Below are positions 1-64,000 of a DNA stretch of 64,000 bases, in pieces. Each line of letters begins with the position of its first letter. Within the stretch, counting starts at the first letter, position 1. The stretch covers positions 682,001-746,000 of the forward strand of contig OY979725.1 in NCBI GenBank assembly GCA_963855995.1. The letters are read 5' to 3'. The DNA is from Muricea muricata. Lineage: Eukaryota > Cnidaria > Anthozoa > Malacalcyonacea > Plexauridae. A model generated the notes under the pieces. It did no database searches. It was not told the origin of the DNA and worked only from the letters and a program-made list of their open reading frames with translations. The position numbers were made by a program, and so were the translations under genes.

Positions 1-945
1 TGGTGTAGAGCTGGTATGTCTGGCTATGTGTACGACTTTGAAGTGGTTGGATCCCAAGATGCAAAAGGACCACCATCTGGTGTAAACACTGGAAAATTTG
101 GGGAAAGTGAGAATGTTGTACTGAGGTTGAGCAATGCTTTGGAGGAAAACAAACATCAGTTGTTTTTTGATAATTATTTTTCAAGTCCTGAACTGATGGT
201 TCACCTAGCTTCTCTTGGAATTTTTGCAGCAGCAACCCTAAGATCTGACCGAATACGTGGTTGTCCTATTCCTTGTGAAAAGGATATGAAGAAAAATGGA
301 CGGGGTACTCTCAAAGAATTTACAGATTCAGAAGCTGGCTTGGCGCTCATTGCATGGTATGACAACCGAAGGGTGTTGATGATTTCCAACTTCTTAGGAA
401 AAGATCCTATTGGCAACTGCAAACGGTATGATGCAAAGAAGAAAGCCGTTATCTCTGTTGCTCGTCCAGCATGTGTAGAGTTATACAATAAGTTCATGGG
501 AGGAGTGGACAAAGCTGACATGTTCTTGTCACTCTACCGTACAAAATACCGAAGTAGAAAGTGGTACCACCGTATTGCCTTCCATTTGATGTCCCTGGCA
601 GCTGTAAATGCCTTTGTAACCTACCATGAAATTGGTGGGAATGGTTCATTTCTTGATTTTTTGGTGGATATATGCAGATGCCTACTTGCTGTTGATTTGC
701 AACGCTCAAATAACCTCAATAACCAACCCAATGCAGCACTTAGTGTCCAACGGTCACTGAAAGCAGACCAAGTACCCAAAGATGTACGTCTTGACCAATG
801 TAGCCACTGGCCAATTCAGTGCGACAAGCCTCAACGGTGTAAATACCATGGATGCGAGAGACGCACTAGGTTCTGCTGTTCAAAATGCCAAGTTTACCTT
901 TGTGTAACAGGGACAACATGCTTTTTGAACTTTCATGGCATGTAA
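1..945 (+). CDS. piggyBac-type transposase, C-terminal part
   Basis: The frame is already open at base 1 (reading WCRAG before the first Met at 16), so the N-terminus lies outside the window. Visible family marks are FFDNYFSS, which carries one of the acidic catalytic residues (Asp52 counting from the Met at 16), and NKFMGGVDKADM with the later acidic residue (Asp165 or Asp168), followed by the basic stretch RTKYRSRKWYHR. The last ~40 residues form a Cys/His-rich segment (CDKPQRCKYHGC, then CCSKC) like the ring/PHD-like finger that ends piggyBac transposases and binds the element's ends. There is no internal stop. It could be an active transposase or a domesticated PGBD-type gene; the adjacent terminal repeat favours a transposon copy. 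Confidence 0.9.
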   Translation, partial: WCRAGMSGYVYDFEVVGSQDAKGPPSGVNTGKFGESENVVLRLSNALEENKHQLFFDNYFSSPELMVHLASLGIFAAATLRSDRIRGCPIPCEKDMKKNGRGTLKEFTDSEAGLALIAWYDNRRVLMISNFLGKDPIGNCKRYDAKKKAVISVARPACVELYNKFMGGVDKADMFLSLYRTKYRSRKWYHRIAFHLMSLAAVNAFVTYHEIGGNGSFLDFLVDICRCLLAVDLQRSNNLNNQPNAALSVQRSLKADQVPKDVRLDQCSHWPIQCDKPQRCKYHGCERRTRFCCSKCQVYLCVTGTTCFLNFHGM

Positions 946-1171
946 TAATGTTGAATTACTAAGCCATTTTCAGTATTCAAACAATAAAATTTTCTTTGCA
1001 TTTTGTTCCTCGAGTTCCTGTTGTCAACATATGTGCACAAAAAAAAGACAATTAAAAACAATGGTTTTTGCTGATAAAAATCACAAATATGTTTTAATGA
1101 AGAAAAATTATTAGTTATAAATCATTTTTCCTATTCTCATAATTGTTAGTATTACCCCAGGCCTTAAAGGG
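1..1171 (+). mobile_element. piggyBac-family DNA transposon, 3' part (left end outside window)
   Basis: The element holds the 3' part of a transposase frame, an AATAAA signal at 983-988 and a 3' terminus whose complement reads CCCTTTAAGGCCTGGGGTAA, directly followed by TTAA at 1172-1175. TTAA target sites and termini starting CCCTTT are hallmarks of the piggyBac superfamily. The left terminus and the other TTAA copy lie before base 1, so element length and autonomy cannot be judged. The uninterrupted frame together with a clean terminus suggests a fairly young copy. Confidence 0.88.
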
Positions 1172-1175
1172 TTAA
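1150..1175. repeat. piggyBac 3' terminal repeat and TTAA target site
   Basis: The bases attaccccaggccttaaagg, then g at 1171, are followed by ttaa at 1172-1175. Read from outside inward the terminus is CCCTTTAAGGCC, matching the usual CCCTTT start of piggyBac ends. This fixes the right boundary of the element at 1171. Confidence 0.8.
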
Positions 1176-3674
1176 CATGAGGCGTTACTTCACCCTCAAC
1201 GCTGCTAATTAATTGGCTGACCCTCAAACTGCACTCACGCGAACTCGCACTCGAAGCTTGACTCAAATTTGTGCGCACAGAACGCGTTTGATTATCTCCA
1301 CAAGAAATCAACTGTCCCAGCGCGCATGCCGTGTAAAACTAAAGAGAAAATCTTGCAAATTTAAGAACAGCTTCGACATGATCCGAATCGTGCGAGTCAA
1401 GCTTGAGTTGGCAGCGATGACCCAGTTCAGTTGTCTTTTGCATTTCCCCAAATCGGCCCGGGATAATTTTTTTTTAAAATTCTTCAATACCTCGAGCAAA
1501 ACATGAAGAGTGTAACACGGCAACAAAAAGATGAATCAAGACTCCATTTTTACGCAACATTGATTAATGTTTATACTCCGTGAAGAAAATCCAAACAAAA
1601 TCGCTGAACATCACTGAATATGACAGGTCAAAGATTCTTCTTGAAACAAGGTTGCCTCGTCGACATACTTCACTAAAGGCCACCAATAATCGCTTCGTAG
1701 CTAACGAGCGCTGTTTCCTGTAGCACTTGATAGTCCATATAGTGGTTCCAAAAGCTTTAGTAAGTGGAAAGATTTATTGATCTTGTACAGAGTGATGTCA
1801 CGGTAGAGGAATCGTTCAGGTGGCAACATGCCCTCGTGCAGTCATGCTCAGTGTGCCATGTATAAATATAGCGTCCACGATATACTTCGCTACAGGATAT
1901 AGCGATTTGTCCACGACTATTCTCATTCTCGCGCATGAAAACGAGCGCCGATGCAATAATCACTGATAGCGAATTTAGGAATAAAGCGCGTGTTTAGCCG
2001 AAAACACACGACATGGTAAGAGTAGTATATCGCTAATCGTACGTTTTGCTGGGTCTTCGTATTGTTATTTAAGGCCCTGTCACACGGTGCAATTTTTTTT
2101 GCAACTTGCAACGCAATTCTACTTTTAAGAGATACAAATGTGCGAAAAATGCTGGTATGTTAAAAATATATTAGCAAACTGTGATGGTCAATTGTATTTG
2201 CCAATTATACATCTCCCAAGAGTTGAATTGCATTGCAAGTTGCAAGAAAAATTGCACCGTGTGACAGCGCCTTCATGAATTACTGTTCTCGTTAAACTAT
2301 TTTAGCCGTGGTAATCGTAAGGACCGCCCATGTTGCTTCGGCAATTCTGCCTGGCGAGGAACACAGAGATGCATGGATCTCTTCGGCACTGTTTCGCAAG
2401 CACTCACTCGGAAGCATACGCGTGAATGCATCCATGGTTAGCTACTGTTTAGGCAAGCGTGGTTATAGCGACATGTAGGGTTCTATCACGACGCTTGAAC
2501 GGAAACATGTTTAATGTGAAAAGATCTGACTTTCAAAGCACTTTCTTAAACTTCATTGTTTTTAAATAGCACATTCGCCAAGTGTACTTATTACTTACAG
2601 AGCAAGAATCCTTACTAATATCTCGAAGTAACGTGGCCAGAGTTGGTAATGTAGTTAATACTACACTCGAAAGAATAGGTGGTTTCACTACCCGAAAGGA
2701 TAAAGTGAAAATCGACATTCTTCGTCGGGAAGTGGAAATAAAAGGGCATTTTGGCCGAAACATACAAGTCTTGGTTTTAACCTGCGAAGTCAAGATCTCC
2801 AAACGACAAGAATTACAGACTTACAGCTAAGCATTGAATAACAATTATTAAAAGAATCTTTAGACAAACAATTATTATACACAATGGCTGGAATGATCAC
2901 ATAGAGATAAAGCCTCCAACAACGGGGTTCCAATACAAAATCCAACACAGGGTGGATTGACATTAGAGAAATGAAAGAACAAATAAACGGGGTGACAAAC
3001 TGGTAGGCAAATTAGTAAACGAACCTTACCATAGTTTAACAGAGCTGTCCCAATACACAAACGAGACTTAAAACAGGACCAACACGAACATTATGATGCA
3101 TGCTTAACAATGAACCGAGACCTTGCCAAACATTAATAGAAAATTATATCAGAACTCAGCTCACATATTGAGAAAACCTTGTTAATCATGCAAATCACAC
3201 GACATAATATTCTTTCTACTGTTTCTACTGTACAGGGGCTAGTTGTTCAAAGCTGGGTTGCTGTTTAAGTCTCTGTATTTCTACAAATCTGTTTACTTTA
3301 AAACTTCAGCTGGACCTTAAACTACCATTGATTTAGACAACACTTCTGAAGAAATATTTCCAAATTTATAAACAAACTTGAAGCAAAATTTAAATTTACG
3401 TTAACCCAGGGTTAACCTAACCGACTTTAGAACAACTGGCCCCAGAAGACAAACGCTACAAAATTAAAACATTTACAATTTTTTACATTAAAAGTTGGTT
3501 ATAATACTTTGATCGATTAATCAATCAATGGAATTCACTGCACCAATAATTGAAGTGGGGCACTATATACGCTAAGCGTGCATGTATATTAAATAGATGT
3601 TCAATTCATACCGCTATAGATTTTTCACTCATTAATCAGCTATTTACACATGATAACTCCTACAAAGAAAAACA
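1176..3674. other. intergenic stretch, no gene recognised
   Basis: Apart from the foldback element at 2071-2273 I see no exon with plausible splice signals. The open frames here, including one of 82 codons at 2582-2830, lack family similarity and flanking signals. The 3' UTR of the JAMM-protein gene should lie in the right-hand part. Confidence 0.5.
2071..2273. repeat. MITE-like foldback element (TIR GGCCCTGTCACACGG)
   Basis: The left arm at 2071-2120 (aaggccctgtcacacggtgc, then a T run and gcaacttgcaa) is repeated in inverted form at 2222-2273 (ttgcaagttgcaagaaaaat, then tgcaccgtgtgacagcgcctt). About 45 of the outer 50 bases pair, with weaker pairing further in. The element is about 203 bp and non-coding. 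No clear target duplication is visible, so I cannot assign a superfamily. Confidence 0.8.
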
Positions 3675-5663
3675 CTACATACATCTCTCTCTAATTGTGT
3701 GAACCACGTTGGGACATTGTCTTATTACTTCTTTAGAAGATCTATTCCTAATACAAACATCAGGCAAGTCTCGAGGGAACGTAAATGGAAACACTATGCT
3801 ACATTGCTTGCCATTGTGCGGAAATTTTACTTCAATATCCCTGGAGATAACATCTCTCTCCATGCCCACGTCTCTTCCATTCAGCAAAGTGGCGCTAATT
3901 TGAGTGCAGATTCTCCTAAATTTCTTTTCACCATCAAAAGTCTCGAAAAATCTAGGTGAAGCAGTTGATGTAATTCGGGGTGAGGAACGGCGAGGAATAT
4001 TATGGCGCGATTTTGGGCGTCCATGTACTAACGCTGAACCGAGTCGCCCCTGTCGTGCACTTGGGGTTCGTGTTGTTCTCTGACAGCCTGAACAAAAGCA
4101 ATGTTTCATCACTTGACCAACCACATCATCTGGGGAGGACAGTTTAGCCACACACATTGCTTTTCCATGTTCCTCCCTTTTCAGTTCAATGTCTCCTAAA
4201 CTGACAAATTCTATTATCCAATTTTGATAATTGTGGTAAAATAGAAGTTGTTTAGTTCTGCCTTTAAATTTCATCACTTCCTTTGTTTTAACTTTTGTAG
4301 AGTTCTTTAAATGAGTTTCTATGTTAGTTTTAATGCTTTCCACGAGGAGTTTACCCTCTCCTGTATCATACCAGGGTTGAGATCTTCTAGTTTCCATTTG
4401 GGAATTCTGTGATTTATCATATGGACTGTAGCGAACTTGTTTTGAATGAGAAGGGCGATCATGTCTTGAGAGAGATGGGGGTTGTGGTTTTGAAGGAGAG
4501 AAAGGAGGGTGTGGTGGGTCTTGTTTCTTGTGGGTGGGGGAGTAACTTCGTTTTGGGGATGAGGGCCTATGGTCTTTTCTCGAGGGAGCACGTTGATGGA
4601 CATTATTTTCATGAATTTGACATTCTCTACATTTGCAAGCTCTTCTTATATCCAGAATGACATTCTTAGAAAATAAATCATCTTTGTTAAGTGGATTAAC
4701 GATAATGGCAGGCTTGTTATCAAAGGACTCAGGAAAGTTGATACTCCAATTCTTTCCACCATGAGCAAACTTCATAGTCAAATTTTTGGAATTTTTATCT
4801 CGATCGAAAACAATGTTTTTGCTCATGGTCGCTGTGATTTCTTTGACAATCTCTTTCAGCTTTGTACGCCCTTCCTCTGTCTCGTACCACTGTGATACTC
4901 CATTGTTGTTTTCAGGAACTCGACGTTCTGAACGAAGACCGCCCCTGTCGTCCTCTGGTTTATCAACGTCCATTGGTTTGGGATCAAATGCATCAGTTTT
5001 TGCAGAGAAGTTTTGATGAGTGAGATGTGGTAAATGGGAATTTTTACTGGTGGAAATATATTTAGACTGGGTCGAAGGTCGGTTTTGGTACTCTAACGGT
5101 GCTCTTGAAGAGTATGCATCTGTTGCCAAACTATGTTCAATACCATTTCCAACACAAGCCACAACCAGCCCATGTTCACGAAAAGGGCTTCTTCCAGGAA
5201 TACTCATAACAGAGCCTGGTTCACATAAATGTCCACCTTTTGTAAACATATACGGATGAAGGACAACATTTTCTCGACCCGAGGTTCCTCTTGTTATATT
5301 TGCAATGATCATGATGTACCGTTTCAGGCCTTCTGGGAAGTTATTGCAAACTGTGCTTCTGTCCCCGGCACTGGGCTGAGTAAGACTCAAATGATGGTGC
5401 GAATGCCAACTTCCAATGTGGCAAAGCATAAATTCAGAATTGACATAGGTGCCAACTCTAGCTAGGTAGCTGGTATCCTGGTGAAATGAGACAGTGGTAC
5501 GTCTGCAATTCTTCCCAGGGCCAATGATAAGCTGGACAACTGGATCACCGTAGGCTCTCCATAAACCAAACAGATCTCCACCAGTTTCGATGTTTGGGTA
5601 GCACAACACAAAATCTTCCACTTTCCTCATTTCATTCTCAAAGATATGCAGTTTGAACGGCAT
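3675..5663 (-). CDS. JAMM/MPN-domain protein with three repeated C-terminal modules
   Basis: Intronless 662-residue protein starting at an ATG at 5663. Residues 1-140 look like a JAB/MPN metalloprotease domain: Glu26 in NIETGGDLFG, then GSWHSHHHLSLTQPSAGD with His87, His89, Ser98 and Asp101. This is the JAMM pattern, except that eight rather than seven residues separate HxH from Ser. The closest layout I know is the prokaryotic-type JAB (WHSHP...PSxxD), so it may cleave a ubiquitin-like isopeptide bond; that activity is inferred. Residues 257-350, 428-528 and 569-662 are three copies of one module: aromatic-Tyr/Phe-Glu/Asp-Thr start (WYETEEG, WYDTGEG, FFETFDG), helix, two strands, FP..F..P motif, and C.C..C at the end of copies 1 and 2. 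Low-complexity Ser/Pro/Arg linkers join them. I do not recognise the module; it resembles E2/RWD-type folds. Confidence 0.85.
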   Translation of the reverse strand: MPFKLHIFENEMRKVEDFVLCYPNIETGGDLFGLWRAYGDPVVQLIIGPGKNCRRTTVSFHQDTSYLARVGTYVNSEFMLCHIGSWHSHHHLSLTQPSAGDRSTVCNNFPEGLKRYIMIIANITRGTSGRENVVLHPYMFTKGGHLCEPGSVMSIPGRSPFREHGLVVACVGNGIEHSLATDAYSSRAPLEYQNRPSTQSKYISTSKNSHLPHLTHQNFSAKTDAFDPKPMDVDKPEDDRGGLRSERRVPENNNGVSQWYETEEGRTKLKEIVKEITATMSKNIVFDRDKNSKNLTMKFAHGGKNWSINFPESFDNKPAIIVNPLNKDDLFSKNVILDIRRACKCRECQIHENNVHQRAPSRKDHRPSSPKRSYSPTHKKQDPPHPPFSPSKPQPPSLSRHDRPSHSKQVRYSPYDKSQNSQMETRRSQPWYDTGEGKLLVESIKTNIETHLKNSTKVKTKEVMKFKGRTKQLLFYHNYQNWIIEFVSLGDIELKREEHGKAMCVAKLSSPDDVVGQVMKHCFCSGCQRTTRTPSARQGRLGSALVHGRPKSRHNIPRRSSPRITSTASPRFFETFDGEKKFRRICTQISATLLNGRDVGMERDVISRDIEVKFPHNGKQCSIVFPFTFPRDLPDVCIRNRSSKEVIRQCPNVVHTIRERCM

Positions 5664-6397
5664 GTCGTGTTACCTATTGCGAGTATCTGTCAATGTGACA
5701 CAGTTGAAATTGGATGAAGAGTGAACTATAAAACAAAACTGACCAGCTCTGCAAGTCCTTGACGTTTCCCGCTTAATGTCGTTATGTATTTCGAATTAGA
5801 AACCGTCGCTAAGGAAGGCATTTTGAGAAAATGAAAGTAAAGGCTCCAACAATTTCCGTTCTTTGAAAATTACACACAGCATGAAATATCAGACGTATAT
5901 CCGGTTGATTTAAGAACACATTAGCACAATTTTGTTCTTATTTAGTAGAAATATAGTTTTACTTACATTGAATAGCATGGATGCATCCATTTCGTTGCAA
6001 AATAACTGTAAACGGCGTTAAATAGCTTTTACAATCGATGGTTTAATTTTAAATCACCAAAATCTTCGGTTTTCGCGCTATTTTGCGTTGAACGTGCCTA
6101 AGGTATTTCCATCAAATTGCAAAATTAAGGAATGTTTTCTGTCAATTTTCCAGGCATATCTTTCAAGTTTTATATAAATTGCTGGCTTGCTAATCACTTA
6201 AATTTGTTTCAAGTACTTTAATTGGTTGTACAAATGAAGTTTTGTTTTGAGAAATAAAAATTTTGCTAGAGAACATATACATTTTGAGATATGCTGAAAT
6301 TTTCACAAAATTCCCAACCACAATTACTTGTAACTTCCTTGATTTTCCTGTGTTGGAGATGAGTTAATTGACACTTTCCAACAATCTTATAGAAGAA
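5664..6397. promoter_or_regulatory. divergent promoter region between JAMM-protein and METTL21-type genes
   Basis: 734 bp separate the two divergently read start codons. The stretch is AT-rich, without a TATA box that I can place with confidence and without coding potential. Both 5' UTRs must lie here. An upstream ATG at 6359 is followed at once by a stop (ATG AGT TAA). Confidence 0.45.
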
Positions 6398-7190
6398 ATG
6401 CTCAATTTAAAAAGTCGTTGGGTTAGGCAAGAATACAAAACTAACAAAGATAAATTCGAAAAGCCTTTTAAATTGACTATAGAGAATCGCCATTCTGAAA
6501 ATGCGGTGGAAACCCAACTTATTCTAAACCAAAATTACAAGGGCTTAGGATGTACTGTTTGGGATGGTAGCATAGCACTTGCAAAAATGTTTGAAAACGA
6601 CTTAGAACTTCCAAGAAGTTTAAAAAGACAAAACATTTTAGAGTTAGGAGCTGGATGTGGACTTGTTGGTCTAATGCTCTTTCACCTGGGTGCAAAGTTT
6701 GTCCTTTTGTCAGACATGGAAGTTTGTCTGCCAACTTTGAAAGCAAATGTGATAGAAAATACCACAACCTCATTGAGAAACAGTGTCAAGGTCATGTCGT
6801 ACACTTGGGGAGAGGCAACAACAGCATTGACAGAACCTCAAGGGAAATTTGATATTATTGTTGCTGCAGAAGTGTTGTATGAAGAAGCAGACTCAAGGCT
6901 TCTAGCACAAAGTGCTGTACAGTTGCTTGCGAAGGGCGGAGTCATGTTTGTATCCATGGGTAGAAACCGCAATGGCGAAACAGCATTCGTGGAAACCATG
7001 AACAGACATGGATATAAGACAGTTGAAGTGAGCATGTTTTGGCAAACTCACCATATTTCACATTCTTTTTCCTTCCTTATTTATTCCTACCATCTCTTTT
7101 TAGGTTCCAAAAGAAAAACTGCATCCCAAATACCAAGATGAAATCATTAAAATCATCAGACTGACAAAAAATGGCCAGTGTCCATATTGA
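6398..7190 (+). CDS. METTL21-type protein lysine methyltransferase (Methyltransf_16)
   Basis: Two exons, 6398-7027 and 7104-7190, joined by a 76-nt intron (GTGAGC...TTTTTAG), give 238 residues. The open frame extends upstream to 6368, but that codon is TTG; the first in-frame ATG is at 6398. Seven-beta-strand SAM-methyltransferase marks are LELGAGCGLVG (motif I), LSDME (acidic residue after strand 2), TWGEA and VAAEVLYEEAD (post-II motif). Upstream GLGCTVWDGSIALAKMF matches the family signature G..VWD.a..L. Family members methylate lysines on chaperones or eEF1A in the cytosol; the substrate here is unknown. Exon 2 ends IIRLTKNGQCPY, whereas reading through the intron would give an unrelated tail. 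Confidence 0.88.
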
Positions 7191-9381
7191 ATATTAGCAT
7201 CAAAATTCATAAACACAGTCTTGGAGAAGTATCAGTCCTGTTTTAATGCTTCACTTTGCATCCATTTCTATCCTGTCTCAAACAAGAAAAACTTGGAGAA
7301 GTCAGATGTTCAGATATACATTCTTAATTCAAAGGAAATTCAATTTTGACCGACCAAACTTAAATTTCAAACAGATGCAAAGCAACATTTTAAACAGATC
7401 TTTATTTCACTCATTACACCAATAGTACTTCATTCAAATTCACAATATTAATACCTCAGATGTAGTATGTTAATTTGATATCATTATTTGATAGAACTTT
7501 TTTCATTTATGTTTATGATTAAATAGTGCAATAGACAGGTAGTAATACCCATGAACATAAATGAACTAGCTGTACCTACAGAAACCCACACAACTCCACC
7601 TCTTTCCCCCAATTAGTTTCTTGTTATTGTTATTGACGGCAGAATAAGAACAAATTATATTATTATTCATAGTACTATATTCCTGTATTCTGATTGGTTA
7701 GGAGCCTACAGGTAATTATGCGTATTTCGGCGCAGACAAAATAAATCTCGTATCTGTCAAGGTCAAATTTTGAACTTGTCATGTCCATATGGTGCCCGTG
7801 TATCTTTTCAGCAGTATCTCGCACGAATTTCAAAAGTGCCATTATTTTTCAAAAAAAGTTAAAAACTATTTGTTTTTATTTGTATTCGCATCGCCGATTT
7901 TTCGTGGGGAATGAATAAAAGAATTACTGAATTCAGCCTTCGTCGAATATCAGAATTATTCAGACCTCCGTTATCTGCTCAGCTTTCACTTCGGCAGATA
8001 ACGCTGACCTCAGTCTGAATAATTCTGAGTATCCTGCTCAGCTTCATCCAATAATTCTTAATTATCTAATTAAATATGGAATATTTTGGGCTTTACTTAG
8101 TCATTAGGAAAATGAAGCAGAGCCTGGTTAGAATATCTGTAGCACAATTAGATATTAATGCCACAAAAATCATTGAGTTGCTTTGGCTTTTTTGCTTTTC
8201 GCTGCCTTTCGTTCTCTTTTCCTTAAGTTATCAAGGCATCCCTTTAGTACACTGGTGTATGCCTAGAGCAAAAACAAGCAAAAGATGGTGAATTTACTAT
8301 CACAGCCTTATAGAAATTGTGTAGCCAGTCTGAAAATTTAGTCAAGTCTTGCAACTTGAACAGCAGAAGTCTGGCCAGGCTACTGAGTGTTTGTTACAGA
8401 CACTTGTGTACATTACCTGTTGAAATCTGTTTACATCTTTTGAATTAATCTAAAAAAACGCCAAACGTTTGTGAGTTAATACAAAATAACAAGCAACAAT
8501 TTGATCCTAAATCACAAAATATTGCAGCACAATCCCTCTTACTAGTGTGCTTATCTTCTTTTTCCCATTTGTTGCTCGAATCAGACACTTATGCTCACTG
8601 CCCTCCATTTCTAGTAGAGCACTTTTATCTTTCTTTTTTCCTCGTGGTATCGGCTTTGTTCTGCCGTTATCTAAAAAACCCCAATTGTATCATCACGGTT
8701 AAGGTGCTATCTCAGTGGCATTTTATACCAGTTTCTCTCAATGCAACCACCAAGACAAACTTGATCTATGAACCAACAGTTTTTACTGAAACACCATACC
8801 ATATGGCTTTCATTCAATGGCAACACATTAGGCTACAATGATTACACACAATACTTACAAGCTTTCATTGTAATCCATACAGTTCCTGATGTCCTAGTCT
8901 CTTTATATAGATATGTCAGTTGAGTTAAAAACTACAAGAATCAACAGCACAGCTCTTAGAGGTCTTAGGTCTATACATAAGTATTTTATACGTTGAATCA
9001 TACACTTTTTGATCTCAGATGGGTTAATCTACAACACAACAAGGCAAACACACTTACTGCTTCATTTTCTACAAGAACCATTGTATATTCTTGATATTTT
9101 GAAAATCACGTGCGTTCTGTTTAGAGTTCTACAAGACTTCCTAAATTAATTTTCTAAAACATAATTTTATTGAATTGTCGTGTGATCGTGTCCCTAAACC
9201 TGAGGAATGAGAACGAAATTTGGGGATATTTGTGATTTTACAAGGAATTTTTGGGTCATGAGGTACACAAGGAGTCTTATAGGAATACATTGAATACAAA
9301 GGTGTTTCCATTATCACTATTTTAAGGACATTTTCATAGATTTCCATACATTTTTCTCTTGTTGGAAACACAGACAGGAAA
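7191..9381. other. intergenic stretch, no gene recognised
   Basis: The 3' UTR of the methyltransferase gene lies at the left. The stretch holds a hairpin at 7951-8027 and AT-rich sequence. Two open frames of 71 codons (8076-8291) and 98 codons (8545-8841) lack recognisable similarity and splice signals, and I do not call them genes. The COMMD7 promoter must lie at the right end. Confidence 0.5.
7951..8027. repeat. short inverted repeat (hairpin element)
   Basis: cagaattattcagac at 7951 and gttatctgc at 7970 are mirrored by gcagataacgctgac and gtctgaataattctg, ending at 8027. The arms are near-perfect over about 30 bases with a short loop. It is probably the core or remnant of a foldback element. 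Confidence 0.7.
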
Positions 9382-10491
9382 ATGGCTGCAGACTTGACGT
9401 TCCATTTCACAAAAGAAACTCCAGGAAATCAAATGTTCAGTGATGTTAAAGCTCTGAATAAGTTTAACGATGAAGGATTTAAGAAGTTTGTCGACCTGGT
9501 GCTGCATTTCCTTGTCGGATCTACGAATGCCGAGCAATTTTTGTCCGAGCTCGAGTCATTCGCTCAAGAGCATGGGGCAAGTCTGAACCCGTTGAAAAAT
9601 ATCACGAAAACGTTGCTGACTTTCTTCAAGAGCGCAGCTAAACAGAATTTGTCGCCACAAGTTGTGCAGGAGGATATGGAAACCTTAGGTACAATGTTGA
9701 TTTAATATTTACATACTTTCAGTTGCACCTGACCCCCCCCCCTCCCCAATTTAGTTTTAATTTCCCCCCCTCCCCAATCCAGTTTTAATTTCCCCCCACC
9801 TCCCCAATCCAGTTTTAATCCCCCCCTGCAAAGGCAGCTGTCTCCAGTCCATTAACTTGCTCCACTTATTAACACGTGATTTATTTCCATTAGCCAACCA
9901 TAATACATGCAACCCACCCAGTAGCGAAGCCAGCCCGACAATTTGGTCATGCTATGCAAATTTAAATAATTATCATTATTCATTTCTTTAGAAATTGACC
10001 CTTATACAGTCTATAAACACTGAAAATTTGCATTTGCATGACCAAATGCCAGGCTGGCTTCGCCACTGAACCCACCCTCTCCCATCATCTAACTTTTCCC
10101 AAAATGAAACAAATGGTTTGACACAATGCAATGTTCTGATAAGTGTACATAGTTAATAATTCTTACATCAATCTATATTACCACAGGTTTATCAAAAGAA
10201 AAATCACCTTATCTCTTGGAATCATGGAAATCCAACCTGATTGGACTGTCTCGATCAGTGATGGCCCAAACATTTATGGTTAACCCATTGGTCGATATGG
10301 AATGGAAATTTGGCGTGACTGCTGCCAGCAACGACATGAAAGTCGTTGGCAATTCCTTTTTACAACTAAAACTTGTTGTTGATAAAGGTGGTCGAAAAGA
10401 GGATGTTTACATGGAACTAACTTTGCCACAATTTTATTCATTTTTGCATGAAATGGAAAAAGCACGAACTGCTTTAGAGTACTTCAGCTGA
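9382..10491 (+). CDS. COMMD7: COMM domain-containing protein 7
   Basis: Two exons, 9382-9688 and 10187-10491, splice at METLG|LSKEK (donor GTACAA, acceptor TTACCACAG) to give 203 residues, against about 200 in mammals. The N-terminal half is the helical HN domain (FVDLVLHFLVGSTNAEQFL). The C-terminal half holds the COMM domain with the COMMD7 hallmarks LVDMEWKFGVT, LQLKLVV and LTLPQFYSFLHEMEKAR. COMMD proteins form a hetero-decamer within the Commander complex, which recycles endosomal membrane proteins, and modulate NF-kB and cullin ligases. AATAAA at 10555-10560 is a likely poly(A) signal. The intron carries a C-rich minisatellite and an inserted hAT-like element. The gene is tail-to-tail with SAE1. 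Confidence 0.95.
9735..9829. repeat. C-rich minisatellite in the COMMD7 intron
   Basis: About three copies of a ~32-bp unit: a C tract, tccccaatccag, then ttttaattt. Copies differ mainly in C-tract length, as expected from slippage. Confidence 0.8.
9919..10068. mobile_element. non-autonomous hAT-like MITE with 8-bp target duplication
   Basis: A 150-bp element whose ends are inverted: cagtagcgaagccagcc at the left and ggctggcttcgccactg at the right. Pairing continues through the atttggtcatgc region. It is flanked on both sides by AACCCACC (9911-9918 and 10069-10076), a perfect 8-bp duplication. Ends starting CAGTGGCG with 8-bp duplications are typical of hAT transposons. It carries no coding capacity and sits in the COMMD7 intron. 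Confidence 0.88.
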
Positions 10492-10554
10492 ACTTAGTAA
10501 AGTTGAAGTAGTTAAAATATATTCCTTATAATCATGTAAATCTAATCATGTAAT

Positions 10555-10560
10555 AATAAA
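10555..10560 (+). terminator. COMMD7 poly(A) signal AATAAA
   Basis: Canonical hexamer 64 bases after the COMMD7 stop codon, in an AT-rich 3' UTR. Confidence 0.55.
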
Positions 10561-10986
10561 TACAGACACCATTTCATTTCTCAAAAACAGCTTGTCACAA
10601 AACAAGACATTTCTATATATTTTATTTTTTATTTTGATTGTCTTTACATTTTAAACTTTTCCAAAAAAAAAATGTGATTAGTGGAGTTATTTGCAGTCCT
10701 ATCACCACAAAGCAATGTAAATCGAAATATTTTGAACTTCATATGCATGTGTGAAAGAAAAAACTGAATAATTATTTTATTCTTTGACCAATGTAAAATA
10801 GATTATTCTTGCCACAGTAAGCAATAGAAGACTTGCTTTTAACAGATTTTTGGCAATGCATTTTAACATGTACAGCTAAAATAGATCTGTCTGACCTTAA
10901 AAATGGCATTATTCTGTGGTAAATAACTCGAGTTAATATATACATGTACAATATATACACGTATATAAGAATGCGTTCATTTCATT

Positions 10987-13410
10987 TCAAGTTTTTATTG
11001 GCAAACACTCCACCATACCTTCACCATTTCGACCATCAAAGAAAAAGAAATTATTGATCGGGGCATCTTTCCCTGAGAGTGCCTGGAAAATTACAAGAGA
11101 ATATCACGGATATTAACTGAAAAAGTTGGTTCTTTTCCAGTTAAGACACAAACCATTGCAACTTATATTTACCTACACTGTCAGACCAAAATGTTTGAGA
11201 TATTCTTTTAATGCAGTTTATTGTACAATTTCATCTGGTACATTACCATGAATACTTACCTTGATTACATCCTGAGCTAGTATTCCACCCAAAATTGCAC
11301 TAGTTGGACTTAATGTTCCCAAGCAGCACCTGGAAATAAAACACAGACATAACTCCTTTATCTTTGCTGAAAATGCTAAAAGCAGTTTTGTATACTGGTA
11401 CCACAACCAAACCTGGCAAAATCTTCTGACACAAGGTCTTCACTAATGTCTAAAGACTCAAACACATCATTTTTCATTTTATGAAGGTCATCTATGTCTT
11501 GTTCTGAAGATGAGCCTTGTGGACTTCTCCCATGCTTTTCTTGAAATCTTAACAACACTAGAACGAAATTAAATCTAGGTATTGCATTAAAGTTCATAGC
11601 TCTTTGTCACATTTGACCAGGGAACAAAAGTTTACAAAACTCTCCTGTTAACAGTATTTGCAAGTGTTACCTTGATATATAAAGAAAACATTTGATATCC
11701 TTTTTAATGATTTTGGTTTTTGATGTTTTATCCATGATGTATCCAATGCATCTTTTAGTGATTTGAATTCTACAAACTTTGCAAAAGAAAATTCAAAAGA
11801 ATGAGTCAAAAAGACATAAAAAGTGAACTGGCTAAGTAAAGATAGTCTTCATCACCTTTTCTACCATAACTGTTTGAATTTCTTCTTGTTTCGGCTTCTT
11901 CTCTGCTGATGGACCCTCGCTTGCTGTGAGATTTATTCCTGTTGAAGTCTTTTGTTCTCTTAACATAACAAAAATTGTGAATGAGACTTGATGTCTCAAG
12001 TCTCATTCTCAATTTTGTTATGTTAAGAGAGTTGGGCATTTTACCATGAAAAATCTCTCATCTCGTGAAGAATGGTTAGATAGTCATTCGTATTAGCTCC
12101 ACTCAAGTTTTATACGTATTTCACCAGTGAAAATGATATCCACTTACTCAACATATTTATGTTCCACTAAATCACTGAAAGCATACCCAAAATACCCAAA
12201 TACATCTCCAGCATAAGATTTGATTTTCTTTTCGTGACAAATTGTATTGATACGAACCTAAAATAGATTTACAAGCTAGAAAATGTTTACATATTTTGGA
12301 ACAACAAACAATCAACAACAATAACATTGTCAAAAATAAACAATTTACAATCTCAGGGGAACAGTGACAAAACTACATCTTTTTCAGCTTTATCTTACCA
12401 TAACTTCCTGAACACAGCCAGTCAAAATAACGACATCAAATTGTTCAAAATATTCGCTAGATTTCTTCATGACAGGTTCTGTATCACATTTTATTTCTAC
12501 CATGGGATTCAACCTCTGTGCCCGCCCAAGACATGCCTCAGCTCGCTGCAAGGTGAAATGAGAAAACAATGCTAATGTTATGTTTTTTCTGCCAACTTTG
12601 CCAATCCACCACACCACTTCTTACCAGATTAAGAGGCATTGATCACTGTACTATTTTTTAATCTATGTTTAGGATATACTCCTTTGGGATACTTCACACT
12701 TTAATAACGGTGGTATGTTATGTTATCTTTTATGTTTTTTGTTGTTTTACTGGTTTTTTTATAGCATATGTAGTTCTTGATAGCTCAAGTTTGGTAAAAT
12801 GTAAAGTTCCCCTTTTTTTGTCAAGTGCTCATAATCCTTACATTCTTTCCAATCTCTGTTCTGGGAATTAAAAACTGAGCAGTGAAATCTTCAATTGTTA
12901 CGGCTTGATCATCAAGTAGAGTCAACGATTTCACACCACAAAGTACAATATTCTTGCAGATCTCTGCGCCGAGGCCATTTAGACCAACGATAAGAACCTT
13001 TGAAGCACGGAGCCTGAAATTAAAAAAAAAACAACTTAAAACTGTGTTGCAAGTGGTCCAAAGTTAATTTTTCATGAAGGACGCTTTGACAATATTGTAC
13101 GCACAAATAAAATTAAACATTTGTGCAAAGTTACTGCCATACTCTTAAGGAGCCCAGAGGCCTGCACTTTTTCTTTGAAAGTCAGCAGTATGAAATATGA
13201 ATGCCGTCTGGCTTATGAATATTAATGAGTGCTAAAACACATCATGAATTAACGGTATATCAATAAAAGCTGATTTAACACTGTGTTATACCTTTTCTGG
13301 GCATCTAAGCCCCACAGACGTATTTGTCGGTCATATAACGCAGCCTCGTCGGCCGAAATAGACGTAACTGGAGAATCGACGGCTTCCCTCACTCCTGTAT
13401 TATCCGCCAT
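10987..13410 (-). CDS. SAE1: SUMO-activating enzyme subunit 1 (AOS1)
   Basis: Nine exons: 13410-13292, 13013-12842, 12545-12399, 12257-12148, 11958-11856, 11776-11671, 11557-11413, 11329-11260 and 11082-10987. They close exactly to 355 residues (human about 346). Marks in order: YDRQIRLWGLDAQKR, the nucleotide-binding loop VGLNGLGAEI, RAQRLNPMVEI, GDVFGYFGYAF, VLLRFQEKHGR, GGILAQDVIK and a C-terminal FFFFDGRNG. SAE1 pairs with UBA2 to adenylate and load SUMO onto UBC9, mainly in the nucleus. It supplies the pseudo-adenylation half and lacks the catalytic cysteine domain. The exon 5 acceptor was chosen as TTAAG|AGAAC because it keeps the family-like SEGPS...TVMVEK linker; a site two bases on gives a poorer match. 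An in-frame Met at 13455 is an alternative start. Confidence 0.95.
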
Positions 13411-13567
13411 GTTGTCTTGTCCAATTTTGAAAATTGCCTCGCTTATAAATACCATACACTAGAATGTGCTCGAAAGACAATCGGATCTAAAAAGTCTACA
13501 AGCTCATATATGATTGCACTTCTTTTAGGCGATGGCATTCTAAACTGGTCGTCTGCAAGAAGCAAAC
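13411..13567. promoter_or_regulatory. bidirectional promoter of SAE1 and the LRR gene
   Basis: Only 157 bp separate the SAE1 start codon (-) from the LRR start codon (+), so both core promoters and 5' UTRs must be packed here unless there are unseen upstream exons. No TATA box is evident. Confidence 0.6.
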
Positions 13568-14986
13568 ATGGCGACAGCTAATAGTGTTGTTTTCAGGAAG
13601 CACAGTAAAAAGAAGTTATTTTCTGACAGAAGTGAAGAAATTCTACCATCTCAAGACGGTATTGAATGCCATGGACAGGCTGAAGTTGAAAACGTGCTCT
13701 CGTTGTGCGGGAAAGTCAAGCCAGACCGGGTGCATGAAATAGATTTGCATGCCTCCAAACTTGGTAAAATTGAAAACTTTACAAAATTTACCAAATTGCG
13801 TTGTTTGGACTTGTCCTGCAACCAGATCAAGGCTATTGAAGCATTGCAGGCAAACATGGAACTTAAAGAACTTAAACTGTATTCAAACATGATAAAAGTC
13901 ATTGAAGGACTTGATAAATTAAAGGAGTTAAGTTCTTTACAGTTGCAAGATAACGATATTTCATCAATTGGATCTGGATTGCAGAATTTGAGAAAATTGA
14001 GAAGTTTTCGTGTTGATTGTAATAAGATTCTAACCATCACTGTGCCCGAGATCGTTACATGCTCGAAACTGACTTTCCTAGATGTCTCCAGTAACAAACT
14101 TAACGATATCTCTTTTATTAATTGCTTGCCAAACTTGGAAGAATTTTATGCAGCACACAATAAAATTGCTAGAATCTCTGATCTCGGTCGATGCAAGAAA
14201 CTACAAGAACTTGATTTGAGCCATAATAATATATCAAGTATAGCTGCAATTAAAAGCTTGCCCTCTCTAACGATCGCTAGACTTGAACATAACAATGTTA
14301 GAGATGTTGATATTTCTGGCTGTGTAATGACCTTAGAGCAATTGTATTTGGGTAATAACAAGCTCACTAGCATAAAAAAGTTACCATTACAGTTTCCATC
14401 CATCGAAGTTTTAGATATTTCATCAAATGGATTAGCTAATTTGGACATCTTATGCAAGGATTTGTCCCAATGTACTATACTTCGAGAATTAAACATTTCA
14501 GATAATCCGTGCTACGATCCAGTATCACTTGATCATCAGAACAGCTCAAAAGCTTTACCAAGGCTTGAAGTTCTGAATGGTAATCCAGTTAAGAGACCTC
14601 AGTCGTCTCATGGCAAAACTCGCCCACCAATGCGACCTATGTCTGCATCACAAATGGTCAGCACAAAACATTTGGAAGAGCAAGTCTCTGCAACAATCCA
14701 AGAGCAGAACTCGTTCGAGTCGATGATTGCTTCAAAGTTTGATGTTGTATACGACTTGCTGAAGAAACTGCCAGAAAAGTCAGTGGAGACTATTTCAAAG
14801 CCTTGTGAGAGTAATTTTCTCTATGCTGGGGCAAGTTCGGGCTCTCGACCAGGAACACAGGAATCCCAAAGAAGCACAAATAGTCCAAGATTTACCTGTG
14901 ATATTTCAAGGCCGCCCAGTCGTTGTGGTAATCGAGCCAGAATACAAGATGCAAAATCGTTTGCAGCCCAACATTTTGATGAATGA
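13568..14986 (+). CDS. SDS22-like leucine-rich repeat protein
   Basis: Intronless, 472 residues. Residues ~55-345 form about twelve SDS22-type 22-residue leucine-rich repeats, for example LRCLDLSCNQIKAIEAL, LSSLQLQDNDISSIGSGL and LQELDLSHNNISSIAAI. They are followed by an LRR-cap-like end (LNISDNPCYDP...LPRLEVLNG). The last ~115 residues are Ser/Pro/Arg-rich and probably disordered, with a short predicted helix around DVVYDLLKKLP. SDS22-like proteins of this layout often bind protein phosphatase 1 or act in cilia, but I cannot name an orthologue. AATAAA at 14989-14994 follows the stop by two bases, so the 3' UTR is very short or a later signal is used. Confidence 0.88.
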   Translation: MATANSVVFRKHSKKKLFSDRSEEILPSQDGIECHGQAEVENVLSLCGKVKPDRVHEIDLHASKLGKIENFTKFTKLRCLDLSCNQIKAIEALQANMELKELKLYSNMIKVIEGLDKLKELSSLQLQDNDISSIGSGLQNLRKLRSFRVDCNKILTITVPEIVTCSKLTFLDVSSNKLNDISFINCLPNLEEFYAAHNKIARISDLGRCKKLQELDLSHNNISSIAAIKSLPSLTIARLEHNNVRDVDISGCVMTLEQLYLGNNKLTSIKKLPLQFPSIEVLDISSNGLANLDILCKDLSQCTILRELNISDNPCYDPVSLDHQNSSKALPRLEVLNGNPVKRPQSSHGKTRPPMRPMSASQMVSTKHLEEQVSATIQEQNSFESMIASKFDVVYDLLKKLPEKSVETISKPCESNFLYAGASSGSRPGTQESQRSTNSPRFTCDISRPPSRCGNRARIQDAKSFAAQHFDE

Positions 14987-15846
14987 TAAATAAAATTATA
15001 TTATAATTGTCTCATCAATGATTGAAAGCTTGCACATTGTTCAAAACAATTGACATATACATTCAAAATTTGTACCAAAGGAATCAGTATAACTGCAGTC
15101 AAAAGCACCCAAAGACATCAAATCTTTCCCCACCTAAATGATAACAAGCCAAAGCTTGACATTTTGAGTGAAGTTTGGGCAGTTAGTACTAGAAGAGCCT
15201 TTAACCATTTGGTAGTGAACGATGATATTAATAAATATAGTACATGACATGTTCCCCTTTCTATTGGCAAAATACTACGGTCCAAAACAAATCACAGAGA
15301 AAAATATAATATTTGTGGCAGTCAAACTGCTGCCCTATGTAATATAATTATATAAATACTAATGTGACTTAATGTCAAATACTTTACAATACATATTATG
15401 TTTCTCTATATCACAATATGTTCATGTCAAATTTTTATTGTACAAACGTCGTGTCTTTATTACAGCAAGGATGGCACAGCACTTGTTCATATTATAATTA
15501 CTTGACAGTAACAGTTACAAATTGTCAACAGATTGTGGATTCTACTGGTTTACGAACATGACCAGTTTGTAAGATATACTAGGACAGAGCACAGAGCTCT
15601 CGATATTTGTAACTTTAAAAGTTACCTGTAACACGTCCTAACTATTACTTATCACACATCAGCTGAACACAGGTGTTTACATGAAAACAATGCTGCCAAG
15701 GACGAAATCTGTTTTTGTATGCAAACAAGGTGCCAATTTAAAACTATTAAAGTACTTTCTGCTAGAGCTTATCAATAAATATCATTAGCATTTGTCAAAA
15801 TTTCTGAGTAATCTAGTTACAATTTATCTGCACTTTGGACTGGAGT
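14987..15846. other. convergent 3' UTR/intergenic stretch
   Basis: Lies between the tail-to-tail LRR and SOCS genes. TTTATT at about 15436 and 15454 (AATAAA on the minus strand) could be poly(A) signals for the SOCS gene. No coding exon is seen. Confidence 0.5.
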
Positions 15847-18800
15847 TCAAAAAATACACAAAGTGGAATTTCTCTTGCGTTTCCCATCATCGTCCTTCTT
15901 ACCTTTGGGTTTAATACAGTAATTATATTCTCTCAAATAGTTTTTGAGGGAGGACGGAATAGGTAGCTTTTCTATGTTCTCGTATCGTGTGCAGTTTCCG
16001 ATGGCGCCTCGGCATAAACTCATTAGGGGCTGCGGTTGAGTCCGGATTAAAGGCTTCACCAACATTGGTTCGAAGAACATACAGTATTCACCAACTGAGT
16101 AATGTGATAATAACCCCTCAATTGTTATTGAGAAGTATGCAACAGGGCTCTCATGGTCAAAGCTGTACTTGTGGTCCCATTGTTCAATCCGAGCATGGAG
16201 AGTTTTGTTGTAACGGCGAAAACTCACAGAAAACAGATGGTCCTTGTGCGCACTATCACGCAATAAGAATGTTCCATCCGGTTTCCCAACAAGAAGCTAC
16301 ATTGGAACAACAGGTAAAGAAGTTAAATATTTTACAAAACTTAGTCTGCTCACAATGTGTAGGCTAGAAAAACTGCAATATGATAAAGAATTGTTTACAA
16401 TACAATGTATTTAATATAGTACACAGTATGATACTAAAAATACACAGTGAGATATATTACATATCTTCACTAGTGAAGATATCAATCATGTGACCAATAA
16501 TTTTGTGTTTTCAAAATGGCAATGTTTGTCTACAAGAGCTAAGTTTAATTTAGCATTATCACTTGAAAATTAAAACTGACTTGGGTTATTAATTAAACTC
16601 CGACTATTTACACGGCAGTTTAACCTGATCACAGACCTACATTTGGCTGCCTGACAATTTTTGACTGGACTAGTGCGAAACATGGGTCTGACAAAAATGT
16701 TGTCAAAAGTGTGTTGCACCCACTTTGTCTTTTGGACTAATTAACAATGATGACTGACATATTTTTAAATGTGTTACAACACCTAAAATAGCCACGACAA
16801 TTGCACTTTTGCAATAATTACCACTAAAATGTCTTGAAAATCATTCAAAACATTTCCTTGCAACACAAACAAAGCATATACATTGATGCTGATTCTGAAT
16901 GACAAAATTTGAAACTTTGAACAATTTGAGCTTCATGAACCTGTAATATATTTTCAGCTGGTTGTCTAAATGACAGTCTAATATAAAGCTATTTTTGGCC
17001 GCCCATCTAAATGTCAGTCTAACTATTTTCAGCTGGTTGGTAATTTGAAAACGGATGTCATTCAGTTAAATTGTTTAGGCAATTTAAAAATTTAAAAAAC
17101 AAGCCATTTCCCTGTGAATTAGCCAATCATTTTTGTCGACCGCCAGATGGTTGACTTACATGCACTTCTGACAACATATTTATCACACACGCGTTTTGCA
17201 CTAGCCCTCCCAAAAATTGTCAGGTGGCCAAACCTAGGTCTGTGATGAAGCTAACAGCGGTTTGAAGTTGTGAATTTTATCTTCTCGTGGTGAAAACAAT
17301 ATTTTACTCATTCACTGCGCTTGTTCGTAAAATATTTGTTTTTACCACTTAAAGATAAAATTCATATCTTCACATCGTGTGTAATATCACCTATATATTT
17401 ATACATGACATAAGGGCTCATTATTGGTCATTCATGTTTCGTGCATTATCCAGACAAGCTGCAACACAGCCCAATTTGTTTTGTATTGTTGAAGTCATTA
17501 AGAGATTAAGGTGCAATATGTAAAACACAGAAGATATTACAGAAACCAGCTTTCTCAAAAAAATGTAATTCACCTTGAATTTAGGTCTTTTTACTGTAAA
17601 GTTATACATTAATTTTCTTTTGCAAAACGCACAACTTTCAGGCCAATATATACATTAAATTTCACAACCTCTTCAATATACACTTAAAAACAACTGTTTT
17701 TGTCACAGCCATATTAGGGGCTGAATTTTCATATGCATATTAGAAAATTTGAAGGAAAGCCAATCACACGATATTAAATATACGCGAGTGACATGTGACC
17801 AAATGATATTTTCGAGAATGACTTTAGGGCAATAATTGTTACATTTTAGATGAATTTCGTTTGAAAATGTATTTCTTACGAATAGGAATATGTAGAAATA
17901 GAGAAATTTAAAATCTGAAGATTCAAAATCCATATTCATAAAGTAATTGCAAGATACCAGCTGTTTGTAACGGGCAAATTAAATTCACTGTGGCCGGCGT
18001 TATAATGGCGTTAAAATTCGGGCAAAATATTAGTCTCCACAAATTAAATGTATTTAACTCTTTGAAGTCGGGCAAATCACTTCCAAACGTCTTCCTTCAC
18101 CATAATGTACAAGTTTATGTTCCTTTTTCTCACCAAGGTTTTGTATTCAATTACAAACCACGGCTTTTCGAGTTTGAACAAGTAAATTTTGGGAACAAAA
18201 GGTTATGACCGTATTTTTCAAATGTAAACAGGGCTAAAATTTAACTGCCGCACAGTTTCTCGCAACGAAAACGGCGCAACAAGTGGGAAAACAGAAGGGA
18301 AAGCTGTCAAGACACAAAGGCAATTTAAATCCACAAACCGCAATGGATAGAAAACCAATAAACGCGAGTGTAATTATGTAAACACAACACAAGGCGATAA
18401 TAAAAGTACAAGTTTATATACAATTTGAAAAAGAAACCTCCTAATACTTACTTCTTCGGCTTCGTGGCGATTTATACTTCCCCAATAGTAAGAACAATTT
18501 GTGACTGCCAAAATATCCCCGATAATATAATGTCGATCTCTCTTCTGAATTTCTTTCTTCGATATACGAGACGTCTCCGCTTCGGTGCTCTTGACCAACT
18601 TGGAGGAAAGACAGTCCGTCGGAAACGGTTGTTCTTCACTGTTCGTAGGGCTTCCCGAATCGCAAAACAACCGTCGCACTCTACTCATAAAAGCATTATT
18701 CTTTTTCCGTGGACGGGAATCCTTGCCAGTGCTCAAAACGGGAACTGATCCACGCGAAGTGGTCAGAGATGACAGCTTCTTGGCCGCTTTTCGTTTGGCC

Positions 18801-19183
18801 TTTTGTGACTGCGGACAATCGCACTCGAATGTTGTTTTTGGTCCCTTTATAGATCTGACACGATACGATTGTTCAGGAGCTTTAGCAGAAGCCAAAGTAC
18901 CTCCTGAAGTCGACGGCCTCGATCCATCGTCGCTCGAGTTGTCGCCATCTCCGTCGCTGTTTGTTCCTCGAGTTGACAGTGAACTTCTTCGTTCTGTAAA
19001 ACGAACCAGTTTGACATCAGCAGGAGAGTCGTGAAAAGCATTCTCTTCGTAAGTAATAGAGCTATCACTCATTGGTCTCCTTCCCAGCATAATGAAGTTG
19101 TTCCCTGGGTAGTTTCTAATCTCTTCTTGACGGTTTGAGGTAAAAATGTTGACTGTTTGTGGTTGTGAGTAACCTTCGGCCAT
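15847..19183 (-). CDS. SOCS5: suppressor of cytokine signalling, SOCS4/5 type
   Basis: Exon 1 (19183-18452) and exon 2 (16296-15847), split inside the SH2 domain by a 2155-nt intron (GTAAGT...TGTAG), give 393 residues. The N-terminal ~225 residues are Ser-rich with basic patches and probably disordered. The SH2 domain runs from YYWGSINRHEAEE through GTFLLRDSAHKDH (phosphotyrosine-binding Arg257), FSVSFRRYNKTLHARIEQW and CMFFEPML. The C-terminal SOCS box has the Elongin-BC part SLCRGAIGNCT and the Cul5-type LPIPSSLKNYLREY. IPSSLKNYLREYNY and the SH2 sequence fit SOCS4/5 rather than SOCS1-3 or SOCS6/7. Such proteins recruit Cul5 ubiquitin ligases to receptors, EGFR in mammals and flies. The frame extends to a TTG upstream of the chosen ATG (19183). 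Confidence 0.93.
16461..16482. repeat. 22-bp perfect palindrome in the SOCS intron
   Basis: atatcttcac tagtgaagat at reads the same on both strands. The same arm, atatcttcac, recurs at the end of the hairpin at 17264-17371, so the two may be parts of one element family. Confidence 0.8.
16611..17263. repeat. ~650-bp foldback DNA element in the SOCS intron
   Basis: The left end (gatcacagacctacatttgg ... cctgacaatttttg ... ctagtgcgaaac) is inverted at the right end (gttttgcactag ... caaaaattgtcagg ... ccaaacctaggtctgtgatg). Long imperfect terminal repeats of about 100 bp flank an internal region with two copies of a cagctggttg/taaatg.cagtctaa motif. It is non-coding, probably a non-autonomous DNA transposon. 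The outer boundary is accurate to about 10 bp. Confidence 0.75.
17264..17371. repeat. 108-bp hairpin element abutting the foldback element
   Basis: gaagttgtgaattttatctt and ggtgaaaacaatattttac are mirrored by gtaaaatatttgtttttacc and aaagataaaattcatatcttc around a ~20-base loop. It starts where the preceding foldback element ends. Confidence 0.8.
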
Positions 19184-19595
19184 GTTACCAGAAGCAAGGT
19201 CGCTTTTAGGCAACAAAACGTTTCATAACATGTTACCACAATTCCCAAACCCGTCTTCACACGTGGTTATATTTTATGTGGGCAAACACGGATCCTCGGA
19301 AGCAATACTTTCTTGAGAAAACGCAGACGAAAAATTATTTAATCTCCCAAGACGAACAGCGAACTCTGTTGTTGATATTCAATACGTACTCAACGCATGC
19401 GCATTGTGCGACCGGATGTGATCGATTTCGTTCATCACTGCGTGCGAGTTTCCGTTGAGAAAACGAATTTATTTTATCTTCTCTTTCATTGTACGTGACT
19501 CGTGAATAAATAATATTCTAAACTTAAGAATGATTCAGATATAACATAAGAATTATTTTCAAATATCACTGATCAATGCGATTGAATGCATGTGA

Positions 19596-19603
19596 TGACG
19601 TCA
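19596..19603. promoter_or_regulatory. CRE palindrome TGACGTCA upstream of the SOCS gene
   Basis: A full 8-bp CREB/ATF consensus lies about 410 bp upstream of the SOCS start codon. A single 8-mer can occur by chance; position in the promoter is the only support. Confidence 0.35.
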
Positions 19604-22600
19604 TATCAGACAGAGGGGCTCGGTTGGTTCTCGAAGTATTGACAAACAAAATGGCATATCATCAACCAAGCCTAGAAAGTTAAGAACATCCTGGCTAGTT
19701 GTGTATGCATGAGCTGGTTTATAAAACATATATTCTCACAGTTGAGTATCAGGTTTAATATGCAATCAAATTACAAAAACGGACCGACCAATATTTCAAA
19801 AGTGCGATATTGCATGACTGGCCGCATGACTTCACCTTATCACTTGCCCTTTGACCGAATGGCTTGCCCGCCACACGCCCAGCTTATCACGAATGCCATC
19901 CAGTAATAGGGATGCGTTTAATTATAGGATGGTTTTTCTTGCAATGTAATCTTAGCTTGCATTTGGGGAGAAAGAAATACATTTGAAGATGCATAGAGGC
20001 GAAGCTATTTTAGCACAATGATAGCACGTATGCCAGCAATAAGTCCTCAAAATCCCTATAAATCCCTAAAACGTGCTTGACCAAAAATCGAGACATCCCC
20101 ACTGAAAAAAGTCGGAAATATTCTTGTATTATACAGCTGTTTTTCGTCTCACGTTTTTTACACGCATGTTCGCAAAAAAAGTAAATCGATCTCCAAGCAT
20201 TAAATTTTAATCATATTTTTTTAAAGATAATTCAGTACCTCTTACGATTTAGCGTGCTTTATTGTTTTAGTGTAAACGAGGACAAACGTAGAAGAGTTTA
20301 AAGCTTTAAAAAACGCGTCACCGAGAAACAGTCCTTATGTCAGAATTACAAAAATGTCCCATAATTGTCTTCTATATACGGCTCTCATTCCTATACTCAA
20401 ACGAAACAATGAGAAGAAGTCGGAAAAAGTGCTTGTATGAATTGTTGGAAATCTTCGGTATGTGTTTTGAATACTCTCAACTACAATACCATCCAGTGTC
20501 TGAATAACGCCAGACTCAGGGATTCTCACTAAACATATATAATTAAGTTATTCATAATTTCTGCGGTTACGAAGACGCGTCAGTTTACCACAAAGTAATA
20601 AATACATTGCAGTAATATATATTTTTTAAATACAAATTATCCCTTATATAGATCATACGCTAGCAGGTGTCCAATAAAAATGACAATTTGACATGCAATT
20701 ATACTCGTTTAGAGAAGTTTAGGGAAAGTTGAAGAAATTATTTTCAATATTGGAATGTTGCATAAGTTCTGTTTTGGTGTAAACGCTGACACATGTATCA
20801 GTCACCAATAGCGTCTCTCAAATCCAACATAACGTGTCTTAAAGAGGACGGACGTGACTATATCTCACGAGCATTGATATTAAGAGCCGGATTATAACTT
20901 TAAGTTCACTTTAGACGACGGCACAGCCGTTTAACGGAGGCGAATTATAGAGTACCTTGTTGTAATCAATGAGTCAACTATAGTTTTCAGCAAGCTAACT
21001 GCAATTTGTCTTTTGTCATTCACCAGATTATGTCATTCATTTCAGTCATGATTTTTAAAGTGAACTAATTCATTTTCCAGTTAGTTGTTCCATCATGCTT
21101 GGGGAAAAATCGGTTTAAGAAACAATTCAAATTCTATTTTAAGGGATTTTTGCTCCGTTGAAACGATGACAATATACATGATTGTAAAAGATGGAAACAA
21201 GTAGCGAACTGCATTACATTTGTTTAACTAGATATAAAAAGACGAGTTTCTACAAAAGTGGACGTGCTGGTCAGTTTCCTATTCTGTGTCAATGTTTTAG
21301 CAATGGCGTGGGCATGCTCACATGAATCGCATAATTACCCAGTATACATAGTGCTTCATATATTAGATTCAGCATTCAAGTTCATGTCTTGATCATGTGC
21401 CAATGTGTTGACTTAAAGGCCCACATAGACAAACAATTGTTCTCAGTTGATATTTGACAAATTTTTAAAATCACTTCCTCGTGTACAAACTAAAATTCGC
21501 AATCTAACTTGATTGACAAGGAGAATTGTTTACAGTCTCGTCATAGCAGCCGTTTCCTTGCACGTCATTTCATTGTGCATCACTAGGTACACACGTACAC
21601 ACTTGTTTACCCGTTCATTGTTTTAAAGCACTGAGATACCCTTGAACATTATTCACATTATTTGAACGGCTCAGGCTCGTAAAACCTCTCCGCCATACAC
21701 ACGGGCTATAGCATGCAAGAAAACGTATCAAGGAAAAAATTCCTTATCTGTGAGAGCCTCTGGCACACCTTGTCTGAAACTAGCACACCTTGTCTGAAAC
21801 AGTCTATTAATTACTGTAAAGCCCTTTGTAACATCCCCATTGTCTCCCAACCCCAAGCAGTAACTTGGTAACAAAATTCTTGAGATAGAACTGCATGTTC
21901 CGAATGGTTTCTAATCCCTACACGTTTCCAGCCAACCCCACGAAACGTCTAAATATACATCATACTTCATTCACAGATGTACCGGCAACAGCATTGCATA
22001 TTGGGTACAATCGACGTCATCTAGTGCAACGTGAGAAGCTATTGCACGCAATGGCGTGTTCCTAACGATAGTGTAAAGAAACTGGTTGCAGAATTGTTTG
22101 AAGCTATGAAGAGTAAATCTGTTGCCATTTCCTTAGTGGAAGAGTGGGAACTATTCAACCCGAATGAGCACTCAGTATGAACCAGGAAAATTTTATCTCC
22201 TGCCCACACTTTACAAGCAAATCGAACTGACGAACCTGTTCATTTCATTAACTACACCTTTACTTTGCAGCCACTGACGTAAACATCACGATTAATTGGT
22301 GTTTAAAACTTCCGCTATTATAATGAACCGTGAAAGACAGTATAAATTACTATGTCAATTACATGCACAAATATCTTTCATGACGCACATACCAGCAATT
22401 ATATTTATCTACTTTCTTTACTTATCTACTTATATATTTCATTTACAAGTGTAAAAAGCGGGAAGTCACATGTTATAATTAAAGTAATACCGCAGAAAAC
22501 ACATCACAATATTATGTTTAGGTTTGCTTACGCATACTTCATAATTCGAGACTTATAAACTTGTCTAAATCCACGTTAGTTACAAATGACGCTCCACTGG

Positions 22601-22952
22601 CGATCACACAGTATTTAGCATTGCTGTTTTTTTATTTACGACCTTACATTTTTTTACAGTGCCTTGAAACAACTTACGAGGCGAATTTATAAACTTGCGC
22701 TTTTCCCTAGAGTGTCGCATGTTTTTCACAAAAATGCAAGCAATAACATATGCGTTCATCTATCATACATTCAGATCTGCGCCAAGATGGCGGTCTAATG
22801 TAATATTGCAAAAACATCACGAAAACTGTTGCAAAATCTGGGATAAACATTATTTAACAATTATTTGCCGAAGGCGAGGCGATTATCGGGGAATATTCAC
22901 CGAGACGAAGTCGAGATTAATATTTCCTGGAATCACCTAGAGGTGAATAATT

Positions 22953-23154
22953 GTTTTAGTATTTTTACACAAATGAATTTATAGAACTGGCTTTTTATAA
23001 AAGTCTATTATTTTTGCTGGCGGCTATTCGCCAATTTGTAGACATGTTTTTGCTGTTATATTCACCTGTAGGTGAATTACAAGGAATGTCACGTCAAATT
23101 TTACCAATTACAACGTCGGATCTCTTATATTCACTTGTGTAAAAATACTAAAAT
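22953..23154. repeat. ~200-bp MITE-like element
   Basis: ttttagtatttttacacaa at the left is inverted at the right as ttgtgtaaaaatactaaaa. Inside, tcacctgtaggtgaatt is a smaller palindrome. Just upstream, gccgaaggcgaggcgattat and gagacgaagtcgagattaat look like part of an adjoining repeat. Confidence 0.7.
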
Positions 23155-23898
23155 AGTACATTGCTTGTTTGAAGCATACAAAATTCTTGCTCATTAACAG
23201 TTCGCAGTGTCAACCTAAATTACTGGTTTTTCACCGCGCGTTTTTCATCTCTAGGTAAATGCACCGCAAGTTTCTAGTGGCCTTGTGGTGTACTGCAAAT
23301 TGAACCTAAAAAATCTGCGCTTGCACAGTGGGCGCAAATGTCTTCAAAAGCTTGCCATTTGCAAGCAACAAGGATAAGACAAAAACTATACATATATTTT
23401 GCTACAGATGCTTCATAATAATTATTAGTATATAAATAGGTCCCTCAGTGCATTCAATATAAAATATTCTACTATTCCAGTTCTATATTAATTAATGTGC
23501 AGCCATTAATGTCCATGGATATACCAAACATGGAGTATAATATACCAATTGCGTGTTCGATAGCCGACATTAACACTTTGGCTTCCTCAAATTATCCATT
23601 TGATCTTTGGGCAAATCTTTATTCAAAGTCTCTCTACCTTTTTCCAGCATAGTGAAAACTTCAAGCCAATTTCTCGCGAGTGAAATGGAAGCACAAGCCC
23701 ACGCGAGGATAACTCCCCGCGAGAAAAATTGCACGCGAGGAAAATCCCGCGATGTTCACCTCCTTTAAGTCTCGGGAAGAAAGGTGTAAAAAGCCGTACA
23801 AAGGCCACGACGAGCGGGCAAATCTGCATTCATCGTAAAAAAGCTACACTAACCAATGTAGCGTCCGCGTAAATAGCCCCAAAAATGTGCTTTGACGG

Positions 23899-26800
23899 TT
23901 ATAGGTAGACGCTGGGTCGTTGTTGCTCCTGGGTGTACGTCGAGGGGCCTGGTTCCGAACTGTTTTCCTCGACCACCGTGTTGAGGTCGGGGTGAGTTTC
24001 CCGCCAATATTGTTGAAGGAATTCACCCAAATGTTCACAGGCGTCCTCCAGCTGATTCTCGTCTAGGATCAGGTCGAACAACTCCTATGCAGAAAAGTCG
24101 CAAAATATCCACTCTCAATACGACGTTCAAAATATGTGGCTTGAAAAGAGAGCATGCTCCCAGTCCTCCACCCCTTCAGAACCCTGGGTACTAGTTCACC
24201 CTTTTCTATGAAGATTAAGAATTCCAGGCTTTTGAGTCTCCTCTTTCATTAACCGTGTTCAGGCACAATACATTTAAAACCTAAGAATGCCCAATTATTT
24301 TTCAACAATGAGCATGCTTCATTTTTCAACAATGAACACGTTTAATGACACAAATGTTAAATGAAGTACGTCCCATACCTCGTTACATTGGGCCAGTTTT
24401 TCTGCAGTCACCAGTTGGATGTTAAGGTGGCGAGTCTGGGATTTTCCTCGAGTCTTGATAAGACGTTGGAGAACCTAGGTGATTAAAAAGGGACTAGCTC
24501 AGTAAGCTGATTCACTAGTATATCGCTAACAGGATGAACATTACCTTGGCAGACGCGATTTTCAAGTAGATAACAATTGGAGCCAATGTTGATTTCTGGA
24601 GCTGCGAGGGATGGTTGATCGATTCACATTCCAATACGAGAAGATTTAAACTTTTAGCAAGTTCGAAAATATGATCAATTTCCTGTTGAACTTCACCTAC
24701 AACACAGACATCGACCAGTTATACCTCCCTTGTGGTCACGGTGTGGCAAACGGACAGTAGGGCGTATTTTTGTACAAATAATTGGCCCGAAAATGGTAAA
24801 AAAGTCAGTTCAGCATGAAAATGCAACTGACTGGCCAGAACCTGCACAATGAACTGAGTGATGCGACATGCGTGGAGACACAAACTTCAAAGTTTCTCAA
24901 ACGAGCAACTTCTTGAGTTATTTCTTCTGTGCCTCGGTCGACCGAACCCACCCAACAGAAGGACGAACGCTTCTGTGTCCGCCATTAATTCCAACGCTGG
25001 AAATACTTACTTAACAATTGTTTGCTGTTTGTCTTCTCCATTGCAGGTTTTTTGCCATTGCCCGGCAGGGACGCACGTTTGTTTCCAATTTCAGTGTTGC
25101 AACGATGAATGATAATCTTGCTTTCAAATCTGTGCTTGATGTAATCCACGAGCGCCTTCTGCATCATGTCAGTGACTTCGTAGTTTTTCATTGAAGGACC
25201 GATGAAGACAATGGGTCGCATCACAGGTACGACATCATAAGGCGGTACCTGTTCTTGCTAAATGTAAAATAGAATTTCTCACATGATTTCCCAGTGTCTT
25301 TCTCCACTTGTTATCAACACTTGTGACAGCTTATTGACGACAAGTTGTTAACAGACTTGTTGCAAGTTTATTGTCAAAACTTGTTATCAACAGGCTTGCT
25401 GCAACTTGTTCCAGCAAGTTTTATAACAAGTCCGCAACTCACAAGTTGCACTGACAAGCCACGACTTTAACAGACATACAAATTAATCGCACCTTTTTAA
25501 AGAACACTTTCTTCTTCGCTTGATTCTGGCCAGGTAATGTACCCGACCCAGTCCTGGGCACAGACGAACGACCGCTGCCCTGACTGGTTGGGCTGGTAGG
25601 AGTTGGTGGTGTTTCTTCATCATATTCTATCCCATTCTCTCCATCATCTGATGATCACAGAAAATAACCAAAGCATCATTACATGAAGTATTGAGAAAAA
25701 TACTTTTCATATGCATTTTCTGCCCTGACGTCACAGTTGTCAACAATATTGTTCAAAGAATTGTTGCCCCTGACTGTGGGCTCATTTAGGCTCAACAATT
25801 TGATAATTGTAATTTCAATGGTTTGGAAGATAATATTTGATAAGACACTTTCTGTGTGCTTTTATTAGGAGAGTGCCTCGCATGGGACTTCCACTTTCAA
25901 TAAAGTTGTTAAAAAAACAACAAAAACAAAAACAATATTGTTGATAGGGTCGACAACTCTGATTAATGTTGCACGCACAACATGGCTGCATCCTGGATAA
26001 AATTTTTCGTGGTTGGAGAAATTAAGTCTATTACATGACGCGAAAATGAGAAGGAAAATATGGTCTGAAATTCACTATACTTTGAGATATCATGAGCTTT
26101 TAGTCACTGTTTAAAGTAGGAAATGACAGTCTACAGGAAAGGCACAATACAAGCCTTGTAACTCTTAAATATTGTACGGTCGCCGTTTGGTTTCTTCTGA
26201 CGGAAACCATTCTCAACTTACATGACATCCCACCAGGAGATCCCGGAGTTCCATCGCCAATCTGCACTCCATTACCGCTGCTCCTACAGAAGGAAGGGTT
26301 CAAATTGATCGTTAAACTATGAAACAAAGGTGGGAAACGAAGACTTCAAAGAAAAATCCTAATATAACGCTCTTCGTCCTAGCTTGATCGGAATCACAGA
26401 ATTCCAACGCAATGGAAAATTACCATTGTAGACGTTTTTTACCTAAGCAGGAACGAAGGAGCGCTTAACTTAGTTAAATCACAAAGCTTGGTTGCCTACA
26501 AAGTGTTTTTAAACACGGAAAATATAACCTTGCAAAGTTTGCAAAATTTGTATAGATTTGTATTACGTGCGGAAAAGCCTATTTATTATTCTCTTACAAC
26601 AAAATTTAGTCTAATGGGAATTATCCATTGCCCTTAATTGACGCTTACAGTGCGATGATTCTGATGAAGTTCAAACATAATGAACAATCTATTAAATACA
26701 TACCTGCTTCCTTTTGTACTTTTTCCACTGACAGAGCTAAGAAGTCGTATAGCTTCTAATTTGCTTGGACTGAAATGACGGAAATATAAGACGAAAAAGT

Positions 26801-28125
26801 GTTACTCTAGGAAAAAGATGAGTATCAGAGACGCATTGATCCTTACATACCTGGGAATAAATCCAACCATACCGCCTTCTTTTACAACCCGACCTATCCA
26901 CCAATCTTCATTAAATTTCTAGGAAGAAAGAGATGAGAAATGAAGATTTCATTGAATGTCATGTGAACTGTAAACAAATAAAATTGCAAAAATTTCCCAT
27001 CGCACAAACAGTCACTATCAGTCGTGCATCCAGCCCGACAATTTAGCCCTACTATATACGGCAGTTTCAACTGTTATCATTCTTCACTTAGACATTGATT
27101 GTTTTTCACAGTCAACGTACACGGATGGGCTGGTCAGGCTCAGTGAACTCTAAATTAGACTGGAACGATAACTTGGCTGCCATCTTTGAAGCCAAATTGG
27201 TTATCAATAGGTTATCAAGTTCAGTCCTTTTCTATTGTTTCTTTTGGCGCGGTTGACACCATTCTTCTGGGAATGTACCGATATTTGATGTTTTTATTTT
27301 GATTTAAGAGGTAATTTTATGGTTTATGAACTTATAACCTAGTTTGCATACAGTCTTTTTTAAAAATAGCAAATACCTCAGGAAAATAGTACTAAGACTG
27401 TTTACGACATTTGTACTTGTTGCCGCCATCTTGGCTTCACCCAAACGTATCGTTCCAGTATTTATAGAGTTCACTGGTCAGGTTACTGTCGTCCATTGCT
27501 GCTTTTCCCCAAACTACAGCATATATATATTCACATACCTCTTTCACATGAAGAAACTCTCTGACTTCAAACGAAATTGCTGCATTGGGTACAGGACATT
27601 CAGTCTCTTCAGATGCATCGTAACGAACGTTTGTCCGCACGGCAAACGCCACCGGCTTGTGCTGAAACATACAAAGGAGCATCAACCACTGAGTTACAAT
27701 GTCAATAAAACTGAATATGAGCACGGGAAATGCCTTATATTTCCGGCTTAAATATAATTCGTATGATCAAAATAACACGGTTTTCTCTGCTTTTCACTTT
27801 ACCGTTTTAAGTAGTGAAAGAACCTATGCCTTTCGTCACGTGTGCCATGCATACGTGTTTTCATTGCCTTTCGTCAGCATTCATAAAAAATTTAACCAAA
27901 GTTGACGAGGGTGCACGAGAAGAAGCGGTCGGTAAGAGCGAGAGTCGCACTGACTGATACTAATCGACTATGAGACTAAAATTCATGGTAAATGATGGCA
28001 TACAAACTAACCTTTGCAGCATCGAGAGATGCAGCTCCACGGTTTCCAAGATCTCGTCTTACCATCTCTCGATCCTCGTCAAGGCTACTGGAATCTGATA
28101 TATGGTTTGTATGCGACTCAGAGTC
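23899..28125 (-). CDS. CACNB: voltage-gated calcium channel beta subunit (first exon elsewhere)
   Basis: Ten exons: 28125-28012, 27661-27539, 26918-26851, 26769-26704, 26283-26222, 25647-25493, 25257-25011, 24696-24545, 24474-24379 and 24084-23899, ending in TAA. Together they encode 422 residues in one frame. Order: acidic lead ([16 protein letters not shown]), SH3 core ([11 protein letters not shown], then [20 protein letters not shown]), a variable HOOK linker rich in Gly/Ser/Pro, and a guanylate-kinase-like domain ([59 protein letters not shown]). It ends with a short tail, so it is a short-tailed beta. Beta subunits bind the alpha1 I-II linker and set surface expression and gating of Cav1/2 channels at the plasma membrane. 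The likely start exon is at 38017-38109. Confidence 0.95.
25310..25480. repeat. ACTTGTT-rich degenerate repeat in a CACNB intron
   Basis: Many copies in both orientations of acttgttatcaaca, acaagttgttaacagactt and cttgttgcaag pack this intronic stretch. The same kind of sequence recurs around 47800-48560. Confidence 0.65.
26526..26630. repeat. degraded copy of the 62874-63264 foldback element
   Basis: tttgtattacgtgcggaaaa and tagtctaatgggaattatcc in this CACNB intron match tttgtattacgcgggaaaa and tgtctaatagggaaatgttc of the intact element at 62874-63264, in the same order. It is partial and diverged. Confidence 0.55.
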
Positions 28126-31100
28126 CTACAGAGAAACAACAATATCATTCATACAAACTATTATTCCATACTGGCACCCACGTGACTGGATTTCAGTACA
28201 GAGGACGGTTTAGAATTGACAGCCCAAGCCAGTCCATGCAAGTATTAAAATTTTAAATTTCGCATTTTCATGACGGTTGTTTGGCGTATTGTACTGGGAA
28301 ATGAGACGTTTAACCTTATACTTCATACAGTCATTCCTATTTTAACGCTGACGCCTTATCCCACTTGTGTTATTATCCATGCAAGTTAATTATAGGTAAT
28401 TTTCAAGTAATTATGTTTTTATAACTAGGGTTTTGAAATAGGTTTTTGAGCAAATTGCAATCCGAGCTTTCTAAAAAATCAATTCAATTCAATTCCACAG
28501 TTCAGTTGAGGATTTCTCATGCATGTATCATCAACACTGGACATATAAAGCCCTGCCCTTAACTGAAACTTGCACATTTAGCAAGTAACTTTTGGCAGGT
28601 AATTTAGCAAAGTAAACATTTCTAGTCCCAATATATTTCTCTACACTAAAAAACATTCCACAGTAAAACTCGCAGATCTTCTTTACAACCTTGTGTCCTA
28701 GTATACAAAGTTCCTAAAGGCGCTTTTTGTTTCATATACTTCATTGCTTTGATGATTTTGATTGTGAAGACTAATTTTTCGACCAGACTTGCAGCTCTTG
28801 AAGTTTAATCAACTCGTTCGCATACGCAAGAAGAGATAGACTCTGCAAGTTTTCTCATGCTGCGAATCAAGCTTAGAAGGAAAACCACATTTTAAAACAT
28901 ACTGAAATGGCGGACCACAAAGAGAATTTGCCAACCTCCTAAATATACTAATGTAAACAATCAAGTTACAAGCAGTTACATAACAGACTAAACTTCGAAA
29001 CTGTATTTCAGATCTGGTCTAGATCACACACAGCCAAAATTGACAGCGAGTGTTAAGACAGTAAAAACACGCACAACAGTTTCGTGACGCGGCAATGCTT
29101 ATCTCCTTGAAAGGAGAAGAGGAGTGTTCGACGCAAGTAAACCTAACGAAAGCATTATCGTGTGTATAAAATTGTTTCTCCATGGCACTCAATATTCATT
29201 TTTTCCTCTGTAAATTCTCAACTGGTGCTCCGGCTCAACGACAACTCCGAATTACGAGTGCTGTAATATGAGTAGCAGCAACGTATCAAAAACGAGCAGA
29301 ACGTTTTTACCAACTAAGGCAAGCAATAAATAGCTTACTTGTCAAAGGTCTACAGAATGTATTCCTATAAACTCCTAGAATGCATTCTTATTGCCAGATG
29401 GCGTACAAACTCGGCAACTGCGTTCATTCTCAAGTTATGTATTAGGTTTGATTAGTAAAACCTTAAGTTGAAATCAAAGTTTTCACATTCAACTAAAGAA
29501 TTCCATGAAATCATCTTAGTTTTTCAGAAAATAATGGACCTCACCTCCCTAACGGTTCGACAGCGAAACGGTCGACATTGCTACCAAGCGCTACGAGTGA
29601 AGAGGTGCAGTCTGCATGCCGAATTAAGCATCGCCACAACGACACTGTCAGCTTGGTCGGCGTTCGCGGTAGGCCAACATGATTCATATATACATACACA
29701 AACGTATCATCACTCTTACCATTTTACTCTCTTTCATGAAGCGACACGAGGCCACCACACACAGTTATGAATTGTTACACAGGCGACAACGAACTTTAAT
29801 TATCCGGGCTTATGTCACTTACAGGATGCACTCCGCAACAGTTGCAAGCATTTTTGTTCACGATCCGAAACAGCAAACCATACCATCACATTGAGACTCT
29901 ATCCACTTTCAAAAATCACGCTTTTATTTCGATGAAAGTGTTAAAAATCGTTTTATAATACAGGAGTGTATTTTGAGTTGCAAGCTTAGATGTGCGAGTC
30001 AACGCAGCATTAATGCGCTTACCAAATTACCACAAAGCTACGCTGATTGGCCAAGAAAGCATAAACAGTATCTCATTAATTTTAATGCCGGCCACTTTAA
30101 GAAAATGATAAATAAACAGACGTGGAAAATATTAACGACACCATTAAATAATAGCCAGTTTTAAGACAAAACGTAAGCGAGTATGCAAAAAAAGGAAGTC
30201 TTATGTCGAATTGGTGAAGCGAATAGTGAATCGCAAGCATTTTTGTTCAACATTGAACATTTAAATAAAATGCATTAAATATTCATTTCCCATTGGTCAC
30301 CTGAATGTAACCAGAAACAATACGTCATAATATGCAAGCCAGCAGACCTAAGCACGGTTTGAAATTTGGCTAAAGAAACCAAAATTACATAAACGACATT
30401 AAAATTTTTGCATCTATGCCTACGCACCAACGATCAATATTCTTTCGTATTAAATGTCGATGTATATTATAGCCCACGGGTGTGTTATATACGCGATACA
30501 GCTAATATTCAGAAACCTGTTAATTATTAACAGTTGCGGCCACAATGCAGACTGAGACAATTAGTAAGTATTGGCAAAACAATACAGTTTGGGGCAGGAG
30601 ATATTACTGCCAGTGACATAGCACGTTTGTATTCAGCTTGGGGCGTGCAAGACGTTCGCAACGTTGAAAAAGCTCGGGGAAAAAACTGACCACTAAAACG
30701 ATAACGTTATGACACACGGATACTGTCGAGTATAGGAAACAGCAACTATAGGAAACTGCAGACCACAAGCGCTCGAAAATAGCATTGATTATCATAATCA
30801 AACATTTAAACCTTAATAAAACCAACATAATAGAATTAAAAACAAATTAATGTTGATAAAGCCACTCTCTCTTATATCTAAACAAAATTTAAACAGATAT
30901 AGCGGCGAGAATTTCGAGAAAATCTTTTCCTGAGGGGGATTTAACGCTTAGAAAACATTGTCGCTGAAAAATTCTTCGTATCGATATTTCAGTCATTTTT
31001 GTGACAAACGTTTGCTCGCACGAATCTCAAGATATAAGACTTAAGTATATTTGCAAGAGTCTTAAAACATTGCTTGCAAATGAAGGCATTTGGAAACACG

Positions 31101-34100
31101 TGGGCAAACTAGTTTTTTTCTATTTTTCCACTTACTGAGAAGCCAATTTTGTTTCGAAAACAACGTTTCTTGCGGTGGACAAACAGGAATTAACATAGCG
31201 TTTCCACAACAATGTTTATCAAGGTAGACAAACAGAGAAACATTGATAGAAAACATAATATTTCCACATGAATGTTTTCCGAGACTGACCGAGAAACATT
31301 GATTAGCCTTAATAGAAAACAATGTTTCCACAACAATCTTTCTCAGGCTGTCGTTTCCAAGCGTTTTCATTACGAATTATTTCGAAAACCTCCCGACTTG
31401 TCGACACAATTTCATGAAAACCAGCATAAACCTCGTCTAAGAGCAAAAACTACAAACCTCATAATATGTGATGAGAATTTTTATAATTCATATCGTTTTC
31501 ATTATTTTGACGGTTGTGAAAACGCTCGGAAACAAGCTCGTATGCTCGTCTTCTCGTCTCAGTTCAGGGCTTTTGAATACCCTGGCCGTCGAAACTACTG
31601 CATCACCGCATCCACTGGGGTTGACCAAATTGCGTCAATTCGGATATTGGGGAAGACAAATTATTGTGAGATAACAAAAAAAAAACACAAAAGATAACCG
31701 AAGATGAGGTGATCAAGTCAAGTCATTCCAACGTTATGAGCAAACTCACGCGAGATTTAGCTTCCAGATACAGCGAAGAGTCCGAAATTAGAGGCGTTGA
31801 ATATGAAATACCCTAGGACACTTGGGGTGCCAAGTTTGGGCAGACTTTGTTCGCTCTACTTCTAGTCTTGTACACGTGCAGACCACATGATCATGAATGG
31901 CTTGGCGAAATTCCAGCAGCAAATGTCTATTTTTTATGCGGATTAAAATGGCCTAATGCAAGACCAGCATGCAAGTACATTACATTAGACGGGCATGTCT
32001 AGCACATATGTTTTCCAAATTCTCCACTTTAGAGCACCCAAATATCTGAAAGACGAACAGGAGACGTCAGCTTAGAACTTCATTGCATGAATATATTCAG
32101 GAGAAAGCGCCTCAGTAAAGCCAAGGATGAACGAAATAGCGAGAAGATATTCCGAACTCTTCCTATCAGTTTTTCGGGCTTTTTGGGAAAGATTTTGACG
32201 TCACACCTCGTCATAAAACCCCAGAGATATAAATATCAATTTCAAGATCTTCATATCACCAAACTAGCATCTATTATTTACAATAGTGTCTATGTTTTAG
32301 AGAGATATCAACATAACATAATAGCTGCAGTCGCATACAGCAGATAATCAAGATAGAGCCTTGATTGTATATCATGTACATTGACAGATTAGAGTCAAGC
32401 TTTATTTTTTAAGAAACGATTATTTGCATAACCTGTTAAGTCCGTTGACCAAACCTATCGTCAATATTGTGACAAGCGAACAGTTCCTTTCTGTCTTTAC
32501 TTTTTCAGTTATCTTTTTTATTGCATTTAGACATAACGAACGACAGATCTCAGACAATGTTAGAAGACCTACCATAGCTGTGCTAGACCTATTCTTGAGA
32601 TACTATCATTTCACGTATTTGGGACAAAACCCTCGGCATCTCCAAGGAAACTTCCCTGAACAGAGCAAACCTTTGGTATATCGTACTATTTTACAAACAT
32701 TTCCTTAACAAAACCCAAATAAATTTACCGTGTTAGATTGCTTTGACTTTCTCCGCCGCATAAGCGAGCCAAAAGCCATATTTCTTTCCCGGAATAATGA
32801 CTAGTGCTGGAGATACCAACACTGCGAGCACTGCTCTCAATACTTGCTTTGCAGGTGATATGTTTCAGCTATCGCGATCTCTACTTATCCCAGAACATTG
32901 ACCTGTGCCCAAACAATGCCTCCGCGACACTAAGAAGCCGACATGTTGAGTTAATATTAATATACTTACAGTAGAGTTAATTTGTACCGCAGCGCTTACT
33001 TAATGAAGTATCTTCTAGACTCTTAATACCAACCCCTATAGCATGTTCTAGAGTGTACCTATATAACATTATTGGAAAATCTAGATCGTTCCCAGATCGG
33101 TAACAGTAGATTCCAGACCACAGAAACAGAAACGATGGACGTACTGTGTCTACAATAATTTCAACCCATTGTGGCAATGTCCTTTTACGGGCAAAATTAA
33201 TCGTAACAATCACAGACATTCGAGGGTGCAGTTTGTTTAGGTTAATTAATTTATTACATTTTCAAATGCGATTTGAATAGCACTCATTGTGTCAGGCTCG
33301 TACAAGGCTGGAATTACTGAACACTTGCTAAGAAGATTCGTTAACTCCATTTGAAATTCGTGTCAATGATAATGAACACAACGCACAATGGTACCGTACA
33401 TACGTGCACTGATTGCAAAAGCAAGAAAGATGAAAGAGCGAACCGCGGGCGCCGCCACAAAAGACGGCGGCAAACATTCCTGATGTTTCGGTTAGGAATA
33501 GGCGTCAGAAATGCGGTCAAGATCTGGTCAAGCTCAAAACATGCCAGGACTCCAATAAATTACCTATTTTGCAACTCATGCGTTACAAAATTCAAGGACT
33601 GAAAAAATCCGTTCTGAGAAATGTTCGCATTCAATAAATTAGACAGAGAACACTCTCACTGAAAATTAGTTTCTAGAAACTGAAATAATAAGACTTCAGT
33701 TCAGGAGCCTTGAGAACCAAACTGAATAATTCCCATGCTCCATCCTAATCAACGTAATTCTTTTCACGTATATTGCTAGTTAAAGAGCCCACAATATTGT
33801 CCTCTGTATATACCTTCAGTACATGGATGGTATATAGTGAAAACAAAACTTTTCTGGAAACTGACATCTATACTAAAATGAACATCTTTCTAAGACAGGC
33901 AGATTTTCTGCGACATGCAGACACCCCTCAAATTATGAGATCTTTGAATAACGCCATTCTTTCTAAAACAGATTCGATGAACTGGATGAAGACTTTCGTC
34001 CAGGAAACGCTCGTCTAAGACATACATTATCACGATCAAACCGTATCTCTCTTAGCAGCTATCACTAATTAGTCCCAAAGAAACAAAAGGCTCGTCTTTA

Positions 34101-37100
34101 TCGCAAAGACAAACGTGGGAAAAATCACACAAACACTCGTTGCACCAGATCTTTTCCAAGAAATGTCAAGAAAAGACCTTTCGTATCAGAAGTTTCATGG
34201 TCATATGAAATATGTGATGCACCGCTGAGGAAATCATCGTTTGACTTTAAATACCTTCTTGATTCAACAGCATTGCGTTTAACGTCAACTTATTAGCATA
34301 TCGCACGTCGTTACTCGTCAACAGAAGTTTAGAAATAACTCGTATGAGAAACTAGTCAGTAAAAAACAAATCGATCGCTAATTTATCTAGCATAGAACCA
34401 ATTCAGAAATAAATTGAATAAGGAATTAACGCCAAATCTCAAACAAAACTTATTCGTATGCTCTGTCAACGTGTGAATTAACCTTAAAACCAAACCACCG
34501 CAAAAAAACGTCTTTTAACAGTGTTCAGTACATCCGAAGCTCTCTAACACAGTTTAAACGTTTACCACTGCAACTCATTGTCAAAAACAACAGAGTTTGT
34601 TTTAACATCTGGAATCGGTTTTCAAATCTCTAATCACTCTCAAAACAACGACAAATTGAGGATACGAGTCTTACAATGAATAAATAGGAAGTTCATCTCA
34701 TATATGTTAAATTTTTAACTAGCTTGGACCAATTAACGGTTGTTTTAGGGCTTTTAGATGGCTTGAACAAAACACTTGATCCCGCAATCAATAAACGGAT
34801 CTTGTCTGTTTATTATCATCCACATTTTCATGTCTGTTTATTCAATTTGTGCAAAGAAACTCAACACCAATTTATCTTTGCCTTGCACATTTTCTGCAGC
34901 ATAGATCAGCTAACAAACCAGCACGAATATCCGAAAATCACTTGTCTAAAGCAAGTGTACAATTACAGGACTAATGGCAATAATTTAGCAATAAAAAATT
35001 AACGTAAATTACGATAAACGCTTGTTGTAATTTGTCAATCAATACAATCACGTTTAATGGCAATTACAAACTTGTGTGAGTTTCAAACAACAGCGAACAA
35101 AAAAACTAAGCTTAACACAGTTTTGAATTGAAACAGTATTCTTAAAAAGCTGTTTGTTGAAGATACACTGCAGAACCAAAGATGGAAATGAATTTTTTTG
35201 GCACAGCGTGTGATGGCATAATTAGGTAACGCAAATACACAGCATCATGTTTAGCTAGGCTGTACAGAGTTTAGTCTTATCATAGTGTTTGTACACTTGA
35301 GACAAAGACTTACAAGAAGCTCCTTAAAAATTCAAAACATTAATTAAAACGGACAAACCGGAGAATTAAATAACTACTGCAAAATTCCAGTAACATTGCA
35401 AGTGTGAAATAGATTAAAGATCTTGAATTGAAAAACAATGGCATATTGTGACATTGGAACTGAGAGATAATTAATCAATGAAAGGCAATGTGCCATTTTC
35501 ATAGATACAGCATTGATGCACACCAAAATATAAAATTATTCACTACCTGAAATGATGCAAACAGAATTTGACATTTCAAGAAAAGACCTCTCACTCTTCA
35601 GGAAATTACAAGGGCTTTTGCTTGAAACGTAAATATCTGTTTTTTATCAAATCAGGTGGTGGAAGATTTTATATTTTCATGTGCTTTTGACTGAACTACC
35701 AACACTATCAACATTAATTCAGGATAGCCTACAGTATATTATGCTCCAGTGCAGTCCAAAGCACACAAAATGCAGGTTTCTTAACCACCTGTCTAACAAA
35801 GGGCATTCACTCAAAAAGATCAATTCCATTTTATCATTTCAGGTACAGGTAGAGGCAGAACATGTATTTTGTGTGCAAATGAGAATGTTAGTTTTTGCCT
35901 CTTTTTGCCATTTTCTTATCTAAGTTTAGTCAATCATGCTCAACAAGAGTCAAAAACCATACAAAACCCTAGTAGAAATTCCACAAACCATACATTAATA
36001 TTCCCAAATCATTGTATGCCTTTCACTGTTTTACTGTCCTCAACAACAGGTAAATTGAACATTGCACATAATTGTATAAGCCACATTACAGCTCAGTGTG
36101 TTAAATGTGCAAACTTGTGATAACACTGAACCTTCAACATCAACATCGAAAATGCTTGACAAAGCACCGTGTACAGAAGCTGTGAACACATCAAATACCA
36201 ATACCAATGCAGTAAGTTTCTTAGAAAGTTCAATGTTCAATATGCTCACAATGAAGTTGCATCCTGCACCAGAATTTTAATTGACGGCCAGAAATATGTC
36301 TTAATTTGAATGCATTTCATGTAATATTTATTGAAGAGTTCATTCCAAGCTCGTGATAGATTACACAACTGTAGTTCTACCCTTTATGCAATCAAAACAT
36401 TTAAAAGTTTTTCTACATACAGTCTACTGCTAGACTTCCTCAAGCCAGTGACAAGAACAGTAAACACAAACAAGGTTAGTCTGATAAGCCAACCACTTTG
36501 TACACAGCCATATACAAGATTTATTTTGTCAAGAAAACCTCATTGGAAACGTGTATTTTGCATTCCCATATATTTCACAACAACACCTAAATGCACATTC
36601 AAGATAATAACTTTTTTAGGGAATTTTTTTACCATTTTCAACAGGCTACACTGTTAGACTGCATGTTGTCCACTAGTCTGGAATAAATTAACATTAATTC
36701 ACACAATATTGTGAATGTCTGTTCTGTGAAATGTTTGAAACAAGTAAAATACCCACGGTACAAATAAAAATAGAACATTATAACCAATCAATATTGTCAC
36801 AATATTTACAACAGAATCGACATTAGAACACCATTAAGCTGAAATTGAACGAATTAGAATGACTTTGTTACATTCAAAGTCAAAAAAGGTCAAAACAATC
36901 GGAAATCCTTTGTCTGCTGGTAGTAGCATGGGCTATTTAAATTTTCGGAAGTGGTAAAATCCTAGTCTCTCTTTAAGCCAGCTACAAGACTTTAACCTTT
37001 TATAAATATTTAATAATGCTAAAGTACGCTTTGTCCTTTAAAAGTTAGCGAAGATAAGATTGTGTCGAACTGAAAAAAATCCTGCTCTCGGTGCGAACAA

Positions 37101-38016
37101 AGTAGAAATAGCCCCAATGTAACGAGGAGCTATTGAGGTCAAGTAATAGATTTCGTACATGTAGATCAGAGGAAATCTTTTAACGACACGAATACAAACA
37201 AAAAACCACCGATTAGAGCCTATCAGACGAGATTGATGTAGTCGAGTGAGTGTACAACTCCTTCCGTCATGCGACAGTGAAAGTACACCTTTAGACCGAC
37301 ATCCGACAAAATAAATAACATGCTATCCGCTTGCTATATTGGATTTCCTCGGACGGAACGAGCACAAATCACATTTCTTTCGCTGCAATTTAACACTGCG
37401 GTAACACAGCTCTAATTTTATTCATATTCAAACAGTTTTTGGTCGCGTAAAAGCCTTCATATGACGTTAAGGTAAACGACATTAGAGAGAACCCAATATT
37501 GACGACTTCTCATTTTAACAAACTCTCGTACATGGCTGAGAGTTAGGAAGAAGAACTACAGATTTAAAGAGTCTGAATGCAAGAAGACACGGGGAGACTA
37601 ACTGAAATTTATTATGCCGAATGGAATAACCACATCATTTCCCTCGCATTAAATTTCGGTTGGATGGCCCCTTCTGAGAGTGCACCACAAAAATTAGGTC
37701 ATTCTAGCCTTTAAAACGCGTGCAGACGCCTTGAATACGAGTTTATAAACAGACACACACAAAGGTTTAATACTAGGATGATTTTACAAACCTTCGTCGT
37801 GTTTGTATCACTGGAACTGGGTCGACCCTTATAACGTTTCCTCGGCTTCCGGAATATATGCCATTTCTATTGAATAAAAGCAACATAGATCAAAGATCGA
37901 AGAAGCACTGGAGCACAGAAAATGATGCATGAAACGCCAGAGAACCTAAATAATACATCACTTGAGGAGAGCAATGATCTCAGATAGGATAGCAAAACAC
38001 AGCTACATTTATTTAC
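28126..38016. other. 9.9-kb gene-free stretch, probably the first CACNB intron
   Basis: AT-rich, with no exon on either strand showing coding plus splice support. If the exon at 38017-38109 starts CACNB, this whole stretch is its first intron. It contains a ~62-bp minisatellite at 31140-31345. A strong minus-strand donor at 29545 (GGGAG|GTGAGG) has no matching open frame into the next exon. Confidence 0.5.
31140..31345. repeat. degenerate ~62-bp minisatellite
   Basis: Three to four copies of a unit containing gtttccacaacaatgttt and gacaaacagagaaacattga recur at about 31200, 31260 and 31325. Copies are about 75-80% alike by eye. Confidence 0.6.
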
Positions 38017-38109
38017 CTCGTTTGAGACAGCAGAATTTGTGTTTATGTTCACTGTATTTTCGAGTTCGATTGAATTCAATTCGTTTACTGAGGCCAAGTC
38101 TCGTGCCAT
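38017..38109 (-). CDS. CACNB: probable first coding exon of CACNB
   Basis: ATG at 38109 opens 31 codons (MARDLASVNELNSIELENT, then VNINTNSAVSNE) ending at AACGAG|GTAAAT in phase 0, the phase needed by the first recognised CACNB exon at 28125, which starts GAC TCT GAG. The joined junction would read [17 protein letters not shown], acidic and Ser-rich like the N-terminal region of other beta subunits. Beta-subunit N-termini are poorly conserved, so similarity cannot confirm it. CRE-like half sites lie upstream. A further exon in between, or a different start exon, is possible. Confidence 0.42.
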
Positions 38110-39980
38110 ATTATGTCAGCACGGCAGTTTCTACAATTCATAACCACATAGGAGACGTACGGATATTTTTAAATCAATAAAACGATGGGAATGCATAAAA
38201 TCGTCAATCTTTTTAAGACATCTTTCGACTCCTACATGAGAGCAGATGTATTTATGTTTAACACCGCCTAGACGTCACGATTCTTACGTCATACAGACCT
38301 GTTACTTTTCCGATTATGCCAACATAAGGCCGCCGCTGATTGGTCCGTTTGCCCGCACGCACATCGCTAGCCAATCACGCATTAGCTCTTACATTCTCAT
38401 CAAGATACGTGCAGCGTAGGAGGTTACTAAAATAGCACAATCTTAATAAATCAAGTAAAATTTTTACTCAAATCTGAAGCAAATATAGCTCGACTCAAAA
38501 TTATCCTTGATGCTCTTCTAAGTCATTCAAGGCGAGGGCATTTTTGTGAGAAATTAACGAAATAGTAGCGGACTTTAGCGCCTTCTTTTCTGGCAATTGA
38601 CTTGTAGGCCAAACTGATCAAAAATGCCGCCGTCTGGCAAATTATTCCAAATTTCTATTTTGGGCTAATATAGCATGCAACTGTTCTAATTTAGGTCGTT
38701 GGACTACAAGTTTTTTATATCAGTGGCTGTATTGTTATTTAGATTGGCGAAATCTTGATAATGGGCAGGGAACAAACACGTCTCGTAGTCAGAAAAACAA
38801 GGCCCTTTTTTTCGACGAGAAAATTATCAGACTAACTAATATTTGACTTTAGGACTTTGATTTTCATTCCGCTGCCGGTTATGAGTTTCCTTTGAATTTT
38901 CAGGCAAAAATCTTTGAATATTTTTTATGGTGGCTTTTATTATTCATGCGGCCGTTGAATCCGAGCAGTTGTCTGGGATCGTTGAACTCATTTTAGAGCT
39001 TCCCAGCGATACTTTATCATTGAAATAATGGAGTGCGTGTGTGCATTACAAAAGAGGATTTTGCAATGTTTACAGTGCTGATAAATGCGATGCAATATGG
39101 AAATTCCCTTCAGACACCGACAATAAAAGCGAAAGACGCATGCGTATTGTGATGCTGAGATTTCCAGCGCGATGCATTCCACTTGTAACCGACGTGAACG
39201 AGGCAACGAGCGGTTTATAGCGGGTGCTCTCGGTGTTTCTTTCACTGCTCGATTCCTCAACTGAACATTCTTAATCATTTCACTCCATCGCACAAATCCG
39301 AGAAAATCCCAGCAGAAGTCGGGAGCATACTCATGAGTTTAACTAACACCTTTTCCTGTTTATCTAGCCATCCAAATATTTCTCGAATTAACGTTGCGAA
39401 ACATGGGATCTTTCCCTATACCTGAAACCGTATAAGCCGAATGCGACGCTCTACATCGTCAAATTTTTCGAATTGGCCACAGTAGACAAACTAGTAAAGT
39501 AGGAAACGTTGTTTCATCAGTAGTCTTATATACTGTATCTGTCTGTCGTAGGTGGCCATGTATTCATGCACGCTCATCTTGGCAAGATAAACAAAAAAAA
39601 AGTCAAACTTCACTGAGATAAAAAGACAATTAAAGAATAAGGGAATGCTTTTGAACATGTTTGGAAATTCTTTGACCTACATGAGAAACAAAATTTGACC
39701 ACTACCCGCGCAATGCTTTCCATATTGGAAAAAGATGAATACACCTCTACTCGTTCCCTCAAATCATCTAATTTAATTGACCAGGTTTGTATGCATATAT
39801 ATATATTTCATATTTACATAATATAGTTCGATGACTCAATATCACGAATTTACTTGTATTTGTACAAATATTATACGGTAAAATTAACTAGATATGCCAT
39901 ATATGTGCTTCCATGGGAAGTCCCTGTCTAAACTAGTTCGCAGCGAAATCCAGCAGATCAACAAATTTTGCGTTCGGCGC
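38110..39980. other. intergenic stretch with the putative CACNB promoter
   Basis: CRE-like sites GACGTCAC at 38271-38278 and TACGTCAT at 38285-38292 lie 160-185 bp upstream of the candidate CACNB start. No coding exon is recognised in the rest. Confidence 0.4.
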
Positions 39981-41998
39981 TTATACCGCCCGTAAACAGG
40001 TATTGATCGCTTCCGTGGGCAACACAGGCAGTTCGCTAACGTGTTGTAACCCAAACTGGCGTACAAGTTGTGCCAACCGATTTTCCTCGGGAACATGTTC
40101 AGGTTTGAGTCCAGAAAACCTTCTACCGACATTTAACCAGGAGGATGAATCGAATGAATCTTGCTTCACGAATCGTGCGTTCGCCTTGGGATTTACGTTA
40201 CAAAGTTCTTGGAATAAATTGGGTCCACCGACGTCTATCGTGTCATCGTCCAACGATATTCCATTCTTTTTGGCGAGTTCCTCAAGTCTAAGAATATTTT
40301 CCTTCATGTTACAAAGTTGGACTGGTTCCGCCTCGTCCATCTCCATACAATTATCCTGCTGGTTAACAGTTGATGCAAAACCTTGATTGATGCTTTGGTT
40401 CGGGTTGGAAAAATGGGTTGAGTTCATGGCCGAAACAGCATTTTGAACCAGCAGAAAATTTTGAGCAGAAAATAGAGAGGAACGTCTTCTAGCCGTTTCA
40501 AACATCATCGCTGGTTGATCTTTTCTATATAAAATAAAGTTTTATTGAGATATTTAGTCAAGTCACTGTCAAATGTATGCATTTAAGAGTATATTGTAGC
40601 CACCAGATTGATTACATGTACTCCTGGTTTTCAAGACAGATTGCCGCAATCTTTATATAGGTTTGAAACAAATTTTTCACAAGTTTGATGCTTTATGCTG
40701 GATTCAAGCCTTTTAACAAAGTTTGATGCTAAAACTTGCTCCAGTTTGCTTGGTGCTGTAAAATGTACGTACAAGTACGTACGAGTCATCAAGAAGTCTC
40801 TTACAAAATCCTATCAAGCACAGAGAATAGCATGCTCGCACAGCTTATTTCAAGGCTTTTGAATGGCCTCAGACGGTTACAAGATGATCATCAAGATGCA
40901 GACTAGAAAAGTAACTGAAAAAAATGAACAATCCTGTCGACCTACTCTGAAAAGAAGCGATTTTTTTCAACTTTGATAACTAAGGTTGATCACTGTCTAA
41001 TGCTTGTACTCTACGATACAGCAGTTCGTTTCTTTTCCTCCAGGAGACCAGGACATGCACTTCAGTGCACATGACCTTGTACAGAAAATGAAATTGTTCA
41101 GACGCCATGCATGGATACATTTTAACCACAAGTCGTTCACGTGAGAGGACAAAATGACAGTTTTGTGTAAATTTGATGCGAACAATAATCACGAGCTATT
41201 TAAAATGCATTCTTGACAAGTTTTCGGAAACCGCAAACACACAAGGATTGTTTACGCAGAATGGTACATTCGACATCTAATCGTTAAGTTCTTTATTTTG
41301 GACTGACTATTTGGTGAAGAATAGTCTAATTAAATGAGTCCCTACCTCAGTATCAATCTTCAAATTTCTACTTCCAGAGCTAGCTAATATGGCATAAAAT
41401 AATCGGTCTAGGCTATTTCATTCGCTTTTAAATAGGTTTAACACAACAGAACAGCAAATTCAGGTAAAAAGAAGCTAATTTGCGAAGCAAATACACTCGC
41501 TGTTTATTGCACTGAGATATACGGACCTTGTGTATAAGCAATCGTGTAGGAAACAACATTGAAACAGGTGTAATCACTGTTTACTTGCAGTTTCAAAAGC
41601 ACGACAGGTGCGTCTGGGCTAGTACCCTTAGTTGGAAGGGTAGTTGGTTGCAATTTTGAGGAAATAGTTTCTGGTACGTTTGAATCGTGCACATATGCAA
41701 CGTAATGGTCAATATATCATATTATAAAGGTAATAATGTGCTTACTCTTTGCGACTTAAAAAAAAAAAAACAAATACAGACAAACTGAAGCAATGGAGCC
41801 TACCCACGCTTTCCCAGTGCAAATAGAACATACCTTATAATAAAGTTGAGGCCAATTGCATATAAACTTCGTCAAGGAAACTTTGCGTTGGCTGTTATAC
41901 GTTAAATTGAAGTTCGATTGTGTTCGTTCTGTCGTGTTCGTTCTGTCGTGTTCGATGTTGCAAGACGATTGATGAACTTTTGTCTGCTGCGACGCCAT
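39981..41998 (-). CDS. probable multi-exon gene of unknown function
   Basis: The last exon is 40524-39981 (acceptor TTTTATATAG), with 175 residues from an internal Met at 40508, ending TEAINTCLRAV. It is polar, with RRRSSLFSAQ and FVKQDSFDSSSW, possible basophilic phosphosites, and an acidic stretch around MEMDEAEP. The likely first exon is 41998-41834, an ATG followed by 55 codons (MASQQTKVHQSS...WPQLYYK) ending at AAG|GTATGT, with a CRE 30 bp upstream. Between them, a frame at about 41212-40987 (following TTAAATAG) and one at about 41660-41587 (ending CTGCAA|GTAAAC) could be further exons, but I cannot join them all in phase. I recognise no domain. The two end exons may even belong to separate genes. 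Confidence 0.35.
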
Positions 41999-42027
41999 TT
42001 AAAAAAACCCCGGCCATTGACGTACAA

Positions 42028-42035
42028 TGACGTCA
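42028..42035. promoter_or_regulatory. CRE palindrome TGACGTCA next to the unknown gene's ATG
   Basis: The octamer lies 30 bp upstream of the ATG at 41998, with a second half site TGACGTA at 42018-42024. The position supports a promoter here. Confidence 0.4.
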
Positions 42036-44303
42036 GAAGGGGTGAGGCTTAAAGTACTTAGGTCACGGTTTAAAATTGTCTGACAACGACTTGCTTTGCC
42101 TGTGAATTCATCAACGAAATGCTCATCTTCATAACGCCTGACAGCAGTAGAACTGAACGTTTGGAAAAGTTTTAGCTCTCTGACAAGGCTTAAAACTTGC
42201 AGAATTACTCGCCGATTCTGCAACGTAGGCATTGTTGGAAATTTCAAATTTTCCGAAGGGAAAGTGTTACAACTGCCGCGTGCAGTACTTCAAATGAGTA
42301 CTTCGATATTGAACGTTTAATGAGTTACACAACCAAAAAAGTCTTTGATTTTGCTAATTATGCACGGCTTCGCATATATTGTCTGTGCATTGATGGGAAA
42401 TTGCCTATCTTGAGTAATTACACTAGACGCTTCCAGAATCTAGGTTCGCCTGAGTAGCGTGGATACGAGAAACAAACAGGAAAGGCTTGGTCTAATACAT
42501 TGTGAGAAATGTAATATCGGGAACACCGTAATTAATAGAAATAACCACCAAAAACATAAACGATCTTTTTATGTGCACTTCTAAATTCAGGTATGATAAT
42601 CATAGAGCTTTTCAAAGTGGTTCTTTGAATATAGATATGCAGGGCGACAATTATATATATATATAAATATAATTGTTATGGTTTTGGGTAAAAACATCAC
42701 GGTAATTTATAATTCAAACATATATGGAAGACATCTCTCTTCATAAACTCCCAAGTCATTGTGTGGGCAGAGCTATGTCTATTTTTGTCCTGTAGTATAT
42801 AAGATACGAGAGACACAATATATAATCAGTTGATTTTGGCAGTTGGAACGAGGGCATGTATTCTTTCATTTTCCTCAAATTTATGTTTGCAAGATATTAA
42901 ACTAAACAGCTACACATTAACTGTACGAGATAACTCATTGAGGGCATTTTCTGCCTACAGGTCGATTCCCATTAGAAGAATTCATTTCCTCGATTAAATT
43001 TTATGTAGAAAATCCCCAGGCCCAGTCAGTTTTCTCGAAGCTTTGTTGGAAAGCTGGTCAGACGTAGAGCAAACTTTCCAAAAGAGTTTTCATAAAGTAT
43101 GAACTATATTTCTTCAGAAATTGTGCCTGGGTCAATTACAGCTTTATTCAGACGTTTTACTTTTAAAAAATTCGTGCACCAGTCCACAAATGCAAATAGC
43201 AGGTAAAATACACAATTGGATTAGGACAATTAAGCCAGATTTGGACAACTGATCATGACCTTCAACTTTAGGTGAACTTAATCTGACTTGTAACATGATC
43301 AAGCAGACGATGTGAACATGTCATTGCAAATTCAAAGAACTTTGAGCCTCTGCACCACATTCTAAAATCATGCACATTGGCATAGATTTTACAAAGTGAT
43401 TTTACTTTGGGTGACTAAGCCAACTTTATGCAACAATTTCCGTACGTTGCTATGGAAATGGTACAAGAATATAAGTATCGCTATGGGTGGTCATTTCCCA
43501 TTCAGATTTACTTGTGGTTTATTCTCGCAAATCATACCGCCGCGACATAAATCATTCAGACCATGCCGTATCAGATTAGGTCATCCTCGCCTAAATATCA
43601 GACCCACTGATGATACCATCGGAAGAGAACAAGTAAATCATCTTATTTAGTTTAGGCTGGAATTCAATCAATGCGGCTCATCAGTCATCACACAATTGTT
43701 GTGTTTACCAGTTGGTGGCAATTTTTTTGGGGTGGAATACTGGTATTGTTATGGACACAAAAGCAATAATGTATATATAGTCACGAAACAAAATCACTGA
43801 GCATTCTCTGTTTCATACATTGTCGACATTTCTTAGACCAAAAGTATAGTCTGCGGTAAATATTTACGATTCATGCATGCACACTTGCAAATACTAGTTC
43901 TTTCCTGTTAAATTTCAATAACGCGATAGTCAGAAAGACGAAACGTTAAATTTCATGATCCAAAAAAGCCTAGACACTTCAAATTCCTGGTTTATCTTTG
44001 ATCAATACAGATGATTTTCCAGCAAAGCTTTCATTTTATTTTTAAATACAACTCAAAGCTAGCTGACGTAATTTAGTTGTTTGTAATTTGCCTTTCTAGC
44101 TTGAAAAACCTCGATAGCATTGGTCGGTCAAAGACAAGAATCTTTTTACATTTGTGTAAGCTACTTATGTTGGTTAATGTCAAAGTTGGGCAGAGACGTG
44201 GATGCTGCCATGTCGTGCAGAGGTCGAATTCTTTTGCAAGGATTTCTCGCGAATCTCAAAGAGGCTCAGCATGCAGTTAGCAAAGTCGTTGTGATGTACA
44301 CTA

Positions 44304-44454
44304 TAAAGCTTGTTTTCCGCTTCAACCGTACCGTAGCGAAACGTAGCCATATCATTGTGTCCATATCATTAGTAGTGCCTGAGTGTTCACGAAATAATGA
44401 AATACGTTACGTGTCGCTACGCCTACGGTACGATTGAAGTGGAAAACGGCCTTA
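44304..44454. repeat. ~150-bp MITE-like element (ends GGCCGTTTTCCACTTC)
   Basis: tgttttccgcttcaaccgta and ccgtagcgaaacgtagc at the left are mirrored at the right by tacgttacgtgtcgctacg and cggtacgattgaagtggaa. Arms of about 50 bases pair with a few mismatches around a ~50-base centre. Confidence 0.75.
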
Positions 44455-45961
44455 AGCCTGCACACCATGCAGTATTGAAAAATATTTGCTGCCCAAATTG
44501 TTCATAGTTAAACGGCAATACTGAACAACATTGTTGAGCCTAATTGGGTGTCACAATGTCGAACAGTATTTTCGACAACATTGAGCGGGCAACAAACATA
44601 GTTCAATCGTATTTTTACCAACATTTCAACGAGTTCTTCATATTTGCCGTGTACTACAAGGCCAGGCAAACGTAAAGCAATGTCTTCCTGAAGAAGAGGG
44701 AAAGTTTAAAGGTGACTTATAGAGCAGCTTGTTCGCGAGCTTGGAAATATTTTTAAACAGTTCTTGTCTGGATCAACGGTAGTTTAAACTTGTGGTATTT
44801 GAAGTTTTCAAATAAACGGACGTGTAGGAATATACAAACTATTAAAAACAGGGGGTCGATCAAACTTTAGCCCAGCGCTGACCCCAGTTTTGAACAACTG
44901 CCCTCATGGCAAGGTCTCTGATCCTACCAGTCGAGGTGAATTACTATAATATTAACGTAAATTTGTCTCGTCCAGGGCACCACAGGGTCACGTGGCATCC
45001 CCAGCACACAAGATCACATACACAGGCAGGGAAGATACCCCAGGTTTTCTATCATACATTTTCCTCATTGAACGACATAAAACGCCAATGATCGAAGGAA
45101 ACCTTATTACAGTACATCAATGTGATTCTGCATGTAATCTCTATCTATTGAATCTATGTTAGAATTAAATACCGAGGAACGATTTCTGAGGATGAATCCC
45201 GACTTTCGAGGTAGCTATTTTTCTTAGGAGGTTTTCTAACAGAGCTTTCTAACTAATTGCCTCTTCAGTTAGACAGAGTCAATTTAAGTCGAGATTTTTC
45301 CACAAATTCGATCTGATTATTTGTTTAAGGTATTTGTCCGAGATAAATTTATCTGAGGTATGCACCTCGCCAACATCAAAGAAAACCGACTCGTAAACAA
45401 CGCACGGAAAATCACCTTCGGATAGTTCAGTGCACATGTACAGATCAGTAGCTTTCAGTACATCGCGTGACAGTCGGAACAACACGCTGAAATGCGATGT
45501 TGCGTCGGGTTCCAGCCAATTAACGCCATGCAATTAGGACACGAGAAAGTGGGTCATATTTATGACACGTTGCCGGGCAATTGAAGTGCATAATTGTGTG
45601 TTAGTACACTTAATCCTAGGTGATATGACGCGGTGACGTAAATAAGCCCGAATTACAACTTGGATATTTCCACGCTACAGGACTCGATTTTGCTGCAAGA
45701 TTGTAAATCACGAAACCCTGGCATATGGGAAAGAGTTATTGGGCGACAATTCCTGAAAAACATTTCACGACGAACGCAGTGAAATGGTGACGTTTCTTTA
45801 CTAAATCACACGCACACACACGAGGATAAGAATCCTATAATCGCGTCCTGTCGATAAGCCTGAAGACCACACTACTTATTTCCAGTTTCTCTTTGCAAAG
45901 GTGAAAGGCTAAGCTGGTCGTTTACGTTTCGCTGCAACACAAAGCCGCATGATAAACTTAC

Positions 45962-46150
45962 CCAGCCTAATTTGGCTGAAGAATTGTTTGCTTGGAGAAT
46001 CCATCCGCTGTCTAAGTGGTTATTTACGTGCATACTCAAGATTTGTTTTGCGTCCAAGTGCCAGTCAGGGACAGCACCGTCGAGCACTTGGCAAACATGA
46101 AAACACTTGTGTTGAGGCACATTTAAGGCGCGGTAATACACATTATGAAC
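45962..46150 (-). CDS. possible coding exon, unknown protein
   Basis: A 63-codon open stretch lies between an acceptor (TTTACCAATTAG) and a strong donor (CTGG|GTAAGTTT), both in phase 0. It reads like protein (VPQHKCFHVCQVLDGAVPDW) but matches nothing I know. A further minus-strand frame at 45530-45279 (SEGDFPCVVYESVFFDVG) could be downstream, but its phase does not fit without another exon. Chance is a real alternative. Confidence 0.2.
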
Positions 46151-46766
46151 CTAATTGGTAAAGCCTGGTGATAGTAAGTCCAGTATATACGACAATCTCC
46201 AAAAAAATCGCGCCCTCGTGCTCGAACTAGTCTTTCCTTTTGTGGCCTGTTTGCCTACATATTTTGCTATTTTTGCTGCTTGCTTCTTTGTTTGAAAATT
46301 TTGCACAAACTGTGTCTATTTGTGGAGGGTTTTTTTCATGGCTTCGCGTATAGGAAATTCCTTATTCGGGGGTCCTGTGTGTTATTACCAGCCTCACGGG
46401 TAAATGAGCTAAAATTTTATAACGGTATATTTGGTTGCAAGTGGTTTACTTACAATTTCGGTCAATTTTCCCCAGCACAATTGTATACTAAACACCCAGT
46501 ACATGCATTGTATCTTGTTTATATTTATTCAAAAAAAAAGAACGTATTGTGCTACAGCCCTTCAATGATATTTACTAGATTATCTACACGTATATACTAT
46601 TATCTCTCCTGTAGAAATTTAGGCATAAGAATAATTCCGAAAAAATTGTCATTCCATCAGCTTTCAAACATCTGATCACAGACATCTTTGCCTTATACAC
46701 ATTCATGACTACATTGTCACGTGTTATTTCATGCAATTCACGTGCATATATCAGCCACTCACGTGC

Positions 46767-49700
46767 TTATTTCATCGTTGGCATAACGGTGGCAGTCTTT
46801 TGAACGGAACTGATATCTTCCTTCCATAGGCTAGTAATTGTTTTCGCTTGTGTGTAAAAAGCTATGCCCTTAAAGAGGAACAGTAAAGGTCAGAGGAGCT
46901 AAGAACATATATACGCTAGAGAGGGGGGGGGGGGCGGTTAGGTGTTACCCCCACAGAACATCGACAGTGGTACTAAAATGTCGATGAAAACCTGTCACTG
47001 GCGAGGAACAAAATTTTCTTCTCTCAAAAAAGAAACTATTTTCAAGCGAAGTTACCTCTTTTCCGTAGAAATGAGAAGATCCCAGGAAGGATCCACGTGA
47101 ACCAGTGAAAGAAAACATGGGTAAGGCAACTGGAATGGGAACATTGACTCCGACCTAAAAGATACAGGAAATTACTGGGACATAAAATAATCAATAGCAG
47201 TAATGTCATGCATGCTTGGGATGTAAGCGAGAGGTAAACAGTGCATGTCAAAGTCAAACGTTTAGACAAAACTGGCACTAAAACTAAACATCAAACACTA
47301 TCAGACGCCAATGTTTACACTCACTTGACCAACGTTCACATCATTTTGAAATCTCCTTGCCACCGCACCAGACGAGGTGAAGATGGCTGTTCCATTACCG
47401 TATTCATTATTGTTGATTATTTCCACGGCCTAAAATGGCAGAAGATTTGATTGGATATACGAGTCAACCATTTAGGTTTCATAATAACAATGTGATTGTT
47501 GAGCCTCATATTCATGAGAAATGTGTTGCTACCTCTTCAAGATTGTCAGCTGTCATCGCCAGCAAGACAGGCCCGAAAATCTCTTCCTTGTAACATCTCA
47601 TGTTTGGCTAACAAATACAAACGCTAAAATTTGTTCACTGTTACCACGGTACAAGTTTAAACAGATATCATACATGCAAAACATCAGGTAGTCCTCTCAA
47701 AACTACACAAAAGGCATAGGTTTTTTTACCACCGGAAACTATACAACAGAATTCGTAAATTGTCTCAGACAGCTATACAGCACGTGAAAATTTCTCAGCT
47801 TGTAACAAATCGTCCACAAGTTGTATCCGAACTGCTTGTTCCAATTTGTCATCAAGTTCGCAACAACTAACGTAAAATGGGTTGGTAACTTCTTTTACAG
47901 AAGTTCATCATTTTGCTTCTTTCGTGAGAAATTTGTCTTTGAATAATATGCATATATCATACTTATGACATCACAGTGCATAATGAGTTTTTAGTGCTGT
48001 AGGAATTTCTCTTACAGTACCCATGATAAATTTCCAAAAGTGTCACTAAAATACAGCAAATCGAAATTTGTAATTTTGGAATTTCGTTCGACAAACTTAA
48101 ATTGTTCGAAAAATCTATGTTGTTTTAAATTACATTATGCACTGTGATGTCATAAGTATGATATTTGCATATTATTCAAAGCTAAATTTCTCACGGAAGA
48201 AGCCAGACAATGAACTTCTGTAAAAGAAATTACCAACCCATTTTACGCTATCTCTACACTGAGGTCAAAAACCATCGGGGTGAAATTTCGTTGCATAAAC
48301 ACTTTAACAACGTGCCACAAGCTAGGAATATCACTCTTGTTACACGGTTGCGCTAACAACTCTCATACAGACATGTCGTAACAAGATTATCGCAAACAAC
48401 TGTGACAGTATTGTCAGTACAACCTTGTAAAAAGTCCTACCAAGCTTGTTGCAAGTATTTGACAGCTTGTTCCACTCTTGTCCCCACAGTTTGGAAAAAG
48501 CAGTACGATTTACGAAGGCAAGTAGTCAACAGCTTGTAGAGAGATTTGTTTGAAGATTAAAAACAACTTTTAAGGCGTTTTTACGTGTGTTGTAAAAGAA
48601 CCAATATCTTTGCAGTACATGATGCAAAACACATGATCCTCTTCAAACACTTCATCTACCTTGACGCCAGAAATGACAGTGGGACCAACAAAGTTACCAT
48701 TTTCATAACCCTCCACTTTAACATCTCGTCCATCTAAATCGATCTGAAAATACAGAATGGATGTTGAAGAATTTTTTTTTTTGACAACTGGTTATCGAGT
48801 GATTTATTACCGTCGCTCCTTCGTTCGCGCCAGACTGCACCAATTCACAAACACGATTTTTAGCCTGGGGAGAGATCAATGGTCCTAAGTCAGCACCTGG
48901 TTGATTACCTATAGAACAGGAAAATAATAATAGCTATTCATCATAATCACAGATAGTGAAGATATCGACTTAGTGAGTACATGATAACGATCGTACTTGC
49001 AATCAGGGTGCGATGTACCACAGTTGACTGGTAAAAACGTTTGAAAACACTGATGGTTAATGGTGGATATACACTTGATAGCGACTTTTTCAACTGCCGC
49101 GGAAAGGCATAAAACGCGGTGATATCAGGAGTATTGGACTCGCGATAAATATGGACTTTGACTTGAAAATCTAAACCTACCAGCATTCACTTTCAGTTTC
49201 TTCGCACGTTCCACAAATTCTGGGATCCAGTCTTTCGATTCACCCACAAATATCGCAGTGGACAGAGCCATACAACGCTGACCAGCAGCACCGAAGGCCG
49301 CACCAACAAGCTAGATAATTATAAGTTAGGATTCAGTTGAAATCATGGCTGTCAAAGTCTGGAAAATTTTTGAAAATTACCTGATTCAATGCGTGGTCTT
49401 TATTTGCATCAGGCATTATGACACCGTGGTTTTTAGCCCCCTGAAATATATTGAACATTTTAAACGGTCAATTTCTGTTTTCCCACAGAAAGTTAAACAC
49501 AGTTACTGACTGAATGCTTACACACAAAGCTATAAAATTGACTCACCATATTTGATTGAACTCTTTTCCCATTTTTCGAGCCACGCTCATAAATATACTT
49601 TCCCTATAGCGAATGTAAACCAATTTTACAATGTTTGTAAATGCTTGCATTAAGTATGAATTTAAAACTAGAAGAGGAGCTTGCTTCTCAATGACTGAAT

Positions 49701-52397
49701 GATTTCAGAGACAAATTTCGTGTCAACGAAAGATTTCCGAGAAGATTTCACAAACTTACGGCCTGATCAGAACCAACAAACGAGATCGCCTGGATGCTGG
49801 GATCATCACAGATGAAGTTCACTGCTTCGTGAGCACCATGAATTACATTCAGCACACCATCAGGTAGTCCAGCATCCTGTGCGAGCTTGGCAAGCAGCAT
49901 GGTTGCACCAGGAACACGTTCAGACGGTTTCATGATGTACGTGTTACCACAAACCACAGCCACTGGAAACATCTAAAATATTAAAACAATGTAATGTTTA
50001 GAGTCACTGTTTATTATAACTGTTACAAGAAGATTTAATTTTTGTCTTACTAAAATGGAAATTCACATCAGTATAGGGTTATGGCTCATGCTCAGATATC
50101 AGAACCTGAATATATGGATATATATGTATATACTTCTTCCCACCTCCCAATTAATGCTCTTGATCCGTCCCTGGCCACATTGTGAAAGACACAAGGGCTA
50201 TTCATGCATTGACTTCATCAGATGGCTCACATCAATTGAAATAAGAAAGATGCCCCTAAATTCCCAAGTGTATATGAACAGGGACTGCTCTTCACAATGT
50301 TTCTAAACTTACCATCAGTGGTATTAAAGCAGGAAAGTTAAACCTAAAAATACATTAAGTGGAATATGTAGATTTGAACTCACCCAAAGTGGAATCATTG
50401 CTGGAAAATTGAATCTAACGAAATCAAATAAAAAAGTGATAAAAACTTAATGTAAACGAATTTGTATGAATGCAAGCATGCAATGTCTCCATGTGAAAAC
50501 AGAGAAGAACTTACGGAGCTATTCCTGCACAGACGCCAAGAGGAAAACGATAAGAATACATATCCATGTCTCGCGTTATTGAAGGCAAAGTCTCCCCAAG
50601 TTGAAGTGAGGTGATGGAACATGCATGCTCGACAACCTCTGCAGTAAAAACAAGAAACTTCTCAGTTGGTTTTCCTTTTTAATTTCTTCCACATTGCAAT
50701 GCCTTGTTTTCATATGTTGTAATTCATCGGTGATGGCCTTGTGGTTTTATTGTCAGTGATTGGTGGAGGATAAATCTTTTGTGTTTCAGATTATTTATCA
50801 TTCAGTGATCTCCTACAATAGATCTGTGATGCATTGCGATATATACGAAAACCAGGCCTTGAAATCTAGCATTGACTTATGCTCAACACTTACGCAATCC
50901 TCTGTGCACGTCACCCTCAGCATCAGCTAATGTTTTTCCCTGCTCAAATGTGATTGACTTGGCAATTTCTTTCTGCACAATAAAAAAGAGAACTTTCTAA
51001 GAACACAACCAGAAGCAGCATGTACAACAGGGAACACAGAACTGGAGGGGGGGAGGGCAGGGTAGGGCTGGGGGGGGGGTAAGTCTTCAGTTTTTGCCAC
51101 AGATGAAATTGTTTATGCAGTATTACATGACTACATTAGAGGCAGTATTACACACAATAACACCATAATAACATTGCCAAAGATGGCAGGTGCAACCAAG
51201 GGAGGTTACAAGAAAGATTTCAGGGGGGTGGGGGTGGCAAGTGAGGGAGCTTTGCAAGAAAATGAAAATTGATTAGAAGACTGAAAAATTAGAATGGTAT
51301 GTATGCCCACTTCAACGTGGAAAAGATGTATAATATGAACTTTCAACTTTACCATGTTGCTCTTAATCAGCCCTTGATATGCAAACAAAATCTGTTGCCG
51401 AGAAAGGATAGATGTTTGCGACCAGGATTCAAATGCCTTTGTAGCAGCATCAACTGCTGCATTCATTTCAGCTTGTGTTGACTTGGGCACGTTGCTGATT
51501 ACCTCGTTAGTAGCCTTAATTAAAAAAAACATAAGTCAAGTAACTCTTAGTATTCTTTACACTAAGATTTCAAGCTGTACGTATCACCGATAATTCATAT
51601 ATTGTATATATAATACAAAACTCTTAAACATACTGGATTATGAATTGGTATCCAATCATCGGTTTTGGAGTCGATAAAGTTCCCATCAATAAAAAGTTTT
51701 GTGGTGGGCTATGAAAAACAAAGTAACATAATCTCATAAACATTATTTTATCATGATTGTTTTTAAAATAATGTACAAATCTCAACTTACCACTGCACCA
51801 TTGCTCAAAAACCGAGCTGACAACTGAATCTAAAATGCAAGATAAATTTAGAAAAGCCTGAAACAAGTTACATAATTTACTTCAATGCCGTAGGATCAAA
51901 CATAGCCTTGTTAGAGAAAGTAAAACACCAGTATTGCAAAAACAGTAAATGTTCCATGATTTCATTTACCTAATCTTTGCACGGTTAGTAAATAGAAACT
52001 GACGACAGACGAACTAACCCATATTTGCTATAATGTTTAATAATATAACCCAGTCTAACCTGTGATGTATGGTGAAATTATGGTACCACAATTCCCATCG
52101 AGTTTATTTAATTTTCTGGCAACCTCATATTATACTCAAGATATGAACACATTTTAACCACAAATTTATATTGATCGCGTGTACATGCAATCACTCGTCT
52201 ACTAATTGTATAAATGTAAATAAATGTATACAATTTAAAGTACAAGTATCAATGATACTTGTATAAGTGGTTGCACCAGATTCGCTTTTTATTTCTGCAC
52301 ATTTATTTTAGGTTATGAGATATTTCACTTGAACAAAACATAAAATACTTACATGAGAACGTCTCAATCTGTTAGGAAGTCGAGCTAACTTCAACAT
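46767..52397 (-). CDS. ALDH6A1: methylmalonate-semialdehyde dehydrogenase (acylating), mitochondrial
   Basis: Seventeen exons: 52397-52353, 51829-51791, 51708-51634, 51514-51353, 50972-50894, 50638-50515, 50414-50384, 49972-49760, 49603-49547, 49440-49381, 49310-49181, 48908-48811, 48743-48660, 47607-47533, 47429-47325, 47154-47056 and 46868-46767. They close to 525 residues (human 535). The first ~28 residues ([15 protein letters not shown]...) are Arg/Leu-rich and lack acidic residues, like a mitochondrial presequence. Family marks: [60 protein letters not shown] with the nucleophile Cys308, [22 protein letters not shown] and the end VMPTMK. The enzyme converts malonate and methylmalonate semialdehydes to acetyl- and propionyl-CoA with NAD and CoA, in valine and thymine catabolism. 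A second version of exon 7 exists. Confidence 0.96.
47871..48247. repeat. 377-bp foldback element in an ALDH6A1 intron
   Basis: cgtaaaatgggttggtaact and ttacagaagttcat at the left return inverted as atgaacttctgtaa and ttaccaacccattttacg at the right. Inner arms (gaataatatgcatatatcat, acttatgacatcacagtgca) also pair. Arms are ~120 bp and highly similar, suggesting recent insertion. The flanks on both sides are ACTTGTT-type repeat sequence, so it seems nested in an older repeat. Confidence 0.82.
50313..50343 (-). CDS. ALDH6A1: alternative exon 7b of ALDH6A1
   Basis: A 31-nt exon with its own acceptor (TATTTTTAG) and donor (ATG|GTAAGTT) lies 40 nt downstream of exon 7 (50414-50384). It has the same length and phase. 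It encodes [10 protein letters not shown] where exon 7 encodes [10 protein letters not shown]. Including both or neither would break the frame, so the two should be mutually exclusive. Expression of 7b is not shown by sequence alone; it could be a decaying duplicate, but its splice sites and frame are intact. Confidence 0.75.
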
Positions 52398-53766
52398 TTT
52401 GTGATTTTGTATTCGCGTTCTTTTCAACGTGTCCCCCTTCGAACCGTGTTGTGCAAGAAAGACCGAGTAGAGTGAAAAGGACTAGGACGGGCTCTGGACT
52501 ACTCTGGACAGGGCGTGTCGGGGGGAAGGTATGGGGGGGGAGGGGCGACACCCCCGGATTTATGAGATTTTTTTGGCAAGATCAATGTAAAATCAAAAAG
52601 GAGGGTGGTAAAACAGAAAAGGTGGATGGTAAAACAAAAAAGGAAGATGGTAAGGCAGAAAAGGAGGATGGGAAGACAGAAAAGGAGGATGGGAAGACAG
52701 AAAAGGAGGATGGTAAAACAAAAAAAGAAGATGGTAAGACAGAAAAGGATGATGGTAAAGCAGAAAAGGAGGATAGAAAAATGTGTTCAGTTAGTCAAAA
52801 TGGTCAGGAAATTAACCAATAAAATGTACTTCATGGATAAAATGTGGGGTTAAAAGGTAAACACCTCCCCTACCACCAAAGCTGTGGCGCTGGTAAGCCA
52901 CTGGCCCTGTAAGTGATTTCCGTTGTCTTGATTTGATTTTGTTTGAAATCTTTGTTGGATTTCTCCCCCCCCCCAAGAAAATCCCAGATACACAACCCCT
53001 GATTACACCCCCTTGACCTACACAATACACACACTATACATATGCAATACCAGTTCTTTAATTATTAAGTAACTATAAAACAGTCATATCCTAATGCTCT
53101 GTCAACATTGCAAGCCAGGGTCATGCTCACTACAGTCATAAAGTAGCATATGCGAAGAACCCTCACTTGCAAGATTGGTGCTTGACCAGCCGTCCAAGCC
53201 AGGGCCTTGACCAGCCAGGCTTGTGAGTTTACCAATCATGATCGTACAGCATATGGTAATTACTAAGCTGTTGGCAAAGGGTTTATTTGAAATTGTCTCA
53301 TAAGGACAATGATTTCTGCCACTCATGCAACTCCTACAGACCTAATCAGTGGTCTTTGAAACAACAGCCAAAAAAATGACTCCCATATGCTGACCTACTG
53401 TATGCTATATTTTATGCTTATTGCGATCAACTTTCCTGACTGCAATCAAAATTTAGCGATAGCATGCCCTAACTTATTACATAATATATACTATGACCTA
53501 CTGTATAATACTGAATAGAAATAGCTAAAAATTAATATGTACAAACTAACATAACTGAAGTTGCAGTGTAGGTACATTTTGCCCTTGAAAAAACAAACTG
53601 TACCCAATAATATCATCTGGTACTACCATTTGCCATCTACCATTAACTGTGACCAATCAAGCGCTTTGTTTTATGCTTATTTCTGTTAATGTTTGGGCAC
53701 GTAAATGTCATGTTTTGTAGTGACAATTGCTTCATTCTTTGTGTTGCCTGTATAATTTGCATTCTT
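52398..53766. other. ALDH6A1 promoter, 21-bp minisatellite, MAD2L1 3' UTR
   Basis: The left end must hold the ALDH6A1 promoter. The minisatellite at 52598-52785 is described separately. Further right are C-rich and AT-rich stretches and presumably the 3' UTR of MAD2L1. No other gene is recognised. Confidence 0.5.
52598..52785 (+). repeat. nine copies of a 21-bp minisatellite, open as a KEDGKTE repeat
   Basis: Nine consecutive 21-base units (aaggaggatggtaaaacagaa with substitutions only) run without an indel. On the plus strand they lie in an open frame from ATG 52562 to a stop at 52820-52822 (86 residues), reading as (K)EDGKTEK heptapeptides. No splice signals, homology or regulatory context show that it is translated. 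It lies 200-390 bp upstream of the ALDH6A1 start, on the opposite strand. Confidence 0.85.
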
Positions 53767-55387
53767 TCAGTTCTTATATGCCACCATAGCATTGACATTG
53801 TGAATCAGCGTGGAGAACGAGCGCAGACGGACCTCTTGGGAGCTTGCAATGAACTGTGGGCCAGATTCTTCCCATTTCTCGGGGACATCCTGGTCCTTAT
53901 CCGTATATATAAGGATATCAAATGCACCTAATTTTGACAACAATATATTGAATTCATTGTCAAGTTTGTATCACAACTGGTTTGTGCTAAATCATCAGAA
54001 ACTAGAGCACGAAATCACTGACACAAAGTTACTTACAAGGGGCATCGAGAAGCGGCAAAAACGTTACCGTTGCTGTTATTTGTCTGATCACATCTCTAAT
54101 CTCATTTTGGATATCCTTCAAAGACTTTTCTTTTGGTTTGCTGAATGAAGAATTGCATATGTCAAGAATAAAATGTTACTGAAATCTACCCATACAATGA
54201 AAAGTTTTTATCATGAACAGCTATGGCAAGAGAATAACATGGGGATAACACATTCCTGGCCTTTGTTGGGCGGGGGGGGGGGGGGGTAAAGGAATGATAA
54301 TTATGGTCATCAGATAGCAAATTCTTACCTGGTTTCTGTCATGTTTTTATCACATTCTATGTCAAACTGCCATCTTTCCAAAGGTTCATGGCTATCGATA
54401 TCAATAATCACGATCACAAGTTTTTTCACAGTTTTTTCAAACAACCAATCTAAGTGTGGTAAAAACATTCAGATGCCTTCACCAATTACCACATACTGGT
54501 ATCCGGATTGGGCACATCCCTGGAAATTTGCAATGGTTCCAATTTTCAAAATGCCACTGACCTTTGACCTGTTTCAAAACATTATCAATGTATTCTTGCA
54601 GCTTTTCGTCATCTGTTACGAGCAAGGTCAGACCATATTTTTGTTCCCTTTTGAAATTTTCTGGTGGGTAAATGCCTCTTTGGTACAAAATACTAAAAAC
54701 AGAGGCAATATCTCAAACAGGTTTACTTATAGACGGGTAACCTTTGTTTACTTTTTTACGTCATGTTTTAGCAGGCAAAACTGCTCTTGAGAATATGTTG
54801 TATTGTGTTTTGCATTAGTCGGCATTGTTCTAAATCACTCATGCTTGTTCAACTGCCAAAACATGACGTAAAACGTAAAACAAAGTTTACCTGTCTTACA
54901 TGAAATTTGATTGGCTCAACATTTTCCCCGAGCCAATCAAATTTTGTGAAACATCTTGAATCCGCACTTGAGTGATTTGACATAATTATAAGAAAGGTGC
55001 TTTGTAGGAGGTAAGAATGAATGGTCTGGCAGTCTGCCTGCCTTGGAAAACTCATTACATCAAATTCTCAATCGGAAGAGCAACCTGATGTACTACTGAC
55101 AGACTTTCGCATGTAAATCAACCTATTTCAAATCGCATGATTGATAAATGGCTGATAAGTACCACAGACTATTAAAAAATTGATAACAATAATATAAAAT
55201 TTGAGGTAATTATAAATGTTTACCTGTTTATTCCATAACCTAAACATAAACAAACACAACAGTTAAACGAGAGACTAACTAAATATCAAAAAGATACTAA
55301 ATGCATTTCATACTTACCAAAAAACTCCGCAACCATCTCAGTACTTCCTCTCAAAGTGATAGCATTATTTTGCAACGTTGCCGCCAT
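53767..55387 (-). CDS. MAD2L1: mitotic spindle assembly checkpoint protein MAD2
   Basis: Six exons: 55387-55318, 55239-55224, 54692-54562, 54449-54329, 54140-54037 and 53927-53767, closing to 200 residues (human 205). The HORMA-domain sequence is nearly complete by eye: NAITLRGSTEMVAEFF, GYGINSILYQRGIYPPENF, KYGLTLLVTDD, ERWQFDIECDK, EIRDVIRQITATVTFLPLL, VPEKWEESGPQFI, EVRLRSFSTLIHNVNAMVAY. MAD2 binds MAD1 at unattached kinetochores and, as closed MAD2 in the mitotic checkpoint complex, inhibits CDC20-APC/C. The tail ends VAYKN, a few residues shorter than in vertebrates, within the mobile safety-belt end. Exon 2 is a 16-nt microexon. Confidence 0.96.
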
Positions 55388-56848
55388 TTTTTAAATTTTT
55401 ATTGCGCTAGAGGATAACGGAAGAGCTCGCACAGAGCTTAATAAAACGACTGGACAGCTAAGATTTCCCCTGGGAATTGAAATTCGGCCAATAGCAAGGC
55501 AGTCAAGGCACTGGTGCAGCCAATGAAAAAGCATCATTTCCAAAAGCAATAACATATTTGTCCAATAGTATTAGCCGTTTCGCATCATGTGACCTCACTT
55601 GTCGAAATCGTAGTTCAGTGAAGAAAGTGAGCTAGCTTTTTAATCTGAACTTCGGGGAAAAGTCAAAAGTTAAAAGAAATGCTGAATTTTCGACTATTTT
55701 GTGTTAAAAGTTAATCTTTCTTGTATTATTTTGTGTTAAAAGTTAATAGTTTAACGTTAAGAAGCGTTTGAATATTATTAAAAGATAGTTTTATTAAAGT
55801 GATAGCAGCAGAAAAAATAATTTTATACAAGAGTTATATACGCATTTTTCAGTAGATTTGTAAGTATTTCAACTTTCTATTCATTGTATAAAGTTTCTGT
55901 CTAAAGCCTAAACACCGCCTAGTTTCTGTAGTTGAGTGATGTTTCCATTTATGGTTAAAGCTACACGAGGCGTATTCGTTTGAGCAGGTTGTTTGATAAC
56001 AATACACAGCTGAGCTTGCGCTTTAAAGGTCAATTTAGGCCCAACTGAAATAGCGGCGTACCTGTTGTTAAAAGCTATACTAATTACATGAAAAGCTGTT
56101 GTAAAATTTTGAAGTAGTTCGCCTTAAAATATGCTTTAAAAGATCAAAAAACCCTGATTGTTTTTGTAACAAGCTACTCACAAGTTTTTTTTTTGCAAAT
56201 GAGTTTTGTAATTTTTGAGGTTCTGCGTGGCGTTTGAACATAAAAAGCACTTTAAAACCTCGGTATCGTAACATAGCAACCATAATAAAGTATTAAAGAT
56301 GGTTTTTTGTTTTAGCAACTGAGATACTCCTGCGGTTTAAACGCAATTGCATTCCCTAGGCAGCAACGTAGCGTAGGCACAAAGAACGAAGCGTGTAGAG
56401 TTTTGTAAAGAAACAAGACGCAATTTCCGTGTGAATCTAGGGGGTTTTTTCGCCAAAAAAGTAAAGGTAAGACTTGGGGCTCATGTAACACTGTTATTGT
56501 CATACAACAGAGGAAAAAATGAGAAGGTTAACTATTCATTTTGCGTGACGCATGTTAATGATAACACAACTCAACGCATGCAAGCAAATACTGTGCTGAG
56601 AAAAAGGACTTATATTAATTGGAAAGGAGAAAAATTGAAAAGCACTATTTTATATCAAAAAATTTTCTGCCGTAGATCTTGAAGGATTCAAACTATAAGA
56701 GTGTCTCCAATAAAGCGTCACTTAAAAATTTCCAAGATCCTTGCTACGTTGTTTGGCTGTAAATTTGTATATACTACACGTGAAATATTAGTTAAATAAG
56801 ACACATTGAACAATATGAGTTTTAAAAATGCGTTTCCATTTTGTCTAG
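55388..56848. other. divergent MAD2L1/LITAF promoter region
   Basis: 1461 bp between divergent start codons. The sequence just before the LITAF ATG (CATTTTGTCTAG|ATG) looks like a splice acceptor, suggesting a 5' UTR intron here. CCAATGAAA and CCAATAG motifs lie near 55520-55570. No coding exon is recognised. Confidence 0.45.
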
Positions 56849-57737
<889 letters not shown>

Positions 57738-58476
57738 CAATGATCCTGAAAAACTGCTAACATTGTGAAACAAGTAATGATATTTGTGTTGTATAAGATG
57801 TGTATGACCATGTAAATAACAATTCACGACAGAACTGTACATTACAGAGGTATTTTAATTTGCACTTAGTACCAGACCAGAAATTGCACAGAAAATATGG
57901 TGCCTATCAGTTATGATTCAATGTTTTGTATTTTGCTTCATTCAGCAGTTTAATTCTGTCAACAAAACCAAGGTTTAAATTAAGTACTGTACTTAGCTGT
58001 ATATTTGTGGCTGATTGTGACTGGTAGCAAATCTGGAATATAATCTGGAATGCATCCAGAAAAAGTTGCACAATGTATTGTATATATTTTAGTTAGCTAC
58101 ATCAAGGCATTAGCCAGAAAGAGGAAAGTTAAAATGTAATAGACAAATACACAACACTTCTATAACATTGTGACATAAATTAAACCAAAGTACAGCCATC
58201 ACATCAATATACTAACAAAGATCTAGGCCAATTCTCCAGACAAATATGCAACAGTACTGTTTCTTTCAGTTTTGTGAAAAATACAAGAGCTGCTACATTA
58301 TGTGTGTGATGGAAGAATTGCCCAACAGAGAAAAGCTATAATTAGTTGTTAAACATAGTTGTCCACACACAAACATCATTATCATAAGCATGATATTCAC
58401 TAGGCACAGAAACAAGTAAGTAGAAGTAACACTTTGCAAAATAGGATTTTTTCCTGCAGTTTCTTTTTTCAACCCT
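57738..58476. other. convergent 3' UTRs of the LITAF-type gene and UTP11
   Basis: Tail-to-tail spacer, AT-rich. No further coding sequence is seen. Confidence 0.5.
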
Positions 58477-59169
58477 CTACTTTTTACGCTGTTTCTTCCA
58501 CTTGTAAACTGCAGGGGTATCATCACCTGTGTTGATTTTCATCCGCCTTCCTTTACCCATGAGATGTTTTTGTAACTGTATTTCTTGTTCGACTGCGCTC
58601 AAATGTTTCACCCTCTCCTTTCTCTTTTCCAGCTCGTTATACGCCCGTTTCATTGCCTTGTCTATACTCACTTGTTTCCTGGTGTCTGCTTCTTCACTGT
58701 GACCAAGCAAATTATGATTCGTTAGCTCAAAGCGAGTTGAATCATCTTTCGAATCAACAAAAACAGTACGGGAATTGGCACGCGAAGCTTGTTCGTCGAT
58801 AAAATGAAGTGAACACTGGAGCCGCTCGACCTTTTTCTTCTCTGTAATTCTTTTCATCCTGGCATAATTCAGATCTTGGCTTTTCATAATTTTCAATTGT
58901 TCATTGGTGTAAGGTTTCTTTCCTTGAACCACGTGCACTCCATCACGTGTCTTAGTACTAATCATTTTATAGTAAAACTCATCTGGATTCTTGTTCCTCG
59001 CCTTCTCGCGAAGCAGTTTGAGGTGGTCCTCCTTGCGGTGAAAGTCTTTGGCTCTCAGAACATAATCTTTGTGCTTTTCTAACAAACCAAACTGCTTCCG
59101 TTTTGATGGCTGACTCCTTTCCTTGTGGGTTTTCTGTAAACTTTTTTTGGCGTTCTTAAAAGAAGACAT
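58477..59169 (-). CDS. UTP11: U3 snoRNA-associated protein 11 (UTP11)
   Basis: Intronless, 230 residues (human about 253), ATG at 59169. Highly basic and helical. Family marks: FKNAKKSLQKTHKERSQP at the N-terminus, LLEKHKDYVLRAKDF, NPDEFYYKMISTKTRDGVH and the end AVYKWKKQRKK. UTP11 is part of the small-subunit processome in the nucleolus, needed for 18S rRNA processing. The C-terminal third is shorter and more diverged than in vertebrates. Confidence 0.94.
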   Translation of the reverse strand: MSSFKNAKKSLQKTHKERSQPSKRKQFGLLEKHKDYVLRAKDFHRKEDHLKLLREKARNKNPDEFYYKMISTKTRDGVHVVQGKKPYTNEQLKIMKSQDLNYARMKRITEKKKVERLQCSLHFIDEQASRANSRTVFVDSKDDSTRFELTNHNLLGHSEEADTRKQVSIDKAMKRAYNELEKRKERVKHLSAVEQEIQLQKHLMGKGRRMKINTGDDTPAVYKWKKQRKK

Positions 59170-59270
59170 CTTTTGAGAACACCTGTACGGGCGATGGAGT
59201 AAACTATTTCTTTAGCGAGTAAAAAATGGAACGAAATCTCATTCAACACCACAATAATCACCCTTTCACA

Positions 59271-59282
59271 GCGGCCATCTTG
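59271..59282 (-). promoter_or_regulatory. YY1-like element AAGATGGC in the UTP11 promoter
   Basis: On the minus strand the sequence reads CAAGATGGCCGC, about 100 bp upstream of the UTP11 ATG. AAGATGGCGGC-type elements are common near starts of ribosomal and ribosome-biogenesis genes. It also contains an upstream ATG. Confidence 0.35.
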
Positions 59283-59879
59283 TTTTTAATACACCCGATT
59301 TACACGAGTCTACTGATCTCTATATTTTAAATGAAGCATGATTCAGTATATTCGATTGAATGTATTTCCCTTCATTGCTTTACAATTACTCTATTATTGC
59401 ATGGCAATCAAGTACAAGCGCGTATATATTCTTGACATCGTTCAATGTATGTGTATTTCTATTCTATACTACCAACAAGCTGTCATAAATAACATCTCTA
59501 AGAAACATTTCAATAGACTTCAAATTTGCACACAAAACAGTCAGTATAATTGTTAACCAGATACGTGAAGCATATCCTGATGCAATCATATTAGTATGTT
59601 ACATGTGTTGCTGTATAGTATAACTTACACTGCCGAAATTTATGTCATCGCAGAACGAATTTTGCATAGGTAAATTCTAAGCTTTAAAGAATTTGTAGAA
59701 ATCTTCAAAGAAAATTGAATCATAGAATTTCATTTCATGGAAGATTCATTCTTACCGAATTCTTGAAACTAGAATTTACAACCCAAAATGACGAACAAGC
59801 TCCCACTTCACACGCGTCTCTGTACAACCTATTGTAATTGCAGAATTAGGTCTGGATTGCATCATACTAAAGCTCCAGG
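59283..59879. other. intergenic stretch and SEC14-like 3' UTR
   Basis: AT-rich spacer between the UTP11 promoter and the stop codon of the SEC14-like gene. A 72-codon open frame at 59338-59556 has no support. Confidence 0.45.
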
Positions 59880-62800
59880 CTATTTATAGAATGTCTCGAT
59901 CCATTTCTTTCTTCCTTTGGTAAGACTTCTGACACCATTACGTGGTATCTGAGCAAAAAATAAACGAACATTGATTGTAAGCCATTAGTGCTAAATCGTT
60001 GTAGCTTGCCAGTTATCAAAGTGAAATAATGAGGGTTGGTAGGCTTTTGTGCATGCACAAAGCCAAATAGCGTTAAAAAAAGGCCAAATTTAACAAAATA
60101 GGGCCAAAATTATTTTTTTCCAAAAAGGGCCAAATTTTATCAATGTTTTGACATGGTATCAATCAGATTTGGTCCAGCTAATTTCTGGTATTCTAAATTT
60201 AAGTTCCAAAGTCTTCAACTTCACAAAAAATGAAACAGTTTTATGTTAAGCACATACATAAAATAACGCGTATTTACGCGAATGTGTCTACGGCATTGAC
60301 TGTTACATAAAACTGAAGTTACCAACCCTGAAAATAATGCATGCATAATAGCGTAGCCGGCGCTTTAGGGGGAGGGGGGGGGGGAGGATTATGAACGGGA
60401 GAAGCTGGAACGAGAGCAGCTGCCACTTTCTTTGTGTTCGCTTTCCCTCGCGCGTTTGCTTCTCCTCTTCTCAGCTTCTCCCGTCAGCTACGCAGGATAT
60501 ACTCCAGCTGGTATAAAAAGCGAATAAAAACTTTACTGACTTCAGTGTTCTAGACAAAAATCTTGACTCTGAGTTATCCCAGATCAGTGTGTAAGTACCA
60601 GGTGATGTACAATGATGGAAGCTGGGAAAAGAAAATTTACATATATCATTGCGTCGGCAGGACACCGAACTAGTTTGTATACAGAGCAGAGAACATTTTA
60701 GTATATTATATGGCTGAGGCAAATGACGCACGCTGATTGGTTGATTAGCGGTCTGGAAAAAGTCATCTTGCCTGCTCAAGAAAGCCATCTTGCCCTCCCA
60801 AGAAATTCATCTTGCCCGCTCGTGTGAACATTGCACAAATAAAATTTTAAAGGAAATTAAAACTTACTCCCCGAGCGAGTTTTACTATCTTGAACAAACA
60901 AATGACCAAAATAAATACGGCTGAACGTTTAGCCGCAAAAACGTTTTTTGGTCTTTTCTACAAAGTCACAACAAATTGTAATCCAACAAAGCCATATAAT
61001 AAATCACTTATTAACCTCGTTTGCTCGGTCTGTACGGAAAGTATTGCCTTCGGTTTTTATCGCAAAACGCAAAACCTCAGGCAATACAGACCTTCCACTC
61101 GGTTAATAAGTCCTTAATATACACCTCTAGCTTGCTTACCCAACATTAGGTTTGCTGTGATGCAAAGGATAATCAGGCTCCACCACCCATTTTTCTTTTC
61201 TTTTTGAATCTTCGTTATCATTATCACACCTCTTTAGGAACGACACTCCAAACTTTATGTCTTTACTGAAAGCAATACATGGGATATTACACGACGGTGT
61301 AATCAGAGTGTTTCTTTCATAAATTCTTGTTTTGAAGACTTACTTTGATATCCTATAAAACCAACCAATCGATTCGTTGCCTTCACATTCAATTTTGTGT
61401 GAAAAATTCTTCTTTGCCGCTGTAAACGGGACAAGAAACATTCTAGGCTCAATTTATTAAGGCTAAACATTATCTCTTTTGATGATATGCACAGATATAC
61501 TCTTACCGATATATTCTTCCGTCATTTCTGGATCTTCGCCAACTGTAAGCTAGAATGAATGAATAAGTTTTGTAAAAATTTATCTCTGACAAAAGTTCAT
61601 TTATACTGGATGGTCCGTGCAGTTCAAAGTCCAAAAGTTTAAAAATGCTCCTCTATAATTAATCTAGTGTTGGTATGGGAGAAAACCTAAACTTAGACAA
61701 TTTTATCAGTACTATCTTAACTTATATTGCCAATGTCGGTAGTGCAGTGAAAAGCACTCTCATTTCTTGAAATAACTTTCCCAAAGGTAAGGTAATGGCT
61801 TATGATGGAAGTAAAAAAGTTACTAAAAATCGAAATAGAAGGTTGTGATACCAAGACGCGACATGTAGGAAATATTTCCCAAAGCTATTGACCTCACCGC
61901 AATGACTCATTTGGCTGTTAAGAGAGCGTACTGTACATAAGTGGTATTACTCTTCTTTAATTACCATATGTTTAGGGACTTCAGGCAAGCAACCGTTCGG
62001 ACATTGACAAGTTCCACCGTATTCTTGAGGCAAGTCGTTTGCTTCGAAATAATCCAGTAACTTTGCCATTTCCGTGCAAGTTAAAACAACACATTTCTCT
62101 CGAGTCTTTGGGTCAAGAAACGTCTTTGCAATCCTCCACAAATGTGGAAAAACCCTGGAAAGAAATTGATGTTCATTACTACACAAGAGCTTTCGTTGTA
62201 CCTGAAAGGCTGAAATGATATAAACAGAATTCAACGTTTCGGGCGAAAGTCCTTCATCTTAATCTCGAGTGGAAGTCACACAGATGTCGAAATTAGTTCG
62301 GAACAGTTTGAAGAACAAATCATGAGCTACAGGCTCTCTAGCAGGAATCCAACTTACGCCTTTGCGAGTTAGCTAGCTCTCATAATCAAACAATTATTAA
62401 CTAACTATTAATCAATTATTGACAGCCTATGTACTAACCATGGTGTATTTACGAGGAAAATCTAGCAATGAAAACATAAAAAAAGACTTCGTGAGTTAAG
62501 ATTGCTCAATTCAGGCTTTTATGGAAGTTCAGATGCAAACAAACTACTAACTACAAGTAACTCATTACTCCCTGATGTCACACTCGTACTGTAATCATAC
62601 CTTGCCAACTCGTTCTGGGTAATATTGTTGGTCCAGTTTTGCAAGACGGGTAAATAAACTTAACGCTTTCCTGTGAAGAGAAACCATTTCAATAGAAACT
62701 AAATACTTATTTTGTCAACGAGGTTTTTTTTCAATCTCACATACCTAAGGCTTAATGTTGCTCCACCCAGATCATGTATGTGATCTAATGTCGTCACTTC

Positions 62801-63981
62801 TTTATCCTGGAAAAATTTAAAGGTCATTTGTGAAGTCCACACGGTTTATATCAAAAGCTGGTTAATTTGTAGCAAATGGACCATTCTTTAATTAGACAAA
62901 CTTTTAAATTTGAAAACAATTTTAGCACAGTTGGAAAAAGCTTCCTAAATTTAGCGAAATTGTGAGGTTTGGTTGTACAATATTGGAAAGTGTCGAAAAT
63001 ACAGTAATGTAAAGTTTGTGAATTTTGTATACTTTTGTATTACGCGGGAAAAAGCGTTACCACATTTCCACATAGCGTTAACGCTTTTTCGTGCGTAATA
63101 CAAAAGTATACGAAATTCACAAAATTTACAGGACTATATTTCCCACATTTTACAATATTTTCCAACAAAACTTGACAATTGTATGAAATTTATGATGCTC
63201 TTTCTGGCTGTGCTAATTAATTTTCCGAATTCAAAAGTTTGTCTAATAGGGAAATGTTCCATTGTGACTCTAATTGTTAATTTAGTTGTGACTTACTAAT
63301 TCCACACTTTTTTCTTTCATCTGTTCAATTTGTTTCTCTGTGTTCCAAACATGCCATTTTATCACTTGGTCCTCAGGTAGCTGACAAAGTTTCAATACAT
63401 CAATTAAAAATCCAGACTGTAGAAAACATGATAATTTGGGAGGGGTGTGGGTGTGGAGGGCGGGCCTGTGTTTATACACTTGCAATCACAGACCATAAAA
63501 ACAATCAACTCAAAAGAAATTAATTGTGCAGTACATGGATACATGAACATACAAGCACTCTCCCAAATTATCAGGCAGCAAAAAAATCCAATCTAAGAAA
63601 CAAAAAATTCCGTTTGAAAAGAGTGCTATATAGAAAGTTATTTTAAAATGGTACTGAGAAGTCATAAAAACATACCCGTAACAGCGCACTAACGTCTACC
63701 CTTCCTGTTTTCTCAATATAACATGGCCGCCCTTCTTTGTCAAATTTATGGAATCCATAAGACATTATCTACAGTTGAAAGCAAATCATTTATGGGGCAA
63801 TTATAGATGATACACAAACAGACAATCCTAGTTAACCAACTCTTTAATTGCCTAGGTAAGCAAACATTATGCTCTGCAAATATTAGGTGGAGCCCCAACT
63901 CTAGAAGTCTTAGCAAGATGGCTGACAAAACAAACTTTATATGAAGAAACTTACATTTTTAAATTCTTCAGTTAGTGGTCT
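59880..63981 (-). CDS. SEC14-like CRAL-TRIO/GOLD lipid-transfer protein, 5' end outside window
   Basis: Twelve exons seen: 63981-63955, 63768-63676, 63416-63297, 62806-62745, 62670-62601, 62461-62439, 62154-61965, 61549-61507, 61419-61343, 61265-61140, 60621-60537 and 59948-59880. CRAL-TRIO marks: YGFHKFDKEGRPCYIEKTG, LDHIHDLGGATLSL, YYPERVGKIFLVNTPWVFP, FLDPKTREK, LPQEYGGTC. GOLD marks: NKDIKFGVSF and SPGTYTLIWDNSESRFLS. SEC14-like proteins bind phosphoinositides or other hydrophobic ligands and move them between membranes; GOLD mediates protein contacts. The exon at 61419-61343 has one base too many (ccc at 61379-61381): with it the frame meets a stop, without it the reading runs cleanly into the GOLD domain. 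The N-terminal CRAL-TRIO-N part must lie beyond 64000. Confidence 0.87.
60348..60499. repeat. foldback repeat with G-rich tract in a SEC14-like intron
   Basis: atagcgtagccggcgc at the left and gtcagctacgcaggata at the right are imperfect inverted ends. Inside, cgggagaagctg is mirrored by cagcttctcccg. A G tract at about 60370-60385 varies by nature. Probably a small MITE. Confidence 0.6.
61005..61112. repeat. ~108-bp hairpin element in a SEC14-like intron
   Basis: acttattaacctcgtttgct, then cggtctgta and gtattgccttcggttt, pair with aaacctcaggcaatac, agaccttccactcgg and ttaataagt. Confidence 0.75.
62874..63264. repeat. ~390-bp foldback element in a SEC14-like intron
   Basis: The outer left end (aatggaccattc, ttagacaaacttttaaattt) is inverted at the right (aattcaaaagtttgtctaat, gaaatgttccatt). 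The inner core (gtatacttttgtattacgc and its reverse) is almost perfect. Pairing runs along most of the element. A partial relative lies at 26526-26630. Confidence 0.8.
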
Positions 63982-64000
63982 CTGGAAAAATATTATTAAT

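What the first reader, a model, noticed from the sequence alone, without database searches (positions are those of the whole stretch)
3675..5663. JAMM-domain protein with three tandem E2/RWD-like modules
Sequence: an N-terminal JAMM pattern (Glu26, His87-x-His89, Ser98, Asp101) followed by three copies of a ~95-residue module at 257-350, 428-528 and 569-662. Each has an aromatic-aromatic-acidic-Thr start, a helix, two strands and an FP..F..P-type motif, and the first two end in C.C..C. Known: JAB/JAMM enzymes cut ubiquitin-like conjugates, and prokaryotic JABs occur beside E2-like proteins. Inference: the modules may be degenerate E2/UEV or RWD folds, making a protease that carries its own ubiquitin-like binding platform. 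I do not recall this architecture in animals.
Basis: partly seen in the sequence, partly recalled or inferred. Interest (0 to 1): 0.75.

Follow-up and report, generated by a model that had tools for sequence, protein, structure and literature searches.

The report
Bacterial-type ubiquitin-like deconjugase in coral-type animal
A coral-type animal carries a gene for a likely zinc protease with three tail modules that look like inactive ubiquitin-carrier domains; it descends from a bacterial protein-tagging system, and relatives of that system's activating and carrier enzymes are encoded in the same animal genome.

Summary
The minus-strand ORF 3675-5663 is an intact 662-residue frame with a JAMM site (E26, H87, H89, S98, D101; invariant in 18 of 18 aligned sequences, the window's included) and three mutually homologous ~95-residue modules.

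JAMM plus one such module also occurs in bacterial JABs of JAB-E2-E1 operons (Bacteroidales MAGs). A proteobacterial MAG and a Bradyrhizobium CBASS-type operon share the gene order, but their tail module is not clear. Animal-side JAMMs form one clade (91/95) beside the Bacteroidales/Spirochaetes-type JABs. The window's own genome also has relatives of the bacterial E2 (29 places) and E1 (one locus in two pieces, 53% and 42% identical). The E1, eight E2 pieces and many JAMMs share one cluster on the window's contig.

Best reading: an isopeptidase from a bacterial ubiquitin-like conjugation system acquired and expanded in Anthozoa, whose modules dock the modifier or charged E2. Bacterial origin is well supported; catalysis, modifier, substrate and any immune role are inferred. 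Ten open-access library searches listed no paper describing it.

The parts
3675..5663 (-). uninterrupted ORF, 662 aa, JAMM + three E2/RWD-like modules
   Evidence: identical match at G000:C10:685678-687663; no transcript evidence
5109..5663 (-). JAMM/JAB metalloprotease-type domain (residues 1-185)
   Evidence: family profile; PADLOC JAB E 1.1e-8; Pfam Prok-JAB 13.8 bits, below the cut-off of 25
5361..5588 (-). span holding the metal/catalytic residues E26, H87, H89, S98, D101
   Evidence: invariant in 18 of 18 and 26 of 26
4611..4898 (-). module 1 (residues 256-351), with CKCREC near its end
4074..4382 (-). module 2 (residues 428-530), FP..F..P lost, with CFCSGC near its end
3678..3968 (-). 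module 3 (residues 566-662), terminal C.C..C absent because of an early stop

Best explanation
The gene encodes a JAMM-type zinc isopeptidase (deconjugase) that descends from the JAB of a bacterial E1-E2-JAB ubiquitin-like conjugation operon. An ancestor of anthozoans acquired the system, kept E1, E2 and JAB, and multiplied E2 and JAB. In this paralogue the ancestral single E2-like (UEV/RWD-like) tail module has become three; the animal modules gained a Cys cluster. Proposed action: the JAMM site hydrolyses the (iso)peptide bond of a ubiquitin-like modifier, and the modules bind the modifier, the charged E2 or a polymeric conjugate and present it to the active site. Shown by sequence: intact JAMM residues, module homology to bacterial JAB tails, and relatives of the operon's E1 and E2 in the same genome. 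Inferred: catalysis, module fold, modifier identity, substrates, direction and date of transfer, and any role in immunity.
For: JAMM residues invariant; JAMM segment 1-125 is 78-86% identical to 11 relatives (P0002-P0012) while linkers run 8-59%. Bacterial JABs with JAMM plus a W..T..FP..FP..P module; animal versus bacterial module hhalign probability 97.3, E 1.8e-11, score 62, reversed controls 10.5 and 11.1. H-S-H-x8-S-x2-D spacing in 219 of 240 animal-side proteins (20 lack the motif, 1 has x9) and 118 of 120 bacterial-side ones (2 lack it). Animal-side JAMMs are one side of a branch, 91/95, next to 20 bacterial rows. The bacterial E2 matches 29 places in the animal genome, best E 1.4e-24; the putative catalytic Cys is present in 10 of 10 animal copies aligned. 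The bacterial E1 matches C10:11487428-11488876 in two pieces, 53% and 42% identity, and groups with bacterial E1s, apart from two other animal E1-like genes (100/99). E1, E2s and JAMMs share the C10:11.43-11.56 Mb region; three E2 pieces adjoin the C6 JAMM cluster.
Against: No activity, expression or structure data. The module fold rests on weak matches: the animal-only profile hit MEKK2/3 chains and no E2 in the PDB and gave probability 2.8 against the bacterial-type E2s. The 91/95 support is below the tool's star level, the root is a midpoint, most rows are unnamed, and P0362 and P0340 were flagged. Sixteen of 119 bacterial-side proteins gave no module match even at E<=10, P0269 of the L034 type among them. 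No modifier was identified, and none was sought in the animal. E1 and E2 were tested in this genome only. The window copy lies outside the clusters and lacks the last C.C..C. One paralogue (L006) has lost HxH.
Confidence: 0.6

Rival explanations
1. Domesticated eraser of ordinary host ubiquitin/NEDD8/SUMO conjugates, working like BRCC36-BRE in one chain and no longer tied to the co-acquired E1/E2.
For: BRE carries UEV-N, RWD and UEV-C domains and serves a JAMM enzyme, and a BRE-MERIT40 complex binds ubiquitin (PMC7692841 passages); this paralogue lies outside the E1/E2 clusters.
Against: Bacterial-type E1 and E2 relatives persist in the same genome beside JAMM paralogues, so a private substrate remains likely.
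Confidence: 0.25
2. The modules are not UBC/RWD-like but another alpha+beta fold (PB1-like, or a new zinc-binding domain using the F-x-H and C.C..C residues) that serves as a scaffold.
For: Animal-only profile A3: 6 of 9 PDB matches are MEKK2/MEKK3 chains (best E 0.017; PB1 constructs as I recall), none an E2; A3 versus bacterial-type E2s probability 2.8; 53 of 63 animal modules have C.C..C, 0 of 100 bacterial ones.
Against: The joint profile A6 matched mostly E2 chains, plus VPS37A and WDR59; UQ_con was the most frequent Pfam match (3 of 31; RWD 2, tied with AnkX_ins 2); A6 versus bacterial-type E2s probability 64, score 33, reversed 12.
Confidence: 0.15
3. No transfer into animals: an ancient eukaryotic gene lost outside Anthozoa, or transfer from animal to bacteria.
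For: The animal-side clade is one side of a branch and the root is unknown.
Against: All 12 rows with an organism name in the capped lists of the two animal-side searches are anthozoans; bacterial members come from several phyla and sit with E1 and E2 genes; 10 bacterial rows fall outside the animal + 20-row bacterial group under midpoint rooting.
Confidence: 0.07
4. The window copy is a decaying paralogue without function.
For: Terminal C.C..C absent and module 2 motif degenerate.
Against: 662-codon frame without stops and JAMM residues fully conserved.
Confidence: 0.05

Closest known systems
Bacterial JAB-E2-E1 operons, types 6a-6e (PMC1779556, passages read)
   Same: JAB with E1-like and E2-like partners; one operon type pairs a JAB-E1 fusion with inactive E2/RWD-like domains thought to bind the modifier
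   Different: The passages read do not describe a JAB followed by an E2/RWD-like tail as here; the present genes are in an animal genome with many paralogues
CBASS Cap2/Cap3 (PMC10097602, passages read)
   Same: JAB isopeptidase with E1/E2; a Bradyrhizobium plasmid relative sits beside a CBASS-type cyclase and nuclease effector
   Different: The Cap3 used there is a 156-residue JAB and Cap2 joins E1 and E2; here E1 and E2 are separate and the JAB has tail modules
BRCC36-ABRAXAS/ABRO1-BRE (BRCA1-A, BRISC; PMC7692841, passages read)
   Same: JAMM isopeptidase served by three UEV/RWD domains; its MPN- partners resemble the degenerate JAMM + JAMM relatives of this family
   Different: Separate subunits; here one chain, of bacterial descent
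BilABCD (PMC11354881, passages read)
   Same: Bacterial Ubl, E1, E2 and JAB/JAMM enzyme
   Different: No ISG15-like Ubl was recognised in the operons seen here

Membership tests
JAMM/MPN+ metalloprotease | Catalytic Glu, HxH, Ser, Asp set | tested here: met
   18 of 18 and 26 of 26 aligned sequences
JAMM/MPN+ metalloprotease | EXnHS/THX7SXXD spacing (PMC300881 abstract) | tested here: not met
   x8 instead of x7 in P0001, in 219 of 240 animal-side and 118 of 120 bacterial-side proteins
JAMM/MPN+ metalloprotease | Zinc-dependent isopeptidase activity | not testable with these tools
   no assay
Pfam Prok-JAB PF14464 | score above the curated cut-off | tested here: not met
   P0001 13.8 bits versus 25; some relatives pass, e.g. 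P0013 65.4 and P0025 46.5
UBC/UEV/RWD fold (modules) | profile match above cut-off | tested here: not met
   best shown: UQ_con 18.5 bits versus 27, RWD 17.0 versus 22.8
UBC/UEV/RWD fold (modules) | UBC alpha/beta fold | tested here: inconclusive
   structure job failed, then the tool was off; profile comparisons favour it weakly and not uniformly
Catalytic E2 (modules) | active-site Cys in the E2 position | tested here: inconclusive
   0 of 100 bacterial modules have C.C..C; the animal cysteines follow a likely C-terminal helix (by eye) and were not aligned to an E2 active site
Bacterial JAB-E2-E1 cassette | JAB with the tail module | tested here: met
   hhalign E 1.8e-11; tree; the tail is not clear in the L034 and Bradyrhizobium JABs
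Bacterial JAB-E2-E1 cassette | cognate E2 and E1 encoded with it | tested here: met
   same genome, clustered with paralogues but not beside the window gene
Bacterial JAB-E2-E1 cassette | ubiquitin-like modifier | not tested
   only a 63-66 aa ORF of unknown nature between E2 and E1 in two bacterial operons; not searched for in the animal
CBASS Cap3 | operon with CD-NTase and effector | tested here: inconclusive
   met for the Bradyrhizobium relative; no cyclase among five L030 proteins scanned with Pfam; not tested around the animal clusters

The most novel reading that the evidence does not exclude
An anthozoan runs a complete bacterial-type ubiquitin-like conjugation cascade (one E1, a family of E2s, a family of JAMM deconjugases with E2-like reader modules) acquired from bacteria and expanded like an immune gene family, with a modifier unlike eukaryotic ubiquitin.
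Probability: 0.5. Interest if true: 0.95.

Novelty: new variant of a known kind. Interest (0 to 1): 0.87.

Why it matters
If right, an animal has taken over the enzymes of a bacterial ubiquitin-like conjugation system, related to ones found in anti-phage operons, and multiplied the writer (E2) and eraser (JAMM) arms. It gives a direct, testable case of how a second, bacterial-type tagging pathway can work beside ubiquitin in an animal cell, and of how a JAMM enzyme gains several E2-like reader modules in one chain. It also predicts an unknown modifier that can be looked for.

Tried and rejected
A PDB sequence search with P0001 gave nothing; the JAMM profile gave one weak hit, 9ild_A 'Peptidase', E 0.0017. 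In viral contigs 54 stretches matched a pattern and none encoded a relative; phage records gave no match to P0001; so a phage or viral source is not supported. Plasmid records gave only two Bradyrhizobium records. PADLOC found no family for the Bradyrhizobium E2-like protein P0363; I call it E2-like from its place and alignment. Contamination was rejected: 7 of 8 window ORFs scanned match ordinary families such as COMM_HN, SOCS_box and Utp11, the contig is 13.9 Mb, and the E1 match is in two separate pieces, apparently exons. PADLOC hits name a JAB class and do not show a defence function. Literature: ten searches; titles and abstract starts in the capped listings show no description of this anthozoan family; the library lacks most subscription papers. 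Papers opened, passages only: PMC1779556, PMC7692841, PMC10097602, PMC11354881, PMC300881 (its abstract start also in the listing).

Full report
OBSERVATION. The minus-strand ORF 5663-3675 is uninterrupted and codes for 662 aa; one place in the animal genome that holds the window matches it at 100% (G000:C10, 453 Mb, 74 contigs). Pfam sees only a sub-threshold Prok-JAB (13.8 bits versus 25) and a PDB sequence search finds nothing. In alignments of 18 and 26 sequences, the window's included, E26, H87, S88, H89, S98 and D101 are invariant. Of 240 JAMM-like segments found in the 120 listed proteins of one search, 149 are strong (E below 1e-40) and 146 of these keep the full E-HSH-S-D set; none of the 91 weak ones does, though 25 or more of them are partial matches without those columns. 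By eye the weak ones generally precede a strong one in the same chain. The three tail modules are repeats of one domain (hhalign E 2.5e-23, 8.7e-28, 4.5e-19). Module 2 of this copy lacks FP..F..P, and module 3 lacks its last cysteines because of an early stop.

THE FAMILY. Homologue search 1 gave 459 proteins at E<=0.01, 120 listed; search 2, with a JAMM profile, gave 1113, 120 listed. Twelve listed rows (7 and 5) carry an organism name, and all twelve are anthozoans: Paramuricea, Dendronephthya, Acropora, Stylophora, Desmophyllum, Oculina, Pocillopora, Actinia (that these are anthozoans is general knowledge). The other rows are unnamed, so the taxonomic range is not fully seen. Architectures among the listed proteins: JAMM + three modules (the two octocoral-named rows and others), JAMM + one or two modules, JAMM-JAMM, and degenerate JAMM + JAMM. 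In the window's own genome 47 pieces match (exon by exon, best candidates only). Loci read closely show JAMM + two modules (L002-L006; in L004 the pieces lie in separate frames), three JAMMs in one frame (L007), and one JAMM with HxH lost but modules kept (L006). Against 11 relatives (P0002-P0012) the JAMM segment 1-125 is 78-86% identical, module 1 39-62%, module 2 28-56%, module 3 34-50%, linkers 8-59%.

BACTERIAL RELATIVES. A scan of genome contigs (84,980 species) with the JAMM profile found five loci: four Bacteroidales-type MAGs and one proteobacterial MAG. In L030, L032, L033 and L034 the gene order is JAB, E2-like, a gap, E1-like; L031 ends just after the match. For L030 and L034 Pfam gives ThiF E 6.9e-32 and 6.4e-36 and PADLOC names the three proteins JAB, E2 and E1-E2. 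The Bacteroidales JABs continue after the JAMM into a module, YWLS..ENKKEF..IVKYLK....V.....TVEV........FVFDKTFPDSPPKL, like the animal WYET..GG..LKEI......FP..F..P; the tails of the L034 and Bradyrhizobium JABs do not show it clearly. One search with these proteins gave 390 hits, 120 listed, 119 of them new; one Spirochaetes protein (P0321) holds JAB, module and an E2-like stretch in one chain (by eye). Single animal-module profiles score bacterial tails only weakly (103 of 119 with any match at E<=10, best among those printed 0.0017). Profile against profile the match is clear: hhalign probability 97.3, E 1.8e-11, score 62, reversed controls 10.5 and 11.1; M1 and M3 separately 1.7e-9 and 3e-9, M2 only 2e-4 (the bacterial profile holds the 100 of 117 tails in which a W start could be placed). 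JAMM spacing is x8, not the published x7 of EXnHS/THX7SXXD (PMC300881 abstract), in 219 of 240 animal-side proteins (20 without motif, 1 with x9) and 118 of 120 bacterial-side ones (2 without). A 56-row JAMM tree puts the 26 animal-side rows on one side of a branch (91/95, not starred), next to 20 Bacteroidales/Spirochaetes-type rows, with 10 rows of the proteobacterial/myxococcal/Bradyrhizobium type outside under midpoint rooting; P0362 is a long branch and P0340 has an odd make-up. Rows were assigned to animal or bacteria by the search that found them; most are unnamed. On a Bradyrhizobium plasmid JAB, E2-like, ThiF, a CBASS-type cyclase (PADLOC E 1.5e-72) and a nuclease effector (3.4e-91, read in part) follow each other.

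THE REST OF THE SYSTEM IS IN THE ANIMAL. The L030 E2 matches 29 places in the animal genome, 30-48% identity, best E 1.4e-24. Ten translated copies aligned with four bacterial E2s share HT...C...W; the Cys is present in 10 of 10 animal and 3 of 4 bacterial rows; other copies are broken or partial. The L030 E1 matches C10:11487428-11487970 (53%, E 2.2e-55) and C10:11488544-11488876 (42%, E 1.5e-22), apparently two exons, and two other places at 32% and 23%. In a 7-row tree the C10 E1 lies with the four bacterial E1s (100/99) and next to the Bacteroidales ones (93/93), apart from the two others, one of which has a UAE_UbL domain. The JAMM cluster C10:11.428-11.542 Mb spans the E1 and eight E2 pieces, with two more E2 pieces 13-15 kb beyond its end; three E2 pieces lie 2-7 kb from the C6 JAMM cluster; the C11 cluster of ten E2 pieces has no JAMM match. 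Two of 8 E2 clusters fall within 100 kb of a JAMM cluster, binomial P 5e-4, computed after seeing the data. The window gene is on the same contig, 10.7 Mb from that cluster, among ordinary animal genes (COMM_HN, LRR, SH2-SOCS_box, Utp11 and others).

IS THE MODULE E2-LIKE? For: UQ_con is the most frequent Pfam match of 31 animal modules (3, best 0.0016), then RWD (2, best 0.0066) level with AnkX_ins (2, 0.046), Prok-E2_E once (0.13), all weak; in the joint set one bacterial module matches Prok-E2_B (0.062), and UQ_con and RWD match one member each, at the same E-values as before. The joint profile A6 gives 100 PDB sequences at E<=10; of the 60 shown I count 48 named ubiquitin-conjugating enzymes or UBC core (largely one family, so not independent; best 0.13), plus VPS37A and WDR59, which I recall as UEV- and RWD-bearing. 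A6 versus the bacterial-type E2s: probability 64, score 33, reversed 12; bacterial modules alone 61; those E2s versus canonical animal E2s of this genome 74. Against: the four best A6 hits are unrelated proteins; the animal-only profile A3 hit MEKK2/3 chains (6 of 9, best 0.017) and no E2; A3 versus the bacterial-type E2s gave probability 2.8, and against RWD and canonical E2 34 and 17. I hold the UBC-like fold at about 0.8. The C.C..C tail looks like an animal addition: 53 of 63 animal modules of 75 aa or more, 0 of 100 bacterial ones. With the near-invariant F-x-H it could bind zinc (inference).

MECHANISM. In CBASS, Cap3 is an isopeptidase that releases conjugated cGAS, and mutating its putative catalytic residue E38 removes that activity (PMC10097602 passages). 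BRE supplies UEV-N, RWD and UEV-C domains to the complex of the JAMM enzyme BRCC36, and a BRE-MERIT40 complex binds ubiquitin (PMC7692841 passages). By analogy the window protein should be an eraser whose three modules read the modifier or the loaded E2. The degenerate JAMM + JAMM relatives resemble the MPN-/MPN+ pairs described there. None of this is tested by experiment.

NOVELTY. JAB-E2-E1 operons are a known bacterial kind (PMC1779556 passages). Not seen in the listings of ten searches of an open-access library: the JAMM + three-module chain, its bacterial descent, and bacterial-type E1, E2 and JAMM together in an animal genome. I call it a new variant of a known kind.

Noticed in passing
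L030:9340-9540 and L034:9419-9610: ORFs of 66 and 63 aa between E2 and E1 in the bacterial operons; the L034 one resembles by eye the N-terminus of the Bradyrhizobium E1 (L035). Candidate small modifier or E1 appendage; no fold comparison was made.
   Followed up: partly
L030:10789-12893, L032/L033:10746-13828: After the E1 comes a gene with an SH3_3 domain (E 4.1e-13 in L030) and further on genes that look by eye like radical SAM/SPASM proteins.
   Followed up: no
L006 (G000:C10:9597091-9598083): Paralogue with HxH changed to YSR yet two tail modules kept: a likely pseudo-enzyme with reader modules.
   Followed up: no
G000:C6:3325278-3327620 (L007): Three very similar JAMM domains in one frame followed by a long repetitive tail.
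   Followed up: no
P0045 and P0050-P0120 in part: Many relatives pair a degenerate JAMM-like domain with an intact one in one chain, like MPN-/MPN+ partners.
   Followed up: partly
G000:C11:2415292-2449119: Tandem array of ten bacterial-type E2 pieces with no JAMM match on that contig.
   Followed up: no
window 16-945 +: Transposase fragment (DDE_Tnp_1_7, E 1e-31); PiggyBac-like as I recall that family.
   Followed up: no
window 6368-7141 +: Methyltransf_16 lysine methyltransferase-like ORF (E 2.3e-27).
   Followed up: no
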